Of a stretch of DNA of 64,000 bases, positions 1 to 64,000 are shown piece after piece (the first letter of the stretch is position 1; every line of letters starts with the position of its first letter). This stretch comes from Ruminococcaceae bacterium R-25 (lineage in GTDB: Bacteria > Bacillota > Clostridia > Saccharofermentanales > Saccharofermentanaceae): positions 310,001 to 374,000 of the forward strand of contig QGFZ01000001.1 of assembly GCA_003149065.1 (NCBI GenBank). The letters are read 5' to 3'. The translations under genes and the position numbers were made by a program. The notes below the pieces were generated by a model. That model worked only from the letters and a program-made list of their open reading frames with translations. It made no database searches and was not told where the DNA came from.

Positions 1-779
1 CAAGTCAGGAAGCCTATAACTGGGCTACTGACGTGGGTGTATTATGTGATCTTTTCCCGCCGGCAGGTGCGAAGATAGAAGGAAAGAGCACCGACGGTTC
101 TCCTGCTTTCGAGAACGGAACAGGAAAGATCCTTTATAAAATGCCTGTTGAAGATTTTCTCAAGAGAGAATCTGATTTTGAAGTCCTGATAACGGATATC
201 CTTAACAGCACGATAGAGAAAGACGACTCGGAATATGAGAGAGCCCTTAAGCTGTATCTTTACGTGGCGAAGAACTATGTTTACGATACCTCGCTCATAG
301 ATAAAATGGGTGATGATGAGAACTATGTATATGCGTGTTTCATGGAGAAGAGGGGACAGTGCGTTAATTTCGCTTCTGTCTATGCCTATCTTCTCCTTCA
401 GGCTGATATCGATGCAGTAAGTTACCGCATCTACGAGGATCTTTGCCATGCCTGGACATATGCCGTGATAGACGGCAAGGGATATCATATCGATACCACC
501 TGGGCGCTTCAGGCTGACGGAGCAGACGGTATCTACCTGGATTATTTTATGATGAGTGACAAGGAAAGGATCGCTGACGGATGCACGTTAACTGATCCTG
601 ATGTAACTCTGCTGCCCGAATGCAATGTGAATAAGACCAATGTTAAGTTCGAAGCGACTGATGATCATTACTGCATCAGGGATTACTGCAGATTCGTGTC
701 TCTTGATGAAGAGAAGAAGATCGTTCACTATGTAACCATGTATGATGAACAAAAAGAATTCTACTACGGGGATATTTGA
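1..779 (+). CDS. Transglutaminase-like domain protein, 5'-truncated by window edge
   Basis: The reading frame is already open at base 3, reading SQEAYNWATD. It aligns with residues around 108 of the complete paralogue just downstream, so the real start lies outside the window and the in-frame GTG at 33 is not the start. The visible part holds a transglutaminase-like core: the nucleophile Cys in RGQCVNFASVYAY, the His in LCHAWTYAV and the Asp in GYHIDTTWA. In this papain-like fold the Cys-His-Asp triad usually acts on peptide or isopeptide bonds in secreted or surface proteins. The gene ends 22 bp before the next one, which repeats nearly the whole domain, so the two look like a tandem duplication in one transcript. 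The real substrate is unknown. The missing N-terminus presumably carries a lipoprotein signal like the paralogue's. Confidence 0.85.
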   Translation, partial: SQEAYNWATDVGVLCDLFPPAGAKIEGKSTDGSPAFENGTGKILYKMPVEDFLKRESDFEVLITDILNSTIEKDDSEYERALKLYLYVAKNYVYDTSLIDKMGDDENYVYACFMEKRGQCVNFASVYAYLLLQADIDAVSYRIYEDLCHAWTYAVIDGKGYHIDTTWALQADGADGIYLDYFMMSDKERIADGCTLTDPDVTLLPECNVNKTNVKFEATDDHYCIRDYCRFVSLDEEKKIVHYVTMYDEQKEFYYGDI

Positions 780-801
780 GTTTTCGGGGAAGAGAGAATA
801 A

Positions 802-1875
802 ATGAACACTAAGAAGATAATAGGAATAATACTTGCAGCATCAATACTGCTTTCCGGCTGTAATACCGGAAAGACTTTGCCGAGCGCATCAAGTTCGGAA
901 GAAACGTCTCAGACATTAGACAGGATAGTTTTCACAGACGCAGAAACTGAGTCTGAAACAACGCCATCTGAGACAAAAGGCGTTTTCGAGTTTAATCCGC
1001 ATGTTTATTCAGGACAGCTCTCAAAGACCATACCCCAGGAATACTGGGATGCCTTCTATAATCTTTGTGACGCATTAAGAAAAGGTGAGGATACTTTCGA
1101 TTGTGCGACTGAGGAAGCATATAAGTGGAGTACTGACTCTACAACTCTTTGCTGCCTTTTCCCGGCAGCAGGCTTAAAGGTCGAGGGCAAGACTGAAGAC
1201 GGATCTCCTGCTTTTGAAAACGGCAAGGGAAAGATCACCTATAAGATGTCCAAAGAAGACTGGCTCAAGAGGCAGGCTGATTTTGAAGCCATGATCGTAG
1301 ATATCATCAACAGCAATGTTGAGACTGATGATACCGATTATGAAAAGGCATTAAAGCTCTATTTGTATATAGCAAATAATTACGATTACGAATATGAGGT
1401 CATACAGGAAGATAACTATGTCTATAAGACCTTTACCAAGAAAGTAGGGCAGTGCATCAATTTTGCAGCCGTATATGGTTATCTTCTTCTGCAGGTAGGT
1501 GTTGACGGTCTGGCCTGCGGAACCTATGACGGAACGTGCCATGCGTGGACCTATGTCGTAATCAACGGCAAAGGCTACCATATTGATACGACATGGGCTT
1601 TGAAATCGTGCTATCCGGGCGTTGAACATATCTATCTGGATTACTTCATGATGAGTGACGAGGAAAGAAATAATGACAACTGCCTTATCAAAGACCTGAC
1701 TGTCGATGTCCTCCCGGGCTACTGGGTAAGCCGTACTAATGCTTCCTATGTTGCAACGGACAACCATTACAACATAAGATCATACTGCGGCTTCATATCA
1801 CTCGATGAAGAAAACAAGATCGTCCATTATGTCGATATGAATAATGAACCTCACGAGTTCCATTACGACATCTGA
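802..1875 (+). CDS. Transglutaminase-like lipoprotein
   Basis: This is a complete 357-residue paralogue of the truncated gene before it. Residues 1-20 form a lipoprotein signal peptide with the lipobox LLSGC (Cys20), so the protein is probably anchored outside the membrane. A Ser/Thr/Glu-rich linker to about residue 60 follows. The transglutaminase-like core covers roughly residues 130-290, with Cys218 in VGQCINFAAV, His247 in TCHAWTYVV and Asp262 in GYHIDTTWA as the likely triad. The start ATG follows the purine-rich stretch ggggaagagagaat, and the 22-bp gap suggests co-transcription with the upstream copy. It converges on yhaM, whose stop lies 11 bp beyond this stop. A protease, peptidoglycan-peptide hydrolase or cross-linking role is possible; the sequence does not decide. 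Confidence 0.88.
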   Translation: MNTKKIIGIILAASILLSGCNTGKTLPSASSSEETSQTLDRIVFTDAETESETTPSETKGVFEFNPHVYSGQLSKTIPQEYWDAFYNLCDALRKGEDTFDCATEEAYKWSTDSTTLCCLFPAAGLKVEGKTEDGSPAFENGKGKITYKMSKEDWLKRQADFEAMIVDIINSNVETDDTDYEKALKLYLYIANNYDYEYEVIQEDNYVYKTFTKKVGQCINFAAVYGYLLLQVGVDGLACGTYDGTCHAWTYVVINGKGYHIDTTWALKSCYPGVEHIYLDYFMMSDEERNNDNCLIKDLTVDVLPGYWVSRTNASYVATDNHYNIRSYCGFISLDEENKIVHYVDMNNEPHEFHYDI

Positions 1876-1886
1876 CAGATCAGGAT

Positions 1887-2918
1887 TTACTCGTAGTCAC
1901 TGAATGAATTCTTGTAGATAACGTTCTTTCCGTCGCCCGCGATGCCGAAAATAGGGTCGCTGGAAGTGCCGGCTGTCATATCCTTGAAGTTATCTTCGTA
2001 CATGTACATTCTCGAATCGATCATGTCGAGTTCGTGAAGCATCATTGCTTCAGGTGTCGAAGGATTTCTGATAGCGCCCCACTCGGGCTGGCCGTGGTGG
2101 GATGCGAGCATGTGCTTAAGCATTGCGACCTGTTCGCTGTTATAAGATCTGCCGCCTATAGCCTGGTTCATTCTCCAGACTTCTCTGTCAATCATCTCGA
2201 TGCCCAGAAGTGAGTGGCCGAAGAGGTTTCCCATATCTGTGTAGTTTGCAATACCTGTATCGGATGTCTTCATTTCAAGGATCTTTCCGATATCATGAAG
2301 AGCCGTGCCGCAGACCAATAGCTCGCGGTTAAGAAGGGTATAGATATCGCAGACGGCAAAAGCTGTCTTTATCATCCTGTAGGTGTGATAAGCAAGGCCG
2401 CCATAGAGGTTGTGGTGCATAGCCTTTGCAGCTGAAGACTTCGTAAATGCCTTGATATTTTCGTTGATCAGTCTGATTGAAAGGGCTGTTAATGAGTAGT
2501 CGTCAGACGGAATGTCGGTTGTGTTAAGGTCGTAGGACCTTCCGGAAGACTGCTTGATAAGGATAATGATGTCCTTAACGAGTTTTTCGGGATCGATCGG
2601 AGGGAGCTTGATAAGCTGCTTTAATTCGTCCTCCGGGAGCTTTACGGGATTGATGTTGGTGATCTTATAGCTCTTTGAACCCTTGTAGTCCGTAACTTCA
2701 AGATTGATAACTGCCGTGCAGCCGTCTTCGATGCCGGCATCATTAAGATCTTTCTTTGTTGAATCGAAGATAAGAGCAGTAATGCTCTCTTCGCCGTCAC
2801 TGATGCTTACTTTGAGCATAGGCTTGCCGTTGCTGGTGCTGGTCTGGGTAATGGCTGCGACTACGACGTCTGTCTCATAATTGCCGAACCCCATTGAACT
2901 GAACTTAACTATAGCCAT
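1887..2918 (-). CDS. yhaM: 3'-5' exoribonuclease YhaM family protein
   Basis: The 343-residue protein has an N-terminal OB-fold of about 100 residues (nucleic-acid binding, starting MAIVKFSSMGFGNYE) and a C-terminal HD domain. HD metal ligands are visible as AYHTYR, LHDIGK, GHSLLG and ASHHG, with the closing Asp in ELDMID. This order and length match the Firmicute YhaM/Cbf1 family, which trims RNA and single-stranded DNA from the 3' end and also acts in DNA replication. The start is preceded by a good GGAG site (aaggagtttatt before the ATG on the minus strand). It is transcribed alone, convergent with the transglutaminase gene and divergent from the HAD gene. No key residue appears missing. 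Confidence 0.9.
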   Translation of the reverse strand: MAIVKFSSMGFGNYETDVVVAAITQTSTSNGKPMLKVSISDGEESITALIFDSTKKDLNDAGIEDGCTAVINLEVTDYKGSKSYKITNINPVKLPEDELKQLIKLPPIDPEKLVKDIIILIKQSSGRSYDLNTTDIPSDDYSLTALSIRLINENIKAFTKSSAAKAMHHNLYGGLAYHTYRMIKTAFAVCDIYTLLNRELLVCGTALHDIGKILEMKTSDTGIANYTDMGNLFGHSLLGIEMIDREVWRMNQAIGGRSYNSEQVAMLKHMLASHHGQPEWGAIRNPSTPEAMMLHELDMIDSRMYMYEDNFKDMTAGTSSDPIFGIAGDGKNVIYKNSFSDYE

Positions 2919-3108
2919 AATAAACTCCTTAATACTTATCTTTTCAGAGTAAATGTTAGCAATAATCCGGTCTTAATTCTACATTTTGATTCTTGAATAT
3001 GCGTTTGGCCGTGATATAAATATGCTGAATGTCCCATAAATCAAACTATACAAAAAATCCGTTAACGAATAATATAGTTCATTATCGGAAGCGGACGACA
3101 GATACTAT

Positions 3109-3765
3109 ATGAAATACAGACTCGCATGTTTTGACCTTGACGGAACTCTCCTTGATACGATCGGAGGGCTTACTTCAAGTCTTAATGCGGCAAGAAGGAT
3201 GAATAACCTTTCTCCCCAGACAGAAGACCAGGTAAAGACCTTTATCAATAACGGAGTGGTCAGGTTCATCGAAAGAAGCCTTAAGGCTGATCCCGGTGAT
3301 TACAGCGAAGAGCTGAAGCAAAAGCTCCTTAAGGATAATGTCTCATACTACGATTCCCACTATCTGGAGAATACCCGCCCTTATAATGGTATAGTTGAAG
3401 TGCTCACGCGTCTTAAGTCTGAAGGCATGCTCCTGGCTTGTATCAGCAATAAAAACGATGAGCCTGCAGGAAAACTCATAGATCACTTTTTCCCGAACCT
3501 GTTTGACTATGTCTCAGGTTCTGTGGAAGGAGTCGAGAGGAAGCCTTCTTCCGAGCCTGTTGAAAGGTGCCTAAAAGCTTTAGGCGTAGATAACAGTGAA
3601 GCAATCTATATCGGTGATACAGATACGGATATAGAGACTGCAAAAAACAGCCAAATGAGCTCTGTCAGCTGCACCTGGGGGTATAAGACACGTGAATTCC
3701 TTATGGAAAATGGGGCTGAAAGGATCTGCACTAACCCTATAGATCTTTACAGTCTGTTGAGGTAA
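3109..3765 (+). CDS. HAD-superfamily phosphatase (phosphoglycolate phosphatase-like)
   Basis: This 218-residue protein has all four HAD motifs: motif I FDLDGTLLDT with nucleophile Asp, motif II at CISNKND, a Lys in the segment before motif IV, and the acidic motif IV GDTDTDIETAKNS. The helical cap inserted after motif I is of the C1 type used by Gph/PpaX-like phosphatases. The substrate may be phosphoglycolate, pyrophosphate or another small phosphate ester and cannot be decided here. It starts at ATG 3109 after a weak ribosome-binding site. It ends 4 bp before an ECF transporter S component, so the two are probably translated from one message. Confidence 0.85.
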   Translation: MKYRLACFDLDGTLLDTIGGLTSSLNAARRMNNLSPQTEDQVKTFINNGVVRFIERSLKADPGDYSEELKQKLLKDNVSYYDSHYLENTRPYNGIVEVLTRLKSEGMLLACISNKNDEPAGKLIDHFFPNLFDYVSGSVEGVERKPSSEPVERCLKALGVDNSEAIYIGDTDTDIETAKNSQMSSVSCTWGYKTREFLMENGAERICTNPIDLYSLLR

Positions 3766-3769
3766 TGAG

Positions 3770-4288
3770 ATGACTGAGAACGAAAAGCGCAACAGTTCCA
3801 AAAAGAACCTGAAGCTTATCGCTATATGCGGTATCTTCGCTGCTTTCGTGTTCATCGGAACTGAATTAAGGATCCCTACTGCCATAGGCTATATGAATCT
3901 GGGAGATGCTGTGATCCTTATGGCATCTTATTTTATCGGACCTGCCGCCTTTTTCCCGGCAGCCATAGGTTCCGCATTAGGAGACCTCATAGCAGGCTAT
4001 CCCGTTTATATCGCGCCCACATTCGTTATCAAGGGCCTTATGGGCCTTGTTGCAGCACTTATAATGTCAAGATCGCACGAAAAGAAGGCTCTCGGTTTTG
4101 TATTGCGCCTGATCGCCTGTGTGTCTGCCGAACTTATAATGGTCGGAGGATATTTTGTTTTCGAGATGTGCATGTATGGCAGGGAAGCAGCATTAGGTTC
4201 TGTGGCCTTTAACTTTATTCAGGCAGGCGTTGGCATATTGATCGCCATACCGCTTACTTATGCCGTAAGGATCAAGAAGACCAGGTGA
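3770..4288 (+). CDS. ECF transporter S component (DUF1393/PF07155-like)
   Basis: The 172-residue, very hydrophobic protein has about five to six membrane segments, beginning IAICGIFAAFVFIGTEL. The pattern of short loops with an early MNLGDAVILMAS helix and a later SALGDLIAGYPVYIAPTF stretch is typical of substrate-binding S components of energy-coupling-factor vitamin transporters. It would work with the shared EcfAAT module encoded elsewhere. The ligand cannot be told from sequence, though PF07155-type members have been linked to riboflavin, folate or other cofactors. The ATG lies 4 bp after the HAD phosphatase stop, suggesting translational coupling; a phosphatase next to a vitamin S component could act on a cofactor precursor (inference). 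Confidence 0.8.
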   Translation: MTENEKRNSSKKNLKLIAICGIFAAFVFIGTELRIPTAIGYMNLGDAVILMASYFIGPAAFFPAAIGSALGDLIAGYPVYIAPTFVIKGLMGLVAALIMSRSHEKKALGFVLRLIACVSAELIMVGGYFVFEMCMYGREAALGSVAFNFIQAGVGILIAIPLTYAVRIKKTR

Positions 4289-4323
4289 TCCTTGATGGAT
4301 ATCCTTGAATTATCAGATTTTAA

Positions 4324-4348
4324 GCAGTCTCTGTCAGGGGCTGTTTTT
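4324..4348 (+). terminator. Probable intrinsic terminator after the HAD-ECF S pair
   Basis: The stem GCAGTCTC pairs with GGGGCTGT (several G-U pairs) around a 5-nt loop and runs into five T's at 4344-4348. It lies 36 bp after the stop of the S component and before the sigma-factor gene. The G-U pairs make it only moderately stable. Confidence 0.5.
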
Positions 4349-4374
4349 GTTTTCAAAAAAATCTTATGCGAGAA

Positions 4375-4403
4375 TGTAAGAAACTCATAACCTGAATCGT
4401 TAA
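4375..4403 (+). promoter_or_regulatory. Possible ECF-type autoregulatory promoter
   Basis: The segment TGTAAGAAACT followed about 13 nt later by CGTTAA resembles the bipartite -35/-10 layout of ECF sigma promoters and lies about 40 bp upstream of the sigma gene. The match is by eye and weak; autoregulation is common for such sigma factors but is inference here. Confidence 0.28.
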
Positions 4404-4442
4404 TATAGTGAGATCTCAAATCTTTGTGGGGAGGTTTAAGGA

Positions 4443-4913
4443 TTGAAAAATGAGGACGTCATAAGACTGTTCGATCTGTATTCGAATGATCTTTACAAAT
4501 TTGCCGTCTCATATCTGGGCTCGAAGCAGGACGCTGAAGATATCGTTCAGGAAGTCTTTTCGAAGCTGTTGGACAAGCATATGTTTTTCGAGAACAGGAA
4601 CGAAAAAGCATATCTTATGACCATGACAGCAAATAAATGCAAGGATCACTTGAAGTCTTCGGCAAGATCTGATGTTGATCTCGAATCTGAAGAATGGCAT
4701 CTGGAGTACTATGACGGATTCACTGAAAGAAACAAGGCTGTCTTCGATGAACTGATGCGCCTGGAAGAACAGTTCAGAGTACCAATCTATCTTCATTACT
4801 ATGCCGGTTACTCTTATAAGGAGATCAGCAGGATTTTAAAGGTCTCTGAATCGGCAGTGGCTGTGCGGATAAACAGGGGCAAGGAGCGTTTGCGAATCAG
4901 GTTGGAGGAATAG
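4443..4913 (+). CDS. ECF-family RNA polymerase sigma-70 factor
   Basis: The 156-residue protein has sigma region 2 at about residues 8-75 (DLYSNDLYKFAVSYLGS, then DAEDIVQEVFSKL as the 2.2-2.4 core) and region 4 at about 100-150, with the HTH stretch YSYKEISRILKVSESAVAVR. Lack of regions 1.1 and 3 and the short length mark it as an ECF sigma factor. The start codon is TTG at 4443, chosen because a strong GGGGAGG site sits 7 nt upstream. The putative anti-sigma gene begins 4 bp after its stop, the usual operon layout. It would direct RNA polymerase to a small regulon, probably in response to an envelope signal. Confidence 0.9.
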   Translation: MKNEDVIRLFDLYSNDLYKFAVSYLGSKQDAEDIVQEVFSKLLDKHMFFENRNEKAYLMTMTANKCKDHLKSSARSDVDLESEEWHLEYYDGFTERNKAVFDELMRLEEQFRVPIYLHYYAGYSYKEISRILKVSESAVAVRINRGKERLRIRLEE

Positions 4914-4917
4914 AAAA

Positions 4918-5610
4918 ATGAAAGATACTTTCGATAAAGTGATAATGGATAAGTCGAGGCAGGAAGAGATCCGTGCCGGACTTATGGGGAAGAGAAAAGC
5001 TAAGAAGATCTGGCTTGCACCTGTGGCAGCAGTTGCAGCGGCAGTAGCGATCATAATGAGCATCCCCGGCACCAGAGAGATCGTTGTAAAAGCTGCAGAG
5101 ACTATTTATTCGACATTCTCGTCAAATTACAACAATCTGAATGTCGCAGTAGAGGAGACATCGTTAACCGGAACCGACGGATCGCAGATCCGCAGAGTAT
5201 CTATTACCTATAGTTTTACTGATACAGAGCCTTGGGCTCAGGTCAAGGACGGCCGGTTGTACTTTGTCCTTAACGGCGAATGGGAAGACATTACCGATAA
5301 GTGCAGTGCAAGTGAGGTCTTCCGTTATGAAAAGGTGGATGAGAACGGGTATAAGATTACTCTCTATGTCGGTGGTACGCCTGATGATTACGGATGGGGA
5401 CAGTTAGTCAGGAACCCGAATGGTGAGCTTATCGAAGGAATAGCGTTTGTCGATAAGGGTAAGACAAACCCGGAATGGCTTAGCAACCTGAAAAAGAAAG
5501 AAACAAATAATGACTTCATGATAATGGTGTTCACCAAAGATGATTATGAAGCAGTTGTAGGAAACGACCAGAGAGTTGTCTTTTTTGCGCAGGAAGTTAA
5601 TGAGACTTAA
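4918..5610 (+). CDS. Putative membrane-bound anti-sigma factor / DUF4179-like protein
   Basis: The 230-residue protein has a short charged cytoplasmic N-terminus (about 1-30), one membrane helix (about 31-50, WLAPVAAVAAAVAIIMSIPG) and an extracytoplasmic domain of about 180 residues. It starts 4 bp after the ECF sigma gene, and this topology and location are typical of Firmicute anti-sigma or sigma-regulating proteins with DUF4179-like domains. No zinc-binding HxxxCxxC motif is visible, so it is not a ZAS-type anti-sigma. The role is inferred mainly from context. A clear terminator follows. Confidence 0.7.
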   Translation: MKDTFDKVIMDKSRQEEIRAGLMGKRKAKKIWLAPVAAVAAAVAIIMSIPGTREIVVKAAETIYSTFSSNYNNLNVAVEETSLTGTDGSQIRRVSITYSFTDTEPWAQVKDGRLYFVLNGEWEDITDKCSASEVFRYEKVDENGYKITLYVGGTPDDYGWGQLVRNPNGELIEGIAFVDKGKTNPEWLSNLKKKETNNDFMIMVFTKDDYEAVVGNDQRVVFFAQEVNET

Positions 5611-5639
5611 TTCTTTTCCATTATCTTTGTTGATTGAAG

Positions 5640-5666
5640 GCTCCGGATTATTTCCGGAGCTTTTTT
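5640..5666 (+). terminator. Intrinsic terminator of the sigma/anti-sigma operon
   Basis: A perfect 8-bp stem GCTCCGGA / TCCGGAGC with loop TTATT is followed by six T's, 30 bp after the anti-sigma stop. Confidence 0.9.
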
Positions 5667-5753
5667 GCCTGAATCTTTCACCTCCCGGCATTTGAAAGAG
5701 TTCAAACTTAATTCTATAATTAAGTGTAATCCTTTTTGCAAAGGAGATTTTTT

Positions 5754-7130
5754 ATGAAAACTTATGATGTCATCATTATCGGCGCAGGCCCGGGCGGAAT
5801 ATTCTCTGCCTATGAATTAGTCAACTTAAGACCTGATCTGAAAGTCGCAGTTTTCGAGGCCGGCAAACCTCTCGAACAACGCAAATGTCCCATCGACGGA
5901 GATAAAGTAAAGAGCTGCATCAATTGCCCTTCATGCGCTATCATGCGCGGCTTCGGCGGTGCAGGCGCATTCTCCGACGGCAAATATAACATCACAAATG
6001 ATTTCGGCGGAACCTTGTACGAGCACATCGGCAAGGAAAAAGCTTTAGAGCTCATGAAGTATGTTGATGGTATCAATCTCGCCAACGGCGGAGAGGGAAC
6101 AAAGCTCTATTCGACAGCAGGTTCTTCATTCAAGAAGATCTGCCTTGAGAATAAGCTCCATCTCCTTGATGCTTCCGTAAGACATCTCGGAACCGACAAG
6201 AACTATCAGGTCCTTGGCAACATCTTTAACGTGCTTAAGGACAAGGTCGATTTCTATTTCAATTCACCTGTAGGTGACCTTAAAGTGCTGGAAGACGGCA
6301 CTTATGAGGTCGAGTGCGGAGGCGAATCCTACACATGTAAGAAGTGCATCGTATCCGTAGGCCGTTCCGGCAGTAAGTGGATCGAAAAGGTCTGCAACGA
6401 ACTTGATATCGAGACATATTCCAACAGAGTTGATATCGGTGTAAGAGTTGAGCTTCCCGCTGTTGTATTCTCTGATCTTACATCTGAACTCTATGAGAGT
6501 AAGATCGTTTACCGTACCGAGAAGTTCGAAGATAAGGTCAGAACATTCTGCATGAATCCTTACGGCTATGTCGTTACGGAGAATACGAACGGTATCGTTA
6601 CGGTTAACGGCCATAGCTTTGATGCTCCCGAGCTCCAGTCGCAGAACACGAACTTCGCTCTGCTCGTATCAAAGCACTTCTCTGAGCCTTTCAAGGATTC
6701 CAACGGCTACGGTGAATCTATTGCAAGACTTTCCAACATGCTTGGCGGCGGTGTAATCGTCCAGCGTTTCGGCGACCTCACGAGAGGAAGAAGATCCAAT
6801 GCTTCCAGAATCGAGGAGTCAACAGTAAGGCCTACTCTGAAGGCTACACCTGGTGACCTGTCTCTCGTTCTCCCGAAGAGAATCTTAGACGGCATCATCG
6901 AGATGATATATGCATTAGATAAGATCGCTCCCGGTACAGCAAATGACGATACATTGCTCTATGGCGTTGAAGTTAAGTTCTACAACATGGAAGTTGCGAT
7001 CAACGACAGGCTCGAGACACGTTATCCCGGCTTGTTCGTAATAGGTGACGGATCAGGCGTAACGCATTCATTGTCGCATGCATCTGCTTCAGGCGTATTC
7101 GTAGCAAGAGAGATAGCTGCTGAAAGCTGA
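5754..7130 (+). CDS. FAD-dependent dehydrogenase-like protein (COG2509 type)
   Basis: The 458-residue flavoprotein begins with a Rossmann dinucleotide-binding motif at residues 5-20 (DVIIIGAGPGGIFSAYEL) and ends with the second FAD-contact motif, LFVIGDGSGVTHSLSHA. Near residues 45-75 it has a Cys-rich segment with CINCPSC, then GFGGAGAFSDGKYN, which is characteristic of COG2509 uncharacterised FAD-dependent proteins. The open frame extends to a TTG at 5736, but AAAGGAG at 5740-5746 sits ideally before ATG 5754, so that start is used. It stands alone between two terminators. The reaction is not established; reduction of an unsaturated or quinone-like substrate is possible. Confidence 0.85.
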   Translation: MKTYDVIIIGAGPGGIFSAYELVNLRPDLKVAVFEAGKPLEQRKCPIDGDKVKSCINCPSCAIMRGFGGAGAFSDGKYNITNDFGGTLYEHIGKEKALELMKYVDGINLANGGEGTKLYSTAGSSFKKICLENKLHLLDASVRHLGTDKNYQVLGNIFNVLKDKVDFYFNSPVGDLKVLEDGTYEVECGGESYTCKKCIVSVGRSGSKWIEKVCNELDIETYSNRVDIGVRVELPAVVFSDLTSELYESKIVYRTEKFEDKVRTFCMNPYGYVVTENTNGIVTVNGHSFDAPELQSQNTNFALLVSKHFSEPFKDSNGYGESIARLSNMLGGGVIVQRFGDLTRGRRSNASRIEESTVRPTLKATPGDLSLVLPKRILDGIIEMIYALDKIAPGTANDDTLLYGVEVKFYNMEVAINDRLETRYPGLFVIGDGSGVTHSLSHASASGVFVAREIAAES

Positions 7131-7153
7131 TCGGTTTATACAGACAGTTTTAA

Positions 7154-7176
7154 GGCCCGCTCCGGCGGGCCTTTTT
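7154..7176 (+). terminator. Intrinsic terminator after the FAD protein
   Basis: The 7-bp GC stem GGCCCGC / GCGGGCC with loop TCCG is followed by TTTTT. It also lies 3 bp beyond the stop of the converging minus-strand gene at 7179. Confidence 0.92.
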
Positions 7177-7178
7177 AA

Positions 7179-7964
7179 TCATAAGAAGAGTTTATCGATC
7201 ATTTTGTCGATTACATCTGTATTCAAAGGTGTTTTCGAAGACTCAAATGTGAGGAAAAGTCTGTCGCCGGGCATATAGCCGTTCAGAATATATTCATTAA
7301 GTCTTGGAACATTGTCGTTTAAATATTTATCGTCGTCTGACATACCGAGATGTTCCAGATAGATTTCCTTTCTGTCACTCCTTCTCAAAATTGTAAAATC
7401 CGGATGTATGACTTTGTTTCCGACTTTCAGCGGGCATTCGTATTTATAAGGAATACCTCTTATATATAGCCTGTCTGCAATGATCTGTTCTGATTTTGAT
7501 CTGACTTTCTCGCCACGGAGTGTCGTAAAGTACGGAACACCTTCCTTAATTGCTTTCTTTGTAAATGGTTTTTCCTGCCACTCATTTACGAATTGTTCAA
7601 GGGGAGTGACTATCGGTTTTACAAGACTCTTTCTGTCCTCTGTTAATTTATCGTATATTTCTTCGGCAATTGTTTCAGGGTATTGCCTGAGTGCACGCTG
7701 CAGGATGGCAGCTTCCTGTGATGTGGATTTGAGAACTTTTTCGAGGTAGTTCTTTTGGGCAAGCTGAGAAACAAGAGCGTTGTCTTTACATAATTGCATT
7801 CCATCTGTGTTCGACTCTGAAAGATAGTAATAGACTTTTTGCCCTGCATGCTTGATTTCAATCCTCCCGTGCGGCAGGCTTGTTATTTTCCTTTCAATCG
7901 TATGCGCCAGTTTATCTAATATATCCAATCTTGAAGTTAAAGCTTTTCTTAAATCTTTTTCCAT
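7179..7964 (-). CDS. Hypothetical protein with PD-(D/E)XK nuclease-like C-terminus
   Basis: This 261-residue protein has a helical, probably coiled-coil N-terminal half (residues 1-135). The C-terminal half resembles restriction-endonuclease-like folds: RSKSEQIIADRLY supplies a conserved Glu on the first helix, HPDFTIL supplies the Asp of the PD motif, and IYLEHLG supplies the later acidic E. This E...D...E-H arrangement is seen in many clostridial proteins of unknown role related to very-short-patch/Mrr-type nucleases. The usual catalytic Lys after the second acidic residue is not obvious (EHLG instead of ExK), so activity is uncertain. A strong AAAGGAGG precedes the ATG. On its own strand it follows palindrome array A, which lies upstream of its start. 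Function unknown. Confidence 0.7.
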   Translation of the reverse strand: MEKDLRKALTSRLDILDKLAHTIERKITSLPHGRIEIKHAGQKVYYYLSESNTDGMQLCKDNALVSQLAQKNYLEKVLKSTSQEAAILQRALRQYPETIAEEIYDKLTEDRKSLVKPIVTPLEQFVNEWQEKPFTKKAIKEGVPYFTTLRGEKVRSKSEQIIADRLYIRGIPYKYECPLKVGNKVIHPDFTILRRSDRKEIYLEHLGMSDDDKYLNDNVPRLNEYILNGYMPGDRLFLTFESSKTPLNTDVIDKMIDKLFL

Positions 7965-8083
7965 ATGAACCTCCTTTTTGCATTATAGATGCCGGAATAA
8001 GGCAAAAGAGTCTCAATCTTTCTCGTTTGACAATATTGATACTGTTCATAAAGATTTGCTGATTTGATAAAACGAAAAGCGTC

Positions 8084-8276
8084 TTCTACTGAAATTTTAA
8101 AAATACTGCATTTCAGCTAAGTTTGAAGGTGAAATCTTGACTGGAATTTTGAAAAAAGAAACTTTCAGTCAAGTTTTTCGAGAATTCTTAACTGAAATCT
8201 TCAAAAATGTGTAATTCAGTCAAGAAATCTCTTTGATTCTTGACTGAAAACAATAAAAATAGAAATTTCAGTAGAG
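8084..8276. repeat. Palindrome array A: eight alternating 12-bp sites, four hairpin units
   Basis: The 326-bp gap between two minus-strand genes holds four 38-39-nt inverted-repeat units at 8083-8121, 8136-8173, 8187-8224 and 8239-8276. Each unit is a 12-nt arm (consensus CTTGACTGAAAT), a 14-nt loop and the inverted arm. Arm starts at 8084, 8110, 8136, 8162, 8187, 8213, 8239 and 8265 give steps of 26, 26, 26, 25, 26, 26 and 26 bp. Arms differ at one to three positions; loops vary but all keep an AAAAA core in mid-loop. Spacers between units are 13-14 nt and unrelated. Array B at 45601 has the same geometry with other arms. I know no named element with this design. Confidence 0.85.
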
Positions 8277-8290
8277 GGTGTAGGGAATAC

Positions 8291-10633
8291 TCACTTCGCG
8301 GCTTTGTGATGCTTCCTTGCCAGCAGCACTATCACGATCACCATGCAGATACAGGTAACAGCAGTAGTTGCGAGACCACCCTCAGGTCCGAAGGAGCCGC
8401 CGGTGATAAGGGATGAAGCCTTATCGGAATAAATGATCTTAAATACAGTGTTTGATGCTTCGTTGCCTGATACCTGGAGGCCATAGATGTTGCCCTGTGT
8501 AAGGTTCCAAGCGGTATGCATGGCAGATGTCATCCAGATATCTTCTGTGTAGAGGTAGACCAATGCGAAAAGAACTGCAATCAGAACGAGGTTAACAGAT
8601 GCCAGAGGAGTGAATCCCGGGTTCAGCGAATGGAATGCGGAGAATACGATGGAAGATACAATGACTCCGACTGCGACTTTGTATCTCTTGTTGAAGGCGG
8701 GGATCATGTAGCCTCTGAACATCAATTCTTCTGAAGCACCCTGAGGGAACCACATAAAGAGGTTGAAGATGAATGCTCCTATGCCGGAAGCGCTGAGATT
8801 AAAGCCGGAGAAAGATATCTGGCCTGTAAGTACCATGATGGAGATCGTTCCGGTCATCATCAGGAAACCGAATAAGAAACCGAGACAATAGTGCAGAGCT
8901 ATATGCTTGCCGTTCGAGAGTGGATAACCACAGGAAGCGATCTTTTTCTTAAAGCCTTTGATCTTCCAGACTCTGCCTGCATGGATGAAATAAGTGAGGA
9001 TTATACCGATATAACCCAAAGTCATCATGCCGAGGAAGAGCGGGTCCTTAAAGAAGATTCCGAAAATCTCAAATGTTTTGTTGAATATATCCTCTACAGT
9101 GCCTACGTTTGCGAGATCCTGAATGAATGATGAGTATTCAGGCTTCCTCATGTAGGAGACAACGACAGGGATCATTGCTATGAACTGGAAGAAGGATAAA
9201 ACGACCAGAGGATAGAACAGCTCGGTAACAAAATAGCTGAAGTCGTCAGACATCTTGTTAAAGACCTGAAGAGCAGAACTCTTGCCGCCTTCGCGGTAAC
9301 GCTTGACTTCCTTGGCGTCTACGGTATCGATGGATACTGTGTATTTCTCGCTGTGAAGGAGTCTTTCCGTGATGAAAGTGATTATTGCAGAGAGAAGGAT
9401 TGTTGCAGCTGAACTTACTAAGAGGCCAGGAACATAAATGTTTCCGGTAAGTGCGTCACCGATTCCGTAGAATTGGCCATGAACTGGCAGGAACATATAG
9501 AAGTCAGCTCTCTCTGAAACTGCCTGGATGCAGGTGACGCATACTGCTACAAGAATAAGGAATATAGGCAGGAATGCCGTTTGCGCAGATACGACGGTAT
9601 CGTTGATCACTGAGATCAATATGGTAACAGAAGCAATGAAGAGTGCGAGAACGAGGATATAAAGATACAAAGCCAGGAAAGTAGCGATGTTAAATTGTCC
9701 GACAAGCAAGGCAGAAATCGTGGCTACAATGAAAGCAGGGATCAGTGTCTTGATGACTACACCGCCGAGATAACCCATAACAATGGCGTATCTTGGCATT
9801 GGAGTGAGAAGGATTCCTGTGAAGGTTCCACGCTCTTTCTGACCTGCTATTACATTCGTTCCGATGCTCATAGATGAGTAGAGAAGGATGACGAATAACA
9901 GGATCGGTATGAAGGTTACGCTTATAGTATTGACGAAAGCCTTCACGCCGTATTCGGTTTCAGATGTGGTTATAGGATCATTTATTATCTGTGAATCAGA
10001 AACAGATGTGATCTTAAGATTATAATCTGAGCGGATTTTGCTCTGGAAGAACTCGAGATACTCGTCTTTGAAACCGTCTTTCATTTCCGAATATTCCATC
10101 GAATTTGTGCGGTAGTAAGTGAGGAGCTGAGGCTTTGCATCAGTTTTGCCTTCCTGTCTTAATCTTATTTGTTCGTCGAAATCTTTAGGGAAGACTATAG
10201 TCAGATAAGCATCGTTTTCTCTCATCCACTTGCCAAAAGTAACGAAGTCATAAAGAGCGTCAGTTTCTTTGTAAATGAATTCAGTCCAGCCGTAACCGTC
10301 GTAACTGTATTCAAAATACATCATATGTTCCCAGTTCTTTAAGAAGTCATATCTGTCACCGTAATCAGCAGCATCCATATCACGGTATTTCTGGGTCTCT
10401 TCGTTAAATTCCTTGAAAGATTCAGGCGCATTTACTACGACAACGTTATAGACTTCGTCGCTGAAGAGGTGATAAGGGAACCACCAGAAAATGAAAGATA
10501 TAGCGCAGAATGCAACTGCGATAACAAAACCGACAGAGGCAAGGAAAGCTGCAGATGAGGCTTCTGCGCCCATCTGTCCTCTCTTGCGGAAGAAACTTCC
10601 TATTATTGTTCTAATGCCTCGTCCTGTGTTCAT
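8291..10633 (-). CDS. ABC-2 transporter permease fused to CPBP intramembrane protease
   Basis: This 780-residue protein joins two membrane modules. Residues 1 to about 430 are an ABC-2 type exporter permease: one N-terminal membrane helix, a 200-residue extracytoplasmic domain, then a five-to-six-helix cluster with the hallmark GQKERGTFTGILLTPMPR loop. After a linker, about 480-780 form a CPBP (CAAX protease/bacteriocin-processing) domain with EELMFRG, FSAFH and a later MHTAWN, the metal and catalytic motifs of that family. Such natural fusions are known in Firmicutes. It is the last gene of a minus-strand operon with an ATPase and a second permease, starting 8 bp after the ATPase stop. It may export a small peptide or ion and cleave a membrane substrate; the cargo is unknown. 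Confidence 0.85.
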   Translation of the reverse strand: MNTGRGIRTIIGSFFRKRGQMGAEASSAAFLASVGFVIAVAFCAISFIFWWFPYHLFSDEVYNVVVVNAPESFKEFNEETQKYRDMDAADYGDRYDFLKNWEHMMYFEYSYDGYGWTEFIYKETDALYDFVTFGKWMRENDAYLTIVFPKDFDEQIRLRQEGKTDAKPQLLTYYRTNSMEYSEMKDGFKDEYLEFFQSKIRSDYNLKITSVSDSQIINDPITTSETEYGVKAFVNTISVTFIPILLFVILLYSSMSIGTNVIAGQKERGTFTGILLTPMPRYAIVMGYLGGVVIKTLIPAFIVATISALLVGQFNIATFLALYLYILVLALFIASVTILISVINDTVVSAQTAFLPIFLILVAVCVTCIQAVSERADFYMFLPVHGQFYGIGDALTGNIYVPGLLVSSAATILLSAIITFITERLLHSEKYTVSIDTVDAKEVKRYREGGKSSALQVFNKMSDDFSYFVTELFYPLVVLSFFQFIAMIPVVVSYMRKPEYSSFIQDLANVGTVEDIFNKTFEIFGIFFKDPLFLGMMTLGYIGIILTYFIHAGRVWKIKGFKKKIASCGYPLSNGKHIALHYCLGFLFGFLMMTGTISIMVLTGQISFSGFNLSASGIGAFIFNLFMWFPQGASEELMFRGYMIPAFNKRYKVAVGVIVSSIVFSAFHSLNPGFTPLASVNLVLIAVLFALVYLYTEDIWMTSAMHTAWNLTQGNIYGLQVSGNEASNTVFKIIYSDKASSLITGGSFGPEGGLATTAVTCICMVIVIVLLARKHHKAAK

Positions 10634-10641
10634 AGTCTTTA

Positions 10642-11373
10642 TTATTCAACGTGGTTTTCAACGTAGATCTTGAAGAATGCTTTTTCGAAGTTTTCGGCTT
10701 CTGCCTGTTTTACCAGTTCTTCGACGCTTCCCTGAGCTGCGATCTTTCCGTCGACAAGTATTGCTATCTCATCGCAAAGCTCTTCTGCTACTGAGAATAT
10801 GTGTGTGGAAAGTATGATCGCGTGTCCTTTTGATTTAAGCTCTTTTAAATAATCAGTAACCTGCTTTGATGTAAGAATATCAAGTCCGTTCGTAGGTTCG
10901 TCGAAAATAATGACCGGCGGATTATGAATAAGGCTTATCGCTATCGAGATCTTCTGCTTCATGCCCGTAGACAATTCATTAATCCTTTTATCTGCAAAAG
11001 GGGAGATGCCGAATCGGGCAAAACTCTCTGCCTTTCTGTCTCTCAGATCTTTTTCGGGAATATCGTAAAGCTTGGCGAAGAAATCGAATAAGATATTCGG
11101 TGTGGACATAGGATCGAGCTTTATCTCGTTAGTGAGGAATCCGATCTTGCGGTGGATCTCCAAAAGATCCTTATCTGCAGAAAGTCCGTCAATGAGGATC
11201 TGGCCTGATGTAGGCTTCATCAAAGTGGCGATCATCTGCATCAGTGTCGTTTTGCCGGCACCGTTAGGACCTAAGAGTCCGAAGATCTGACCTTCCGAAA
11301 CTTCAAAACTGACGCCTTTGATCGTCTCGTGTTCTTTGGTGTAACTCTTGTGAACATCAACTAACTTGATCAT
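10642..11373 (-). CDS. ABC transporter ATP-binding protein, NatA-like
   Basis: The 243-residue ATPase has Walker A GPNGAGKTT, the signature LSTGMKQKI, Walker B VIIFDEPTNGLD and an H-loop STHIFS. The LSTGM form of the signature is typical of NatA-type exporters. The open frame extends to 11457, but the proper start is the ATG at 11373, preceded by GAGGAACG and overlapping the upstream permease stop as ATGA (11370-11373), which signals translational coupling. It energises the permeases encoded on either side. NatAB-type systems export sodium or drugs, but the substrate here is unproven. Confidence 0.9.
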   Translation of the reverse strand: MIKLVDVHKSYTKEHETIKGVSFEVSEGQIFGLLGPNGAGKTTLMQMIATLMKPTSGQILIDGLSADKDLLEIHRKIGFLTNEIKLDPMSTPNILFDFFAKLYDIPEKDLRDRKAESFARFGISPFADKRINELSTGMKQKISIAISLIHNPPVIIFDEPTNGLDILTSKQVTDYLKELKSKGHAIILSTHIFSVAEELCDEIAILVDGKIAAQGSVEELVKQAEAENFEKAFFKIYVENHVE

Positions 11374-12629
11374 TTGCGTTCCTCTTTTCTGAATGTATAG
11401 GATAAAACCCAGTAGGAGAGTCCGAGATTTATCAGGTAAATGACTATTACGTGCCATGCTTTGTTCTGTGAATTAAATGTCTCAGCTATCAATGCCAGAG
11501 TGTTATGAAGCGGCAGGAAATATTCCATTGTAATCGGTCTGGTTCCTCTGAACATCTGCATGAAGAAGTCACCAAGGAAATAGATCAACGGGAGCTGGAG
11601 ATTAACGGTAATATCCTGCATGCGTCTTAACTGGAATACCGTACTGATGCAGATCGCGGTCATGAGAAGAACCGTAATAGGAATGCTTCCTAATATTATC
11701 AATAACTCTGAAGGCGTCAGCATCATTCCGAACGGGAGAAGTGACATCGCATCATTACTCCGGTTGACCCACGATGAGAAGAATAAAAGGAGCATAGTGA
11801 TAACTGTCGAACAGGAAACGATCACGTTTATCGCAAGGATCTTTCCTGCATAGATCTTTTTCCTTGATACAGGAGTCATTATGAGTTTATCCATAAAGCC
11901 TCTGTCACGCTCGGATGCGAACATATCACTTACGAGAGAATATACGCAGTAATACATCATTATCATAAGAACGCCAGGCACAACTCTTGATGCAGCAGTG
12001 TTTGCAGTCGTTCTGTAATCTTCGAAATCAGTTATGGGATTGAAACTGTCGATGGCAAAAAGAGAACTTCCTACTACGGAATAATCACCACCGAGTTTAT
12101 CGATCAGACCTGACTGGTAGTCGTTAAGAACACCTTCTTTTAACTGTTCGGCACGTGCTTCAGAAGTAAATGAGTTTCCGTCAAAAGCAACGTAGATAAC
12201 TGCTTTGCTGACAGCCTGAGTGTTTTCGGCTGAGATCTCTTTGTAGTATGAACGGACTTCGTCATCGAAATCTACGAGCGGATCTCCGGAATAGAAATAA
12301 ACGATGAGCGTTCCTTTGCGGAGCATTTTGTGATAAGAATCTTCGTCGCGCATTATCTCGGCGAATTCCTGATATGTTTTGTAGTCGTAAGTATATACTC
12401 TCGCATCAACTGTCTCATCTACATATGTTCTGAACGACTCCGGCGCACCGACAACAGTTACAGGTTTTTTGTTAAGAGAACCGGTGGACATGTAATTGAC
12501 GAGAAGCGGGAAAACATTTAATGCAGCCATTAACAGAATTGCGGGAAGAAGGAACAGTGCAACTGTTCTTCTCCAGCTCGAAAAGAGTTTCTTGATCTCC
12601 CAATTAAAAACTGTAATGACTTTATCCAT
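11370..12629 (-). CDS. ABC-2 type transporter permease, NatB-like
   Basis: The 419-residue membrane protein has an N-terminal helix (about 20-40), an extracytoplasmic domain to about residue 215, and a cluster of five or six helices at about 220-410 with SERDRGFMDKLIMTPVSR, the usual ABC-2 permease loop. It is the first gene of the minus-strand operon permease, ATPase, permease-CPBP. The two permeases are similar in layout and may form a heterodimer around one ATPase dimer (inference). The 260-bp AT-rich gap upstream separates it from the divergent histone-like gene and should hold its promoter, but no convincing -35/-10 pair could be fixed by eye. Confidence 0.85.
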   Translation of the reverse strand: MDKVITVFNWEIKKLFSSWRRTVALFLLPAILLMAALNVFPLLVNYMSTGSLNKKPVTVVGAPESFRTYVDETVDARVYTYDYKTYQEFAEIMRDEDSYHKMLRKGTLIVYFYSGDPLVDFDDEVRSYYKEISAENTQAVSKAVIYVAFDGNSFTSEARAEQLKEGVLNDYQSGLIDKLGGDYSVVGSSLFAIDSFNPITDFEDYRTTANTAASRVVPGVLMIMMYYCVYSLVSDMFASERDRGFMDKLIMTPVSRKKIYAGKILAINVIVSCSTVITMLLLFFSSWVNRSNDAMSLLPFGMMLTPSELLIILGSIPITVLLMTAICISTVFQLRRMQDITVNLQLPLIYFLGDFFMQMFRGTRPITMEYFLPLHNTLALIAETFNSQNKAWHVIVIYLINLGLSYWVLSYTFRKEERK

Positions 12630-12797
12630 ATGGATATTTTATTTTAATGTCGCAATAAATTCTATGAAATAAAATGAATTTTTATAAAAAAAACGATTAA
12701 GTCAAAATGCTGTAAACATAATGAGTTATGTGTATAAAGTGAACAAATAGAAAATGGACCGCAATAATATTCTTGCAAAAATTATAAAAAATGTTTG

Positions 12798-12826
12798 TTG
12801 ACACAAAATATAAAGAAATGTAGATT
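12798..12826 (+). promoter_or_regulatory. Sigma-70 promoter of the histone-like gene
   Basis: A perfect TTGACA (12798-12803), a 17-bp spacer and TAGATT (12821-12826) lie 64 bp upstream of the start codon. Transcription should begin near 12833, placing the tandem repeat that follows in the leader RNA. Confidence 0.7.
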
Positions 12827-12828
12827 TA

Positions 12829-12872
12829 TTATATCCAAACAAGGAAAAAGTTATATCCAAACAAGGAAAAAT
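12829..12872 (+). repeat. 22-bp tandem repeat in the leader of the histone-like gene
   Basis: The segment TTATATCCAAACAAGGAAAA plus two bases occurs twice head to tail, at 12829-12850 and 12851-12872, with only the last base different. The second copy ends 2 bp before the GGAGG ribosome-binding site region. Each copy has its own AAGGAAA, so the duplication offers extra Shine-Dalgarno-like sequence or a doubled regulatory site. Confidence 0.85.
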
Positions 12873-12889
12873 ACGGAGGTTCTTTTAGT

Positions 12890-13420
12890 ATGGATACAGA
12901 AAAGAAAGACGTTAAGGTTGCTGCACCTGTAGCTGCTCCTGCTGCTGCACCTGCACCTGTTAAGGCAGAGAAGAAGGCTGCTGCTAAGAAGCCCGCTGCA
13001 AAGGAGGCTGCTGCTGCGCATGCTGCGGCAGAGAAGAAGGCTGCTGCTAAGAAGCCCGCTGCAAAGAAGGCTGCTAAGAAGCCTGCTGCAAAGAAGGCTG
13101 CTCCTAAGGCTGACGCTAAGAAGGCAGAGGCTAAGAAGCCCGCTGCAAAGAAGGCTGCTGCTAAGAAGCCCGTTGCAAAGAAGGCTGCTGCTAAGAAGGC
13201 TGCTCCTGCAAAGAAGGCTGCTGCTAAGAAGCCCGCTGCAAAGAAGGCTGCTAAGAAGGTTGCTGCTCCTAAGAAGGTTGACATCATCTTCCAGATCGAT
13301 GGTCAGGAAATCTCTGCAGCTGCTATCGCAAAGAAGCTTCCTAAGGCTGCTAAGATCTATGTCGTTGCAGCTGAGAAGAAGGCTTACGATGTTGATGGTA
13401 AGGGTGTAGATCTCTTCTAA
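12890..13420 (+). CDS. Lys/Ala-rich histone H1-like protein with DUF6465-like C-terminus
   Basis: The 176-residue protein has a basic low-complexity region (about residues 5-129) made of AAKKPAAKKA-type blocks, resembling the tails of histone H1, AlgP and the phasin PhaF. The non-repetitive last 47 residues (from VDIIFQIDGQEISAAAIAKK) resemble the small DUF6465 domain of clostridial proteins. The likely role is binding DNA or another polyanion through the lysines. Codon use is monotonous (AAG AAG GCT GCT), giving long open frames in other frames that are shadows. It has a strong promoter, a duplicated leader motif and a terminator of its own, so it is probably well expressed. Similar tails occur on Ppk, GlgB and GlgA in this window. 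Confidence 0.8.
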   Translation: MDTEKKDVKVAAPVAAPAAAPAPVKAEKKAAAKKPAAKEAAAAHAAAEKKAAAKKPAAKKAAKKPAAKKAAPKADAKKAEAKKPAAKKAAAKKPVAKKAAAKKAAPAKKAAAKKPAAKKAAKKVAAPKKVDIIFQIDGQEISAAAIAKKLPKAAKIYVVAAEKKAYDVDGKGVDLF

Positions 13421-13444
13421 TTCCAGAAGCATTTATACTGAATC

Positions 13445-13475
13445 AGGGTTGTCTCAATTGAGGCAACCCTTTTTT
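13445..13475 (+). terminator. Intrinsic terminator of the histone-like gene
   Basis: The 11-bp stem AGGGTTGTCTC / GAGGCAACCCT (one T-G pair) with loop AATT is followed by a run of six T's, 25 bp after the stop codon. Confidence 0.92.
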
Positions 13476-13524
13476 ATTTCGTGTGATAAAATGATTGCCG
13501 TATTAATACTGTTGAGGAAATATA

Positions 13525-15429
13525 ATGCCGCTTCTTACACTTAACAACATCACTATGAATTACGGACCGCGCCGCATTCTTGACGGTGTGTCCTTCCGCG
13601 TAAACAAAGGCGACCGCATCGCATTCATAGGTGATAACGGAGCAGGCAAATCCACACTCTTTAAGATTATCAAAGGCTCACTTACTCCTGATGACGGTGA
13701 AGTGATACTGCACGGAAATACCATTGCAGGTTATCTCTCACAGAATATGGATGAGCAGGATCTTTCGGGCGCGACATTAAAACCGTCGAATCTTATCGAT
13801 CTCGAATTGAAGATGGATACGATCTCTTCAAAGATCACACATGCATCTGAAAACGGCGACGATAATTCCGCTCTTGTCGAAGAACTTTCTAAGACACAGT
13901 CGCTCTATGAAGCTGCAGGCGGTTACGATTACGAATACAGATTAAAAGATGCTTTGGCAGGATTAGGCCTTAAAGATATTCATTCCAGAGAAGATTTTTC
14001 TGATCTTTCAGGTGGGGAGAAGATGAGAGTCTGTCTTGCAAGACTTATTGTTGACAGGCCTGATATCCTTCTGTTAGACGAGCCTACGAACCATTTGGAT
14101 ATGGAAGCGGTAGAGTGGCTCGAAAACTTTTTGTCTTCTTATGGCGGCGCCGTTTTCGTTATTACTCATGACAGACATTTTATCGATCAGGTCGCTACCA
14201 AAGTGATTGAATTAGACGGCGGGCATATCACAGAATATAAAGGCGGTTACACTGACTACAAGGAACAAAAAGAGCATTTCATAAAGTCGCAGAGTCTTGT
14301 TACAAAAGCTCTGGAAGAAGAGCTCGCACATCAGTTGGATGTTAAGCAGACTATGCTCTCGCACAGAAATATCAGCGGTTATCACCAAAGAGAAAAGATG
14401 GTGGCAAAGCTCGAAGAAAAGCTTGAAGAGGCGAGATCTAAGCTTCCTGCGGGCTATGCGAAAATGAGTTTTACCGCTCAGCCTTTGGAGAGGACCGGCA
14501 GATCTGACAGGATAATCCTCCAGGCAAAAGATCTTGCAATGAAATTCGAAGATTCAGAAACGAATCTTTTTGATCCTTTGTCGTTTGAAGTAACAGCTGA
14601 TGAAAAACTGTTCCTCGCAGGACCTAACGGATGCGGTAAGACGACGCTCTTAAAACTCCTGTCCGGACATGCCGGTGAGAAATTGGGCGGCTCTTCCGGA
14701 ACCGTTCTAATCGGTTCTGCGCAGTCGATGGGCTACATGGAGCAGTTTGTTCCTTTTGACGATGAGGAAATGAACTGTTTTGATGAACTCGTATCAAGAA
14801 GTGACATCGGTACCACTGAAGCCAGAAGCCTTCTTGCCAGATTCGGTTTTAAAGGTGACGATGCATTTAAGAAGATCTCAATGCTCTCAGGCGGTGAGAG
14901 ATCAAGATTATATCTTTGCTGTCTCTTAAGAGAGAATCCGGATATTCTTTTCTTAGACGAGCCTACGAATCACCTTGATATCAACTCAAGAGAGATCCTT
15001 GAAGATGCGATCAAAGAATACAGCGGTGCCGTTATCTGCGTAAGCCACGACAGATTCTTTATCGATAAATGTGCGGATAAGGTTTTGGGTTTCAAAGACA
15101 GAAAAGCTGAACTCTACGATTCGTATTGCTTCTATCGTAAGGCTGTGCAGACAGCATCTTCCGAACCTGTTTTAGAGGAAGAAACAAAGAAGGAAAATGA
15201 GAATACCGTAAGAAACGCTAACCGTGCTCTCGGCAGAAAAGAGTCTGCAAAAAGGCGCCAGCGCATTTCTGATATCGAGAAGGAAACTACAAGGCTTGAA
15301 GCTGAACAGAAGGAATTGGAAGCTAAGTTCGGCGGTTCCTGTACCAGTGAAGAGCTGAAAAGATATGAAGACAATGCCAATAAGCTCGCGGCTTTGTACG
15401 ACGAATATTTCGAATTGAACGACGAGTGA
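13525..15429 (+). CDS. ABC-F family ATPase
   Basis: The 634-residue protein carries two ABC nucleotide-binding domains in tandem and no membrane segments. The first (about 1-250) has GDNGAGKST, LSGGEKMR and LLLDEPTNHLDMEA; the second (about 335-540) has GPNGCGKTT, LSGGERSR and LFLDEPTNHLDINS. The charged linker between them (about 245-330) and the coiled-coil C-terminal arm (about 560-634) are typical of ABC-F translation factors such as YdiF/Uup, which bind the ribosome rather than transport solutes. Some family members give antibiotic protection, but sequence alone does not place this one there. The gene stands alone. Confidence 0.9.
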   Translation: MPLLTLNNITMNYGPRRILDGVSFRVNKGDRIAFIGDNGAGKSTLFKIIKGSLTPDDGEVILHGNTIAGYLSQNMDEQDLSGATLKPSNLIDLELKMDTISSKITHASENGDDNSALVEELSKTQSLYEAAGGYDYEYRLKDALAGLGLKDIHSREDFSDLSGGEKMRVCLARLIVDRPDILLLDEPTNHLDMEAVEWLENFLSSYGGAVFVITHDRHFIDQVATKVIELDGGHITEYKGGYTDYKEQKEHFIKSQSLVTKALEEELAHQLDVKQTMLSHRNISGYHQREKMVAKLEEKLEEARSKLPAGYAKMSFTAQPLERTGRSDRIILQAKDLAMKFEDSETNLFDPLSFEVTADEKLFLAGPNGCGKTTLLKLLSGHAGEKLGGSSGTVLIGSAQSMGYMEQFVPFDDEEMNCFDELVSRSDIGTTEARSLLARFGFKGDDAFKKISMLSGGERSRLYLCCLLRENPDILFLDEPTNHLDINSREILEDAIKEYSGAVICVSHDRFFIDKCADKVLGFKDRKAELYDSYCFYRKAVQTASSEPVLEEETKKENENTVRNANRALGRKESAKRRQRISDIEKETTRLEAEQKELEAKFGGSCTSEELKRYEDNANKLAALYDEYFELNDE

Positions 15430-15558
15430 TAACCGGAAAAAACACTTTTTCAATCACCCCGTTATTCCTAAAATGCATAACATATCTTAGGGGCTTATTA
15501 TTTTAAATAATCAAATAATGTTGTAAAATATACATTATTGTCCCGGAGGTAAATACAC

Positions 15559-16839
15559 ATGCCAATGACCATGACGCAGAAGATCCTGGCTGATCATGCA
15601 GGTTTGGACAGCGTGTCTCCCGGTGACCTTATTGAAGCCAAACTGGATTATGTTCTAGGTAATGACGTTACGACTCCGCCTGCTATCAAGGTTTTCGAAA
15701 AGCTGGGCGTAAAGGACGTTTTCGACAAAGACAGAGTCCTTCTGATCCAAGACCATTTCACACCGAATAAAGATATTAAATCCGCAGAGCTCAACAAGAC
15801 TATGCGCTGTTTTGCCCGCGAACAGAATATTACCCATTACTACGAACTCGGAAGAAGAGAGATGGGTATAGAACACGTTATCCTGCCAGATAACGGAATC
15901 GTTCTTCCGGGTGATCTTGTAATCGGTGCAGATTCACATACATGTACATATGGAGCTTTGGGTTCTTTTGCAACCGGCGTCGGATCGACTGACCTTGCAT
16001 GCGCAATGGCCAGAGGTGTTACATGGTTTAAGGTTCCTGAAGCGATCAGGATCAATCTTACAGGAAGATTCAAGAAATTTGTAACAGGCAAGGACCTTAT
16101 CTTAAGCATAATAGGTAAGATCGGTGTTGATGGCGCACTCTATAAGTCTTTGGAATTTGACGGAGACGGCATTAAAGCTCTTTCCATGGACGGCAGGCTC
16201 ACAGTATGCAACATGGCGATCGAGTGTGGCGCGAAGAACGGCATTTTCCCGGTCGATGAATATACATTGAAGTATATCTCGAAAACAAATCCCGAGAGAT
16301 TCATCAAGAGTGATTACAAGGTCTATACAACAGATCCTGATGCTGAATACAGCCGGGTTTTAGATATTGATCTGAATGATATCGATCTGACCGTTGCGCT
16401 CCCTCATCTCCCTTCGAATACGAAGAATGCATCCGAGTGCAAAGACATGAAGATTGACCAGGTCGTTATCGGATCCTGCACGAACGGAAGACTTGAAGAT
16501 ATCGGTGCTGCCGCTACGATCTTTAAAGGACTTAAGGTCCATAAGGATGTAAGATGCATCGTTATTCCGGGTTCGCAGAAGGTTTACAGACAGGCGCTGG
16601 ATAACGGATGGCTTGAGATTCTGGACGATGCAGGCTGTGTTATCTCCACACCTACATGCGGACCTTGTTTAGGCGGTCACATGGGCGTTCTCGCAAAAGG
16701 TGAGAGATGTGTTTCAACTACTAACAGAAACTTTGTTGGAAGAATGGGCGATGTAGGATCTGAAGTTATCTTAAGCGGTGTTCCGGTAGCTTGCGCTTCA
16801 GCTGTTCTGGGCCGCGTAGGCACACCTGATGAGCTGTAA
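15559..16839 (+). CDS. leuC: 3-isopropylmalate dehydratase large subunit
   Basis: The 426-residue protein is an aconitase-superfamily enzyme that isomerises 2- to 3-isopropylmalate in leucine synthesis. [4Fe-4S] ligands are visible as the Cys in GSCTNGR and the CGPC pair in [24 protein letters not shown] is another conserved motif. The short length and sequence match the archaeal/clostridial LeuC2 class, which works with a separate small subunit. An ideal CCGGAGG precedes ATG 15559. It heads a leuC-leuD-leuB run. leuA is not in the window, and no T-box or leader peptide is evident in the 129 bp upstream. Confidence 0.93.
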
Positions 16840-16854
16840 GGCAGGGAGGTCAGA

Positions 16855-17349
16855 ATGAAGGTATCAGGAAGAGTGTTTAAATACGGTGACAACATCGATA
16901 CCGATGTCATTATCCCTGCAAGATATCTTACTTCAGCAGATCCGGATCATCTCAAAGAGCACTGCATGGAGGACATTGACAAGACCTTTAAAGACAGGGT
17001 AAAAGCCGGTGACATTATGGTTGCAGGCAAGAACTTCGGATGCGGCTCTTCAAGAGAACATGCGCCCGTTGCTATTAAGGCGAGCGGAATTTCACTTGTC
17101 ATCGCAAACGATTTTGCAAGGATCTTCTACAGGAATTCGATCAATGTCGGACTCCCTATCTTAGAGTGTCCTGAAGCTGCAGAGAAGATATCTGAAGGCG
17201 ATGAGATCGAAGCAGATTTCGATACGGGAGTCATTACTGATAAGACTACGGGAGAATGCTTTCAGGCGAATGCGTTCCCTGAGTTTATAAAGAACATTAT
17301 GGCCAGCGGCGGACTTGTTGGATATACAGAGTCCGAATTGAAAGTATAA
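16855..17349 (+). CDS. leuD: 3-isopropylmalate dehydratase small subunit
   Basis: The 164-residue swivel-domain subunit of isopropylmalate isomerase contains the conserved [13 protein letters not shown] start region and [16 protein letters not shown], the substrate-recognition loop. It begins 15 bp after leuC with GGGAGG upstream of the ATG, and leuB follows 11 bp after its stop. The two subunits form the active cytoplasmic dehydratase. Confidence 0.93.
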
Positions 17350-17360
17350 GGGGAAATACT

Positions 17361-18467
17361 ATGTCAAAGAAATACAATATAGCAGTAATTCCCGGCGACG
17401 GAATAGGTCCGGAAATTACAAAGGCCGCAATTGACGTTCTTGAAGCTGCCGCTTCGCGCCAAGAGATTGAGATCTTTACAAAGGAACTGACGGCAGGAGG
17501 TGCTGCAATAGACCGTTATGGAATCCCGCTCCCGCAGGAGACTATCTATTCGGCACAGGACAGCGATGCTGTTCTTCTCGGCGCAGTAGGCGGCCCGAAG
17601 TGGGATAATGTCGATCCTGAATTAAGACCTGAAAAGGCCCTTCTCGGTTTAAGATTCGGGCTTGGATTATATGCAAATATCAGACCGGTTACGATCTACG
17701 AGGAACTAAAGGACGCATCACCTCTGAAGAATACCGGAAATATTGATTTTGTTATCGTAAGAGAACTTACGGGCGGTATCTATTTCGGAAAGACCGGTTC
17801 TTACCAGAGCGGAGACCGTCTGCCTGACGGAACCGTTAAGGGAAAGATTGCATACGATACAGAGAGCTATTCAGAAGGCGAGATCACGAGGATCTTAAAG
17901 ATAGCTTTCGAGCTCGCAATGAAGAGAAAAAAGAAGCTGACATTAGTAGATAAGGCAAACGTACTCCTTACCAGCAGAATGTGGAGAAGACTTACGAGCC
18001 AGATGAGGTTTGATTATCCTGAAGTAGAAGTTGAATTCCTCTACGTCGATAATGCTGCAATGCAGCTTATAAGCAGGCCTTACAGCTTTGACGTTATCGT
18101 AACGAGCAATCTTTTCGGCGACATTTTATCTGATGAAGCTGGACAGATCGCAGGCTCCATCGGAATGCTGCCGTCAGCATCTTTAGGTGCAGCCGGAATA
18201 CCCGGATTATATGAGCCTATCCATGGTTCAGCTCCTGATCTTGCAGGCCAGGACAAAGCAAATCCTCTGGGCTGCATCTTGTCGGCTGCAATGATGATGC
18301 GTATGGCATTCGGTGAAGAAGAGGTTGCAACTGATATTGAAAAAGCAGTTAAGAAGACTCTTGAACAGGGTCTTAGAACGAGCGATATAACCTTCGTTGG
18401 AGAAGGAATTACTACAAAACTTGTCGGAACAAAGGAGATGACTGAAGCAGTCATAGCCAACCTCTGA
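17361..18467 (+). CDS. leuB: 3-isopropylmalate dehydrogenase
   Basis: The 368-residue enzyme oxidises and decarboxylates 3-isopropylmalate to 2-oxoisocaproate with NAD. Family motifs are present: GDGIGPEI near the N-terminus, the substrate-binding arginines in FGLGLYANIRPV and RELTGGIYFG, and the metal/NAD site NLFGDILSDEAGQIAGSIGM. Length is normal. It is the third gene of the leu cluster, and the Ppx/GppA-like gene starts 28 bp later on the same strand, so read-through into the polyphosphate genes is possible. Confidence 0.95.
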   Translation: MSKKYNIAVIPGDGIGPEITKAAIDVLEAAASRQEIEIFTKELTAGGAAIDRYGIPLPQETIYSAQDSDAVLLGAVGGPKWDNVDPELRPEKALLGLRFGLGLYANIRPVTIYEELKDASPLKNTGNIDFVIVRELTGGIYFGKTGSYQSGDRLPDGTVKGKIAYDTESYSEGEITRILKIAFELAMKRKKKLTLVDKANVLLTSRMWRRLTSQMRFDYPEVEVEFLYVDNAAMQLISRPYSFDVIVTSNLFGDILSDEAGQIAGSIGMLPSASLGAAGIPGLYEPIHGSAPDLAGQDKANPLGCILSAAMMMRMAFGEEEVATDIEKAVKKTLEQGLRTSDITFVGEGITTKLVGTKEMTEAVIANL

Positions 18468-18495
18468 CAGGTAACGGAAAAGAGGAATTGATAAG

Positions 18496-20034
18496 ATGGC
18501 AAAAAAGCTTGTCGCGGTGATCGATATCGGATCGCTCACGGCCAGACTTAAGGTTTTCGAGATAGGTTCAAAGGGCAAACCCAAGGAAATAGAGGCAGTC
18601 CGTAAGTTTACGGGCCTCGGAACAAAATCTTACAGCTCGGGTGTTATCCAGTCTGCACAGGTTGAAGAACTGTGCAAATGTCTTAAGATGTTTGACGAGA
18701 AGTGCAAAGAATACGGTGTTGCCCGTGTCTTCTGCGTTGCTACATCAGCTTTCAGAGACGCTTCAAATGCCGAAGTCGTAATCGAGAAGGTAAGGACAAG
18801 AACCGGATTTAAGATCAAGGTCCTGGATAACTCTATGGAGCGTTATTACCAGACTCTGGCGGTTCAGGCTATCTATCCTGAATTTGCAAAGATCATATCT
18901 ACAGGAACCATGATCCTTGATATCGGTTCAGGATCTATCCAGGCTTCTGTTTACGATAAGTCGGAATTTGTATTCAGCCAGAACCTTTTGCTCGGATCTT
19001 TAAGAATTTCAGGCATGCTGAATGACCTTCAGAGCAAGACTATCCATTACGACGAAGTTGCTGAGGAGTTCATCGCACAGGATCTGGAAGACTACCACGC
19101 AGTTGAGCCTAAGGGCATTATCTATAAGAACCTCATCGCTTTTTCGGGCGAGATGGGCTATATCAAGCAGCTGGCAGGCTATGGAGCAATGTCTTCCTGC
19201 ACTCTTACCAAAGAAGAGTTTTTAAACGTATATAATTACCTTTTTAAAACAAGAGCTACGGACCTTACATTGAAGGATAACATTCCTTCCTTGATCGCTC
19301 CGCTCCTTCTTCCTACGGCCTTGATCGTCAAGAACATGCTCGAGTATACCGGCGTAGACACGATCTATATGCCTCATGCATCACTGTCTGACGGTATCAT
19401 CTACTACTATTGCGTTAACTCGCAGGGCCTTAAGACAGAGATCTCTCCGGACAGTTATCTTATTTCCGCATCCAGACACATTGCGAAAAGATACCGTTCC
19501 AACAAAAAGCATATCGAATTCGTCGAAAAGACGGCGCTCCAGTTTTTCGATGAGACAAAGAAGATATCAGGCCTCGGAAGCCGTGACAGACTGCTTTTGC
19601 AGGTTTCTGTAATCCTTCACGAGATAGGCAAGTTCGTTCACTCGAGAAACCACAGCGACGCTGCTTATTCGATTATCAAGAATACAAATCTTATGGGCCT
19701 TGATCACGATGAGATCAATATGGTTGCCATGATCGTAAGACTCTATCCGAGAAACAAGCCTTACGACAGCTACTACTATTCGATTCTTCCGCCGGATCAG
19801 AAGGTCATAGTATCAAAGCTCGCATCGATCCTTAAGATCGCAGATGCAATCGATGCATCACACAAGGAAAAGGGCAAAAAGATCGATTGCAAGATCAAAG
19901 ACAATGAATTTCTTATCTCATGTTACGCATCTGAAGATATGTCTTTCGAGAAGTGGGCATTTGAGAACAGAAGCTTAATGTTTGAAGACGTAATGGGAAT
20001 CAAACCGGTTCTCAAGATCAGGAGGGAAGGCTGA
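18496..20034 (+). CDS. Ppx/GppA-like phosphatase with C-terminal HD domain
   Basis: The 512-residue protein has an actin-like ATPase fold over residues 1-300 with phosphate loops VIDIGSLTARLKVFEIG and ILDIGSGSIQAS, and an HD domain at about 340-500 with ILHEIGKFVH and the preceding and following His/Asp positions. Exopolyphosphatases and pppGpp phosphatases share this arrangement. The phosphate loops differ from the usual DIGSNS and DIGGGS, and the SGxEEA segment reads NSMERY, so it is a divergent member and activity on polyphosphate or pppGpp is not certain. Its TGA overlaps the ATG of ppk, implying translational coupling with the enzyme that makes polyphosphate. Confidence 0.85.
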   Translation: MAKKLVAVIDIGSLTARLKVFEIGSKGKPKEIEAVRKFTGLGTKSYSSGVIQSAQVEELCKCLKMFDEKCKEYGVARVFCVATSAFRDASNAEVVIEKVRTRTGFKIKVLDNSMERYYQTLAVQAIYPEFAKIISTGTMILDIGSGSIQASVYDKSEFVFSQNLLLGSLRISGMLNDLQSKTIHYDEVAEEFIAQDLEDYHAVEPKGIIYKNLIAFSGEMGYIKQLAGYGAMSSCTLTKEEFLNVYNYLFKTRATDLTLKDNIPSLIAPLLLPTALIVKNMLEYTGVDTIYMPHASLSDGIIYYYCVNSQGLKTEISPDSYLISASRHIAKRYRSNKKHIEFVEKTALQFFDETKKISGLGSRDRLLLQVSVILHEIGKFVHSRNHSDAAYSIIKNTNLMGLDHDEINMVAMIVRLYPRNKPYDSYYYSILPPDQKVIVSKLASILKIADAIDASHKEKGKKIDCKIKDNEFLISCYASEDMSFEKWAFENRSLMFEDVMGIKPVLKIRREG

Positions 20035-22442
20035 TGGCAGTCAAGAAAAACGCCGCCGGGCGCAAGGCAAATACAACAGAAAATAAGAAACAGGGGACTG
20101 TAAAGAAAACCGCGAAAAAGCCTGCTGAAAAGAAGGCTGTGGTTAAAAAGTCTGCTGCAAAAAAGACAGTGGATAAAAAGCCTGCCGTAAAAAAGGCTGC
20201 TTCATTTGTTGCTTCACCTGATATCTCAAAAGCTGATTACAATGAATCCAGCGCGTCTTTCTTAAGCGGAAACGCTTGCTTTTATAACCGTGAGCTTTCC
20301 TGGCTCGAGTTTGATGACCGTATTCTTCACGAAGCAAGAGATTCGAAAAATCCTTTGCTCGAGAGACTTAATTTCTTATCCATCACTGCATCAAACCTCG
20401 ATGAATTCTACATCGTAAGAGTTGCTTCCTTAAGGGATATGCAGAGTATCGATTTTGCCGAGCGCGACATCGCAGGTTTTTCTATTGATGAGCAGCTCGA
20501 GAGGATAGACCAGAAGACCAGAAGGACTATGTCACTGATGTATTCGACATACAACAGATCACTTGTTCCTTCACTTGCACAGGAACAGATCTTCTTAAGA
20601 AACTATGACGAGCTGTCAGATCAGCTCAAAGCAATAGCGGATTCATATTTCAAGGCAGTTCTCTATCCCATCATCACACCGATGGCGGTAGACTCATCAA
20701 GACCTTTCCCGCTTATCTATAACCGCATGCTCAACATGTGCGTAATGCTCGAAAATGAGCCCAAGAAGATCAAGCTCCAGGAAAGAGCGACCGACGGCAT
20801 CAGCAATGCAAAGCGTACAGTTAATGAAGAAAAATATATGTACGCAACGGTCCAGATCCCTACGGTCGTTAAGAGACTTTATCAGATCCCGACTGAGGAA
20901 GGCGACGTTTTCGTTCCTGTCGAGCAGATCATCAGAGCCAATGTTGACATGCTCTTTAACGGACAGACTGTAGTAGCTACGGCATTCTACCGCGTTATGC
21001 GTAATGCCGACCTCGATATCGACGAAGATGAAGCAGAAGACCTCTTAAAAGAGATCGAAGCGCAGGTAAGAAGACGCAGATTCGGTGAGATCATAAGGCT
21101 TGAAGTCCAGGATGATATCGAATCAGATCTTCTGCATTACATCGTAAACGAGCTCGAAGTAGATGAGGCCGATATTTTCAGCGTTAACGGTCCTATCGAC
21201 TTAACGTTCCTCTCAAAGCTTACTTCCGCATGCAAGGCAAAGCATCCCGAATTATGCTACAAGGCACATGAACCTGCCGAAGCAGCTTCATTTGACGGCC
21301 CTGTCTCAGGACTCGATATTTTCGAGCAGATAAGGGAAAAGGACAGGATCGTCCATCACCCTTATGAGACTTTTGAACCTGTATTGGAGTTCGTAAAGCA
21401 GGCAGCAAGAGATCCTAATGTATTAGCTATCAAGCAGACCCTCTACCGCGTATCCGACAGGTCTCCGATCATCGCATCGCTCCTCGAAGCAGCCCAGAAC
21501 GGTAAGCAGGTAATGGTACTTGTTGAGCTCAAGGCCAGATTTGATGAAGAGAACAACATCAACTGGGCTAAGAAACTTGAGAACGCAGGATGCCATGTAA
21601 TCTACGGACTTGTAGGCCTTAAGACGCACAGTAAGATAACCCTGGTCGTCAGAAAGGAAGAAGACGGAATCAGAAGATATCTGCACCTTGCGACAGGCAA
21701 CTATAACGATGTAACTGCAAAGATCTATACGGACTTAGGCCTGTTCACGGCTAACGAGTCATTCGGTGAGGATGCTTCCGAGTTCTTTAACATGCTCTCA
21801 GGATTCTCTATTCCGCAGTCCTGGAGAAGACTCATTCCGGCTCCTTTGTGGATGAAAGATTATTTCATCTCCAGGATCAGAAGAGAAGCCGAAAATGCCA
21901 GGGCAGGAAAGCCGGCGCGCATAATCGCGAAGATCAATTCTTTGGTTGATGAGACAGTTATTAAAGCTCTGTACACGGCTTCTAATGCCGGCGTTAAGAT
22001 CGACCTCATCGTCAGAGGCATCTGCTGCTTAAGAGCAGGAATCCCCGGTATGAGCGAGAATATCACTGTCCGTTCGATCACAGGCAGATTCCTTGAGCAT
22101 TCCAGAATTTTCTATTTCTACAATGAAGGTTACGAAGACATTTATCTTGCATCCGCAGACTGGATGCCGAGAAACCTTAACCGCCGTGTAGAACTTCTTT
22201 TCCCGATCGAAGATCCTGACTGCAGAGCCAGAGTCAAGGAAGTCCTTGATGTTGAACTTGCTGACACCGTAAGGGCTCATTTCTTATCGCCTGACGGTTC
22301 TTACCACAAGCTCGATCTGAGAGGCAAAGAGAAGCTTGATTCACAGCAGAAACTCATTGATCTTGCTGATGCAGCGGTCGCCGAGCGCCATAAGAGCATT
22401 GATAAACACGAGTTTATTCCGGAGGAAAGTCCCAGAGAGTAG
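20034..22442 (+). CDS. ppk1: Polyphosphate kinase 1 with Lys/Ala-rich N-terminal extension
   Basis: The 802-residue enzyme reversibly polymerises ATP's gamma-phosphate into polyphosphate. The core begins near residue 80 (CFYNRELSWLEFDDRIL) and contains both PLD-like active-site stretches: KQTLYRVS, the histidine segment LVGLKTHSKITLVVR (the autophosphorylated His), and YLHLATGNYND. Residues 1 to about 58 are an added basic tail rich in KK and AAKK, absent from the E. coli enzyme, and similar to the histone-like protein at 12890 and the tails of GlgB and GlgA. The ATG overlaps the TGA of the upstream Ppx-like gene. The tail could bind the polyanionic product or nucleic acid (inference). Confidence 0.95.
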   Translation: MAVKKNAAGRKANTTENKKQGTVKKTAKKPAEKKAVVKKSAAKKTVDKKPAVKKAASFVASPDISKADYNESSASFLSGNACFYNRELSWLEFDDRILHEARDSKNPLLERLNFLSITASNLDEFYIVRVASLRDMQSIDFAERDIAGFSIDEQLERIDQKTRRTMSLMYSTYNRSLVPSLAQEQIFLRNYDELSDQLKAIADSYFKAVLYPIITPMAVDSSRPFPLIYNRMLNMCVMLENEPKKIKLQERATDGISNAKRTVNEEKYMYATVQIPTVVKRLYQIPTEEGDVFVPVEQIIRANVDMLFNGQTVVATAFYRVMRNADLDIDEDEAEDLLKEIEAQVRRRRFGEIIRLEVQDDIESDLLHYIVNELEVDEADIFSVNGPIDLTFLSKLTSACKAKHPELCYKAHEPAEAASFDGPVSGLDIFEQIREKDRIVHHPYETFEPVLEFVKQAARDPNVLAIKQTLYRVSDRSPIIASLLEAAQNGKQVMVLVELKARFDEENNINWAKKLENAGCHVIYGLVGLKTHSKITLVVRKEEDGIRRYLHLATGNYNDVTAKIYTDLGLFTANESFGEDASEFFNMLSGFSIPQSWRRLIPAPLWMKDYFISRIRREAENARAGKPARIIAKINSLVDETVIKALYTASNAGVKIDLIVRGICCLRAGIPGMSENITVRSITGRFLEHSRIFYFYNEGYEDIYLASADWMPRNLNRRVELLFPIEDPDCRARVKEVLDVELADTVRAHFLSPDGSYHKLDLRGKEKLDSQQKLIDLADAAVAERHKSIDKHEFIPEESPRE

Positions 22443-22529
22443 TTAAATCTTTATTAATCATTCCTTTTCATACTTGTATTGATTTAAAAAATATTGATAT
22501 GCACAATCATGGTATAAGGGGTGATAACT

Positions 22530-22807
22530 ATGATGAAGAGAGTAACAAAAACTAAACACAAGAGCAGACGGGCGTTCACGCTGGTCGAGCTTATCGTGGT
22601 ACTCGTTATCCTGGCAGTGGTTGCTGCCATGCTGGTTCCTGCACTAAGTTGGTTATATAGACAGAACTAAGAAAGATAAGTATTTAAACAATGCTCATTA
22701 AGCGCTTGTTGCATCCCAGGCTGTAATGACGGATCTTTATGGTTTGGGCAGTGATTATGTTCAGCATGGAGTAATCCAAGGCTTTTTAATGTTATGGAAC
22801 CCTTAAT
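22530..22807 (+). pseudogene. Decayed type IV prepilin-like gene
   Basis: From ATG 22530 a 46-codon frame reads a basic leader then RAFTLVELIVVLVILAVVAA, the classical prepilin peptidase site and hydrophobic helix of type IV pilins/pseudopilins, and stops at 22668. Shifting by one base there continues a sensible protein: RTKKDKYLNNAH, a TAA stop, then ALVASQAVMTDLYGLGSDYV to a stop at 22805-22807. One frameshift plus one nonsense change therefore seem to have broken a longer pilin-like gene. No pilin assembly genes are nearby. The short first frame could still be expressed as a small membrane peptide. It fills the gap between ppk and the ABC operon, with its own terminator. Confidence 0.75.
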
Positions 22808-22828
22808 GTTACGTTAAGGTTCTTTTTT
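22797..22828 (+). terminator. Intrinsic terminator after the prepilin remnant
   Basis: The arms GAACCCTTAA and TTAAGGTTC pair with one bulged C around loop TGTTACG and are followed by six T's. Confidence 0.85.
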
Positions 22829-22878
22829 ATTGTTAATGGTATTATTACTAACGAAAATATATCTGTGGGGGCAGGAAT

Positions 22879-23592
22879 ATGGAGTTTGTAATAAGCCATT
22901 TAGTTAAGAGTTACGGCTCAAAGCAGGTTTTAAAAGACGTTGATTTTGTTTTCGAAGAAGGAAAGATATATGGCCTTCTGGGACGGAACGGATCAGGCAA
23001 GACAACGTTCTTTAACTGTGTAAACGGTGATATCGATTTTAATTCCGGTTCGTTCTTTTTCCGCGAAAACGGAGATTCACAGAATGTGATCCCGCTCAAG
23101 CCTGACGATATCGGATATCTCGTTTCAACGCCTACCGTGCCTGAATTCATGACGGGCAGGGAGTTTTTGAAGTTCTTCCTGGAAGTTCACGAAGAGATCA
23201 CTCCCGATAAGACGATCGATGAATATTTTGATTACATGATGGTTCCTGAAGACGACCGTGACAGGCTTCTTAAGGATTATTCGCACGGCACGAAAAATAA
23301 GATGCAGATGCTCTTAAACATCATTGCATCACCTAAGCTCATGCTCCTGGACGAGCCTCTTACTTCATTGGATGTCATTATTGCTGAAGAGATGAAGAAC
23401 GTTATAAGAGGCCAGAAGCAGGGGAGGATCACCATTTTCTCGACGCACCTTTTAGATGTTGCCGTAGATCTTTGTGATGAAATAGTTTTGCTTCATAACG
23501 GGAAGTTAGAACCGATCGACAAGAGCAATCTCGGCGATTCGGCGTTCAAGGATAAGATAATTGCCGCTTTAAAGGACGAAGACGATGCTTAA
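22879..23592 (+). CDS. ABC transporter ATP-binding protein
   Basis: The 237-residue ATPase has Walker A GRNGSGKTT, Walker B LMLLDEPLTSLD and the H-loop FSTHLLD. The signature motif is degenerate (YSHGTKNKM instead of LSGGQ), as in several small-peptide or drug exporters. GGGGCAGG precedes the ATG. Its last 8 bp overlap the start of the membrane partner, so the two form one exporter. The substrate is unknown. Confidence 0.9.
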   Translation: MEFVISHLVKSYGSKQVLKDVDFVFEEGKIYGLLGRNGSGKTTFFNCVNGDIDFNSGSFFFRENGDSQNVIPLKPDDIGYLVSTPTVPEFMTGREFLKFFLEVHEEITPDKTIDEYFDYMMVPEDDRDRLLKDYSHGTKNKMQMLLNIIASPKLMLLDEPLTSLDVIIAEEMKNVIRGQKQGRITIFSTHLLDVAVDLCDEIVLLHNGKLEPIDKSNLGDSAFKDKIIAALKDEDDA

Positions 23593-25324
23593 TGATTTTC
23601 GAAAGACCTTAACCAAGGTAATTCACTTAAGGAGCATCATCGGTTATAACGGCCTTGTCTTTTCGCTGAAGAAGACTCCTGTAATCGGCAAGATCCTTCC
23701 TGACAGGCTTTACAGCACCACGGCGCTGAAGGTCATCTATTGGGTTTTCCATGTGATAAAAGAAGTTTTTATGCTCTTTATCGGCAAGATATTAGGTCTT
23801 GGTCTGATCTATCTGGTATCAGCGGGCCTCACGAAGGCATATTCAGTGTTTGATCAAGCGACAGGCATATCTGACAGCCTTTTGTTTGCAAGCTTCGCGC
23901 TGACGTTCTTCCTCATTTATGCGCTGGCCGGAATAGTGATCAGAAAGCCTGTTTTCAAATGTACGACAGAGAAGGAATATCTGGTCTTCATGCTCAGGAT
24001 GGATGCCGGAAAGCTTAATAACACGCTTCTTATCTACGATATTGCAAAACTCGTTATCGGATATCTTATTGCCGGTATCGTTGCGATAATTGCTGGTGCG
24101 CCCTTCTGGCTCTGGCTCGGAATACCTGTTCTCGCTGTCCTGATAAGGCTTATGGGAACCGGTGCACAGGCTTTTTCATACAGGCTGAAGAATAAGAGAA
24201 ATAAGCCGATGAAGGAGAACAACTATCTTTATATCCTGAAGCTCACCTTGATCTTAATGGTGCTGCCGTTTCTTTTGATCATGGTCGCAAACGGCTATTA
24301 TATTGAGCTTCCTGTACTTGGGATCATTGCTGCTGTAATTACTGTTTTAGGCATCTGGGGATTTTTCGAGCTCAAGAAATTTGATTCGTTTCTTCATAAG
24401 AAGGCTTTAAGAGACAATATCGTACATAACGAAGTCGAGAATTATAAGAATCCCGACCGTTCCAAGCAGTTCAAGAAGATCAAGGCAGAAGGTACTGTAA
24501 AAGGTGACAAGAAGGGCTTTGATTACCTTAATGCGCTTTTTGTCGCACGCCACAGAAAGATGCTCATTACAAAGCCTGTCGTGTTTACCGCGATAGTTGT
24601 TACTTTGACCGGCCTTATTATCTTTGGCTTCATTTACAACTATTACAGGGAATTCGGTTCTTCCAATGCTCTTCATATGGTCCTTAATAATCTTCTTAAC
24701 CTGATCACTTTCAGGGGCTACGAAGATACTCTGCTGCCTTTTGATAACAGTTCGGTAGGGTCGTTCTTAAGGCATGTTGCCGAGAATCAGCTCCTTTTGA
24801 TGCTCATTCCAACATCGCTTTTCGATATCTCATTTAAGGCCACACAGGCTATGTACATCAACTGTGACAACAGCCTTATGACATACAGCTTTTTTAAGCA
24901 GCCCGAAAAGATCATCAGGCTCTATGACATCAGATTAAAGCTTTTGATCAAGCTCAATCTCGTTCCGGCGATAGCATGCGGCCTGTTTGCAAACCTTTTC
25001 CTGTTCTATACGGGAGGAGAGAGCTATCCCGGCCAGTATCTCGTAACTATCCTTGTCTGCGTAATGCTGAGCGTAATCCAGAGCATCATCTGGCTCGCAC
25101 TCTATTATCTGTTCCAGCCTTTTACCATGACTGCGAACGTCAAGGGAGGCGCTTATATGGCGACCAGGATCGTTCTTTCCCTTGTCGCGCTGCATATCTT
25201 CTGGATACCATTAAATTCGTTGATCCTGGCAGGGGTTCTTGCTGTTATTACGGTTCTTATGCTGGTATTCATGAGGAAACTGGTTTATAAGAAGGCTCCG
25301 AAAAACTGGAAAGCCAAAGCATAA
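23585..25324 (+). CDS. Large ABC-exporter membrane protein of unknown family
   Basis: The 579-residue protein has about a dozen hydrophobic segments in two clusters (about 60-270 and 330-560) separated by a charged cytoplasmic loop around 290-320. Its ATG lies inside the last codons of the ATPase gene, so it is almost certainly the permease of that transporter. The duplicated layout suggests it could act as a pseudo-dimer. No substrate-specific motif was recognised, and no lantibiotic or bacitracin biosynthetic genes are nearby. Confidence 0.75.
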   Translation: MLNDFRKTLTKVIHLRSIIGYNGLVFSLKKTPVIGKILPDRLYSTTALKVIYWVFHVIKEVFMLFIGKILGLGLIYLVSAGLTKAYSVFDQATGISDSLLFASFALTFFLIYALAGIVIRKPVFKCTTEKEYLVFMLRMDAGKLNNTLLIYDIAKLVIGYLIAGIVAIIAGAPFWLWLGIPVLAVLIRLMGTGAQAFSYRLKNKRNKPMKENNYLYILKLTLILMVLPFLLIMVANGYYIELPVLGIIAAVITVLGIWGFFELKKFDSFLHKKALRDNIVHNEVENYKNPDRSKQFKKIKAEGTVKGDKKGFDYLNALFVARHRKMLITKPVVFTAIVVTLTGLIIFGFIYNYYREFGSSNALHMVLNNLLNLITFRGYEDTLLPFDNSSVGSFLRHVAENQLLLMLIPTSLFDISFKATQAMYINCDNSLMTYSFFKQPEKIIRLYDIRLKLLIKLNLVPAIACGLFANLFLFYTGGESYPGQYLVTILVCVMLSVIQSIIWLALYYLFQPFTMTANVKGGAYMATRIVLSLVALHIFWIPLNSLILAGVLAVITVLMLVFMRKLVYKKAPKNWKAKA

Positions 25325-25413
25325 TTTCTTAAATAAAATTATGAAATCCTACCATGTTGACCCGGAAATGTGTTAAAATTCTTTAAAAACATTAGGTTAG
25401 CGTGAGGATATTT

Positions 25414-26820
25414 ATGGATTATCAGAGTTTTGTCGACAAAATCGATATAATGACATGTATTATCTCGGTCGAAACAAAAGAAGACGGCACTTACGGCGAG
25501 ATCAGGATCGTTACGGGTAACCCTGCATATATCAAATCCATTGAGCATGCCAATCCGGATGCCCCTCAGATGCTTACTTCCAAGTTCGTTCCGAACAGCC
25601 TTTACCAGAACTATTTCACGACGGATATGAATTTTGAGGATTTTTGCTTCAGATGTGCTGTCTTAAAGCAGCCGATGCATACCTATGTGCATCCTGACAG
25701 ATACGATTTCTGGTTCAATCTCTACATGATACCGTTGGGATCAGAGGGCAATCTTCATTACTGCACCTATTCCCAGGTCGTTTCCAAGTATGCGGACAGC
25801 GAGCAGATGAGCAACACATCGGCTTCAACAGCTTCTGAAGTTCTTAATACATGCATCAAGCTCAGAGGAGCGACCAACTTCCAGCACACGATGGATGAGG
25901 TAATCTCGGATATCAGAAAGCTCTGTGATGCACAGTCATGCGTTATCCTTCTTACAGATGACGAGAATAAGACTTGCAGCGCCCTCTGTGAATCCAGAAA
26001 TGAGTACTCTATGCTTCCTTCCATGACAGGTGTACTGAGAGAAGGTTTCTACGATCTTACATTGTCTTGGAAAGATACCATCGGCGGCAGCAACTGCCTT
26101 ATTGCGAAGAACAGAAACGATTGGGAATATATCAGGGCGAAGAATCCTAAGTGGTATGAGTCCCTCATGAAGAACCATGTTGAGAGCATCGTTCTTTTCC
26201 CGTTAAGATCCAGCGATGAGACTCTCGGATATATCTGGGCTTGTAATTTCGATGTCGAAAATACAGTCAAGATCAAGGAAACGCTCGAACTTACCACATT
26301 TTTCGTAGGTTCGGAGATTGCAAACCAGAGACTTGTTAAGAGACTTCAGTTCTTAAGTTCGATCGATATGCTCACGGGAGTATTAAACAGAAACGAGATG
26401 AACAACCGTATCGACGGTTTAAGAAAAAGCGGAAGTGACGAGCTCAAGGGTTTGGGTATCGTTTTTGCCGATCTTAACGGCCTTAAGAGAGTAAACGACA
26501 ACCAGGGCCATGCTGCAGGTGACCTTCTTATCAAGAACGGCGCGAACCTTCTCCAGAACGTTTTCGTCGGTGACGAGATCTACAGAGCAGGCGGAGATGA
26601 GTTCATGATACTCTTGTCATATACTACTGAAGATAAGATCGTAGAAAAGATCAACAAGGCCAAGAAACTCTCCAGACACTACGATAATGTCTCTTTTGCA
26701 ATGGGTTACTGCTATCAGAACGATCTGGGCGATATCACGCAGGCGCTGAGAATGGCTGACGAGCGCATGTACGATGACAAAGCCAAGTACTATAGGGATC
26801 ACCCTGAACTTAAGAGATAA
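25414..26820 (+). CDS. GAF-like/GGDEF diguanylate cyclase
   Basis: The 468-residue soluble protein appears to have an N-terminal PAS-like region (about 1-130), a GAF-like region (about 145-300) and a GGDEF domain (about 310-468). The active-site loop is RAGGDEFMIL, with the metal Asp in IVFADLNGLKRVND. The inhibitory RxxD site is absent (FVGD at that position), so feedback by c-di-GMP through that site is unlikely. GTG 25402 is in frame, but GAGGA sits 7 nt before ATG 25414, which is preferred. No membrane helix is seen, so it probably senses a cytoplasmic signal. An extended -10-like TGTTAAAAT at 25371-25379 lies 35 bp upstream. Confidence 0.88.
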   Translation: MDYQSFVDKIDIMTCIISVETKEDGTYGEIRIVTGNPAYIKSIEHANPDAPQMLTSKFVPNSLYQNYFTTDMNFEDFCFRCAVLKQPMHTYVHPDRYDFWFNLYMIPLGSEGNLHYCTYSQVVSKYADSEQMSNTSASTASEVLNTCIKLRGATNFQHTMDEVISDIRKLCDAQSCVILLTDDENKTCSALCESRNEYSMLPSMTGVLREGFYDLTLSWKDTIGGSNCLIAKNRNDWEYIRAKNPKWYESLMKNHVESIVLFPLRSSDETLGYIWACNFDVENTVKIKETLELTTFFVGSEIANQRLVKRLQFLSSIDMLTGVLNRNEMNNRIDGLRKSGSDELKGLGIVFADLNGLKRVNDNQGHAAGDLLIKNGANLLQNVFVGDEIYRAGGDEFMILLSYTTEDKIVEKINKAKKLSRHYDNVSFAMGYCYQNDLGDITQALRMADERMYDDKAKYYRDHPELKR

Positions 26821-26842
26821 GAGATTTTAAATGAAACGAAAA

Positions 26843-26875
26843 AAGGAGTCCGTAAAAAACGCGGACTCCTTTTGT
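26843..26875. terminator. Bidirectional terminator between converging genes
   Basis: The 10-bp stem AAGGAGTCCG / CGGACTCCTT around TAAAAAACG is flanked by A's on the left and T's on the right, so it can stop both the GGDEF gene and the minus-strand lipoprotein gene. Confidence 0.9.
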
Positions 26876-26895
26876 TTGTGAATAAAGCTCAGTAA

Positions 26896-28056
26896 TTACT
26901 TGTTGTAAACGAGCTGCTTGAAGTATTCTTCTGCATAAGCATCAAGCTTTTTGTTCATCTCAGCTGTCTTATCCTTGTCGCCATAGATAGCCTTGATTTC
27001 ATCTGATGAGATTGACTTAGGTGCGCCATATGTAAGAACGAAAGTCATGTTAGTTTCCTTTGAACCTTCAACAGCGTAAACCAATGTGTACTCATACTTA
27101 ATGCAGCCGTTGTTTGTTGTCTTCTCACAGATGCCGGAATAATCTCCGAACTTTACCTCTCTGTATCTTTCAGGATCGTTGAGCTCACGTCTTGAAGATA
27201 CATACTTTGCAACATTCTGGCCGTCCTCACGGATCGTAATTTCCTTGCCGTCAGCATCAGTGAACTTGATCTGTGCGTGGGGTGCAGAATAAGGAACAGT
27301 TACTGCTGTCTCATATTCCTTGCCGTCGATAGTGATCTTGGAAGGAACTGTGAAAACTCCGGAAGCGCTGGGGAAGTTGCCATCTGCATCGATAAGGTTG
27401 TTTGTGTCAAGGATATCGATCTTCATTGTCTTGATCATTGTATCAACGAGTGTCTTGTAGTCATCGATCGGCATCCAGCTGCCATATGCATACATATCAA
27501 CCTCAACTACGATTCTGCCATCAAGGTAAGTATTTGAATCTGTGTAAAGCTCATAGTGGCACTTTGTCTTTTCGTCGATCTGTGAGGACCATACACCGAC
27601 ATAGTTAGCGCCTTCAACTGCTGCATAACGCTTGATCTGGTCATCAACATAGCTGTCGCTTCTAGCCCAGATCCTGATCGTATACTTAACGTCATTCTTG
27701 TTCTGGGACGCTTCGTCTTCGTAGAAATTAACGTAAAATTCGGTTCTTCCGTACTGGTCAGTGTTCTTGTTGTGCTCGATTGAGCTGCCTGCGAATCTGC
27801 CGTCATCCAATGCTGCGAAAGAAACATTTACACCAAGGTATTCACTCTTAACTTCAACCAGAGAATAACCGTCGGGAATGGCAGGTGTTGTCTCTGCAGT
27901 AGTCTCTTCTGTTGTTTCAGAAGATTCAGTTGTTTCTTTAGTGGATTCTGTTACTGTTGCTTCAGTTTCCTCTGTTGTTGCCTCAGGCTTTTTGCCGCAA
28001 GCTGCAAAGCTCAAAGCCATAGCAAGAACGAGTGCTGTTGCTGCGAATTTCTTCAT
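26896..28056 (-). CDS. Lipoprotein of unknown function
   Basis: The 386-residue protein starts with a lipoprotein signal peptide ending ALSFAACGKK (Cys20). A Thr/Glu-rich linker (about 25-60) follows, then about 320 residues of mixed strand/helix sequence that looks like a secreted globular domain. No catalytic motif or known family was recognised. AAAGGAG precedes the ATG, and a TATAAT on the minus strand (plus 28098-28103) lies about 42 bp upstream as a likely -10. It sits alone between a shared terminator and tRNA-Ala, and is probably anchored to the outer face of the membrane. Confidence 0.8.
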   Translation of the reverse strand: MKKFAATALVLAMALSFAACGKKPEATTEETEATVTESTKETTESSETTEETTAETTPAIPDGYSLVEVKSEYLGVNVSFAALDDGRFAGSSIEHNKNTDQYGRTEFYVNFYEDEASQNKNDVKYTIRIWARSDSYVDDQIKRYAAVEGANYVGVWSSQIDEKTKCHYELYTDSNTYLDGRIVVEVDMYAYGSWMPIDDYKTLVDTMIKTMKIDILDTNNLIDADGNFPSASGVFTVPSKITIDGKEYETAVTVPYSAPHAQIKFTDADGKEITIREDGQNVAKYVSSRRELNDPERYREVKFGDYSGICEKTTNNGCIKYEYTLVYAVEGSKETNMTFVLTYGAPKSISSDEIKAIYGDKDKTAEMNKKLDAYAEEYFKQLVYNK

Positions 28057-28256
28057 AAATACTCTCCTTTGTCCAAAAGTGAATTTTCGACTGCTCGATT
28101 ATACGCTTGTCTCTTTTTTGTGAAGAAGGGGAGTTCATTGTCATTCTTAACACCAAATTTTTAAGGCATTTCTGAGAATTTGGAGAAAAGGCAACAAATT
28201 AAATCATTTGAACGATATTATCGAACAAAATTAAAGGCTTTTGCCCATGTAAAAAC

Positions 28257-28309
28257 CTTCTCCAACTAGTTTCGCGCAGCGAACTGTTCGTACGTTGGAG
28301 AAGTTTTTT
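28257..28309. terminator. Nested-hairpin bidirectional terminator below tRNA-Ala
   Basis: The outer 10-bp stem CTTCTCCAAC / GTTGGAGAAG (28257-28266 / 28294-28303) encloses an inner hairpin AGTTTCGC / GCGAACT (28268-28275 / 28279-28285). A run of T's follows on the plus strand and of A's (T's on minus) on the other side. It lies just 3' of tRNA-Ala on the minus strand and should terminate it. Confidence 0.8.
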
Positions 28310-28313
28310 ATTT

Positions 28314-28388
28314 TGGTGGAGCATACGGGACTTGAACCCGTGACCCCCACACTGCCAGTGTGATGCGCTCCCACTGCGCTAATGCCCC
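28314..28388 (-). tRNA. tRNA-Ala (anticodon GGC)
   Basis: On the minus strand the 75-nt gene folds as a cloverleaf: acceptor GGGGCAT / ATGCTCC (one G-U), D arm GCGC...GCGC, anticodon stem TCACA / TGTGG with loop CTGGCAG giving anticodon GGC, and T arm around GGGTTCAAGTCCC. CCA is encoded. A TATAAT on the minus strand (plus 28401-28406) is a plausible -10. Confidence 0.95.
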
Positions 28389-28400
28389 ATCTGATTAACG

Positions 28401-28406
28401 ATTATA
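28401..28406 (-). promoter_or_regulatory. -10 element of tRNA-Ala
   Basis: TATAAT on the minus strand lies 12 bp upstream of the mature tRNA end. No clear -35 was seen at 16-18 bp. Confidence 0.45.
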
Positions 28407-28424
28407 CGTGGCGGTGAATATTTA

Positions 28425-28433
28425 TGCTATACT
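28425..28433 (+). promoter_or_regulatory. Extended -10 promoter of galM
   Basis: TGCTATACT (TGN plus TATACT) lies 36 bp before the galM ATG. It lacks a recognisable -35, which an extended -10 can tolerate. Confidence 0.5.
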
Positions 28434-28468
28434 TCTCTTTAATTAAATCTTGATGGAGGTTTTGAGGA

Positions 28469-29578
28469 ATGAGCATTACTACCAGTGATTTTATTTCAGT
28501 AAGCAATCCCGATCTTAAGGCTAAGAAGTTCACAATAACCATCGATGGCGGTTATGAGGCTTCTGTTATTACATACGGCGCAGTTATCACCGATCTTATC
28601 GTACCTGATAAGGACGGCAAGCCTACAGACATCATGCTCGGCTGCAAGGGCCTTGATGAGTATATGGGCAACGGTGCAAATCACGGCGCTGTCGTAGGTC
28701 GTTCTGCTAACAGAATTAAGGATGCATCTTTCGTTATCAACGGCGTTAAGTACCAGATCCCTAAGAATGAAGGCGAGAACAACCTCCATTCCGGCAATCC
28801 CGGTTACCACAATGTGTTCTGGGACGGCAAGATCCTTTCTGAGGAAGAGGCAGATGCTATCATCCTTGATTCAAAGATCGCAGGCATTCCCGGCTGTGAC
28901 GGCGGAGCAGTCCTTTTGAGCTATACGAGCCCTGACGGAGCTACTGGTTTCCCCGGAAACCTTGATACAAAGGTTCTTTATTGCTGGCTCGAGGATAAGA
29001 CATTCCTCATTCTCTATTGCGGAAAGACAGACAAGGACACGATTTTCGCGCCCACAAACCATGCATACTTCAATCTGCGCGGCGAGGCAGCTGAGGGCAC
29101 AGTCAATAATGACCTCATCATGATCAACTCTGACAAGATCACTATCAAGGACGATATGAATGTTCCCACAGGCGAGCTTCTGGACGTTGAAGGAACTGTT
29201 TTCGACTGCAGAGAATACCGCTTTATCGGCGAACTCAATGACAGTGATGACCACCAGATGGTTATCTCAAAGGGTATCGACCAGAATTTCTGCCTTAACA
29301 CGACAGCAGGCACATTCTCATTTGCTGCAGCAGTTACGGCACCTGAATCAGGAATCACGATGGAGTGCTTAACAGATCTTCCGGGCATCCAGATCTATGC
29401 AGGAAATAACCTTGGAAGCCCGCTCGACATCAAGACAACAAAGGCATACGGCCAGTATGACGCTATCTGCCTTGAGGCTCAGATGGTACCGAATGCTGTC
29501 AACCTTACTGGCTTTGATTCTCCTGTCATCAAGGCAGGCAAGAAGGTTTACCACGCTTGCGGTTACAGATTTGTATAA
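28469..29578 (+). CDS. galM: Aldose 1-epimerase (mutarotase)
   Basis: The 369-residue enzyme interconverts alpha and beta anomers of aldoses such as glucose or galactose in the cytoplasm. Family motifs are GAVVGRSANRI near residue 75, NNLHSG, the catalytic His in TNHAYFNLRG and the catalytic Glu in ICLEAQMVPN near residue 335. Length matches GalM. ATGGAGG upstream gives a good ribosome-binding site for ATG 28469. It is not accompanied by other galactose genes here. Confidence 0.92.
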   Translation: MSITTSDFISVSNPDLKAKKFTITIDGGYEASVITYGAVITDLIVPDKDGKPTDIMLGCKGLDEYMGNGANHGAVVGRSANRIKDASFVINGVKYQIPKNEGENNLHSGNPGYHNVFWDGKILSEEEADAIILDSKIAGIPGCDGGAVLLSYTSPDGATGFPGNLDTKVLYCWLEDKTFLILYCGKTDKDTIFAPTNHAYFNLRGEAAEGTVNNDLIMINSDKITIKDDMNVPTGELLDVEGTVFDCREYRFIGELNDSDDHQMVISKGIDQNFCLNTTAGTFSFAAAVTAPESGITMECLTDLPGIQIYAGNNLGSPLDIKTTKAYGQYDAICLEAQMVPNAVNLTGFDSPVIKAGKKVYHACGYRFV

Positions 29579-29584
29579 ACTGTA

Positions 29585-29614
29585 TTGCTCCACTTTAATC
29601 AGTTGGAGTATAAT
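29585..29614 (+). promoter_or_regulatory. Probable promoter of ilvE
   Basis: TTGCTC, an 18-bp spacer and a perfect TATAAT (29609-29614) lie 47 bp upstream of the ilvE start. Confidence 0.5.
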
Positions 29615-29661
29615 GCGTAGTTAATTAATAAAAACAATCTTTAAGAAAGAAGGATAGTTTT

Positions 29662-30696
29662 ATGGAAAAGAAGAATCTCGACTGGTCAAACTTGACCTTC
29701 TCTTATCAAAAGACAGATAAGAGATTCGTAGCTAACTACACGAATGGCGCATGGGACGAAGGCGCGCTTATCGATGACGACATGATCGTCATGAGCGAAG
29801 ACGCAGGCGTTCTCCAGTATGCTCAGACAGTATTTGAAGGCCTTAAGGCTTATGAGACAGTTGACGGCAGAATCGTTACTTTCCGTCCTGACCTTAACGC
29901 TGAGAGACTTCATGACTCTGCAGTCCGCCTTGAGATTCCTCCGATTTCCAAGGAAATGTTCATCAGATCAGTTCAGGAGACAGTTGCAGGCAACGCAGCT
30001 TGGGTTCCTCCGTACGGTTCCGGCGCATCTCTCTACTTAAGACCTTACATCTTCGGTATTAACCCCGTTATCGGTGTTAAGCCTGCTGATGACTATCAGT
30101 ACAGAATCTTCGCTACACCTGTAGGCCCTTACTTCAAGGGCGGCGCTAAGCCGATCGCAGTTAAGATCTCTGACTTTGACCGTGCTGCTCCGAGAGGAAC
30201 AGGCAACATCAAGGCAGGCCTCAACTATGCTATGTCTCTCCACGCAATCGTTACTGCTCACAAGGAAGGATTTGCTGAGAACATCTATCTCGATCCCGCT
30301 ACACGTACAAAGATCGAGGAGACAGGCGGAGCAAACATCATCCTCGCAGACGGCCAGGGCACACTCATTGTACCTAAGTCCGATTCCATCCTGCCTTCTA
30401 TCACAAGAAGATCATTGGTTTACGTTGCTGAGCACTATTGCGGCATGAAGATCGAGGAGAGAGAAGTTTACCTCGACGAGATCATGAGCGGCAAGTTCAC
30501 AGAGGGTGGTCTCTGCGGTACAGCTGCAGTTATTTCTCCTCTCGGTTCTATCAACGATCACGGAAAGGAATTCAAGTTCGCTTCCGGCATGGAGGAGATG
30601 GGTCCTGTCATGACAAAGCTCAGAGAAACACTCACAGGCATCCAGATGGGTACTGTTGAAGCACCTGATGGCTGGATCATGGAGATCAAGCTCTGA
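29662..30696 (+). CDS. ilvE: Branched-chain amino acid aminotransferase
   Basis: The 344-residue class IV PLP enzyme transfers amino groups between Leu/Ile/Val and their 2-oxoacids. Visible motifs are QTVFEGLKAY, LYLRPYIFG, the PLP-lysine segment GTGNIKAGLNYAMSL (Lys near 185), KIEETGGANI and GGLCGTAAVISP. Length and the pattern of type IIb BCATs fit. It lies about 11 kb from leuCDB and is followed by its own terminator, so it appears monocistronic. Its 2-oxoacids are also the substrates expected for the vor-type complex at 41828-44514. Confidence 0.94.
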   Translation: MEKKNLDWSNLTFSYQKTDKRFVANYTNGAWDEGALIDDDMIVMSEDAGVLQYAQTVFEGLKAYETVDGRIVTFRPDLNAERLHDSAVRLEIPPISKEMFIRSVQETVAGNAAWVPPYGSGASLYLRPYIFGINPVIGVKPADDYQYRIFATPVGPYFKGGAKPIAVKISDFDRAAPRGTGNIKAGLNYAMSLHAIVTAHKEGFAENIYLDPATRTKIEETGGANIILADGQGTLIVPKSDSILPSITRRSLVYVAEHYCGMKIEEREVYLDEIMSGKFTEGGLCGTAAVISPLGSINDHGKEFKFASGMEEMGPVMTKLRETLTGIQMGTVEAPDGWIMEIKL

Positions 30697-30722
30697 TTCA
30701 CATCTGATCAACTTAAAAATAC

Positions 30723-30756
30723 AAGAGCTGCTTCGTAATGAGGCAGCTCTTTTTTG
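30723..30756 (+). terminator. Intrinsic terminator of ilvE
   Basis: The 9-bp stem AAGAGCTGC / GCAGCTCTT with an 11-nt loop is followed by a T run, about 27 bp after the stop. Confidence 0.9.
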
Positions 30757-30791
30757 ATTGCTTGAAAGGTAATAACAGTAAATTATGAGTT

Positions 30792-31550
30792 TTATACACG
30801 GCTTTCGTGAGCGGTCTTTAATACTGCATAACTGAATAGACCTACACCTTCTTTTGCGTTGGGATGAAAACTGTTAAACATGAATTTATCAGTGCCTTCG
30901 GCGTCAAGCACCGATACTATGACGGGATTAGGATCAATATATTTGAAGCCTTTTTCTGCGCAAAGATCTTTTAGGGCCGAGCGGTATTGGATACCGGATT
31001 CGTTAAGTTCCTCTTTTTCGCTGATAAATGTCCATGGCGCAATAAAGTAGATCTTTGCAGAAGGAGAGATTCCGTTGATGCTTTCGGTCAGAACGGAGGC
31101 TCTCCGGGCGAATTCAGCAGGTGTTTTTGAAGACTTTACAGTATTATTAAAGAGCACATCGTTAATGCCGATTGCGATTATGTATATATCAGCTTTCGGG
31201 ATGTTTGCGGTCTGGTCGATAAGATCCTGGACCATCCAGCCGCCCGTGGACAGATTGGAGATATCGCCCTTAATGTACGGTGCCATCGGGTCATACCAGT
31301 GAACGCCATTGATCTCGGTTCCGGCTGTAATGCTGTCGCCTAAAAAGCAGATTGAACGGCCGCTTTGGAGATCTTCAAAAAGATCACTGTCCGTAAGCTC
31401 ATCGGTCATGCCTCCGTAGATCTTATAATTTACCTTTTCATTTGGATTTGAAAAGAATACAAATGCGAAAAAGCCGAAAACGGCCAGTAAAAAGACTATC
31501 GATAATACGATAGCGGTGGTTGTAACAGATTTTGCAGCGCGGTTTTCCAT
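30792..31550 (-). CDS. SGNH/GDSL-family hydrolase, membrane-anchored
   Basis: The 252-residue protein has one N-terminal membrane helix (about 10-33) and an SGNH esterase domain outside the membrane. Block I is CFLGDSITAG with nucleophile Ser, block II is the Gly in LSTGGWMV, block III is the Asn in AIGINDVLF, and block V is the catalytic Asp/His in FNSFHPNAKEG. Such enzymes remove acyl or acetyl groups from carbohydrates or lipids; the target here is unknown but is probably in the cell envelope. The gene is alone on the minus strand, and ddh lies 79 bp upstream in the same direction. Confidence 0.88.
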   Translation of the reverse strand: MENRAAKSVTTTAIVLSIVFLLAVFGFFAFVFFSNPNEKVNYKIYGGMTDELTDSDLFEDLQSGRSICFLGDSITAGTEINGVHWYDPMAPYIKGDISNLSTGGWMVQDLIDQTANIPKADIYIIAIGINDVLFNNTVKSSKTPAEFARRASVLTESINGISPSAKIYFIAPWTFISEKEELNESGIQYRSALKDLCAEKGFKYIDPNPVIVSVLDAEGTDKFMFNSFHPNAKEGVGLFSYAVLKTAHESRV

Positions 31551-31629
31551 AGATTGATTTTAGCAAAAGGCCAATAAATAACCTGCACACAGGGAAAGTG
31601 TGCAGGCAGTGATTTTAGTTCTGGTAATA

Positions 31630-32616
31630 TCAGAGCATGTGAGCTCTAAGATCCTCGCCGGAAAGAGGTGAGAGGAGTGCGGGTGCAATATCGAAAACTG
31701 TCTTGCATCCGAAATCGCCCTTTTGTGAGAGACGGTAGATAGCTCTTGCGTAAGCTGTGAGAACAGAACCTGTGAATTCAGGGTTGGAATCGAGCTTCAA
31801 TGAATACTCGATAACGTGCTTGTTCTCGCCGTTAACGCCTGTCTTGCCTGTACGGAATACGAAGCCGCCATGGTTGATCCTGGAGTGGTCTCTTGCGAAC
31901 TCTTCTTCGGAAATGAAATGTACTGTCGTGTCGTAATCTGCGAAGTAGTTGGGCATTTCCTTGATGGTCTTTTCGATGAGGGCGAGATCAGCGCCTTCTT
32001 CAGCAACAACGAAGCACTCTCTTAAATGCTTCTGGCGTGTTGTGAGCTCAGGCTCTGCGCCGGATCTTACTGCCTCAAGTGCTGCCTCTACAGGGATCGT
32101 GTACTGCTTGCCGTTTTTAACACCGGGAACTCTTCTGATTGCATCGGAGTGGCCCTGGGATACGCCCTTGCCCCAGAATGTGTAATCCTTACCTTCAGGA
32201 AGGATGCAGCTGCCGTAAAGACGGTTGATTGAGAACATGCCGGGATCCCAGCCGCCGGAGATGAGGGCTGTGTGATTAGAGCCAGAAGCAGCCTTATCAA
32301 CGTTTGCAAAGTGTTCAGGGATCTTAGCGTGTGTATCGAAGCTGTCGATTACATTGAACATTGAAGCGAAAGCGGGTGTCTGAGTGGGCAGGTCAGTAGC
32401 TGAACCGCCACAGATAACGAGGACATCGATCTTATCCTTATAGTTTGCAGCGTCATTTGAGTTTGCGACTTCTACGCCGGGAGTAAGAGTTTTAACTGTG
32501 GAAGGGTCTCTTCTTGTGAAGACAACGACGAGCTCCATATCAGGATTCTGTCTGATCGCGAGTTCAACGCCCTTTGCGAGGTTGCCGTAGCCCAAAATAC
32601 CTATTCTTATTGCCAT
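31630..32616 (-). CDS. ddh: meso-Diaminopimelate dehydrogenase
   Basis: The 328-residue NADPH enzyme converts tetrahydrodipicolinate directly to meso-diaminopimelate for lysine and peptidoglycan. The N-terminal Rossmann motif is GILGYGNLAKGVE, and the C-terminal part contains the family stretch SGGWDPGMFSINRLYG and FWGKGVSQGHSDAIRRVPGV. Ddh occurs in a limited set of bacteria, including several Clostridia. AAAGGAGG lies upstream of the ATG. An extended -10 on the minus strand (plus 32683-32691) and a perfect 8-4-8 palindrome at 32642-32661 lie in the leader, suggesting control by a dimeric repressor or a structured mRNA. Confidence 0.95.
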   Translation of the reverse strand: MAIRIGILGYGNLAKGVELAIRQNPDMELVVVFTRRDPSTVKTLTPGVEVANSNDAANYKDKIDVLVICGGSATDLPTQTPAFASMFNVIDSFDTHAKIPEHFANVDKAASGSNHTALISGGWDPGMFSINRLYGSCILPEGKDYTFWGKGVSQGHSDAIRRVPGVKNGKQYTIPVEAALEAVRSGAEPELTTRQKHLRECFVVAEEGADLALIEKTIKEMPNYFADYDTTVHFISEEEFARDHSRINHGGFVFRTGKTGVNGENKHVIEYSLKLDSNPEFTGSVLTAYARAIYRLSQKGDFGCKTVFDIAPALLSPLSGEDLRAHML

Positions 32617-32641
32617 ATGGGAAATTTCCTCCTTTTGTTTA

Positions 32642-32661
32642 AAGTAACATGCCTGTTACTT
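32642..32661. promoter_or_regulatory. Operator-like palindrome upstream of ddh
   Basis: AAGTAACA TGCC TGTTACTT is a perfect 8-bp inverted repeat with a 4-bp centre, 26 bp from the ddh start and 20 bp downstream of its putative -10. The symmetry and size suit a dimeric helix-turn-helix regulator; which one is unknown. Confidence 0.55.
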
Positions 32662-32682
32662 GTATATTTCTATTCGAAAGCA

Positions 32683-32691
32683 ATTATAACA
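32683..32691 (-). promoter_or_regulatory. Extended -10 promoter of ddh
   Basis: On the minus strand TGTTATAAT combines a TGN extension with a perfect TATAAT. It lies 67 bp upstream of the ddh ATG. Confidence 0.5.
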
Positions 32692-32721
32692 AAAGTTTTT
32701 TCATTGTATTATAATTCTCCT

Positions 32722-33717
32722 ATGCCAAACATAAAGTATCTGATAAGGCGCGTTACGCGCATGGACTATAAGGCGATGGGCGCCAAGATCAAGGATATCC
32801 ACGAGAAGTCGGGTAAGTCCCGCGTGTGGATATTTTTCGACATGATCCACTGCGGCAGGAAATTCGGCGCGGGATACATGGATTATTGGCTCTATGAGAT
32901 GTACAACCTCAATGACAAAGAGCGTGACACATATATCACCAGAGGCCGCAACTACGATCTCGTTAAAAGATATAACGATCCTAAATATACGGCTCTGATC
33001 GACAACAAGATCGAGTTTAATAAGCTTTTCGGCGAGTTTTTGGGCCGTAAGTGGCTTGAGATAAGAAAAGACAATAAGCAGGAAGTAATCGACTTCATTA
33101 ATGACCATGATTTCCTTATTGCAAAGGCTGACCTGGGTTCCTGTGGAAAGACCGTTGAGAAGATCGACTGCAAGGCTGAGAAGGCTGAAGATATCTATGA
33201 GAGGCTCGTAAACCAGGAACGTCCGCATTTCTTTGAAGAAGTCATTGTCCAGCATCCGGCAGTAAGCGCGATCTATCCTTACGCGATCAATACGATAAGG
33301 ATCGTTACTATCCAGAGGGAAGGCAAGGTCCATGTGGCAAGTGCCTGCTGCAGATTCGGCAATTACGGCCATAGTGTTGATAACTTTAATAACGGCGGCA
33401 TGACCGCGCCTGTTAATGAGAAGACAGGTGAGATCACTGATTTCCCTATAGATAAGACTAAGGTCCTTTACGAAAAGCACCCTATGACAGGTGCTGTATT
33501 TAAGGGCTTTGTTTTCCCGATGTGGGACGAGGTCATTGCTATGTGCACTAAGGCTGCAATGGTAGTTCCCCAGGTCGGTTTTATCGGCTGGGATGTATGC
33601 CTTACGCCTGACGGACCTGTTATCGTTGAAGGTAACGATTATCCCGGACACGACCTGTACCAGCTCCCTGAGCATACCCACGATAAGATGGGTATCTGGC
33701 CCAAATATCAGTTTTAA
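32722..33717 (+). CDS. ATP-grasp protein, sugar-transfer-associated type (PF14397-like)
   Basis: The core has ATP-grasp features: KADLGSCGKTVEKI as a nucleotide loop, SAIYPYAINTIRIVTI, and the metal-binding end TPDGPVIVEGNDYPGHDLYQ. This pattern matches the sugar-transfer-associated ATP-grasp family often found near polysaccharide or envelope genes; the reaction is not defined. The open frame reaches back to 32617, but the sequence before 32722 is AT-rich promoter DNA with a TATAAT at 32710-32715. I list the ATG at 32722; ATG 32761 (MDYKAMGAK) is equally possible and would fit that -10 better. The start is therefore uncertain, the family call less so. Confidence 0.78.
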   Translation: MPNIKYLIRRVTRMDYKAMGAKIKDIHEKSGKSRVWIFFDMIHCGRKFGAGYMDYWLYEMYNLNDKERDTYITRGRNYDLVKRYNDPKYTALIDNKIEFNKLFGEFLGRKWLEIRKDNKQEVIDFINDHDFLIAKADLGSCGKTVEKIDCKAEKAEDIYERLVNQERPHFFEEVIVQHPAVSAIYPYAINTIRIVTIQREGKVHVASACCRFGNYGHSVDNFNNGGMTAPVNEKTGEITDFPIDKTKVLYEKHPMTGAVFKGFVFPMWDEVIAMCTKAAMVVPQVGFIGWDVCLTPDGPVIVEGNDYPGHDLYQLPEHTHDKMGIWPKYQF

Positions 33718-33789
33718 TTTAGCGCTTGATATTACGGTGACAGAAGAGTAAAATTTCGATTGTCAACTAAAAATGAAATCAGGTTTACA

Positions 33790-34392
33790 ATGTCAGAGTC
33801 AAGTTCAAAAACCAATAAAAGCACCAAGAACAGGGCATTTATCTATGACCTTGTCCTCATATCAGTCTCAGCGGCACTTATAACAATATGTTCCTGGATC
33901 AGCATCCCACTGGGACCCGTCCCGTTTACTCTGCAAACTCTGGGCATTCTTGCCGTTATGCTTACTGTCGGCGGAAGAAGGGGAACTATAGCAATTCTGG
34001 TCTATCTGGCATTAGGCGCAGTCGGTGTTCCTGTTTTCGCAGGCTTTAAGGGCGGAATCATGTCGTTCGTTGGGCCCACAGGCGGTTTCCTCATTGGGTT
34101 TGTAATCGCAGCACTTGTATACTGGCTGCTCGAAAAGCTGTTCTTAAAGAAGCTCATGACAACGACAGTCAGGACTTGGATCTTCGGATTGTTGGGATTC
34201 CTGGTTTTCGAAATCGTTATGTATATAGTAGGTGTCATCTGGTTTATGACCGTATATGCTGCACAGACAGGTCCTGTAGGGCTTATGACCGTTTTAGGAT
34301 GGTGTGTGATCCCGTTTATAATCCCTGATCTCGTTAAGATGGCAGTTGCGCTGATAATCGGCGAACGTGCCTCAAAACTCACTAAGTTTTAA
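33790..34392 (+). CDS. bioY: Biotin transporter S component BioY
   Basis: The 200-residue membrane protein has about six helices and the BioY signature SIPLGPVPFTLQTLGILAV followed by GGRRGTIAILVYLALGAVG, FAGFKGGIMSF and GPTGGFLIGFV. BioY binds biotin and works with the ECF ATPase/T-component module or alone. An in-frame TTG at 33760 exists, but ATG 33790 has a closer ribosome-binding site (TCAGGT) and gives the usual N-terminus. No BirA operator was recognised. It stands alone, so biotin is probably scavenged. Confidence 0.93.
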   Translation: MSESSSKTNKSTKNRAFIYDLVLISVSAALITICSWISIPLGPVPFTLQTLGILAVMLTVGGRRGTIAILVYLALGAVGVPVFAGFKGGIMSFVGPTGGFLIGFVIAALVYWLLEKLFLKKLMTTTVRTWIFGLLGFLVFEIVMYIVGVIWFMTVYAAQTGPVGLMTVLGWCVIPFIIPDLVKMAVALIIGERASKLTKF

Positions 34393-34488
34393 GCCATAGT
34401 TAAGATTAGTACTATTCTTATTCTGATATAATGTGATCATTCGGGATTTACGGTCCCGGATAATCTGGAGAATAAGGAGATACAGCTC

Positions 34489-35397
34489 GTGTCTGAGAAC
34501 GGTGATTTTATAATTAAAGTTAAAGACGTATCTAAAGACTATGGTAAATTCCGTGCTCTCGAATCAATGAGTTTTACCGTTCCGAAGGGTTCCATATACG
34601 GACTTGTCGGCAGGAATGGCGCCGGAAAGACCACGATAATGAGAATAATCTCAGGTCTTCAAAAACCAACCAAAGGAACCGTAGAATACGGTTTTGACCA
34701 TAAGAAATTAGGTAATGTAGGTGCTCTGGTTGAGCTTCCTTCGATCTATTCGAACTATTCGGCAAGAGATAATCTCGTTTTTCAATATATGAATTTAGGC
34801 CTTAAGATCGACAGTTCCATCGATGAGAAACTGAGGCTTGTAGGACTCGGAAATACCGGAAGCAAGAGGGCAGGCAAGTTCTCTTTGGGTATGAGACAGC
34901 GTCTTGGAATCGCCATGGCAATGTGCGGCAATCCGGAAGTTCTGATACTTGACGAGCCTATCAACGGCCTTGATCCGCAGGGCATCATCCAGATCCGTGA
35001 CCTTCTTACCCAACTTAATAAAGATAAGGGCATTACTATTATTATTTCGAGCCACATCCTTTCAGAGCTCTCAAAGCTCGCTACTGATTTTGCTTTCGTT
35101 GAAGCAGGAAAGGTAATCAAGGAGATAAAGGCTGAAGAACTTGAAAACGTAGGGGGCCTTGTTACCGAGTTCTATACAGGAACACCCGAAAAGCTGATCC
35201 CCGTATTGAACAGCAAAGGCCTTAAGACCACATTTGATCCTGAGAGCCGTGTCGTTTTGGCTAAGGGCTATTACAACCTGACAAATGTTGTAACAGCCGC
35301 GAGCGAAGCGGGCGTCAATATCGCACGTGTCGTTACAAGGGAAACAGACCTTGAGACATATTTCGTAAAACTTGTAGGAGGTGAGTCAAATGCTTAA
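34489..35397 (+). CDS. ABC transporter ATP-binding protein, BcrA/LanF-like
   Basis: The 302-residue ATPase has Walker A GRNGAGKTT, the signature FSLGMRQRL and Walker B VLILDEPINGLDPQG, with about 70 extra C-terminal residues. LGMRQRL and the length resemble BcrA and lantibiotic-immunity ATPases. The start is GTG 34489, preceded by AAGGAGA. Its end overlaps the start of the permease gene by 8 bp. The exported compound is unknown. Confidence 0.9.
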   Translation: MSENGDFIIKVKDVSKDYGKFRALESMSFTVPKGSIYGLVGRNGAGKTTIMRIISGLQKPTKGTVEYGFDHKKLGNVGALVELPSIYSNYSARDNLVFQYMNLGLKIDSSIDEKLRLVGLGNTGSKRAGKFSLGMRQRLGIAMAMCGNPEVLILDEPINGLDPQGIIQIRDLLTQLNKDKGITIIISSHILSELSKLATDFAFVEAGKVIKEIKAEELENVGGLVTEFYTGTPEKLIPVLNSKGLKTTFDPESRVVLAKGYYNLTNVVTAASEAGVNIARVVTRETDLETYFVKLVGGESNA

Positions 35398-36553
35398 GTT
35401 GATAGCTTTCGAGTTCAGACGCATCTCCAAGAGCATCTTTTTCTGGATAATTGCTGCTTTAAGCTTTATCTGGCCGCTGCTTACAGCCGGTTTCTACCGA
35501 CTGATCCTTACTCTCGATCTTTTCTCTGACAAGATTCAATTTATTCCGTTAAGTGTTACACAGGATGAGAGGATCTATTTCACCTGGGTCATTTCTGTAG
35601 CGTTCATAACAACGCTGCCCACATTCGTAGCGCTGTTTACGTGTCTTCATATCGGAAGAGACTATACTGACGGTGTTGTCAGAAACAAGATCATTTCAGG
35701 ACATTCCAGAGCAGATATCTATTTTTCTTATATGATCACGCAGATCTGCGCTCACGTTGTTTTGTGCCTGATATATATGCTCTCGGCATTCTTTGGGCTT
35801 GCCATTACGGGAATCGGAGTGGATACGAACAATGGCGAGATGTTCGCAAGACTCGGAGTAGCGATCGCAGTATTCCTCGTAATGACGGTTACTTTCACTG
35901 CGTTGTCCACGATCTTCAGAAAGCGTGCAGCTCCGGTCATTCTTTGTATTCTGATAGCTTATGTTTCCAATATAGCAGCTTCTGTCTTCGGTCTTTACAG
36001 CACACCTCCGAAGGCTGTTGAAGACTACATCAAGATCAGAAATACCAAGTATGAACTGATGGTAAGAGACGGCGTCATTGAAGAAGAAACCGTCAAAAAA
36101 TATGAGACGGAATACGGAAAGAACAGCCTTCTCACATTCGGCTGGCATGTCTTTTATCCTGCATATCTCATTTCGCCTATAGGTTTCGAATCCGATTATG
36201 GCGCAGCAGGTGTTACAAGCCTTATGGGAGGCTCGGCTGAATATCCTCAAAATATGGATTTCGCGCAGAAGATATTCTATAAAGATGCGTCTCAGTTTGA
36301 TATCTGGTATGAAACGAATGTCTTTAAGAATTTCGAAATAGATCCTGATGCTGACCCTGATTCGATTACGATTCCGGATCCCGCTACCAGTCTGACTAAA
36401 TATTACATGTCGCCTGATACTTTCAAGCGCGTGGATTCAATGCATATGTCTTACAGCACCCTTAATCTTATCTATCTTGGCAAGGCCATTGCCTGGATGG
36501 TAGTAATAGGCGGCTGGGGATATATAGTTTTCAGAAAGAAGAATTTGTTCTAA
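35390..36553 (+). CDS. ABC-2 type transporter permease
   Basis: The 387-residue membrane protein has an N-terminal helix (about 15-40), a cluster of four to five helices (about 65-210), a roughly 130-residue extracytoplasmic domain and a last helix at about 360-380. GTG 35381 is in frame but abuts the ribosome-binding site GTAGGAGG, so ATG 35390 is preferred; it overlaps the last codons of the ATPase gene. It forms the exporter's membrane part. The next gene starts on its stop codon (TAATG), extending the operon to a soluble P-loop ATPase. Confidence 0.85.
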   Translation: MLKLIAFEFRRISKSIFFWIIAALSFIWPLLTAGFYRLILTLDLFSDKIQFIPLSVTQDERIYFTWVISVAFITTLPTFVALFTCLHIGRDYTDGVVRNKIISGHSRADIYFSYMITQICAHVVLCLIYMLSAFFGLAITGIGVDTNNGEMFARLGVAIAVFLVMTVTFTALSTIFRKRAAPVILCILIAYVSNIAASVFGLYSTPPKAVEDYIKIRNTKYELMVRDGVIEEETVKKYETEYGKNSLLTFGWHVFYPAYLISPIGFESDYGAAGVTSLMGGSAEYPQNMDFAQKIFYKDASQFDIWYETNVFKNFEIDPDADPDSITIPDPATSLTKYYMSPDTFKRVDSMHMSYSTLNLIYLGKAIAWMVVIGGWGYIVFRKKNLF

Positions 36554-37230
36554 TGTTTTATCTTGACCATCGTCTGACAATAATAATCGGCGCATACGGC
36601 AGCGGTAAATCCGAGATTGCCGTCAACATGTCTCTTGCACAGAGAAAAGCTCTGCCTGACAAGAAACTCCTTATCGCAGATCTGGATATTGTAAATCCGT
36701 TTTACCGCTCATCTGACTGTGCATCGGCGCTCGAAAAAGCCGGCATAAGGCTTGTAACTCCTATGTATGCAGGCTCTAATGTCGATGCGCCCGTTTTACC
36801 TCCGGATATGTATGTTATCTTCGATGACGAATCTTATCAGGGCATTTTCGATATCGGAGGAGAAGACATGGGAGCTCTGGTCTTAGGCTCCCTGAAGCAT
36901 AGGATCGAAAACACAGACGCCGTTATCTATATGGCTGTAAACAGTTTAAGGCCGTTTACTTCAGATCCTGAGCAGATCGCCATTATGACCAACGAACTGT
37001 CTGCTGCAGCAGGCTTTAAGATCGACGGATATATCAACAACACGAACCTTCTTGAAGAGACAACAGCCGAGATGGTCAAAGATGGAGAAACAAAGATATT
37101 GGCAGCTTCCAAGATAACGGGTGTTCCTCTTGTTGCCAACTGCGTTATGGAGGGTGTTGATATCCCCGAAGGACTGCTCGTAAATCCCGAAGTTTTAAGG
37201 ATGAGCAGACAGATTTATTACGCGTACTGA
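36553..37230 (+). CDS. P-loop ATPase, ParA/CobQ-like
   Basis: The 225-residue cytoplasmic protein has a Walker A at residues 11-18 (GAYGSGKSE), a LLIADLDIVNPF motif like the switch region of the MinD/ParA/NifH class, and FDIGGEDMGALVLG as a likely switch II/Walker B. The deviant ParA lysine pattern is not clear, so classification stays at P-loop level. Its ATG overlaps the permease stop codon (TAATG), but a direct role with the exporter is only inferred from that coupling. A flavodoxin-fold gene follows after 31 bp. Confidence 0.72.
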   Translation: MFYLDHRLTIIIGAYGSGKSEIAVNMSLAQRKALPDKKLLIADLDIVNPFYRSSDCASALEKAGIRLVTPMYAGSNVDAPVLPPDMYVIFDDESYQGIFDIGGEDMGALVLGSLKHRIENTDAVIYMAVNSLRPFTSDPEQIAIMTNELSAAAGFKIDGYINNTNLLEETTAEMVKDGETKILAASKITGVPLVANCVMEGVDIPEGLLVNPEVLRMSRQIYYAY

Positions 37231-37261
37231 TAATTTGATCCGGCAGGGCGGGGTATAAGTT

Positions 37262-37816
37262 ATGATCCTTTTTATCAATGCATGTGTAAGAGATGAATCA
37301 AGGACAAAGAGGCTTGCAGGTGTCCTGCTTTCAAAGCTGGAAGGCGATATCGAGGAAATAGATCTCGGCAAAGTAAGTTTTCCTGTTGCAGATGAAGCAT
37401 TTCTTAAAAGAAGGGATGCACTTATAGAACAACAGGCTTGGGGCGATCCTCTCTTTTCCATGGCAAGGCAGTTTGCTGAAGCAGATAGGATCGTTATAGC
37501 TGCGCCGTACTGGGATCTGTCTTTTCCGGCATGCCTTAAGCAGTATTTTGAGCAGATAAACGTTCTCGGGATCACTTTTGAATACAGCCCGGAAGGCTTC
37601 CCGATACCTCTTTGCAAGGCAGAACGCCTTTACTATGTAACGACTGCGGGAGGATCTTATGTGCCCGAAGAGTTCGGCTTCGGCTATGTAAAGGCTCTGG
37701 CACAGGGCTTTTACGGCATAAAAGACTGCATACAGATACGTGTTACCGGCCTTGATATAGAAGATGCTGACGTGGATGCTCTTATGGAGGACGCCTGCTC
37801 AAAGGTAACTCCGTAA
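37262..37816 (+). CDS. Flavodoxin-fold NAD(P)H oxidoreductase (azoreductase-like)
   Basis: The 184-residue protein starts with MILFINACVRDESRTKRLA, the FMN-phosphate loop form of flavodoxin-like reductases. AAPYWDLSFPACLKQYFEQ and TTAGGSYVPE complete the FMN site typical of AzoR/MdaB-type quinone or azo reductases. It probably reduces quinones or similar electrophiles with two electrons. It is the last gene of the run starting at 34489. No terminator is obvious behind it. Confidence 0.82.
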   Translation: MILFINACVRDESRTKRLAGVLLSKLEGDIEEIDLGKVSFPVADEAFLKRRDALIEQQAWGDPLFSMARQFAEADRIVIAAPYWDLSFPACLKQYFEQINVLGITFEYSPEGFPIPLCKAERLYYVTTAGGSYVPEEFGFGYVKALAQGFYGIKDCIQIRVTGLDIEDADVDALMEDACSKVTP

Positions 37817-37881
37817 GCATATAAGTGTTTTCTGGCTTTTATATCTTTTGAAAAATTGCATTCAAGTGCTTCCTAAAATCA

Positions 37882-37910
37882 TTGTTGTTTTATCAAATAA
37901 ATGATATTAT
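37882..37910 (+). promoter_or_regulatory. Probable promoter of the SPFH gene
   Basis: TTGTTG, a 17-bp spacer and TATTAT lie about 50 bp upstream of the chosen start codon. Confidence 0.5.
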
Positions 37911-37959
37911 TTTTCTTGGCGGAGATATTTCGACCAAGTACCTAGGAGGAATAATTAAT

Positions 37960-39336
37960 ATGGGATTGATTAGCTTAATCAAGAATGTTGCAGGAACAAC
38001 ATTTGATTCTATCAGCAGCCAGATCCAGGATCAGTATCTTGAGTTCTTCACACAGGACTCTTTAGGACAGGAGATCCTTGTAAAGAAGGGTGCTAACAAG
38101 ATGGAAAAGGGAAGAAATAAGGGTAATTCCGAAGTTATCTCCAATGGCTCCATCATCAACGTACCTGAGGGCTGCTTCTGTCTCCTCGTTAACAACGGAG
38201 AGATCGTAGACGTAGTATCTGACGCAGGCGCTTACAAGTGGGATACATCCACAGCACCTTCAGTTCTTGCTAACAAGAACTTCGGTGAGAACGTAAAGCA
38301 GTCCATCGGTGACATCTGGAACCGTATGAAGATGGGCGGAGAGATTCAGCAGCAGCAGAGAGTTTACTTCGTAAACAAGCTCGAGATGATGAATCAGAAC
38401 TTCGGTACACCTTCACCGGTACCTTATGCAGACCCTGAATATCGTAACATCTATATCCGTTTGAACGGTACATTCTCCTTCAGAGTTGAGAATCCTGTTA
38501 CTTTCTTCAGAAACATCGTTGGTAACGTAAGAGACGAGTACACAGTTGCTGACTTCATGGGTACACCCGCTAAGCCTCAGCAGCCCCGCCTCGAGTTCCT
38601 TGACAACATCACAGAAACACTTAATAAGTGCGGCGGCCCTTACCCGCAGGGTATCATGTTCTCAACACTGCCTTCAAAGCAGGGCGAGTTCAGAAGATAC
38701 ATGCAGGATTGCCTTGATGACGAGTGGCTCCAGAAGAGAGGTATCGTTGTAGAGAAGGTTGCTATCGCTTCCGTTACACCTGACGACAAGTCACGTGAGA
38801 GAATCGAGAAGGTCGACGAGGCAAAGCTCTATGGTTCCGATCAGGCAGCTCTCGGTGCAGCAGTTGCATTGGGCCAGACAGAGGCTATGAAGAATGCTGG
38901 TGCTAACGCTAACGGCGCAGTTAACGGCTTCATGGGTCTCGGTATGATGGGCGCAGTAGGCGGCAACAACGCTACAGCAGCAGCTCTCAATACAGTTCAG
39001 GCTAACCAGGGTCAGCCTCAGACAGGTTTCTTCGCTGGTCAGACAGCAGCACCTGCAGCAGCTCCCGCAGCAGCTGGTTGGACATGTGCTTGCGGCCAGA
39101 CAGGCAACACAGGTAAGTTCTGTGGCAACTGCGGTCAGCCTCAGCCCGCTCCCGTAGCACCTGCAGCTGGTTGGACATGCGCTTGCGGCGCTACAGGCAA
39201 TACAGGTAAGTTCTGCGGCAACTGTGGTCAGCCTCAGCCTGCAGCAGCTCCTACAGCTTGCCCTAAGTGCGGCTACAAGCCCGCTGACGGCGTTATGCCT
39301 AAGTTCTGCCCTGAGTGCGGCACAAAGATCGAATAA
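37960..39336 (+). CDS. SPFH-domain protein with C-terminal zinc ribbons (YdjI-like)
   Basis: The 458-residue protein has an SPFH/band-7-like domain over about 40-310 (virion-core-protein/YdjI type) and an Ala/Gly-rich linker (about 310-375). Three zinc ribbons follow: two near-identical copies of WTCACG...GKFCGNCGQPQP and a final CPKCGY...KFCPECGTKIE. The frame reaches back to 37882, but AGGAGG at 37944-37949 fixes ATG 37960. Related proteins act as membrane-associated scaffolds, sometimes in phage-shock or stress responses. No transmembrane helix is visible, so membrane contact would be peripheral. It is monocistronic with a strong terminator. Confidence 0.85.
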   Translation: MGLISLIKNVAGTTFDSISSQIQDQYLEFFTQDSLGQEILVKKGANKMEKGRNKGNSEVISNGSIINVPEGCFCLLVNNGEIVDVVSDAGAYKWDTSTAPSVLANKNFGENVKQSIGDIWNRMKMGGEIQQQQRVYFVNKLEMMNQNFGTPSPVPYADPEYRNIYIRLNGTFSFRVENPVTFFRNIVGNVRDEYTVADFMGTPAKPQQPRLEFLDNITETLNKCGGPYPQGIMFSTLPSKQGEFRRYMQDCLDDEWLQKRGIVVEKVAIASVTPDDKSRERIEKVDEAKLYGSDQAALGAAVALGQTEAMKNAGANANGAVNGFMGLGMMGAVGGNNATAAALNTVQANQGQPQTGFFAGQTAAPAAAPAAAGWTCACGQTGNTGKFCGNCGQPQPAPVAPAAGWTCACGATGNTGKFCGNCGQPQPAAAPTACPKCGYKPADGVMPKFCPECGTKIE

Positions 39337-39369
39337 GATCTTTGGGTTAATACCTAAAACACTTATGGA

Positions 39370-39396
39370 GGCTGTCTCTTCGGAGACAGCCTTTTT
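39370..39396 (+). terminator. Intrinsic terminator of the SPFH gene
   Basis: The 9-bp stem GGCTGTCTC / GAGACAGCC with a TTCG tetraloop is followed by TTTTT. Confidence 0.93.
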
Positions 39397-39437
39397 CATT
39401 TGTTATTCTAAATAACATATTGTAAGTAAGTTTTTTG

Positions 39438-39446
39438 TGATAAAAT
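39438..39446 (+). promoter_or_regulatory. Extended -10 promoter of glmM
   Basis: TGATAAAAT (TGN plus TAAAAT) lies 33 bp upstream of the glmM start; no good -35 at standard spacing. Confidence 0.42.
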
Positions 39447-39479
39447 TTCTTAATTAAATTTATAAAGGCGGGTTTATCT

Positions 39480-40835
39480 ATGGGTAAATACTTTGGTACT
39501 GATGGCTTCAGAGGCGAAGCTAACAAGGCACTCACCGCGCAGAAAGCTTTCCAGGTAGGAAGATATATCGGCTGGTATTACGGCCAGATGCACGATGACG
39601 GAAGAGCAAGGATTATCATCGGAAAAGACACAAGAAGAAGTTCTTACATGCTTGAGGCAGCTCTTACTGCCGGCATTACATCTTCCGGTTCTGATGCATA
39701 TCTCCTTCACGTAACAACAACACCTTCAGTTTCTTATTGCTGCAGAACAGACGGTTTTGACTGCGGTATCATGATCTCTGCATCACACAATCCTTTCTAC
39801 GATAACGGTATCAAGATCATGCGTGCCAACGGCCAGAAGATAGAGGCTGAGATCGAAGAGAAGATCGAAGCTTATATCGATGGTGAGATCGAGGAAATCC
39901 CTCTTGCAGAGCGTGAGGCAATCGGTAACGTTGTTGACTACGCTTCAGGACGTAACAGATACATCGGCTATCTCATGACGATCCCTACAAGAGCATTCAA
40001 CGGCATGAAGGTTGGCCTTGACTGCGCAAACGGAGCTTCCTGGAACATCGCAAGATCTGTATTTGAGGCTCTCGGTGCTAAGGTTTATATAATCAATAAC
40101 CAGCCTGACGGTCTCAACATCAATACAAACTGCGGTTCCACACACATTGAGAATCTTAAGAAGTATGTTCTTGATAACGGACTTAATGTCGGATTCGCAT
40201 ACGACGGCGATGCTGACAGATGTCTTGCAGTTGATGAATTAGGCAATGAAGTAAACGGCGACCAGATCATGTATCTCTGCGGAAAGTACATGAAGGAAAC
40301 AGGCCGCCTGGACGGAAATACGATCGTTACTACGATCATGAGCAACATGGGTCTTTACAAGGCTTGTGAGGCTATCGGCATCCGTACAGAGAAGACTGCA
40401 GTAGGCGATAAGTATGTTGCTGAGAACATGATGGCTAACGGCTTCATGATCGGCGGCGAGCAGTCAGGCCACATCATTTTCGCAAAGTATGCGACAACAG
40501 GTGACGGAATCCTCACATCCCTCATGGTACTCATGACAATGCTCGAAAAGAAGCTGCCTCTCTCTATGCTCGCAGGCGAGATGAAGATGTATCCTCAGTG
40601 CCTCAAGAACGTTGTAGTTAAGGACAAGGAAGAAGCTCAGAAGAATCCTGTAGTCCTTAAGGCAGTTGAAGAGGTTACTAAGTCTTTGGGTAGCGACGGC
40701 AGAATCCTTCTTAGAGCATCCGGTACAGAGCCTAAGATTCGTGTCATGGTTGAGGCAAAGACTGATGAGATCTGCGAAGAGAACGTTGACAAGGTTATCG
40801 CAGTCATTAAAGAACAGGGCCTTATGGCAGACTAA
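39480..40835 (+). CDS. glmM: Phosphoglucosamine mutase
   Basis: The 451-residue enzyme converts glucosamine-6-phosphate to glucosamine-1-phosphate for peptidoglycan precursors. The N-terminus YFGTDGFRG, the phosphoserine loop ISASHNPFYDNGIK (Ser102), the Mg loop YDGDADRCL, the specificity loop GGEQSGH and the C-terminal phosphate site RASGTEPKIR are all intact. It is followed by nagB after a hairpin, an arrangement that places synthesis and breakdown of amino sugars side by side. Confidence 0.96.
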   Translation: MGKYFGTDGFRGEANKALTAQKAFQVGRYIGWYYGQMHDDGRARIIIGKDTRRSSYMLEAALTAGITSSGSDAYLLHVTTTPSVSYCCRTDGFDCGIMISASHNPFYDNGIKIMRANGQKIEAEIEEKIEAYIDGEIEEIPLAEREAIGNVVDYASGRNRYIGYLMTIPTRAFNGMKVGLDCANGASWNIARSVFEALGAKVYIINNQPDGLNINTNCGSTHIENLKKYVLDNGLNVGFAYDGDADRCLAVDELGNEVNGDQIMYLCGKYMKETGRLDGNTIVTTIMSNMGLYKACEAIGIRTEKTAVGDKYVAENMMANGFMIGGEQSGHIIFAKYATTGDGILTSLMVLMTMLEKKLPLSMLAGEMKMYPQCLKNVVVKDKEEAQKNPVVLKAVEEVTKSLGSDGRILLRASGTEPKIRVMVEAKTDEICEENVDKVIAVIKEQGLMAD

Positions 40836-40844
40836 AGAATATTA

Positions 40845-40879
40845 CGGCTTCGCGTGTGAATTCCATGCGAAGCCGTTTT
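40845..40879 (+). terminator. Hairpin between glmM and nagB
   Basis: The 9-bp stem CGGCTTCGC / GCGAAGCCG with a 13-nt loop is followed by only TTTTA. It could be a leaky terminator that reduces nagB expression relative to glmM. Confidence 0.65.
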
Positions 40880-40909
40880 ATATATTCAAAATTAACAGGA
40901 GATGGAACT

Positions 40910-41659
40910 ATGAGAGTAATCAGAAAAAGCAACTATGAAGAAGCTTCAATGGCATGTGCTGAGCTTATCGCTTCACAGATCAGATTAAAGCCCGACTGCA
41001 AGATCGGTCTTGCTACAGGATCAACACCTATCGGAACTTACAAGGACCTTGTAGATATGTATAAGGCAGGAAGCCTTGATTTCTCCAAGGTAACTTCTGC
41101 AAACCTTGATGAGTACAGAGGACTTGGCGGAGATCACGACCAGTCTTACAGATATTTCATGAATACAAATCTCTTCGATCACGTAAACATCGACAAGAGC
41201 AAGACATATGTACCTGACGGACTTGAACAGGATGCAGTTAAGGCTTGCACAGATTACGATAAGATCCTTGAGTCTTTGGGCCACCTTGACATCCAGCTCC
41301 TCGGCATCGGCGGAGACGGACACATCGGTTTCAATGAGCCTGCTGACGCTTTCTGCGTAAACACTCAGTGCATCGATCTTGAGAATCAGACGATCCAGGA
41401 CAATGCAAGACTCTTCTTCAACGGCGATCTCGACGCAGTTCCTACACAGGCTTACACAATGGGTATCGGTTATATCATGAAGTCTACAACAGTTATCCTC
41501 ATGGCTACAGGCGCAGGCAAGAAGGATATCGTTGAGAAGGCTTTCTGTGGCCCTGTTACACCTAAGGTACCTGCATCAATTCTCCAGCTTCACCCGAACG
41601 TTGTTGTTATCGGTGACGAGGCTGCTATCTCTGACGCAGTTGTTGCTGCAGCTAAGTAA
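40910..41659 (+). CDS. nagB: Glucosamine-6-phosphate deaminase
   Basis: The 249-residue enzyme converts glucosamine-6-phosphate to fructose-6-phosphate and ammonia. Motifs are LATGSTPIGTY, NLDEYRGL (catalytic Asp), GIGGDGHIGFNEP (catalytic Asp/His) and MATGAGKKDIV. The frame extends to 40856, but ACAGGAGA at 40896-40903 fits ATG 40910, which gives the standard N-terminus. It follows glmM at a distance that suggests partial co-transcription. Confidence 0.95.
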   Translation: MRVIRKSNYEEASMACAELIASQIRLKPDCKIGLATGSTPIGTYKDLVDMYKAGSLDFSKVTSANLDEYRGLGGDHDQSYRYFMNTNLFDHVNIDKSKTYVPDGLEQDAVKACTDYDKILESLGHLDIQLLGIGGDGHIGFNEPADAFCVNTQCIDLENQTIQDNARLFFNGDLDAVPTQAYTMGIGYIMKSTTVILMATGAGKKDIVEKAFCGPVTPKVPASILQLHPNVVVIGDEAAISDAVVAAAK

Positions 41660-41683
41660 TTGTAGAGAAAACTTAATCATTTT

Positions 41684-41715
41684 AGGGCTGTCCGGATACC
41701 CGGGCAGCTCTTTTT
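41684..41715 (+). terminator. Intrinsic terminator of nagB
   Basis: The 12-bp stem AGGGCTGTCCGG / CCGGGCAGCTCT (two G-U pairs) with loop ATAC leads into TTTTT. Confidence 0.9.
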
Positions 41716-41746
41716 ATGGTTTGATCTGAATTAAACTAAAAACATT

Positions 41747-41774
41747 TGCTTATAAAAACAATCAAGTTTATAAT
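41747..41774 (+). promoter_or_regulatory. Promoter of the 2-oxoacid oxidoreductase operon
   Basis: TTGCTT, a 16-bp spacer and a perfect TATAAT (41769-41774) lie 54 bp upstream of the first gene of the operon. Confidence 0.55.
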
Positions 41775-41827
41775 ATGACGATAATTTTAGCGTATTAAAT
41801 GGCGCGTGTTATTTTAGGAGGTTCATC

Positions 41828-42043
41828 GTGGCAAAAGGTAAGACAACTTTTAACGAGAATCTGTGCAAAGGCTGCGGACTTTGTGTTGCAGCTTGTCCTA
41901 AGAAAATCCTCGAACTTGACAAGACAAGGCTTAACGCCAAGGGTTATCACCCCGCAACCTGCGTAAATCCCGATGAGTGCATCGGATGTGCTTTCTGCGC
42001 TACGCAGTGCCCGGACGTTGTAATCACTGTTGAGCGTTTCTGA
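41828..42043 (+). CDS. Two-cluster ferredoxin subunit of 2-oxoacid oxidoreductase
   Basis: The 71-residue protein has two [4Fe-4S] motifs, CKGCGLCVAACP and CIGCAFCATQCP. It matches the delta (ferredoxin-like) subunit of four-subunit 2-oxoacid:ferredoxin oxidoreductases and passes electrons from the TPP site to ferredoxin. The start is GTG 41828 with TAGGAGG 6 nt upstream. It heads a tightly packed operon with the alpha, beta and gamma subunits. Confidence 0.92.
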   Translation: MAKGKTTFNENLCKGCGLCVAACPKKILELDKTRLNAKGYHPATCVNPDECIGCAFCATQCPDVVITVERF

Positions 42044-42059
42044 TCGGGAGGGAGTTTTT

Positions 42060-43154
42060 ATGGCACAGAAAAGAGTATTAATGAAAGGCAATGAAGTCAT
42101 TGCCGAGGCAGCGATCAGAGCAGGCTGCCGCAACTATTTCGGTTACCCGATCACACCTCAGACAGAAGTCATGCACTACATGGCTAAGAAGATGGTTCAG
42201 GTCGGCGGCAATTTCGTTCAGGCTGAATCTGAGCTAGCAGCCATTAACATGGTTTACGGAGCTGCAGCAGCAGGCTTCAGAGTTATGACATCATCTTCCT
42301 CTCCGGGAATCTCCCTCAAGCAGGAAGGTATCTCCTACATCGCAGGTGCTGAGCTTCCTGCAGTTGTAGTTAATATCGTTAGAGCAGGCCCGGGTCTTGG
42401 CGGCATTCAGCCTGCACAGGGCGACTATTTCCAGGCTACAAAGGGCGGCGGACACGGTGACTACAGAAATATCGTTATCGCACCTGCTTCCGTTCAGGAG
42501 CTCTATGAGCTTGTAGTTGAGGCTTTCAACCTTGCTGATAAGTACAGAATGACCTGCATGATCATAGGCGACGGTACTTTGGGCCAGATGATGGAGCCTG
42601 TAGCTTTCCGTGATGAAGAGCCTGTTGAGACCATTGCTAAGCCTTGGGCTGCAAACGGCAGAAAGGGCGAGGGCTTCCATCACACAGTTACATCCATCTA
42701 TATCGATCCCGATGTTCTCGAAAAGAAGAACCTCGAGCTTCAGGAAAAGTATAAGATCGTTGAAGCAAACGAAGTCCGTTATGAAGCTATCTGCATGGAT
42801 GATGATCCGGAGATCGTTATCACAGCATTCTCAACATGCTCCAGAATCTCCAGAAACGTTATCCGTCAGGCTCGTGAGCTTGGTATCAAGGTAGGCATGA
42901 TCAGACCTATCACTCTCTGGCCTTTCCCTTACAAGGCAATCTCTGAAGCAGCTGATATGTCCAGCGTTAAGGCATTCCTCGACGTTGAGCTCAACGCAGG
43001 TCAGATGATCGAAGATGTAAGACTTGGAGTTAACGGCAAGAAGCCCGTATATTTCCACGGCAGACTCGGAGGAAATCTCCCGATGCAGAAGGAAATCCTC
43101 GACAAGATCGTTGCGATCCACGAGGGAAAAATGACAGAAGGAGGTAATTTCTGA
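42060..43154 (+). CDS. vorB: 2-oxoacid:ferredoxin oxidoreductase alpha subunit (VorB-like)
   Basis: The 364-residue subunit has the pyrimidine-binding TPP domain. Features include YFGYPITPQTEVMHYM, the long conserved loop AESELAAINMVYGAAAAGF, and SSSPGISLKQEGISY. Its overall form matches proteins annotated as 3-methyl-2-oxobutanoate (2-oxoisovalerate) dehydrogenase VorB; a 2-oxoglutarate (KorA) role cannot be fully excluded. ATG 42060, after CGGGAGGGAG, is the start, not the in-frame upstream codon at 42030. The complex oxidatively decarboxylates branched-chain 2-oxoacids to acyl-CoA, consistent with ilvE in the window. Its TGA overlaps the ATG of the beta subunit. Confidence 0.9.
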   Translation: MAQKRVLMKGNEVIAEAAIRAGCRNYFGYPITPQTEVMHYMAKKMVQVGGNFVQAESELAAINMVYGAAAAGFRVMTSSSSPGISLKQEGISYIAGAELPAVVVNIVRAGPGLGGIQPAQGDYFQATKGGGHGDYRNIVIAPASVQELYELVVEAFNLADKYRMTCMIIGDGTLGQMMEPVAFRDEEPVETIAKPWAANGRKGEGFHHTVTSIYIDPDVLEKKNLELQEKYKIVEANEVRYEAICMDDDPEIVITAFSTCSRISRNVIRQARELGIKVGMIRPITLWPFPYKAISEAADMSSVKAFLDVELNAGQMIEDVRLGVNGKKPVYFHGRLGGNLPMQKEILDKIVAIHEGKMTEGGNF

Positions 43155-43978
43155 TGGCTGTAGTTTTCGAACCCACAAAAGGCCTTACAGATAAGCCTTT
43201 CCATTATTGCCCCGGCTGCTGCCACGGCATCATCCACAGACTCGTAGCAGAGACTCTGGTTGCAAATGATGCTCTTGAGACAGCTGTAGGCGTTGCATCC
43301 GTTGGATGTACATACAACTCCTATGAATATATAGCTTGCGACATGGTACAGGCAGCTCACGGAAGAGCACCTGCTGTTGCTACAGGTATCAAGAGAAACT
43401 TAAAGGACAGCTTCGTCTTCACATATCAGGGAGACGGTGACCTCGCATCCATTGGTACAGCTGAGATCGTTCATGCTGCTGCAAGAAGCGAGAATATCAC
43501 TGTAATCTTCGTAAACAACGCAGTTTACGGCATGACATCAGGTCAGATGGCTCCTACAACACTCGTAGGCCAGGTTACAACAACATCTCCTTGGGGCCGT
43601 GACCCTTCATATCAGGGTTATCCTATCAACGTTTCCGAGTTCTTATCCAACCTCGCAGGCGCTGCTTACATCGAGCGTGTTTGCGTAACAGACTTCAAGA
43701 ACATCCAGAACGCTAAGAGAGCGATCCAGAAGGCATTCAACGTTCAGAAGAACAAGCTCGGTTTCTCTCTCGTAGAAGTTCTCTCCACATGCCCTACCAA
43801 CTGGGGTAAGGAGCCTCTCGCAGCTATGGAGTGGCTTAAGGAGAACATGGAAAAGCAGTATCCGCTCGGATGCTACAAGGGTGCTGATATCACATTCGAT
43901 GCTGACGGCAAGTATGTTTCCGGCGCTATTCCTGCAACTAACAACAACTGCGTTAATGTTGGGGAGGTGAAGAAATGA
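43154..43978 (+). CDS. 2-oxoacid:ferredoxin oxidoreductase beta subunit
   Basis: The 274-residue subunit holds the TPP diphosphate site. Visible motifs are HYCPGCCHGIIHRL near the N-terminus, the TPP motif GDGDLASIGTAEIV and the following VIFVNNAVYGMTSGQM. The ATG overlaps the stop of the alpha-subunit gene, and its own TGA overlaps the gamma gene start. It pairs with the alpha subunit to form the catalytic site in the cytoplasm. Confidence 0.93.
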   Translation: MAVVFEPTKGLTDKPFHYCPGCCHGIIHRLVAETLVANDALETAVGVASVGCTYNSYEYIACDMVQAAHGRAPAVATGIKRNLKDSFVFTYQGDGDLASIGTAEIVHAAARSENITVIFVNNAVYGMTSGQMAPTTLVGQVTTTSPWGRDPSYQGYPINVSEFLSNLAGAAYIERVCVTDFKNIQNAKRAIQKAFNVQKNKLGFSLVEVLSTCPTNWGKEPLAAMEWLKENMEKQYPLGCYKGADITFDADGKYVSGAIPATNNNCVNVGEVKK

Positions 43979-44514
43979 TTGATTTCTCTGTAATTTTTGC
44001 CGGCTTCGGCGGTCAGGGAATCCTCTCCGCAGGCAAGATGGCAGCAGAAGCTGCTCTTTATGAAGGTAAGGAAGTATCCTGGTTCCCGTCATACGGACCT
44101 GAGATGCGTGGCGGTACAGCTAACTGCTCCGTTGTATTCTCAGATGAGCCTATCGGTTCTCCCGTTGTTAACGATGCAGACGTTGTAATCTGCCTCAATC
44201 AGCCTTCAATGGAGAAGTTCGAGAAGCAGTTAAAGCCCGGCGCTTTGATGATCCTCGATTCTTCCCTCATCAAGACAAGACCTACAAGAACAGACATCAA
44301 GGTTATCGCTATGGAAGCTTCCGATATCGCTTCCGAATTGGGCAAGATGATGTTCGCTCCTATCACAATGCTCGGCTGTATGGCTACAGCTACAGGCTGC
44401 TTCACAAGAGATTCCTTCGAGAAGTCACTCTATGAGATCCTTCCCGAGAGAAAGCACAACCTGATCCCCATCAACATGGAAGCATTTGACAGAGGCGCTG
44501 CATTCGCTAAGTAA
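43975..44514 (+). CDS. 2-oxoacid:ferredoxin oxidoreductase gamma subunit
   Basis: The 179-residue subunit starts with FAGFGGQGILSAGKMAAEAAL and has SWFPSYGPEMRGGTANCSVV, both hallmark stretches of the gamma domain that contacts CoA. Its ATG overlaps the beta stop (ATGA), completing the operon order ferredoxin, alpha, beta, gamma. A terminator follows 35 bp after the stop. Confidence 0.93.
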   Translation: MIDFSVIFAGFGGQGILSAGKMAAEAALYEGKEVSWFPSYGPEMRGGTANCSVVFSDEPIGSPVVNDADVVICLNQPSMEKFEKQLKPGALMILDSSLIKTRPTRTDIKVIAMEASDIASELGKMMFAPITMLGCMATATGCFTRDSFEKSLYEILPERKHNLIPINMEAFDRGAAFAK

Positions 44515-44548
44515 TAGCCCTGATCTAAAGAATCCAAGTGTTATAATG

Positions 44549-44579
44549 TTCCTGCCTGAGAATTCGGGCAGGAATTTTT
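44549..44579 (+). terminator. Intrinsic terminator of the vor-type operon
   Basis: The 8-bp stem TTCCTGCC / GGCAGGAA with a 10-nt loop is followed by TTTTTA. Confidence 0.85.
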
Positions 44580-44594
44580 ATTTGGGATAAGGTT

Positions 44595-45545
44595 ATGAAA
44601 AAAGCTCTTAAGACTATTGGGATAGTAATTCTCGCTCTGCTGGCAGTACTGGTCATTGCTGTGGTTGGTATTTTTATCTGGCACAGGATAATGCTCGAAA
44701 AGGAAAAGCCGTTGCTCGAACACCCTCTGGGACAGCTGATCGAAGTTGACGGCCACAATATGTGTGTTTATACGGAAGGTGAAGGGGAGCATACATTGCT
44801 GTTCCTTTCAGGATCCGGAACGCCCGCGCCCATTATTGATTTCAAGCCTTTATACTCGCTTTTGAATGATGATTACAGGATCGTCGTAATCGAAAAATAC
44901 GGCTATGGTTTCAGTGATGTGGTTGATACCGAGAGGTCATTTACCACGATCTTAAGACAGGACAGGGAAGTTCTCGAAAAGGCCGGCATTGAAGGCCCGT
45001 TCATCCTTTGCCCGCACTCTTTGTCCGGACTTGAAGCTATCCTGTGGGCTCAGGATTATCCTGATGAGGTTGAAGCCATTGTCGGTCTTGATAATGTACT
45101 CCCCAGAACATATGACAATTACGATGTTGAAGGAACCTTGAAACTCGAGGGCCTTTTTACCGCAGCAAGGGAACTGGGCCTTGCAAGGCTCTACTATTCT
45201 GACAGCTTTCTTCCGGACAGCCTTTCCAAGGAAGAGAAGGATCTCTACCGTGCCATTGCGTCAAGGAACCTGGTAAATGTGGATGTTATGAATGAGGGCA
45301 AGGCGATTTTCGATGCAGTCAGATTAATAGACAGCAAGCCCAAGCCTGATGTTCCGATTATAATGTTTATTTCCGACGGTAAAGAAACCAACGGCAGCGA
45401 CTGGATAGGCAATCACTATGCTTATGCTGCTGACCTGTCAAATGCAAAGGTCGTAGAACTCGGCTGCGGTCACTATGTGCATTATTTCAAGGCTGATGAG
45501 ATCGCTTCTGAGACGAGAGCTTTCCTCAAGGAGCAATTAGGTTAA
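44595..45545 (+). CDS. Membrane-anchored alpha/beta hydrolase
   Basis: The 316-residue protein has one N-terminal membrane helix (about 8-32) and an alpha/beta-hydrolase domain. The oxyanion segment LFLSGSGTPAP, the nucleophile elbow CPHSLSGLEA (Ser) and the C-terminal catalytic His in LGCGHYVHYF are visible. It probably cleaves an ester or amide outside or at the membrane; no substrate-specific feature was recognised. It starts 20 bp after the terminator of the vor-type operon and is followed by palindrome array B. Confidence 0.83.
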   Translation: MKKALKTIGIVILALLAVLVIAVVGIFIWHRIMLEKEKPLLEHPLGQLIEVDGHNMCVYTEGEGEHTLLFLSGSGTPAPIIDFKPLYSLLNDDYRIVVIEKYGYGFSDVVDTERSFTTILRQDREVLEKAGIEGPFILCPHSLSGLEAILWAQDYPDEVEAIVGLDNVLPRTYDNYDVEGTLKLEGLFTAARELGLARLYYSDSFLPDSLSKEEKDLYRAIASRNLVNVDVMNEGKAIFDAVRLIDSKPKPDVPIIMFISDGKETNGSDWIGNHYAYAADLSNAKVVELGCGHYVHYFKADEIASETRAFLKEQLG

Positions 45546-45600
45546 CCAATATACATAATAAAGATGGCCTTATAATGAAATGAACCGCCTATTTGAGAAG

Positions 45601-45794
45601 TGTATCGAAAACCCCTGGTTTTATTGTGTTTTCGATACAACAACGTTTTATGCTGTATCGAAAAAGGGTATTTTATGAGGTTTTCGATACAAAAACTCTA
45701 ATTTGTATCGAAACGGGGTGTTTTTGAAGGTTTTCGATACAGAAAAGTGCGACCTTGTATCGAAACCGCTTGGCTTTTATGTGTTTTCGATACA
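45601..45794. repeat. Palindrome array B: eight alternating 12-bp sites, four hairpin units
   Basis: The 337-bp gap between converging genes holds four inverted-repeat units at 45601-45639, 45654-45691, 45704-45741 and 45756-45794. Every left arm starts TGTATCGAAA and all four right arms are identical, GTTTTCGATACA. Arm starts at 45601, 45628, 45654, 45680, 45704, 45730, 45756 and 45783 give steps of 27, 26, 26, 24, 26, 26 and 27 bp. Loops of 14-15 nt differ but each keeps a TTTT core, mostly TTTTAT. Spacers are 12-14 nt and unrelated. The geometry equals array A, yet the arms share only GAAA with it. No open frame or terminator explains it. Confidence 0.92.
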
Positions 45795-45882
45795 AAAAGG
45801 TAATTTACCTGAATTTGCTCAAATTCTTACCAAAAACCGCAAAATAAGTGTGAAATAGGTATTCAGCCAGATCTGCAGTCTT

Positions 45883-46416
45883 TTACGCGAAAGGTATGAG
45901 CGTTGCAACGCCGTTTTCGATGATGATATAAGACGGTTTTGTATCTTCCTTCGGAATTGAAGGAGAGCCCGGATTCATATATCGGATCTTACGGCCGTCT
46001 TCGTATTCCCAGATGATATCTCCTGCAACATGCGTATGTCCTGTAAGAAGGATCGCATCTTCAGGCATAACGGCAGGAAGGTTCATAGGGTTATAGATAT
46101 GGCCGTGAGTTACGAAGAAAACTGTTCCTTCGTCAACTAAGTAGACGTAATCTGCCAGGATAGGGAACTTTAAGACCATCTGGTCTACTTCGGTATCGCA
46201 GTTTCCTCTTACGGCAATGATCTTATCCGCATAGCCGTTAAGTAAACTGATTACCTTCTTTGGTTCGTAATGAGCGGGAAGATCGTTCCTGGGACCGTGA
46301 TAGAGAATGTCGCCCAGCAAAACGAGCTTGTCGGCTTTGCTCTCTATAAAAGCGTCAATGATGCGCTGTGCCCAGTATGAATCTCCGTGTATATCAGATG
46401 CTATAAAAAACTTCAT
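45883..46416 (-). CDS. yfcE: YfcE/MJ0936-family metallophosphodiesterase
   Basis: The 177-residue calcineurin-like enzyme has the full metal-ligand set: ASDIHGD, LLGDILYHGP, VRGNCDTE, THGHIY and TGHTHVAG. Family members hydrolyse phosphodiester bonds in vitro; the natural substrate is unknown, possibly cyclic dinucleotide or another small diester. The gene is convergent with array B at its 3' end and divergent from the LacI-GGDEF gene. Upstream, AGAAGAGGTC precedes the ATG on the minus strand. Confidence 0.9.
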   Translation of the reverse strand: MKFFIASDIHGDSYWAQRIIDAFIESKADKLVLLGDILYHGPRNDLPAHYEPKKVISLLNGYADKIIAVRGNCDTEVDQMVLKFPILADYVYLVDEGTVFFVTHGHIYNPMNLPAVMPEDAILLTGHTHVAGDIIWEYEDGRKIRYMNPGSPSIPKEDTKPSYIIIENGVATLIPFA

Positions 46417-46532
46417 AAGATGACCTCTTCTAAACTAACTCTGAATAGAATAACACGATAAAGCAGATGCAGGCAGCGAAAAAATCTAAAACATAATTTA
46501 CAATGCGTTAACCATTCCGCCGTTTCAAAGAA

Positions 46533-46538
46533 TATAAT
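46533..46538 (+). promoter_or_regulatory. -10 element of the LacI-GGDEF gene
   Basis: A perfect TATAAT lies 35 bp upstream of the chosen start; the -35 is unclear. Confidence 0.42.
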
Positions 46539-46573
46539 AATTTTGTAAGTATGTGTTTTCGTGGGAATGGAAA

Positions 46574-48496
46574 ATGAGAAAAATCGCTGTATTTACATCT
46601 CATGTTTATGAGCAGATGTCGGCCATGATGCAGAAGGGCCTCATTGATGCTGCAAGGAAATATGGCGTTAAGCTTATCTTTTTCGCGAGTTTCGGTGATT
46701 CATACAGTGCCAGGAACTATGGTGAATTTTCGAGATACGATGAAGGTGACTGCGTATCTTTCGATATTCCCGACTTGGATGATTTTGACGGAGTTATCAA
46801 GATAAGCACCTATTTCAGCCAGATTATCAAGGACCATCTGAAAAAGCTCCTTTCTGAATACGATAAGCCGATTATCAATATCGGAGGCAAGGATGAGGAA
46901 CAGTTTAATGTGCGCTGCGATGACATCGCCACTTTTTCGAAAGTCGTTGAGCACGTAGTCGAGTGCCACGGCTGTAAGGATATTTTCCATCTGGCAGGCG
47001 AAAAGACTAAGAACTTTACGCAAGAGCGCCTTGATGCTTTTAAGACTGTTTTAGAATCCCACGGCATTCCTTTTGAGGAAGAGAAGAATTATTATGGAAC
47101 GCTCTGGTTCGACTGCGGCGAGGATGCTCTGGACTATATTCTCAAAGTTTACGAAAACAGAGACAGGAAGCTTCCCGAAGCTGTTGTCTGTGATAACGAT
47201 TATTCGGCTGTAGGTCTTATCAATGCCTGCAAGGAAAGAGGCATAAGAGTTCCTGAAGACCTCATCATTACCGGATTTGACGGAGTAGCTGAATCTGTCA
47301 GCGGTTTCCCTACGATCACAACGGCAAGACAGCCGTTCTATGATATGGGATATACGGCTATCACCACGATGCTCAAAATGACAGAAGGCGAGAAGTTCCC
47401 TGAGGACATAAAGATCGTTGGAGACATTCTCATTAACCAGTCGTGCGGTTGTGTTGAAAAGACCGTTGATAAGATCGAAGATTTCAGGCTTGTCTATACT
47501 CGCAGGCTGGACAATGCCACGGGAATAGCTCAGTCCATGACCAATCTCATGATAAGCGTTTCCGAGAATACGTCTTTTGATGACTGCTTCAGTGCTATAA
47601 GCAAAAATGCCAAGACCGATACGGGTTTTAAAGAAATGCTTCTCTGCCTTGCGCCCGGCTGGGATAAACAGAGGATCGTAGGTGAGGGCTTCTCCAAAGA
47701 AGATGAGGAGATGACCATAGTCACCGGTTACCGGGGAGAGGAAAACGTTCCTGTTCAGACATTCAGAAAGAAAGACATACTGCCTAAAGATATGCTCGAA
47801 GACCCTAATCCATATTATGTCTTCGCGCTCCATCATCTGCAGTACTACATGGGATATCTTATCGTTTCTCCCGATATCGATTACCGTGAACAGAAAGCTG
47901 TCCAGTCCTGGTTCGTTAACCTGGGAGTAATCATGGAGACAAAGCGTATCCAGAGAGACCTGGAACGCTCGGTATCAAGACTGAAATTCCTTTACAACAG
48001 GGATATGCTGACAGAGCTTTATAACCGTTGGGGACTGGAAGAGCATTTCCAGACTTTCTATAACGAATGCATCGCGTTAAAAAGCGGTCTTACTTTCATA
48101 GCCATTGATATGGACGGCCTCAAATACATTAATGACAATTTCGGACATAACGAAGGTGACTACGGCCTTAAGACGATCGCTTATGGTCTCATGAGTGCTT
48201 CAACCGGAGATGAGATATGTGCAAGAACCGGCGGTGATGAGTTCATTGTCCTGGCAAAGAACTATACAGAAGAAAAGGCTTTGAAGTTCATAGAAAGAGC
48301 CAGAACGGTGATTGCGAAGAAAGTGATGCTCGACGGTAAGGAGTTCAAAGTCGGATTCAGTTCCGGTATCCATGTCGAATATCCTGATGATTCGTCTGAG
48401 AGTGATGCGCATAAGGTATTTGAGCATTGTCTGAAAGCGGCAGATGAGTCTATGTACAGCGAGAAAAGGGGCCATAAGAACGGCAGAAACGGGTAA
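46574..48496 (+). CDS. LacI-type sugar-sensor domain fused to GGDEF diguanylate cyclase
   Basis: The 640-residue cytoplasmic protein begins directly with a LacI/GalR-like periplasmic-binding fold (about 1-285: KIAVFTSHVYEQMSAMM through VCDNDYSAVGLINACKERG, then ITGFDGV), without the DNA-binding helix-turn-helix. A middle region (about 300-470) is followed by a GGDEF domain (about 480-640) with AIDMDGLKYINDNFGHN and the active loop ARTGGDEFIVLA. The RxxD inhibitory site is absent (STGD there). GTG 46553 is in frame, but the purine-rich GGGAATGG before ATG 46574 supports the later start. It would couple a small ligand, likely a sugar, to c-di-GMP synthesis. It lies just upstream of the glycogen operon. 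Confidence 0.88.
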   Translation: MRKIAVFTSHVYEQMSAMMQKGLIDAARKYGVKLIFFASFGDSYSARNYGEFSRYDEGDCVSFDIPDLDDFDGVIKISTYFSQIIKDHLKKLLSEYDKPIINIGGKDEEQFNVRCDDIATFSKVVEHVVECHGCKDIFHLAGEKTKNFTQERLDAFKTVLESHGIPFEEEKNYYGTLWFDCGEDALDYILKVYENRDRKLPEAVVCDNDYSAVGLINACKERGIRVPEDLIITGFDGVAESVSGFPTITTARQPFYDMGYTAITTMLKMTEGEKFPEDIKIVGDILINQSCGCVEKTVDKIEDFRLVYTRRLDNATGIAQSMTNLMISVSENTSFDDCFSAISKNAKTDTGFKEMLLCLAPGWDKQRIVGEGFSKEDEEMTIVTGYRGEENVPVQTFRKKDILPKDMLEDPNPYYVFALHHLQYYMGYLIVSPDIDYREQKAVQSWFVNLGVIMETKRIQRDLERSVSRLKFLYNRDMLTELYNRWGLEEHFQTFYNECIALKSGLTFIAIDMDGLKYINDNFGHNEGDYGLKTIAYGLMSASTGDEICARTGGDEFIVLAKNYTEEKALKFIERARTVIAKKVMLDGKEFKVGFSSGIHVEYPDDSSESDAHKVFEHCLKAADESMYSEKRGHKNGRNG

Positions 48497-48584
48497 TATT
48501 CCTTATTTGTTCGAAAAATCAGCACCGTTATGTAAACTTTGCACAAAAGCGACGGCAAAAATCATCGTTTTTTTGTATTTTCGG

Positions 48585-48613
48585 TTGGATAATTCTCTAA
48601 TTTAGTTTATAAT
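48585..48613 (+). promoter_or_regulatory. Promoter of the glycogen operon
   Basis: TTGGAT, a 17-bp spacer and a perfect TATAAT (48608-48613) lie about 90 bp upstream of glgB. The leader RNA that follows can form small hairpins (AAGGG...CCCTT and TGCATT...AATGCA). Confidence 0.65.
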
Positions 48614-48703
48614 ATCTGTTATTAAGGGCGTCAGCCCTTGGCTTTTGACGTGCATTTATAATGCATCGCCGATAATACGACACAGGGAGGCAGAGCAACA
48701 TCA

Positions 48704-50797
48704 ATGGATGCCGCTTATTTATTTAACAACGGCGAGAATTTTATGAGCTATAAATTCCTCGGCGCTCATCCTTATGAGGACGAGAACGGGAAGGGCTTTA
48801 TATTCCGCGTATGGGCTCCTCATGCAAGAATGGTCAGTGTTATGGGTGATTTCAATGATTGGGATCCCAATGACTGCCAGATGTTTATGCTTGGAAAGAC
48901 CGGAATCTGGGAACAGAAAGTACCTGATGCCCAGCAATGGGACAGATATAAATACAGAGTTATCGGTGCGGATAACAGGATCTATGAGAAGGGTGATCCC
49001 TTCGCTAGACATTTCGAGACCAGACCTAATAATGCGTCTATCATCTACGATCCTGACGATTATATCTGGAACGATGACGAATTCTGCAAGAACCGCACGG
49101 ATGCTTTGGCACCTAAGCCGATCAACATTTATGAGATCCATTTGGGTTCATGGAGAAGACATCCTGACGGAAACTTCTTTACTTACAGAGAACTCGCTAT
49201 AGACCTTGCTGATTACTGCAAGAAGATGCACTACACACATGTAGAGCTCATGCCTATTTTAGAGCATCCTTTGGATGACTCCTGGGGTTATCAGGTTACA
49301 GGTTATTACGCAGTTACTTCCAGATTCGGAACTCCTGCAGATTTCAAGTTCATGGTAGATGTACTACACCAGAACGGAATCTCCATTATCCTCGACTGGG
49401 TACCTGCACACTTCCCGAAGAATATGGAAGGCCTTGTCAGATTTGACGGCACACCCTGCTATGAATATGCGGATCCCAGGATCGGCGAGCACAGGGAGTG
49501 GGGCACCTATGTTTTCGATTATTCAAAGAACGAAGTTATATCGTTCCTTATCTCCAATGCCGTATACTGGCTTGATGAATTCCATCTTGATGGTATCCGC
49601 GTAGACGCAGTATCTTCAATGCTCTACAGAGATTACGGAAGACAACAGTATATCCCGAACAGGTTCGGTGGCAACGAGAATCTTGAGGCAATCGATTTCT
49701 TTAAAAAGCTCAATTCCACGATCAGAAAGAATTATCCTCATGCAATGATCATTGCTGAAGAATCCACTGCTTGGCCCAAGGTATCCCATCCCGTTGAGTT
49801 CGGCGGTCTGGGCTTTACGCACAAGTGGAACATGGGCTGGATGCACGATACTCTGGATTATTTCTCAACTGATTCTTATGCGAGAGCATGGCATCACGAT
49901 GAATTCTGCTTCTCGATGATGTATGCATTCTCCGAAAATTACATCCTGAGCCTGTCTCACGATGAAGTAGTTCACGGCAAGCATTCTTTGATAGACAAGA
50001 TGCCGGGCGATATCTGGAGAAAGTTCGCATCTCTCAGAACCATGATGATGTATCAGATCAGCCATCCGGGCGGAAAGCTCAACTTCATGGGTGCTGAATT
50101 CGGTCAGTTTATCGAGTGGCGTTTCTATGAGCAGCTCGAGTGGTTCCTGTTGGATTATGAATCACACCGCCTGCTCCAGAACTTCAACAGCGAGCTCAAT
50201 AAGTTCTACATCGAAAATCCCCAGCTGTGGGAAGATGACCACACATGGGCAGGCTTTGAATGGATCGCTGCAGACGATACAAAGAATAACGTTTTCGTAT
50301 ACAAGAGATCTTGTCCGGATCCCAAGAGAAACGATATTTATGTAGCTCTCAACATGGTCCCCCAGCCGCTCGAAGGCTATGAGATGCCTGTTTACGAGCT
50401 CGGCACATATAAGATCGTATTCAACACTGATGATATGTGCCATGGCGGCTCAGGCTATCCTACGGCTACCGATATGAACGGCTGCTTTGAAGCGATCGAC
50501 GAGCCTTTGAACGGCAAGCCTTATAAGGTTAAGATCAACCTTCCTCCTTTGGCAGGTATCTACTTTATGAAGGTAAAAGATCCTGTAAAGAAGAGGGCAA
50601 AGAAGACCGTTAAGGCTGCTGATACAAAGAAGACTGTGGCAAAGAAGACTGCTGCAAAACCGGCTGCAAAAAAGACTGCAAAAGCAGCTCCAAAGAAGGC
50701 TGTAAAGGCAGCAGAAACAAAGCCTGCAAAGAAGACCGCGGCTAAAAAGCCTGCAGCTTCCAAGAAGGCTGAAACTAAAACGAAGAAAACAAAATAA
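48704..50797 (+). CDS. glgB: 1,4-alpha-glucan branching enzyme with Lys/Ala-rich tail
   Basis: The 697-residue enzyme makes alpha-1,6 branches in glycogen. An N-terminal CBM48 (about 20-110, FRVWAPHARMVSVMGDFNDW) precedes the GH13 catalytic domain with the nucleophile region GIRVDAVSSMLY, acid/base IIAEEST and the third acidic site LSHDEVVHGK. The starting residues MDAAYLFNNGENF match clostridial GlgB, supporting ATG 48704 although its GGGAGG is 13 nt away. After residue about 624 the protein continues as a 74-residue basic tail of AKK/PAAKK blocks, not part of the usual enzyme. It heads the operon glgB-glgC-glgD-glgA-GH13, 24 bp before glgC. Confidence 0.95.
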   Translation: MDAAYLFNNGENFMSYKFLGAHPYEDENGKGFIFRVWAPHARMVSVMGDFNDWDPNDCQMFMLGKTGIWEQKVPDAQQWDRYKYRVIGADNRIYEKGDPFARHFETRPNNASIIYDPDDYIWNDDEFCKNRTDALAPKPINIYEIHLGSWRRHPDGNFFTYRELAIDLADYCKKMHYTHVELMPILEHPLDDSWGYQVTGYYAVTSRFGTPADFKFMVDVLHQNGISIILDWVPAHFPKNMEGLVRFDGTPCYEYADPRIGEHREWGTYVFDYSKNEVISFLISNAVYWLDEFHLDGIRVDAVSSMLYRDYGRQQYIPNRFGGNENLEAIDFFKKLNSTIRKNYPHAMIIAEESTAWPKVSHPVEFGGLGFTHKWNMGWMHDTLDYFSTDSYARAWHHDEFCFSMMYAFSENYILSLSHDEVVHGKHSLIDKMPGDIWRKFASLRTMMMYQISHPGGKLNFMGAEFGQFIEWRFYEQLEWFLLDYESHRLLQNFNSELNKFYIENPQLWEDDHTWAGFEWIAADDTKNNVFVYKRSCPDPKRNDIYVALNMVPQPLEGYEMPVYELGTYKIVFNTDDMCHGGSGYPTATDMNGCFEAIDEPLNGKPYKVKINLPPLAGIYFMKVKDPVKKRAKKTVKAADTKKTVAKKTAAKPAAKKTAKAAPKKAVKAAETKPAKKTAAKKPAASKKAETKTKKTK

Positions 50798-50821
50798 GCT
50801 CATATACGGAGGTAGTTCATT

Positions 50822-52081
50822 ATGGGAAGAACTGAAGTCGTTGCGATGATACTCGCAGGAGGACAGGGAAGCAGACTCGGTGTACTGACCAAGACAGTTG
50901 CAAAACCGGCTGTTCCTTTCGGAAGCCGTTACAGGATCATCGATTTCCCGCTTTCAAATTGCGTTAACTCGGGAATCGAGATCGTTGGTGTTCTTACGCA
51001 GTATCAACCGTTGGCACTTAACACATACGTAGGTAACGGACATCCGTGGGACCTCGACAGAAACAATGCGGGTGCATATATCCTTCCGCCTTTCCAGAGC
51101 AATTCAGGTTCTGACTGGTACAAGGGTACAGCTAACGCTATCTACCAGAATATGAGCTTTATCGATGATAACGATCCTGAATATGTCGTTATCCTCTCCG
51201 GTGACCACATCTACAAGATGGATTATGCCGCAATGCTCAAGTCTCATATCGAAAAGAATGCTGACGCTACGATCGCCGTTTATGAAGTACCGTGGGAAGA
51301 AGCTCCCAGATTCGGTATCCTCAATACTAAAGATGACGACGTTATCGAAGAATTCGAAGAAAAGCCTGCAAAGCCGAAGAGCAATCTCGCTTCAATGGGC
51401 GTTTATATCTTCACCTGGAGCGTATTAAGACAGGCATTGATCGAAGACGAAGCTAATCCGAATTCCAATAACGACTTCGGTAAGAATATCGTTCCGAATC
51501 TCCTGGGACAGGGCAAGAAGCTCGTTGCTTACAGATTCTCCGGTTATTGGAAGGATGTAGGAACGATCTCATCCCTCTGGGAAACAAATATGGATATCCT
51601 TGATAAGCCTGAAGAGATCAACCTCGTAGACAGATCCTGGAAGATCTTCTCCAGAAACCCTGTAAAGCCTTCACATTTCATCGGTTCAGGCGCAAAGGTA
51701 AAGAATTCCGCTCTTACAGACGGATGCCGTATCTTCGGTGACGTAGAGCATTCAGTTCTTTCCGAGTCTGTAATCGTTGAGAAGGGCGCTATCGTTAAGG
51801 ACTGCGTCCTCATGCCGGGTGTTGTCGTCAAGGAAGGCGCACACATTGAGCGCTGCGTAATCGATCAGGGAACAGTAATCGGTAAGAACGTTCAGGCAGG
51901 AAGCTTTGTAGAGGGCGAAGGACCTTACACAAACCATAAGATCTGTTCTGAAGGCATCTGCGTTTTCGAACGCGGACTGACGATAAAGGACGGAGCGGTA
52001 ATACCTGCTAACAGCATGATCGATTCTGATCTGGAAGTGCCCGAAGATTGCAAGATCATCGAGTCAAAATTCAGAGCATGA
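50822..52081 (+). CDS. glgC: Glucose-1-phosphate adenylyltransferase, catalytic subunit
   Basis: The 419-residue enzyme makes ADP-glucose for glycogen. The nucleotide loop [20 protein letters not shown], the following [20 protein letters not shown], the sugar-binding region ASMGVYIF and a C-terminal left-handed beta-helix are all present. ACGGAGG precedes the ATG. It is followed 20 bp later by glgD, its non-catalytic partner in Firmicutes. Confidence 0.95.
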
Positions 52082-52101
52082 GGTAAAGGAGATTAAGACA
52101 T

Positions 52102-53211
52102 ATGTTTAATAATGCGATGGGCCTTATCTTGGCCGACAACAAAAAGATATCTCTGGGCGAGCTCTCCAATCCCCGCGCGCTTTCAGCTATGCCTTTCGGC
52201 GGAAGATACAGGATCATTGACTTCATGTTGTCCAACATGGTCAATTCAGGCGTAAAGAATGTTGGACTTCTTACTTACAATAAGTATAAGTCTTTGATGG
52301 ACCACACTGGAACCGGTGGAGCATGGTCTTTGGACAGAAAGAATGACGGTCTTCATATCCTGCCGCCTTATGTCAACTCTGAAGCTACGAACATCAGCTC
52401 TGACGAAGAGCTCACAGGCGTTATCGACTTCTTAAGACAGTCCAGAACACCTTATGTTATCGTTGCAGGCGCTAACGTTATCCTCAACACGACATTTGAT
52501 TCCTTCATCAAGTCCCACGAGGAATCCGGCGCTGACATTTCCGTCATGTATAACCGTGACGGAACTAAGTTCGGTAATCCTTCTTATATCCTTGACATTG
52601 ACGACGACGGCTTTGTAAGAGACATGCTCTACAATCCCGCAAAGGCTACATCTCCCAAGTGCTCACTCGGTATCCTCTGCCTCAGAAGAGACCTTCTGAT
52701 CGACATCCTCGCTCGTCAGATGGCACACGGCCAGAGCCACTTCGGTATCCACTCGATCGTTAAGATGTTCGATGAGTTCAAGGTTCACGGATTTGAGTAT
52801 TCCGGCGTTGTCTTGAGAATCAACAACGTTCAGAGCTACTTCAACGCATCGATGTCACTTCTTACAGATTCGGTCCGAAATGACCTGTTCTGGAGCGGTA
52901 AGCCCATTTATACTAAGGTCAAGGACGAGGCTCCTACGCTTTACTTCGACAACGCTGAGATGAGCGATTCTATCGTATCCGACGGCTGCCGCATCTATGG
53001 TAAGGTTGAGAGCTCCGTAATATTCAGAAGTGTTACGATCGCGAAAAATACTACGATCAAGAATTGTGTAATCATGCAGGACGTTCACATCTCTGAGAAC
53101 TGCCATCTCGAAAACGTTATCTTGGACAAGAACGCTTTCGTAAGACCTGGCGTAAGACTTGTCGGCCATCCCGACTATCCTATTGTAATAGGAAAAGGAG
53201 CAGGTATCTGA
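52102..53211 (+). CDS. glgD: Glucose-1-phosphate adenylyltransferase subunit GlgD
   Basis: The 369-residue paralogue of GlgC keeps FGGRYRIIDFMLSNMVNSGV and a C-terminal beta-helix, but lacks the GGxGxRL nucleotide loop (the start reads MGLILADNKKISLGEL). This is the normal form of GlgD, a regulatory subunit that assembles with GlgC and alters its activity. It sits between glgC and glgA with tight spacing (2 bp to glgA). Confidence 0.94.
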   Translation: MFNNAMGLILADNKKISLGELSNPRALSAMPFGGRYRIIDFMLSNMVNSGVKNVGLLTYNKYKSLMDHTGTGGAWSLDRKNDGLHILPPYVNSEATNISSDEELTGVIDFLRQSRTPYVIVAGANVILNTTFDSFIKSHEESGADISVMYNRDGTKFGNPSYILDIDDDGFVRDMLYNPAKATSPKCSLGILCLRRDLLIDILARQMAHGQSHFGIHSIVKMFDEFKVHGFEYSGVVLRINNVQSYFNASMSLLTDSVRNDLFWSGKPIYTKVKDEAPTLYFDNAEMSDSIVSDGCRIYGKVESSVIFRSVTIAKNTTIKNCVIMQDVHISENCHLENVILDKNAFVRPGVRLVGHPDYPIVIGKGAGI

Positions 53212-53213
53212 TT

Positions 53214-54908
53214 ATGGAAAAAAACATCAAAGTATTGTTCTGTTCGTCTGAGTGCAGTCCGTTCGTTAAAGTCGGCGGCCTGGCAGACGTTGTAGGCAGC
53301 CTGCCTGTAGAGCTTAATAAGCAGGGCGTTGATGCACGTGTTATTATCCCGCTCTACAAGAAGATCAAGGTTAAGTACAGCGACAAACTCCAGTTCCTCG
53401 GCTGGAAGATGGTCCATATGGGATGGAGATCGCTTTATGCAGGCCTTTTCTCTCTGGAAGTAAACGGCGTAATCTTCTATTTCATTGATAACGAATACTA
53501 TTTCAACTTTGACCAGATCTATGTTGATTATGTTTTCGATATCGAGCGTTACTGCTTCTATCAGAGAGCTGTCCTTGATTTCATGGGCGACTTCATGAAC
53601 TTTGAACCTAATGTTCTTCACTGCAATGACTGGCAGACGGGAATGATGCCGATGCTTTTGGACTGCCACTTCAAGAAGAACGGATATCACACCAACGTGC
53701 AGACGGTCTACACGATCCACAATCTCAAGTATCAGGGCGTTCATTCTATCGACGTTGTAAGAGAGATGTTGGATCTCCCTGACGATTACTTAAGAGAAGA
53801 TTTCTGCATCAAGGATAAGGCCATCAACTTCATGAAGGCCGGTATCGTATTCAGTAATTCTGTTACTACGGTATCTCCGACATATGCATATGAGATCATG
53901 ACAGATTACTATGGTGAAGGCCTCAACTATACATTGCAGAAGTATGCATACAAGGTATCCGGCATCATCAACGGCATGAATGATCTCGAATACGATCCTT
54001 CAAAGGACGACAAGATCCCGATGAAGTATTCGATCAAGAACTACAAGGAAGGCAAGGCTGCCTGCAAGAAGTCTTTGCAGGAGCAGCTTAAGCTTGATGT
54101 TAATCCCGGTGCTCCTTTGTGCGCAATGATCTCACGTCTCGTAGACCAGAAGGGATTAGACCTCCTGCTCTATGTTCTTGAGGAAATGCTCTACGACGGA
54201 ATGCAGGTAGTAATCCTCGGTACGGGCGATCCTTACTATGAGAGAGCTCTCGTTGATATCGCTAACCGCAACCCGGGCAAGATGTGCGCATGCATCGATT
54301 TCGACAGCGGTCTTGCACATACGATCTATGCTGCATCCGATATCTTCCTCATGCCCAGTATCTTTGAACCCTGCGGCCTCTCACAGCTCTGCTCCATGGC
54401 ATATGGTTCAGTTCCTGTCGTAAGAGAGACGGGCGGCCTTAAGGATACGGTCACACCTTATAATGAGTACACAGGCGAAGGCAACGGTTTCTCATTTGCC
54501 AACATCAATGCTCATGAGTTCTTATTCGTTACCAAGTATGCAGCTGACATCTACCGTCATCACCCTGATGTATGGAACAAGCTTATCGAAGCCGGCATGA
54601 AGGGCGACTATTCCTGGAAGAAGAGCGCAGGTGAGTATGCAGGTCTTTATTCCCTGATCACAGGCATTCCGAGGATCGTGGAAGAACCTGCAAAGGAAGC
54701 GAAAAAGGAAGCTCCGGCAAAGGAAGAAAAGCCTGCAGAAAAGAAGGCTGCTGATAAGAAGCCTGCAGTAAAGAAGGAAGCGGCTGCAAAGAAAGAGCCT
54801 GCTAAAAAAACTGCGGCAAAAAAGGCTCCGGCAAAAAAGCCCGCGGCTAAGAAAGCTACGGTAAAAGCCGATGAAAAGAAGCCTGAAGCGAAGGAGAAGA
54901 AAGACTGA
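53214..54908 (+). CDS. glgA: Glycogen synthase with Lys/Ala-rich tail
   Basis: The 564-residue GT5 enzyme elongates glycogen from ADP-glucose. KVGGLADVVGSLP near residue 20 binds ADP-glucose, and the C-terminal Rossmann domain has PSIFEPCGLSQLCSMAYGSV and ETGGLKDTV. The catalytic part ends near residue 488. The last 75 residues (about 490-564) are an acidic-to-basic low-complexity tail rich in AKK, PAKK and EKK, similar in style to that of GlgB. Its TGA overlaps the ATG of the GH13 gene. The tail is unusual for glycogen synthases. Confidence 0.95.
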   Translation: MEKNIKVLFCSSECSPFVKVGGLADVVGSLPVELNKQGVDARVIIPLYKKIKVKYSDKLQFLGWKMVHMGWRSLYAGLFSLEVNGVIFYFIDNEYYFNFDQIYVDYVFDIERYCFYQRAVLDFMGDFMNFEPNVLHCNDWQTGMMPMLLDCHFKKNGYHTNVQTVYTIHNLKYQGVHSIDVVREMLDLPDDYLREDFCIKDKAINFMKAGIVFSNSVTTVSPTYAYEIMTDYYGEGLNYTLQKYAYKVSGIINGMNDLEYDPSKDDKIPMKYSIKNYKEGKAACKKSLQEQLKLDVNPGAPLCAMISRLVDQKGLDLLLYVLEEMLYDGMQVVILGTGDPYYERALVDIANRNPGKMCACIDFDSGLAHTIYAASDIFLMPSIFEPCGLSQLCSMAYGSVPVVRETGGLKDTVTPYNEYTGEGNGFSFANINAHEFLFVTKYAADIYRHHPDVWNKLIEAGMKGDYSWKKSAGEYAGLYSLITGIPRIVEEPAKEAKKEAPAKEEKPAEKKAADKKPAVKKEAAAKKEPAKKTAAKKAPAKKPAAKKATVKADEKKPEAKEKKD

Positions 54909-57019
54909 TGTCTGATAAGACACAGACTGATTCAAAAGAGTTTACTAAGGCGCGGTGCATTCATGCATCGCGCCTTCCTGAGTACAGGCAGCCGTTTGGC
55001 GCAAGACCTTGTGCATCTTATGTCGATATCTTTTTCGACACCTATAAAGATGCTTCAAACGTCACGTTCTGCTATACATACGGTCTGTACAATTTTACTT
55101 ATCACGAAGAGCCGATGTATTCGGTATCGGGCCTCGGAAGATATCATGTAAATCTGATGCTTCCGTCAGAACCTTCGATACTGTTTTACTGGTTCAGATT
55201 TAACTGCCCGGGAAATCTTGAAGATCTTCCTGAGGGCTTGAAAACAGATTCACCCGTTCAAACGCTTTATTACGGCGCGGGAATGGATACCAAAGACGGC
55301 GAAGGAACGCTCTATACAGAGCCTCCGAAGGTCGGCGTAGATGAGGAAAAGTATCCTTTTGCTTTCCAGATAACCGTTTATAACAGGGACTTCAAGACAC
55401 CTGAATTTCTAAAGGGCGCCATGATCTACCAGATCTTCCCGGACAGATTTGCCAGGGATTCAGCCTTTGACTATCAGAAGCTGATCAATACAGATGACAG
55501 GACCGAGAGGATCTATCACGAGGACTGGAACGAAGATGTCGATACAAAGGGAAAGCCGGAGACAGGCTATCTCGCGTGTGATTTTTATGGCGGAAGCCTT
55601 AAGGGAATTGAAGAAAAGCTCGATTACTTAAAAGAACTCGGGATCAACGTTCTTTATTTGAATCCGATATTTGAGGCCAGATCTTCGCACAGATATGATA
55701 CGGCCGATTATCTTAATGTTGATCCGGTCCTTGGCGGCACTGCGGCTTTTATGAGCCTTCAGAATGTCTGCAGGGAAAAGGGCATAAGGATAATCTTAGA
55801 CGGCGTATTCAGCCATACGGGTGCTGATTCCAGATACTTTAACAAGTTTGACAGATATGAAGGCGTCGGCGCCTATAAGGCCTTTAACGAAGGCGAGGAG
55901 AGCCGTTACCGCTCATGGTATAACTTCTTCAGAAACAGCGACGGTTCCGTCGGTTACGAATCCTGGTGGGGTTTCCCTGATCTTCCCAATATCAATGAGG
56001 ATGACTTGGCATACAGGAACTTCATCTTCGGCAAGGACGGCGTTGTCGACACATGGCTCTCGAGAGGCGCTTCAGGCTTCAGACTCGATGTCTCTGACGA
56101 GCTTCCCGACAGCTTCATAAGACAGATGAGACAGACCGTTAAGGATAAGACGGACGGCGAAGGTGCTGTTATCGGCGAAGTCTGGGAAGATGCTTCAAAT
56201 AAGTGCAGTTACGGCAACTACCGTGACTTCATGCTCGGCAATACCCACGATTCCGTAATGGGCTATACATTCAGGCATATCCTTCTGGATTTCCTCTCGG
56301 GTTATATCGATGCAGATATAGCAAATACAAGGTTTGAAGGCTTCAGGGAGAGATATCCTGAGCAGGCATACTATTCGATGATGAATCTCGTATCGTCACA
56401 TGACGTTCCGAGAATCATGACGATGCTCTCAAGGCCTGAAGATACTGACGACCGTGACATACAGCGCGGATTTAAGGTGGACAGCAGATACTACGATACC
56501 GTATCTTCCTTATCCAAGATGGCTTTTGCTTTCCAGACCTGCTATATAGGCGCGTCCTGCATCTATTACGGCGATGAGATCCTCATGGAAGGCTATAAGG
56601 ATCCTTTTAACAGGCGGACATATCCCTGGAACAGGATCGATCAGAAGCAACAGGAGGCTCTGGCTTTCTTTAAGCGTATCGCAAGGGTCAGGACTGAAAA
56701 CCAGTGCCTTAAGACAGGTTACTATAAGACCCTTATGGCAGAGGGCGGCACTTTCGCCTTCGTAAGATTCCTTAAAGAGGGCAGGGATGCCTTTGGCAAA
56801 GATGCAGACGGCAGCAGGGCGGTCGTTTTCGTAATGAACAGGTCCGATAAGCCTGTTTTTGTCGACGTTACTGAGCGTTACGGAAGCTATGAATGCAAAG
56901 ATTCCAATGACGGCGGCGAGATCCATCCGATATCGGAGCAGTTCATTCTGGGAGGTATCCTGGGAGGAACGAGAAAGATCGGCATAAAACCTCTCGGAAT
57001 TGCCATAGTAATCTTCTGA
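54908..57019 (+). CDS. GH13 alpha-glucan hydrolase (neopullulanase/cyclomaltodextrinase-like)
   Basis: The 703-residue protein has an N-terminal beta-rich domain (about 15-165) and a GH13 catalytic barrel starting at MIYQIFPDRFARD. The catalytic residues are the nucleophile Asp in GFRLDVSDELP, the acid Glu in VIGEVWED and the Asp in LVSSHDVPRI. The YQIFPDRF start and the N-terminal domain are typical of neopullulanase/maltogenic amylase relatives, which degrade or trim alpha-glucans. No signal peptide is visible, so it probably acts in the cytoplasm. It is the last gene of the glycogen operon and starts on the glgA stop codon, suggesting glycogen trimming or turnover. Confidence 0.88.
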   Translation: MSDKTQTDSKEFTKARCIHASRLPEYRQPFGARPCASYVDIFFDTYKDASNVTFCYTYGLYNFTYHEEPMYSVSGLGRYHVNLMLPSEPSILFYWFRFNCPGNLEDLPEGLKTDSPVQTLYYGAGMDTKDGEGTLYTEPPKVGVDEEKYPFAFQITVYNRDFKTPEFLKGAMIYQIFPDRFARDSAFDYQKLINTDDRTERIYHEDWNEDVDTKGKPETGYLACDFYGGSLKGIEEKLDYLKELGINVLYLNPIFEARSSHRYDTADYLNVDPVLGGTAAFMSLQNVCREKGIRIILDGVFSHTGADSRYFNKFDRYEGVGAYKAFNEGEESRYRSWYNFFRNSDGSVGYESWWGFPDLPNINEDDLAYRNFIFGKDGVVDTWLSRGASGFRLDVSDELPDSFIRQMRQTVKDKTDGEGAVIGEVWEDASNKCSYGNYRDFMLGNTHDSVMGYTFRHILLDFLSGYIDADIANTRFEGFRERYPEQAYYSMMNLVSSHDVPRIMTMLSRPEDTDDRDIQRGFKVDSRYYDTVSSLSKMAFAFQTCYIGASCIYYGDEILMEGYKDPFNRRTYPWNRIDQKQQEALAFFKRIARVRTENQCLKTGYYKTLMAEGGTFAFVRFLKEGRDAFGKDADGSRAVVFVMNRSDKPVFVDVTERYGSYECKDSNDGGEIHPISEQFILGGILGGTRKIGIKPLGIAIVIF

Positions 57020-57057
57020 TATTTACCGCATTTTTGTGCATTGATTTTTTATTTTAT

Positions 57058-57066
57058 TGTTATAAT
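57058..57066 (+). promoter_or_regulatory. Extended -10 promoter before the CapA-like gene
   Basis: TGTTATAAT (TGN plus TATAAT) ends 57 bp upstream of the GTG start and could drive the CapA-like gene and the pur genes. Confidence 0.5.
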
Positions 57067-57071
57067 GAATT

Positions 57072-57093
57072 TGCCGACCGAAAAGTCGGCATT
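57072..57093 (+). terminator. Hairpin between glycogen and purine operons
   Basis: The 7-bp stem TGCCGAC / GTCGGCA with loop CGAAAA is followed by only TTT. It could end the glycogen operon or form a 5' stem on the downstream transcript, since the -10 lies just before it. Confidence 0.4.
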
Positions 57094-57122
57094 TCTAATT
57101 TATCCGAAAGGCAGCGCTCTAA

Positions 57123-58265
57123 GTGATCAGATCTTTTGACCGCCATACATTGAAGTTGATCTTAACTACGGTCTTAGTGGCTGCAATGACAGTCAACATC
57201 GCTGCCTGTAACAAAGGCGGAACGGGCGAAGTTCTTGATACTGTCTCGACAGATGTTGAGCAGTCTGCAGCAACCACAGTGGTCCTTGAGACCGTTTCGA
57301 CTGACCCGACAGCCACTCCGACACCGTCGTTAACACCTACGCCCACTCCGACACTGTCTCCCGAAGACCGTGTCGTTACTGTATCTTTTGCAGGTGACTG
57401 CACTCTGACCCAGGACTACAGGTCCGGTAAGAAGGGCTTTGACAACAAGGTCAACGGCGATATGGACTATTGCTTTAAGAATTGTGCCGGGATGTTCAAG
57501 AGCGATGACATGACTCTCGTAAATCTCGAAAATCCTGTCACTGACAAGACGAGCCACAAGAATAACCAGTATATATTCCGCATGGATGCGGGCAATCTTG
57601 AAATGCTTACCAGAGCCGGGATCGAAGCTGTTAATATCGCAAATAACCATATGATGGATTTCTGGGAAGACGGCGTTAAGGATACCAGAAAGAACCTTGA
57701 TGATAAGGGAATACTTTGGAGCGACGATAAGTACGGCACGATCTTTACTACCAAAAATGGCATTAAGATCGGCATGGTAGGTCTCGGCAACGATACCGAT
57801 GTCTCTGCCGTAACAGGAATAATTGACGATTTAAGGAAAAAGGGTGCTGTGATCATCATCGCTTCATGCCATTTTGGTGCAGAAGGCGTCTATGAACCTA
57901 CTGCAAGGCAGAAGAAGATTGCGCACGAACTAATTGATTACGGCGTCGATATTGTCGTCGGTACACACCCGCACCGTCTCCAGCCGATCGAAAAATACAA
58001 GAATCATTATATCTTCTATTCTCTCTCGAACTTTTGTTTTGGTGGAAATTACTCATTAACAGACCCCGATTCTGTAATAATTCAATGCGATTTTATTATG
58101 GACTTTGACGGTTCTAAATGCGTAGACTATAGACTGAGGGTTTATCCCTATTCTCAAACATCTACAAGACCCGGAAATGACTTCTGTCCAAAGCCTTATA
58201 CATGGGAATCAGAAGACTATTTCAGGGTCATGAAGCGCCTTGGATGGGCCCAGGGCGACGAATAA
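57123..58265 (+). CDS. CapA-family lipoprotein (metallophosphatase-like)
   Basis: The 380-residue protein starts at GTG 57123 with a signal peptide and lipobox-like NIAAC (Cys about 30). A Thr/Pro linker follows, then a CapA/PGA_cap domain. The conserved metal-site segments are SFAGDCTLTQD, LENPVTD, ANNHMMDFWEDG and VVGTHPHRLQPIEKY. CapA proteins act in poly-gamma-glutamate capsule synthesis or related surface functions, but no capB/capC genes are present, so the substrate is open. purE starts 18 bp after its stop, an odd neighbour for a surface protein. Confidence 0.85.
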   Translation: MIRSFDRHTLKLILTTVLVAAMTVNIAACNKGGTGEVLDTVSTDVEQSAATTVVLETVSTDPTATPTPSLTPTPTPTLSPEDRVVTVSFAGDCTLTQDYRSGKKGFDNKVNGDMDYCFKNCAGMFKSDDMTLVNLENPVTDKTSHKNNQYIFRMDAGNLEMLTRAGIEAVNIANNHMMDFWEDGVKDTRKNLDDKGILWSDDKYGTIFTTKNGIKIGMVGLGNDTDVSAVTGIIDDLRKKGAVIIIASCHFGAEGVYEPTARQKKIAHELIDYGVDIVVGTHPHRLQPIEKYKNHYIFYSLSNFCFGGNYSLTDPDSVIIQCDFIMDFDGSKCVDYRLRVYPYSQTSTRPGNDFCPKPYTWESEDYFRVMKRLGWAQGDE

Positions 58266-58283
58266 TTAAGGCAGGTAACTTAT

Positions 58284-58790
58284 ATGGCTGATGGCAAAGT
58301 TTTGGTAGTAATGGGTTCCGATTCAGATTTCCCGGTTATGGAAGGATGTTTCAAGATGCTGAACAAATTCGGTGTCGGATTCAAAGCAACGGTTGCATCA
58401 GCACACAGAACACCTGACAAGGCCATGGCTCTTGCCAGAGGCGCAGAAGCAGAAGGCTTCAAGGTTATCATCGCAGCTGCAGGCCTCGCAGCTCACTTAG
58501 GCGGCGTTCTTGCTGCCAACACAGCACTTCCCGTAATCGGTGTTCCTTGCAAGGGCGGCGCTCTTGCAGGCGTTGACGCTCTTTATGCAACTGTTCAGAT
58601 GCCTACAGGAATCCCTGTAGCAACGGTTGCGATCGACGGCGGCTCCAATGCTGCTATTCTCGCATGCCAGATGCTCGCGATCTCCGATCCTGAACTTATG
58701 CAGAAGATCAAGGATTACAAGGCTAGCCTCGCTTCATCGGTCGAGGAGAGGGATGCAAGACTTCAGCAGAAGATCGCTGAAATGAATTAA
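58284..58790 (+). CDS. purE: N5-carboxyaminoimidazole ribonucleotide mutase, class I
   Basis: The 168-residue enzyme has VVMGSDSDFPVMEG, the catalytic His region VASAHRTPDK and AAGLAAHLGGVLAANTALPV. These are class I PurE features; class I normally works with PurK, which is not in the window. It starts 18 bp after the CapA-like gene and precedes purF in a purine cluster. Confidence 0.94.
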   Translation: MADGKVLVVMGSDSDFPVMEGCFKMLNKFGVGFKATVASAHRTPDKAMALARGAEAEGFKVIIAAAGLAAHLGGVLAANTALPVIGVPCKGGALAGVDALYATVQMPTGIPVATVAIDGGSNAAILACQMLAISDPELMQKIKDYKASLASSVEERDARLQQKIAEMN

Positions 58791-58847
58791 TAGATACTGA
58801 GAAATCATTATCATAGAACAAATTGAAAAAAGGATGGCTAAAAGCAC

Positions 58848-60254
58848 ATGAGTGGAGTTTTCGGATGTTATGACATCAAAGGAAGCAAACAGGATGTAAC
58901 GAGAGATACTTACTACGGTATTTTCTCATTGCAGCACAGAGGACAGGAATCCTGCGGTATCGCAGTTAACGATGACGGATCTTTCCTTGTACATAAGGCT
59001 TCCGGTCTTGTTACGGATGTATTTGATGAGGTCACTTTATCAGCACTTGCCGGAACATGCGCTATAGGTCATGTCAGAGGCGGTTCTCCCAGAGAGAACG
59101 GCACAGATGCCATCCAGCCTATCTCTATCAAGTCCAGAGTAGGCAATATCGCTCTTACATCTGATTCGGTAATCATGAACGCCAACAAGATCAGAGACGA
59201 ACTTAAGGATCAGGGCGCTATCTTCCAGACAAATACCGATTCTGAGATCATCCTTTCTCTGTTCTCCAGAAACAGGATCAGGACAGAGGACTGCGAGCAC
59301 GCTATCCTCGAGACAATGAAGGAGATCCACGGCGTTTACGCAATGGTCTTCATGACAGAAGATAAGCTCATCGGCGTAAGAGATCCTTATGGTTTGAGAC
59401 CTTTGATCCTCGGTAAGCTCGGCGACAAGTACTATATCTCTTCAGAGTCCTGCGCTCTCGATGCAATCGGATGCGAGACAGTAAGAGACTTTGAACCCGG
59501 TGAGATCATCACGATCTCCAAAGAAGGCATGAGCTCCATCAAATATGATCCTGCTGTCGAAAAGAAGGACGGCAAGGTCTGCGTTTTCGAATACGTTTAT
59601 GTTGCAAGACCTGACTCCATGATCGACAAGATGTCCATCTTCGATTCCAGATACAGAGTAGGTATGGCTCTTGCAAAAGAGAGCCCTGCTGATGTTGACC
59701 TCGTTATCGGCGCACCTGACTCAGGTAATGCTGCTGCAGAAGGTTTCGCAGCTGGTCTCGGTGTTCAGTACGGTGCAGGTCTTTTGAAGAACAGATATGT
59801 AGGAAGAACATTCATCAAGAGCACACAGCAGCAGAGAGAACTCGCTGTAAGAATGAAGTTCGCAGCTCTTAAGACAGCTATCAAGGATAAGAAGATCGCG
59901 ATCGTTGACGACTCTCTCGTAAGAGGTACAACAACAAAGCACATCATCTCATTCCTCCGCGAGAACGGCGCTGCAGAAGTTCATGTAAGACTCGCTTCTC
60001 CGCCGGTTAAGTTCGGCTGCTGCTACGGCGTTAACGCTTCATCAGAGACAGAGCTTCCTGCAAGCACAAAGACAGTTGAAGAGATCCGTGACATGATCGG
60101 CGCTGATTCACTCGCTTACATCAGCCTTGATTCTCTGAGAGCTTCTCTTAACACCATCGACTGCGGCGTTTGCTCCGCATGCTTCGACGGCGACTTCATC
60201 GCAGGCAAGCCTGAGGATGACGAAGAATCCATCCATAAAGTGAAGTACAACTGA
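58848..60254 (+). CDS. purF: Amidophosphoribosyltransferase with degenerate glutaminase site
   Basis: The 468-residue protein has an N-terminal Ntn-amidotransferase domain (about 1-240) and a phosphoribosyltransferase domain with the PRPP loop KIAIVDDSLVRGTT. The Bacillus-type [4Fe-4S] cysteines are present (KVCVFEYVY, FGCCYG, DCGVCSACF). The normal N-terminus places Cys directly after Met (MCG); here it reads MSGVFGCYD, so the nucleophile is replaced by Ser. The usual GHVRY becomes GHVRGG, and the oxyanion NGN segment is replaced by NIALTSDS. Glutamine use is therefore doubtful; it may use ammonia, or another subunit may supply it. Arg in GHVR and Asp in TDSE remain. The -SD site is AAAGGATGG, 12 nt before the ATG. 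Confidence 0.88.
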   Translation: MSGVFGCYDIKGSKQDVTRDTYYGIFSLQHRGQESCGIAVNDDGSFLVHKASGLVTDVFDEVTLSALAGTCAIGHVRGGSPRENGTDAIQPISIKSRVGNIALTSDSVIMNANKIRDELKDQGAIFQTNTDSEIILSLFSRNRIRTEDCEHAILETMKEIHGVYAMVFMTEDKLIGVRDPYGLRPLILGKLGDKYYISSESCALDAIGCETVRDFEPGEIITISKEGMSSIKYDPAVEKKDGKVCVFEYVYVARPDSMIDKMSIFDSRYRVGMALAKESPADVDLVIGAPDSGNAAAEGFAAGLGVQYGAGLLKNRYVGRTFIKSTQQQRELAVRMKFAALKTAIKDKKIAIVDDSLVRGTTTKHIISFLRENGAAEVHVRLASPPVKFGCCYGVNASSETELPASTKTVEEIRDMIGADSLAYISLDSLRASLNTIDCGVCSACFDGDFIAGKPEDDEESIHKVKYN

Positions 60255-60328
60255 TATTGTTCCGCTCGCTAGGTCCTCCGCGCAAACTTCGTTTGCTTGT
60301 GCGGAATCGCTCGCGAAACCAATATCAG
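60251..60328. repeat. Nested-hairpin element between purF and purN
   Basis: The outer 9-bp inverted repeat CTGATATTG / CAATATCAG (60251-60259 / 60320-60328) encloses an inner hairpin TCCGCGCAAAC / GTTTGCTTGTGCGGA (60277-60287 / 60291-60305) with a TTC loop and a bulge, and two copies of CGCTCGC. The left end overlaps the purF stop. No T run follows, so it is not a standard terminator; it may be a small dispersed palindrome or an mRNA-stability element. Confidence 0.65.
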
Positions 60329-60364
60329 CTGTTGCGAAATCATAAATTATAGGAGACTACTTTA

Positions 60365-60985
60365 ATGAAGATTGCAGTATTTGTGTCAGGTGGCGGAACA
60401 AATCTCCAGGCCATCATCGACAATACTAAGGATGGTATCTTAAAGGATATCGAGATCGTACTTGTACTGTCATCTTCAAAGGGTGCTTATGCGCTCGAGA
60501 GAGCTGCAAATAACGGCATTAAGTCTGTTGTAGTTTCCAAGAAAGACTTTGATTCCATAGAAGCATGGGACGAGGCAGTCGTCTCGGCTGTTGAAGAGTC
60601 CGGTGCAGAACTTATCGTTCTTGCCGGATATCTTTCATTGATGGGACCTAAGGTCGTAGCTAAGTATTCCAACCGCATCATCAATATCCATCCGGCGCTC
60701 ATTCCTTCATTCTGCGGAGCAGGCATGTATGGAATCAGGCCTCACCAGGCTGCTCTTGCAAAGGGCGTTAAGGTGTCAGGCGCAACAGTCCATTTCGTAA
60801 ATGAGAATTACGATGAGGGTCCGATCCTTTTACAGAAGGCCGTAGACGTGCTTTCTGACGATACTCCCGAGACATTGCAGAGAAGGATAATGGAGCAGTG
60901 CGAGTGGAAGATCCTGCCTCAGGCAATAAGGCTCATTGCTGACGGCAAGGTCGATATAAAGAACAACATCTGCTATATAAAATGA
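60365..60985 (+). CDS. purN: Phosphoribosylglycinamide formyltransferase
   Basis: The 206-residue enzyme transfers formyl from 10-formyl-THF to GAR. Motifs FVSGGGTNLQAII, the catalytic NIHPALIPSF and the Asp/His pair in SGATVHFVNENYDEGPIL are intact. AGGAGACTAC precedes the ATG. It is separated from purF by 110 bp of structured DNA but is probably in the same operon. Confidence 0.94.
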   Translation: MKIAVFVSGGGTNLQAIIDNTKDGILKDIEIVLVLSSSKGAYALERAANNGIKSVVVSKKDFDSIEAWDEAVVSAVEESGAELIVLAGYLSLMGPKVVAKYSNRIINIHPALIPSFCGAGMYGIRPHQAALAKGVKVSGATVHFVNENYDEGPILLQKAVDVLSDDTPETLQRRIMEQCEWKILPQAIRLIADGKVDIKNNICYIK

Positions 60986-61013
60986 ATCAGTTATTAAATT
61001 TTGGAGGTGCTAT

Positions 61014-61727
61014 ATGATCACACAGAACCTGGGCAAGATCTTAAAGGAAAATGCTTATCCCGGAAGAGGAATCGTAATCGGCAAGTCCGATGACGGAAAG
61101 TATGCAGTTACAGCTTACTTCATCATGGGAAGAAGCGTTAACTCAAGAAACAGAGTATTCACGGCTACAGAAGACGGAATCAAGACAGAGGCTTTTGATC
61201 CTTCACTTCTTACAGATCCGCACCTTATCATTTATTCACCTGTAAGAGTTCTTGGCAACAAGACTATTGTTACTAACGGTGATCAGACTGACACTATCTA
61301 TGAACTCATGGACAAGCAGATGACTTTCGAGCAGTCCTTGAGAGGCAGAGAGTTCGAAGATGACGCTCCGAACTATACTCCCAGAATCTCCGGAATCATG
61401 CACGTTGAAAACGGCAATTACAACTTCGCTATGTCCATCTTAAAGAGCGATGACGGCGATCCGGCTTCCTGCGAGCGCCACACATTCACATACACAAATC
61501 CCAAGGCAGGAATCGGCAGATTTATCCACACATACATGGGTGACGGCAGCCCGCTTCCTTCTTTCGAAGGCGAGCCTGAAAAGGTAGAGCTTTCAGGTGA
61601 TATCGATACTTTCACAAACGAAGTATGGACAAGCCTCAACGAAGACAACAAGGTATCTCTTTTCGTACGCTATATCGACATCGAGACAGGCGTAGCTGAG
61701 ACCAGAATTGTTAATAAGAATGTTTAA
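61014..61727 (+). CDS. IMP cyclohydrolase, stand-alone (PurO-like, PF07826)
   Basis: The 237-residue protein matches the IMP cyclohydrolase family first known from archaeal PurO: LKENAYPGRGIVIGKS at the start, FIMGRSVNSRNRVF, and a later SISGD-type segment. It closes the last ring to give IMP. In most bacteria this activity is fused with the formyltransferase as PurH; here the next gene supplies only the formyltransferase half. TTGGAGGTG gives a strong ribosome-binding site. Confidence 0.88.
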   Translation: MITQNLGKILKENAYPGRGIVIGKSDDGKYAVTAYFIMGRSVNSRNRVFTATEDGIKTEAFDPSLLTDPHLIIYSPVRVLGNKTIVTNGDQTDTIYELMDKQMTFEQSLRGREFEDDAPNYTPRISGIMHVENGNYNFAMSILKSDDGDPASCERHTFTYTNPKAGIGRFIHTYMGDGSPLPSFEGEPEKVELSGDIDTFTNEVWTSLNEDNKVSLFVRYIDIETGVAETRIVNKNV

Positions 61728-61754
61728 TATGAACGAGAATAAAGGAGAATGACA

Positions 61755-62936
61755 ATGTCTAACGAGATGCAACTCAAGTACGGATGCAATCCTAACCAGA
61801 AGCCTTCCAGAATCTTCATGAAAGACGGTTCTGAGCTTCCTATCGAAGTATTGAACGGCAAGCCGGGATATATCAACCTTTTGGACGCTTTCAACGGCTG
61901 GCAGCTTGTAAAAGAGCTCAAGGAAGCAACAGGACTTCCTGCAGCAACATCATTCAAGCACGTTTCACCTGCAGGTGCTGCAGTAGGCAAGCCCCTCTCT
62001 GAGACAGAAGCTAAGATCTACTTCGTAGACGATCTGGGCGAGCTTTCTCCCATCGCATGCGCTTATGCAAGAGCAAGAGGCGCTGACAGAATGTCTTCTT
62101 ACGGTGACTTTACAGCACTTTCCGACACATGCGACGCAATCACAGCTACAATGCTCGCAAGAGAAGTATCTGACGGCATCATCGCTCCTGACTACACACC
62201 CGAAGCTCTCGAGATCCTTAAGACAAAGAGAAAGGGTACATATAACGTAATCAAGATCGACGCTTCCTATAAGCCCGCTCCGATCGAGACAAAGGAAGTT
62301 TACGGTGTTACTTTCGAGCAGGGAAGAAATGAGTTTGAGATCAACCATGCACTCTTGGACAACATCGTTACTGACAATAAGGACATTCCTGAGGACAAGA
62401 AGATCGACCTCTTGATATCTCTTATCACACTCAAGTACACACAGTCCAACTCCGTCTGCTACGTTAAGGATGGCCAGGCAATCGGTATCGGCGCAGGCCA
62501 GCAGTCCAGAATCCACTGCACAAGACTCGCAGGCAACAAGGCTGATAACTGGTGGCTCAGACAGAGCCCTCAGGTATTGGGTCTCCAGTTCGTTGACGAC
62601 ATCCGCCGTCCCGACAGAGACAACGCTATCGACGTTTATATCTCTGACGAGTATGAGGACGTTCTCGCTGAAGGCACATGGCAGAACATCTTCAAGGTTA
62701 AGCCCGCTGTATTCACAAGAGAAGAGAAGAAGGCTTGGCTCGCTAAGAACGACAACGTAGCTCTTGGTTCTGACGCATTCTTCCCCTTCGGTGACAACAT
62801 CGAGCGTGCTCACAAGAGCGGCGTTAAGTACATTGCAGAACCCGGCGGTTCCATCCGTGACGACCATGTCATCATGACATGCAACAAGTACGGCATTGCA
62901 ATGGCATTCACAGGAATGAGACTGTTCCACCATTAA
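61755..62936 (+). CDS. AICAR formyltransferase, single-domain
   Basis: The 393-residue protein matches the C-terminal, formyltransferase half of PurH: SFKHVSPAGAAVGKPL (the conserved Lys-His), SDGIIAPDYTPEALEIL, GAGQQSRIHCTRLAG and DAFFPFGDNIERA. It adds a formyl group to AICAR. The in-frame ATG at 61749 is 1 nt from AGGAG, so ATG 61755 is preferred. It partners with the preceding stand-alone IMP cyclohydrolase to replace bifunctional PurH. A terminator follows. Confidence 0.92.
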   Translation: MSNEMQLKYGCNPNQKPSRIFMKDGSELPIEVLNGKPGYINLLDAFNGWQLVKELKEATGLPAATSFKHVSPAGAAVGKPLSETEAKIYFVDDLGELSPIACAYARARGADRMSSYGDFTALSDTCDAITATMLAREVSDGIIAPDYTPEALEILKTKRKGTYNVIKIDASYKPAPIETKEVYGVTFEQGRNEFEINHALLDNIVTDNKDIPEDKKIDLLISLITLKYTQSNSVCYVKDGQAIGIGAGQQSRIHCTRLAGNKADNWWLRQSPQVLGLQFVDDIRRPDRDNAIDVYISDEYEDVLAEGTWQNIFKVKPAVFTREEKKAWLAKNDNVALGSDAFFPFGDNIERAHKSGVKYIAEPGGSIRDDHVIMTCNKYGIAMAFTGMRLFHH

Positions 62937-62949
62937 TAAAAATTAACTG

Positions 62950-62988
62950 CACCTCCGTGGGTTTATACCTTCGGAGGTGTATTGTTTC
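62950..62988 (+). terminator. Likely terminator of the purine operon
   Basis: The 8-bp stem CACCTCCG / CGGAGGTG with a 14-nt loop is followed by TATTGTTT, a weak T tract. Confidence 0.65.
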
Positions 62989-63012
62989 TAAAGTTATTTC
63001 AGGAGTATAGAT

Positions 63013-63522
63013 ATGGCAGAAGAAAATACAGTTGCAGAAGCAGAGACAAAGGCTGTTGAGGCTGAAGTTAAGGAAGCACCGTCAAACAAATTGCCCGTAA
63101 ACAAGATCAAGGGCGGCAAATACGCTGACTACACAGAACACGATCTTCTGACCGAACTTATTAATCTCGAAAAGAAAACTGTCAAAAGGACCGGCATCGT
63201 GGCTTCTGCCATGATGGTCATCGCCGCTGTGGTACTCGCATGTGCCATCCTGATCGTACCCAAAGTGCTTACAACGTTATCTGCTGCCGAAAACACCCTG
63301 AATGAGGCAACAACGCTCATGGGCGAATTAAACGATTCATTAGACGGCATGAACAAGATGATCGCTAACGTTGATAAGGTCCTGACAGATAATACCGAAG
63401 CGATGTCTGATGCGATCCAGAAGATCAGCGACATCGATATAGACGGACTCAACGATTCGATCAAGAATCTCAACGAAGCTGTTGAGGCGCTGAATAGGGT
63501 TGTCGGAGGGAAGAGAACGTAA
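63013..63522 (+). CDS. Hypothetical membrane protein with coiled coil
   Basis: The 169-residue protein has a charged Glu/Ala-rich N-terminus (about 1-25), one membrane helix (about 62-88, IVASAMMVIAAVVLACAILI) and a heptad-like C-terminal region (about 95-165) rich in Leu, Asn and Met, probably a coiled coil outside the membrane. No family was recognised. It starts after TTCAGGAG and stands alone behind the purine operon. A methyl-accepting-like or structural role is possible but unsupported. Confidence 0.72.
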   Translation: MAEENTVAEAETKAVEAEVKEAPSNKLPVNKIKGGKYADYTEHDLLTELINLEKKTVKRTGIVASAMMVIAAVVLACAILIVPKVLTTLSAAENTLNEATTLMGELNDSLDGMNKMIANVDKVLTDNTEAMSDAIQKISDIDIDGLNDSIKNLNEAVEALNRVVGGKRT

Positions 63523-63546
63523 CCCGGCTGTCTGTTTTTTGAACAG

Positions 63547-63657
63547 AAATTAAACAACCCCCTCACGAGAAACAAAACGGACAAAAATTAAACATCCCCC
63601 GTACGAGTTAATTGCCGAAGGCAATTCCTGTCTGAAGTACGGGGGTGTTTTAATTTT
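63547..63657. repeat. Repeat cluster with nested-hairpin bidirectional terminator near tRNA-Thr
   Basis: A 23-nt motif starting AAATTAAACA and containing CCCCC occurs directly at 63547-63569 and 63585-63607 (20 of 23 identical) and inverted at 63637-63657. The second copy and the inverted one form a long outer stem (CCCCCGTAC / GTACGGGGG) around an inner hairpin AATTGCC / GGCAATT (63610-63616 / 63620-63626). T tracts on both strands suit termination of both the upstream plus gene and the minus-strand tRNA-Thr. Confidence 0.78.
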
Positions 63658-63732
63658 TGGAGCCAAAGGCGGGAATCGAACCCGCGACCTATTCATTACG
63701 AGTGAATTGCTCTACCCCTGAGCCACTTTGGC
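63658..63732 (-). tRNA. tRNA-Thr (anticodon CGT)
   Basis: On the minus strand the 75-nt gene has acceptor GCCAAAG / CTTTGGC, D arm GCTC...GAGC, anticodon stem ATTCA / TGAAT with loop CTCGTAA giving anticodon CGT (codon ACG), and T arm GCGGG TTCGATT CCCGC. CCA is encoded. A near-perfect promoter lies upstream. Confidence 0.96.
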
Positions 63733-63742
63733 GTGCCATAAA

Positions 63743-63771
63743 AATATACCTATTTGGAAGTTAAGTGTCAA
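63743..63771 (-). promoter_or_regulatory. Strong sigma-70 promoter of tRNA-Thr
   Basis: On the minus strand a perfect TTGACA, a 17-bp spacer and TATATT lie 10 bp upstream of the mature tRNA 5' end, a typical stable-RNA promoter. Confidence 0.85.
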
Positions 63772-63833
63772 GTGAAAGAAAGGCAAGCAATCAGCATAAG
63801 AATGATATAATTAATCTATCGGAGGAATTTTAC

Positions 63834-64000
63834 GTGAAAGCCCTTAAATTCTTTAAGAAAGCAGTAAGTTTGGTTTTGTGCATGTCTTTGACAGGCGCAC
63901 TGTTTACGGGCTGCAAAAAGGGCGATGACATGTTTCCTACGATAGTATCCGGAAATGAACAATCTGAGGCGCCTGAAGCTACCAGCAAGCCTTCTGATAC
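63834..64000 (+). CDS. Lipoprotein, 3'-truncated by window edge
   Basis: From GTG 63834, preceded by CGGAGGA, 55 codons are open to the window end. The protein starts with a signal peptide (KALKFFKKAVSLVLCMSL) and lipobox GALFTGC (Cys about 27), then a Ser/Glu/Pro-rich linker. It resembles solute-binding or secreted lipoproteins but no domain is visible. A TATAAT at 63806-63811 is a probable -10, divergent from the tRNA-Thr promoter. Confidence 0.8.
   Translation, partial: MKALKFFKKAVSLVLCMSLTGALFTGCKKGDDMFPTIVSGNEQSEAPEATSKPSD

Follow-up and report, generated by a model that had tools for sequence, protein, structure and literature searches.

Dispersed repeats in bacterial chromosomes are often attributed to Y1 transposases or transposon ends. 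Short words are also repeated genome-wide as uptake sequences and as KOPS- or SRS-type words, and mycobacteriophage stoperators are dispersed short binding words that occupy small intergenic gaps and vary in word between relatives. Two reports describe REP, BIME and REPIN repeats as extragenic and species-specific, with inverted units in alternating orientation and several families per genome (PMC3733652, PMC2817692). REPs mostly lie either downstream of unidirectional and convergent genes or between such genes, and the majority have a tag, GTAG or CGTC, on one side (PMC2817692, PMC3733652); paired stem changes are reported for Stenotrophomonas REPs (PMC2817692), and some REP dimers keep the length of their spacer, not its sequence (PMC3733652). 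Here, we characterize a hairpin array from Ruminococcaceae bacterium R-25 and compare it with these systems.

The array and its surroundings

The window analyzed is a stretch of 64,000 nucleotides (contig QGFZ01000001.1, positions 310,001 to 374,000, forward strand). Between two converging genes, the original prediction had described four near-perfect hairpins with variable loops, and recomputation from the sequence confirmed that they are real. All four right arms read GTTTTCGATACA with zero mismatches, and all four left arms begin with TGTATCGAAA and then differ past base 10. The parts are as follows:

44595..45545 (+): neighboring alpha/beta-hydrolase gene, context only
45601..45794 (+): entire array of eight half-sites, with starts 29, 24, 28, 22, 28, 24 and 29 bp apart
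45601..45639 (+): hairpin unit 1, half-site TGTATCGAAA at 45601-45610 and inverted half-site TTTCGATACA at 45630-45639
45654..45691 (+): hairpin unit 2, half-sites at 45654-45663 and 45682-45691
45704..45741 (+): hairpin unit 3, half-sites at 45704-45713 and 45732-45741
45756..45794 (+): hairpin unit 4, half-sites at 45756-45765 and 45785-45794
45883..46416 (-): neighboring calcineurin-like phosphoesterase gene, context only, converging with the alpha/beta-hydrolase gene

With up to two mismatches allowed, the 12-mer was matched 24 times in the window, compared with a shuffle mean of 6.43, and none of 100 shuffles reached at least 24 matches. The original prediction had counted membership of a named repeat family against itself; comparison with Rfam and with the properties that define REP, BIME and REPIN elements gave no assignment.

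Elsewhere in the window, a 176-aa protein (12890-13420, +) contains long lysine-, alanine- and proline-rich tracts (AAKKPAAKK) like histone-H1-type tails, and comparable coding-like repeats occur at 20115-20201, 50625-50730 and 54729-54866. A 93-bp tandem repeat of 1.8 copies (39070-39239) lies within an ORF and, judged by eye, would encode a cysteine- and glycine-rich motif.

A family of arrays across the genome

Searching the genome for the arm word, as originally suggested, placed the window array as one copy among at least 19 places in 3.07 Mb, 15 of them complete and four partial. The word TGTATCGAAA occurs 140 times (68 + 72), against twice (1 + 1) for a reversed control and 13.4 times expected from a trinucleotide model trained on 400 kb of R-25 sequence; the exact hairpin occurs 51 times, against zero for its control. 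Alignment of the array by blastn returned 24 matches representing 18 places, to which a pattern search added one partial place. Each complete copy consists of eight TGTATCGAAA half-sites in alternating orientation, and a further degraded hairpin adjoins one end of four complete arrays (L066, L074 twice, L078). Within the 19 places fall 120 of the 140 exact words. Single words acting as lone operators were considered and rejected, as only 20 lie outside these places, near the 13.4 expected. Eight of these 20 isolated words were inspected, and all eight lie inside open frames.

The places are spread over contigs C1-C3 of seven and, by rough ORF calls, are all intergenic or overlap just doubtful ORFs or ORF starts. 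Rough assignment by hand gave seven convergent, ten tandem and two divergent settings; at least one gene end faces the array at 17 of the 19 places, again by rough calls. Genes adjoining copies include homologues of prmA, argG, argJ, trigger factor and mscL, as well as a GNAT gene (L067), a PAS-domain ORF in a tandem setting (L066) and a 333-aa ORF that probably starts beside the L070 array, giving a divergent setting. Among the neighbors scanned, no gene family recurred, except for GGDEF-domain genes at two copies, and no candidate gene for a binding protein was found. One neighbor considered as a binder, a zinc-ribbon membrane protein encoded next to an array in two species (one array each; 24% identity between the proteins), was rejected as a common membrane protein. 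Because the neighbors vary between copies, a role bound to the two genes of the window is unlikely. The original proposal of a role independent of neighboring genes thus stands in substance, but the convergent setting on which it had relied is nothing special, applying to 7 of the 19 places.

Conservation of half-sites and spacing

In complete arrays, half-site starts are spaced 29-24-29-22-29-24-29 bp, and like half-sites lie 53/51/53 bp apart, about five helical turns each. The spacing holds exactly in 10 of the 15 complete arrays; of their 105 gaps, 98 show no deviation and seven deviate by one (two of them in the window copy). These arrays were selected on the presence of eight sites, with gaps searched to within 2 bp, and larger indels appear only among the four partial copies. 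Across the 105 pairs of complete arrays, mean identity is 97.8% for half-sites and 55.1% for spacers, as measured on paralogous copies that may exchange sequence, since one genome alone carries the family in number. In the 25 most diverged pairs, spacers are 30-40% identical, where composition predicts 27%, and half-sites are 93-99% identical; the extreme pair combines 30% for spacers with 99% for half-sites. These values bear out that arms are constrained where loops drift, as originally argued.

Information content is 1.64-2.00 bits at each of half-site positions 1-10 and declines to 1.04 at position 11 and 0.64 at position 12. The A/T-rich center reaches up to 0.94 bits, and all remaining positions carry at most 0.40. 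At the unit center, viewed from both arms, 110 of the 120 half-sites have A or T at position 19 and 119 have A or T at position 20. The dinucleotide AC at positions 11-12 is retained unequally, in 57 and 54 of 60 right arms compared with 40 and 27 of 60 left arms, indicating that the unit is polar.

The 60 hairpins carry 15 single core changes, which are not 15 separate events (four are one change common to related copies), and in none of the 15 is the change compensated in the partner arm; the folded hairpin is, therefore, probably not the functional unit. Pairing is not above shuffled sequence where the stem would extend at positions 11-13; in the loop, positions 14 and 16 pair above shuffled (0.001 and 0 of 2000, respectively) and positions 13, 15 and 17 below. 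Together, drifting spacers, kept half-sites and the lack of compensation argue that double-stranded half-sites at fixed spacing are maintained, not stems. The best reading of these sequence patterns is that each half-site would be recognized as double-stranded DNA.

Arrays of other words in the genus

A further array belongs to a second family of the same genome:

8083..8277 (no strand assigned): half-site about TTTCAGTCAAGA, period 51-52, with weak outermost sites (3-4 mismatches of 12)

Related arrays with the words TTTCAGTCAAGA and GTAACTGAAAT occur in L168 and L174. A first scan for arrays gave 54 groups, many with near-palindromic words, compared with 15 in base-shuffled sequence, and a stricter k-mer and geometry scan was adopted because of this high background. 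Applied to 1.92 Mb from R-25 and four other species of the genus (G016, G019, G046 and G077), it detected 40 arrays, some resting on one or two seed matches, and none in one Markov-resampled copy per set; the samples from R-25, G077, G046 and G019 include stretches picked for known matches. Controls gave no arrays in 88 kb from other phyla and two in 200 kb of Escherichia coli. One of the latter (98-bp period, spacers 93% identical) lies between fre and fadA, and we take it to be a BIME; the other has a GC-rich word.

The words differ between genomes. In G077, they include TGGGGTAAA, TGTATTC and GTGTAGTAA, and one TGGGGTAA array repeats the 53/51/53/51 alternation of the window family. The TGGGGTAAA array alternates between 53 and 51 bp; the word is represented by this one array, located where a contig ends, with spacers still 68% alike. 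A period of 52 characterizes TGTAAACAAT arrays in G016 and CTGTAATTT arrays in G019, which has other words too, while G046 contains TTCACG-based arrays and 72-bp arrays. Hairpins of TTCACGAAA were found in 8 of 83 genus genomes. The inner spacing quoted for an array depends on the chosen half-site start; the period does not. Additional observations concern ACGGCTA arrays of 64-bp period, a further family in R-25 (L185 11473-11677 and 17162-17301, L186 14116-14314), and an identical CGTCGAC array in two G077 contigs, each time at a contig end (L155 and L163, positions 5-116), which suggests that such repeats may have broken the assembly.

The 72-bp arrays of G046 (L224 10417-10803 and 17548-17777, L223 11-77, L214 11896-11989) have spacers that are 70-100% identical and are perhaps young stages of such arrays. 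Tandem duplication, which the original prediction had argued out, is thus still a possible origin: young arrays may resemble tandem duplications and old ones retain half-sites alone.

To relate periods to the DNA helix, in which one turn is 10.5 bp, steps of 7-15 bp were fitted to the periods of 22 automatically grouped word families. The best fit was obtained at 10.5 bp (R 0.62), a value equalled in 3 of 20000 uniform draws. Most periods are near 31, 52, 61-64, 72-74 or 104; two of the 40 arrays do not fit, having period 49, and unlike periods are mixed within three of the 22 families. Hand-typed periods of 21 families gave R 0.85 (0 of 100000), the automatic 22-family test being the trustworthy one. 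Within the limits of a rough grouping, the 10.5-bp step supports the view that the arrays may be read on the double helix.

Interpretation and alternative explanations

We consider it reasonably likely that the array belongs to a dispersed, non-autonomous repeat whose functional portion is a platform of eight sites for a putative sequence-specific protein. Its eight 10-12-bp half-sites, alternating in orientation, are set on the helix at near-constant spacing. Direct observations in favor are the dispersal of the copies, the flanks that some of them have in common, the constraint on half-sites and spacing against drifting spacers, the absence of signs of selected pairing in the core, the arrays of other words in congeners and the differing occupancy of the window locus in relatives. 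Counting against this reading are the lack of a candidate binder among the neighbors scanned, the absence of terminal repeats as judged by eye, the dependence on paralogous copies, the raised pairing at loop positions 14 and 16 and the misfits among the periods. A sequence-specific oligomeric protein would bind the array as double-stranded DNA, occupying all eight sites and probably bending the A/T-rich center of each unit, and one large nucleoprotein complex would be built per copy. This complex is most likely what the element needs for persistence or spread, and protein and word most likely change together between species; effects on the folding of the chromosome or on intergenic read-through are possible. 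More tentatively, the arrays of the genus could constitute an undescribed class of elements, helix-locked inverted half-site arrays in which the plan is kept and the word replaced between families and species; our search of the open literature turned up nothing of this kind. If this is true, rapidly diversifying DNA-binding proteins, each with a private word, would dock on non-coding arrays of one architecture. Finding the protein would provide a natural series of word-protein pairs for studying shifts in DNA-binding specificity and would perhaps reveal a new type of docking site on the chromosome.

It is unlikely, though still conceivable, that the array is instead a host chromosome-organizing or insulating site at which a nucleoid-associated, partition-like or transcription-roadblock protein benefits the cell. 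Such a site would account for half-sites and spacing being kept even though spacers approach chance identity and flanks differ, and it would suit copies that rough ORF calls place between genes, on three of seven contigs. A roadblock is conceivable at the window array because a stricter terminator scan found no terminator-like hairpin ahead of it for either of the converging genes. Against a host role, the exact hairpin is absent from 83 of the 84 other genus genomes searched, many of them incomplete (51 hairpins in R-25 and one in G019, thus 2 of 85 genomes). In addition, of 29 loci of relatives compared with that of the window, three have the two genes adjacent, and these three hold no array or a different one: the gap is 337 bp in R-25, about 12 bp in G040 and about 9 bp in G078, and in G077 an array of a different word lies within a gap of about 162 bp. 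A host function should hold place and word for longer. More broadly, none of 17 genomes from other genera of the family contains the exact hairpin, and an 84,980-species collection, from which records near the window may be absent, yielded 12 loci with one exact hairpin each. One of them (L091) is the same contig as the G019 hairpin; the other 11 belong to other phyla, showed no array in the scan and were taken as chance.

Much less probable is that the copies are MITEs derived from a DDE-type transposon, in which the half-sites serve as subterminal transposase sites. Some copies do share up to 416 bp with common flanks in otherwise unrelated surroundings: the L066, L074, L076 and L078 loci can be aligned along 278-416 bp (87.5-94.7% identity), with nothing longer at E 1e-8, and a right flank starting with GTTGA is common to eight places. 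However, no terminal inverted repeat or other terminal repeat was noticed at the ends of these flank-sharing copies when the alignment was read by eye; the transposase search covered Y1 only. Sequence is also shared between species, as R-25 and G019 have in common a 530-bp segment (93%; L056 1497-2028 and L050, reverse strand) that carries one TGTATCGAAA hairpin and a gene for a 105-aa membrane protein. Its homology begins no more than 4 bp from the hairpin, and the G019 copy has a half-site with one mismatch at the 24-bp spacing of the family. Plasmids and phages gave no blastn match at E 1e-5, and viral contigs contained no exact hairpin.

We give a slightly lower chance to transcribed RNA hairpins acting as terminators, 3' end stabilizers or small RNAs. 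The gene ends facing most arrays by rough calls would suit such a role, as would the strong predicted fold of the window array (z = -5.92), a score that says little because perfect inverted repeats give such a fold anyway. The two genes flanking the array are without another terminator-like hairpin ahead of it, and one weak terminator-like site, spanning units 3 and 4 on the minus strand, was reported in a 601-base region, where shuffles expect 0.5. Yet the stricter scan detected a terminator-like hairpin within none of the 17 arrays scanned from the 19 places, and Rfam gave nothing at gathering score in 45001-46500 of the window, with three sub-threshold matches only. The uncompensated core changes and a hairpin-to-hairpin spacing fixed to one base, needless for RNA, also argue against this role. 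Terminator-like hairpins precede the array at 10 of the 24 gene ends taken as facing one, a set in which the L070 end was wrongly assigned.

The least probable alternative is a REP-, BIME- or REPIN-type repeat mobilized by a Y1 (RAYT) transposase recognizing folded single strands: the extragenic, species-specific copies in alternating orientation and the several families per genome are REP-like, but the half-site itself is no palindrome, its core changes are unpaired, Y1_Tnp (PF01797) has no match in the genome (six candidates scored; positive in 5 of 14 control genomes) and the window array has neither GTAG nor CGTC; of 15 arrays, three contain GTAG/CTAC and none contains CGTC/GACG.

Comparison with known systems

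For the preferred reading, a platform of double-stranded binding sites on a non-autonomous repeat, each described system offers a partial likeness. Stoperators are single asymmetric sites in phage genomes, in contrast to the eight-site phased chromosomal arrays described here. Uptake sequences and KOPS- or SRS-type words differ in their distribution, as the exact words of R-25 are concentrated inside arrays and the remainder is close to expectation. MITEs resemble the family in being short, non-autonomous and dispersed, with closely related copies; here, by contrast, an interior array is conserved and terminal inverted repeats were not noticed by eye. REP, BIME and REPIN elements are closest in ecology and, as far as rough gene calls allow, share extragenic units and alternating orientation, yet the family differs from them in Y1 transposase, tag and paired changes: its half-site is non-palindromic, and the tag is absent from the window array. 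Spacing fixed to one base between drifting spacers is a difference of degree, some REP dimers being similar. Where dispersed bacterial repeats are often traced to Y1 transposases or transposon ends, the evidence here favors constraint on double-stranded words at helical spacing, in which the word changes between families and the plan stays.
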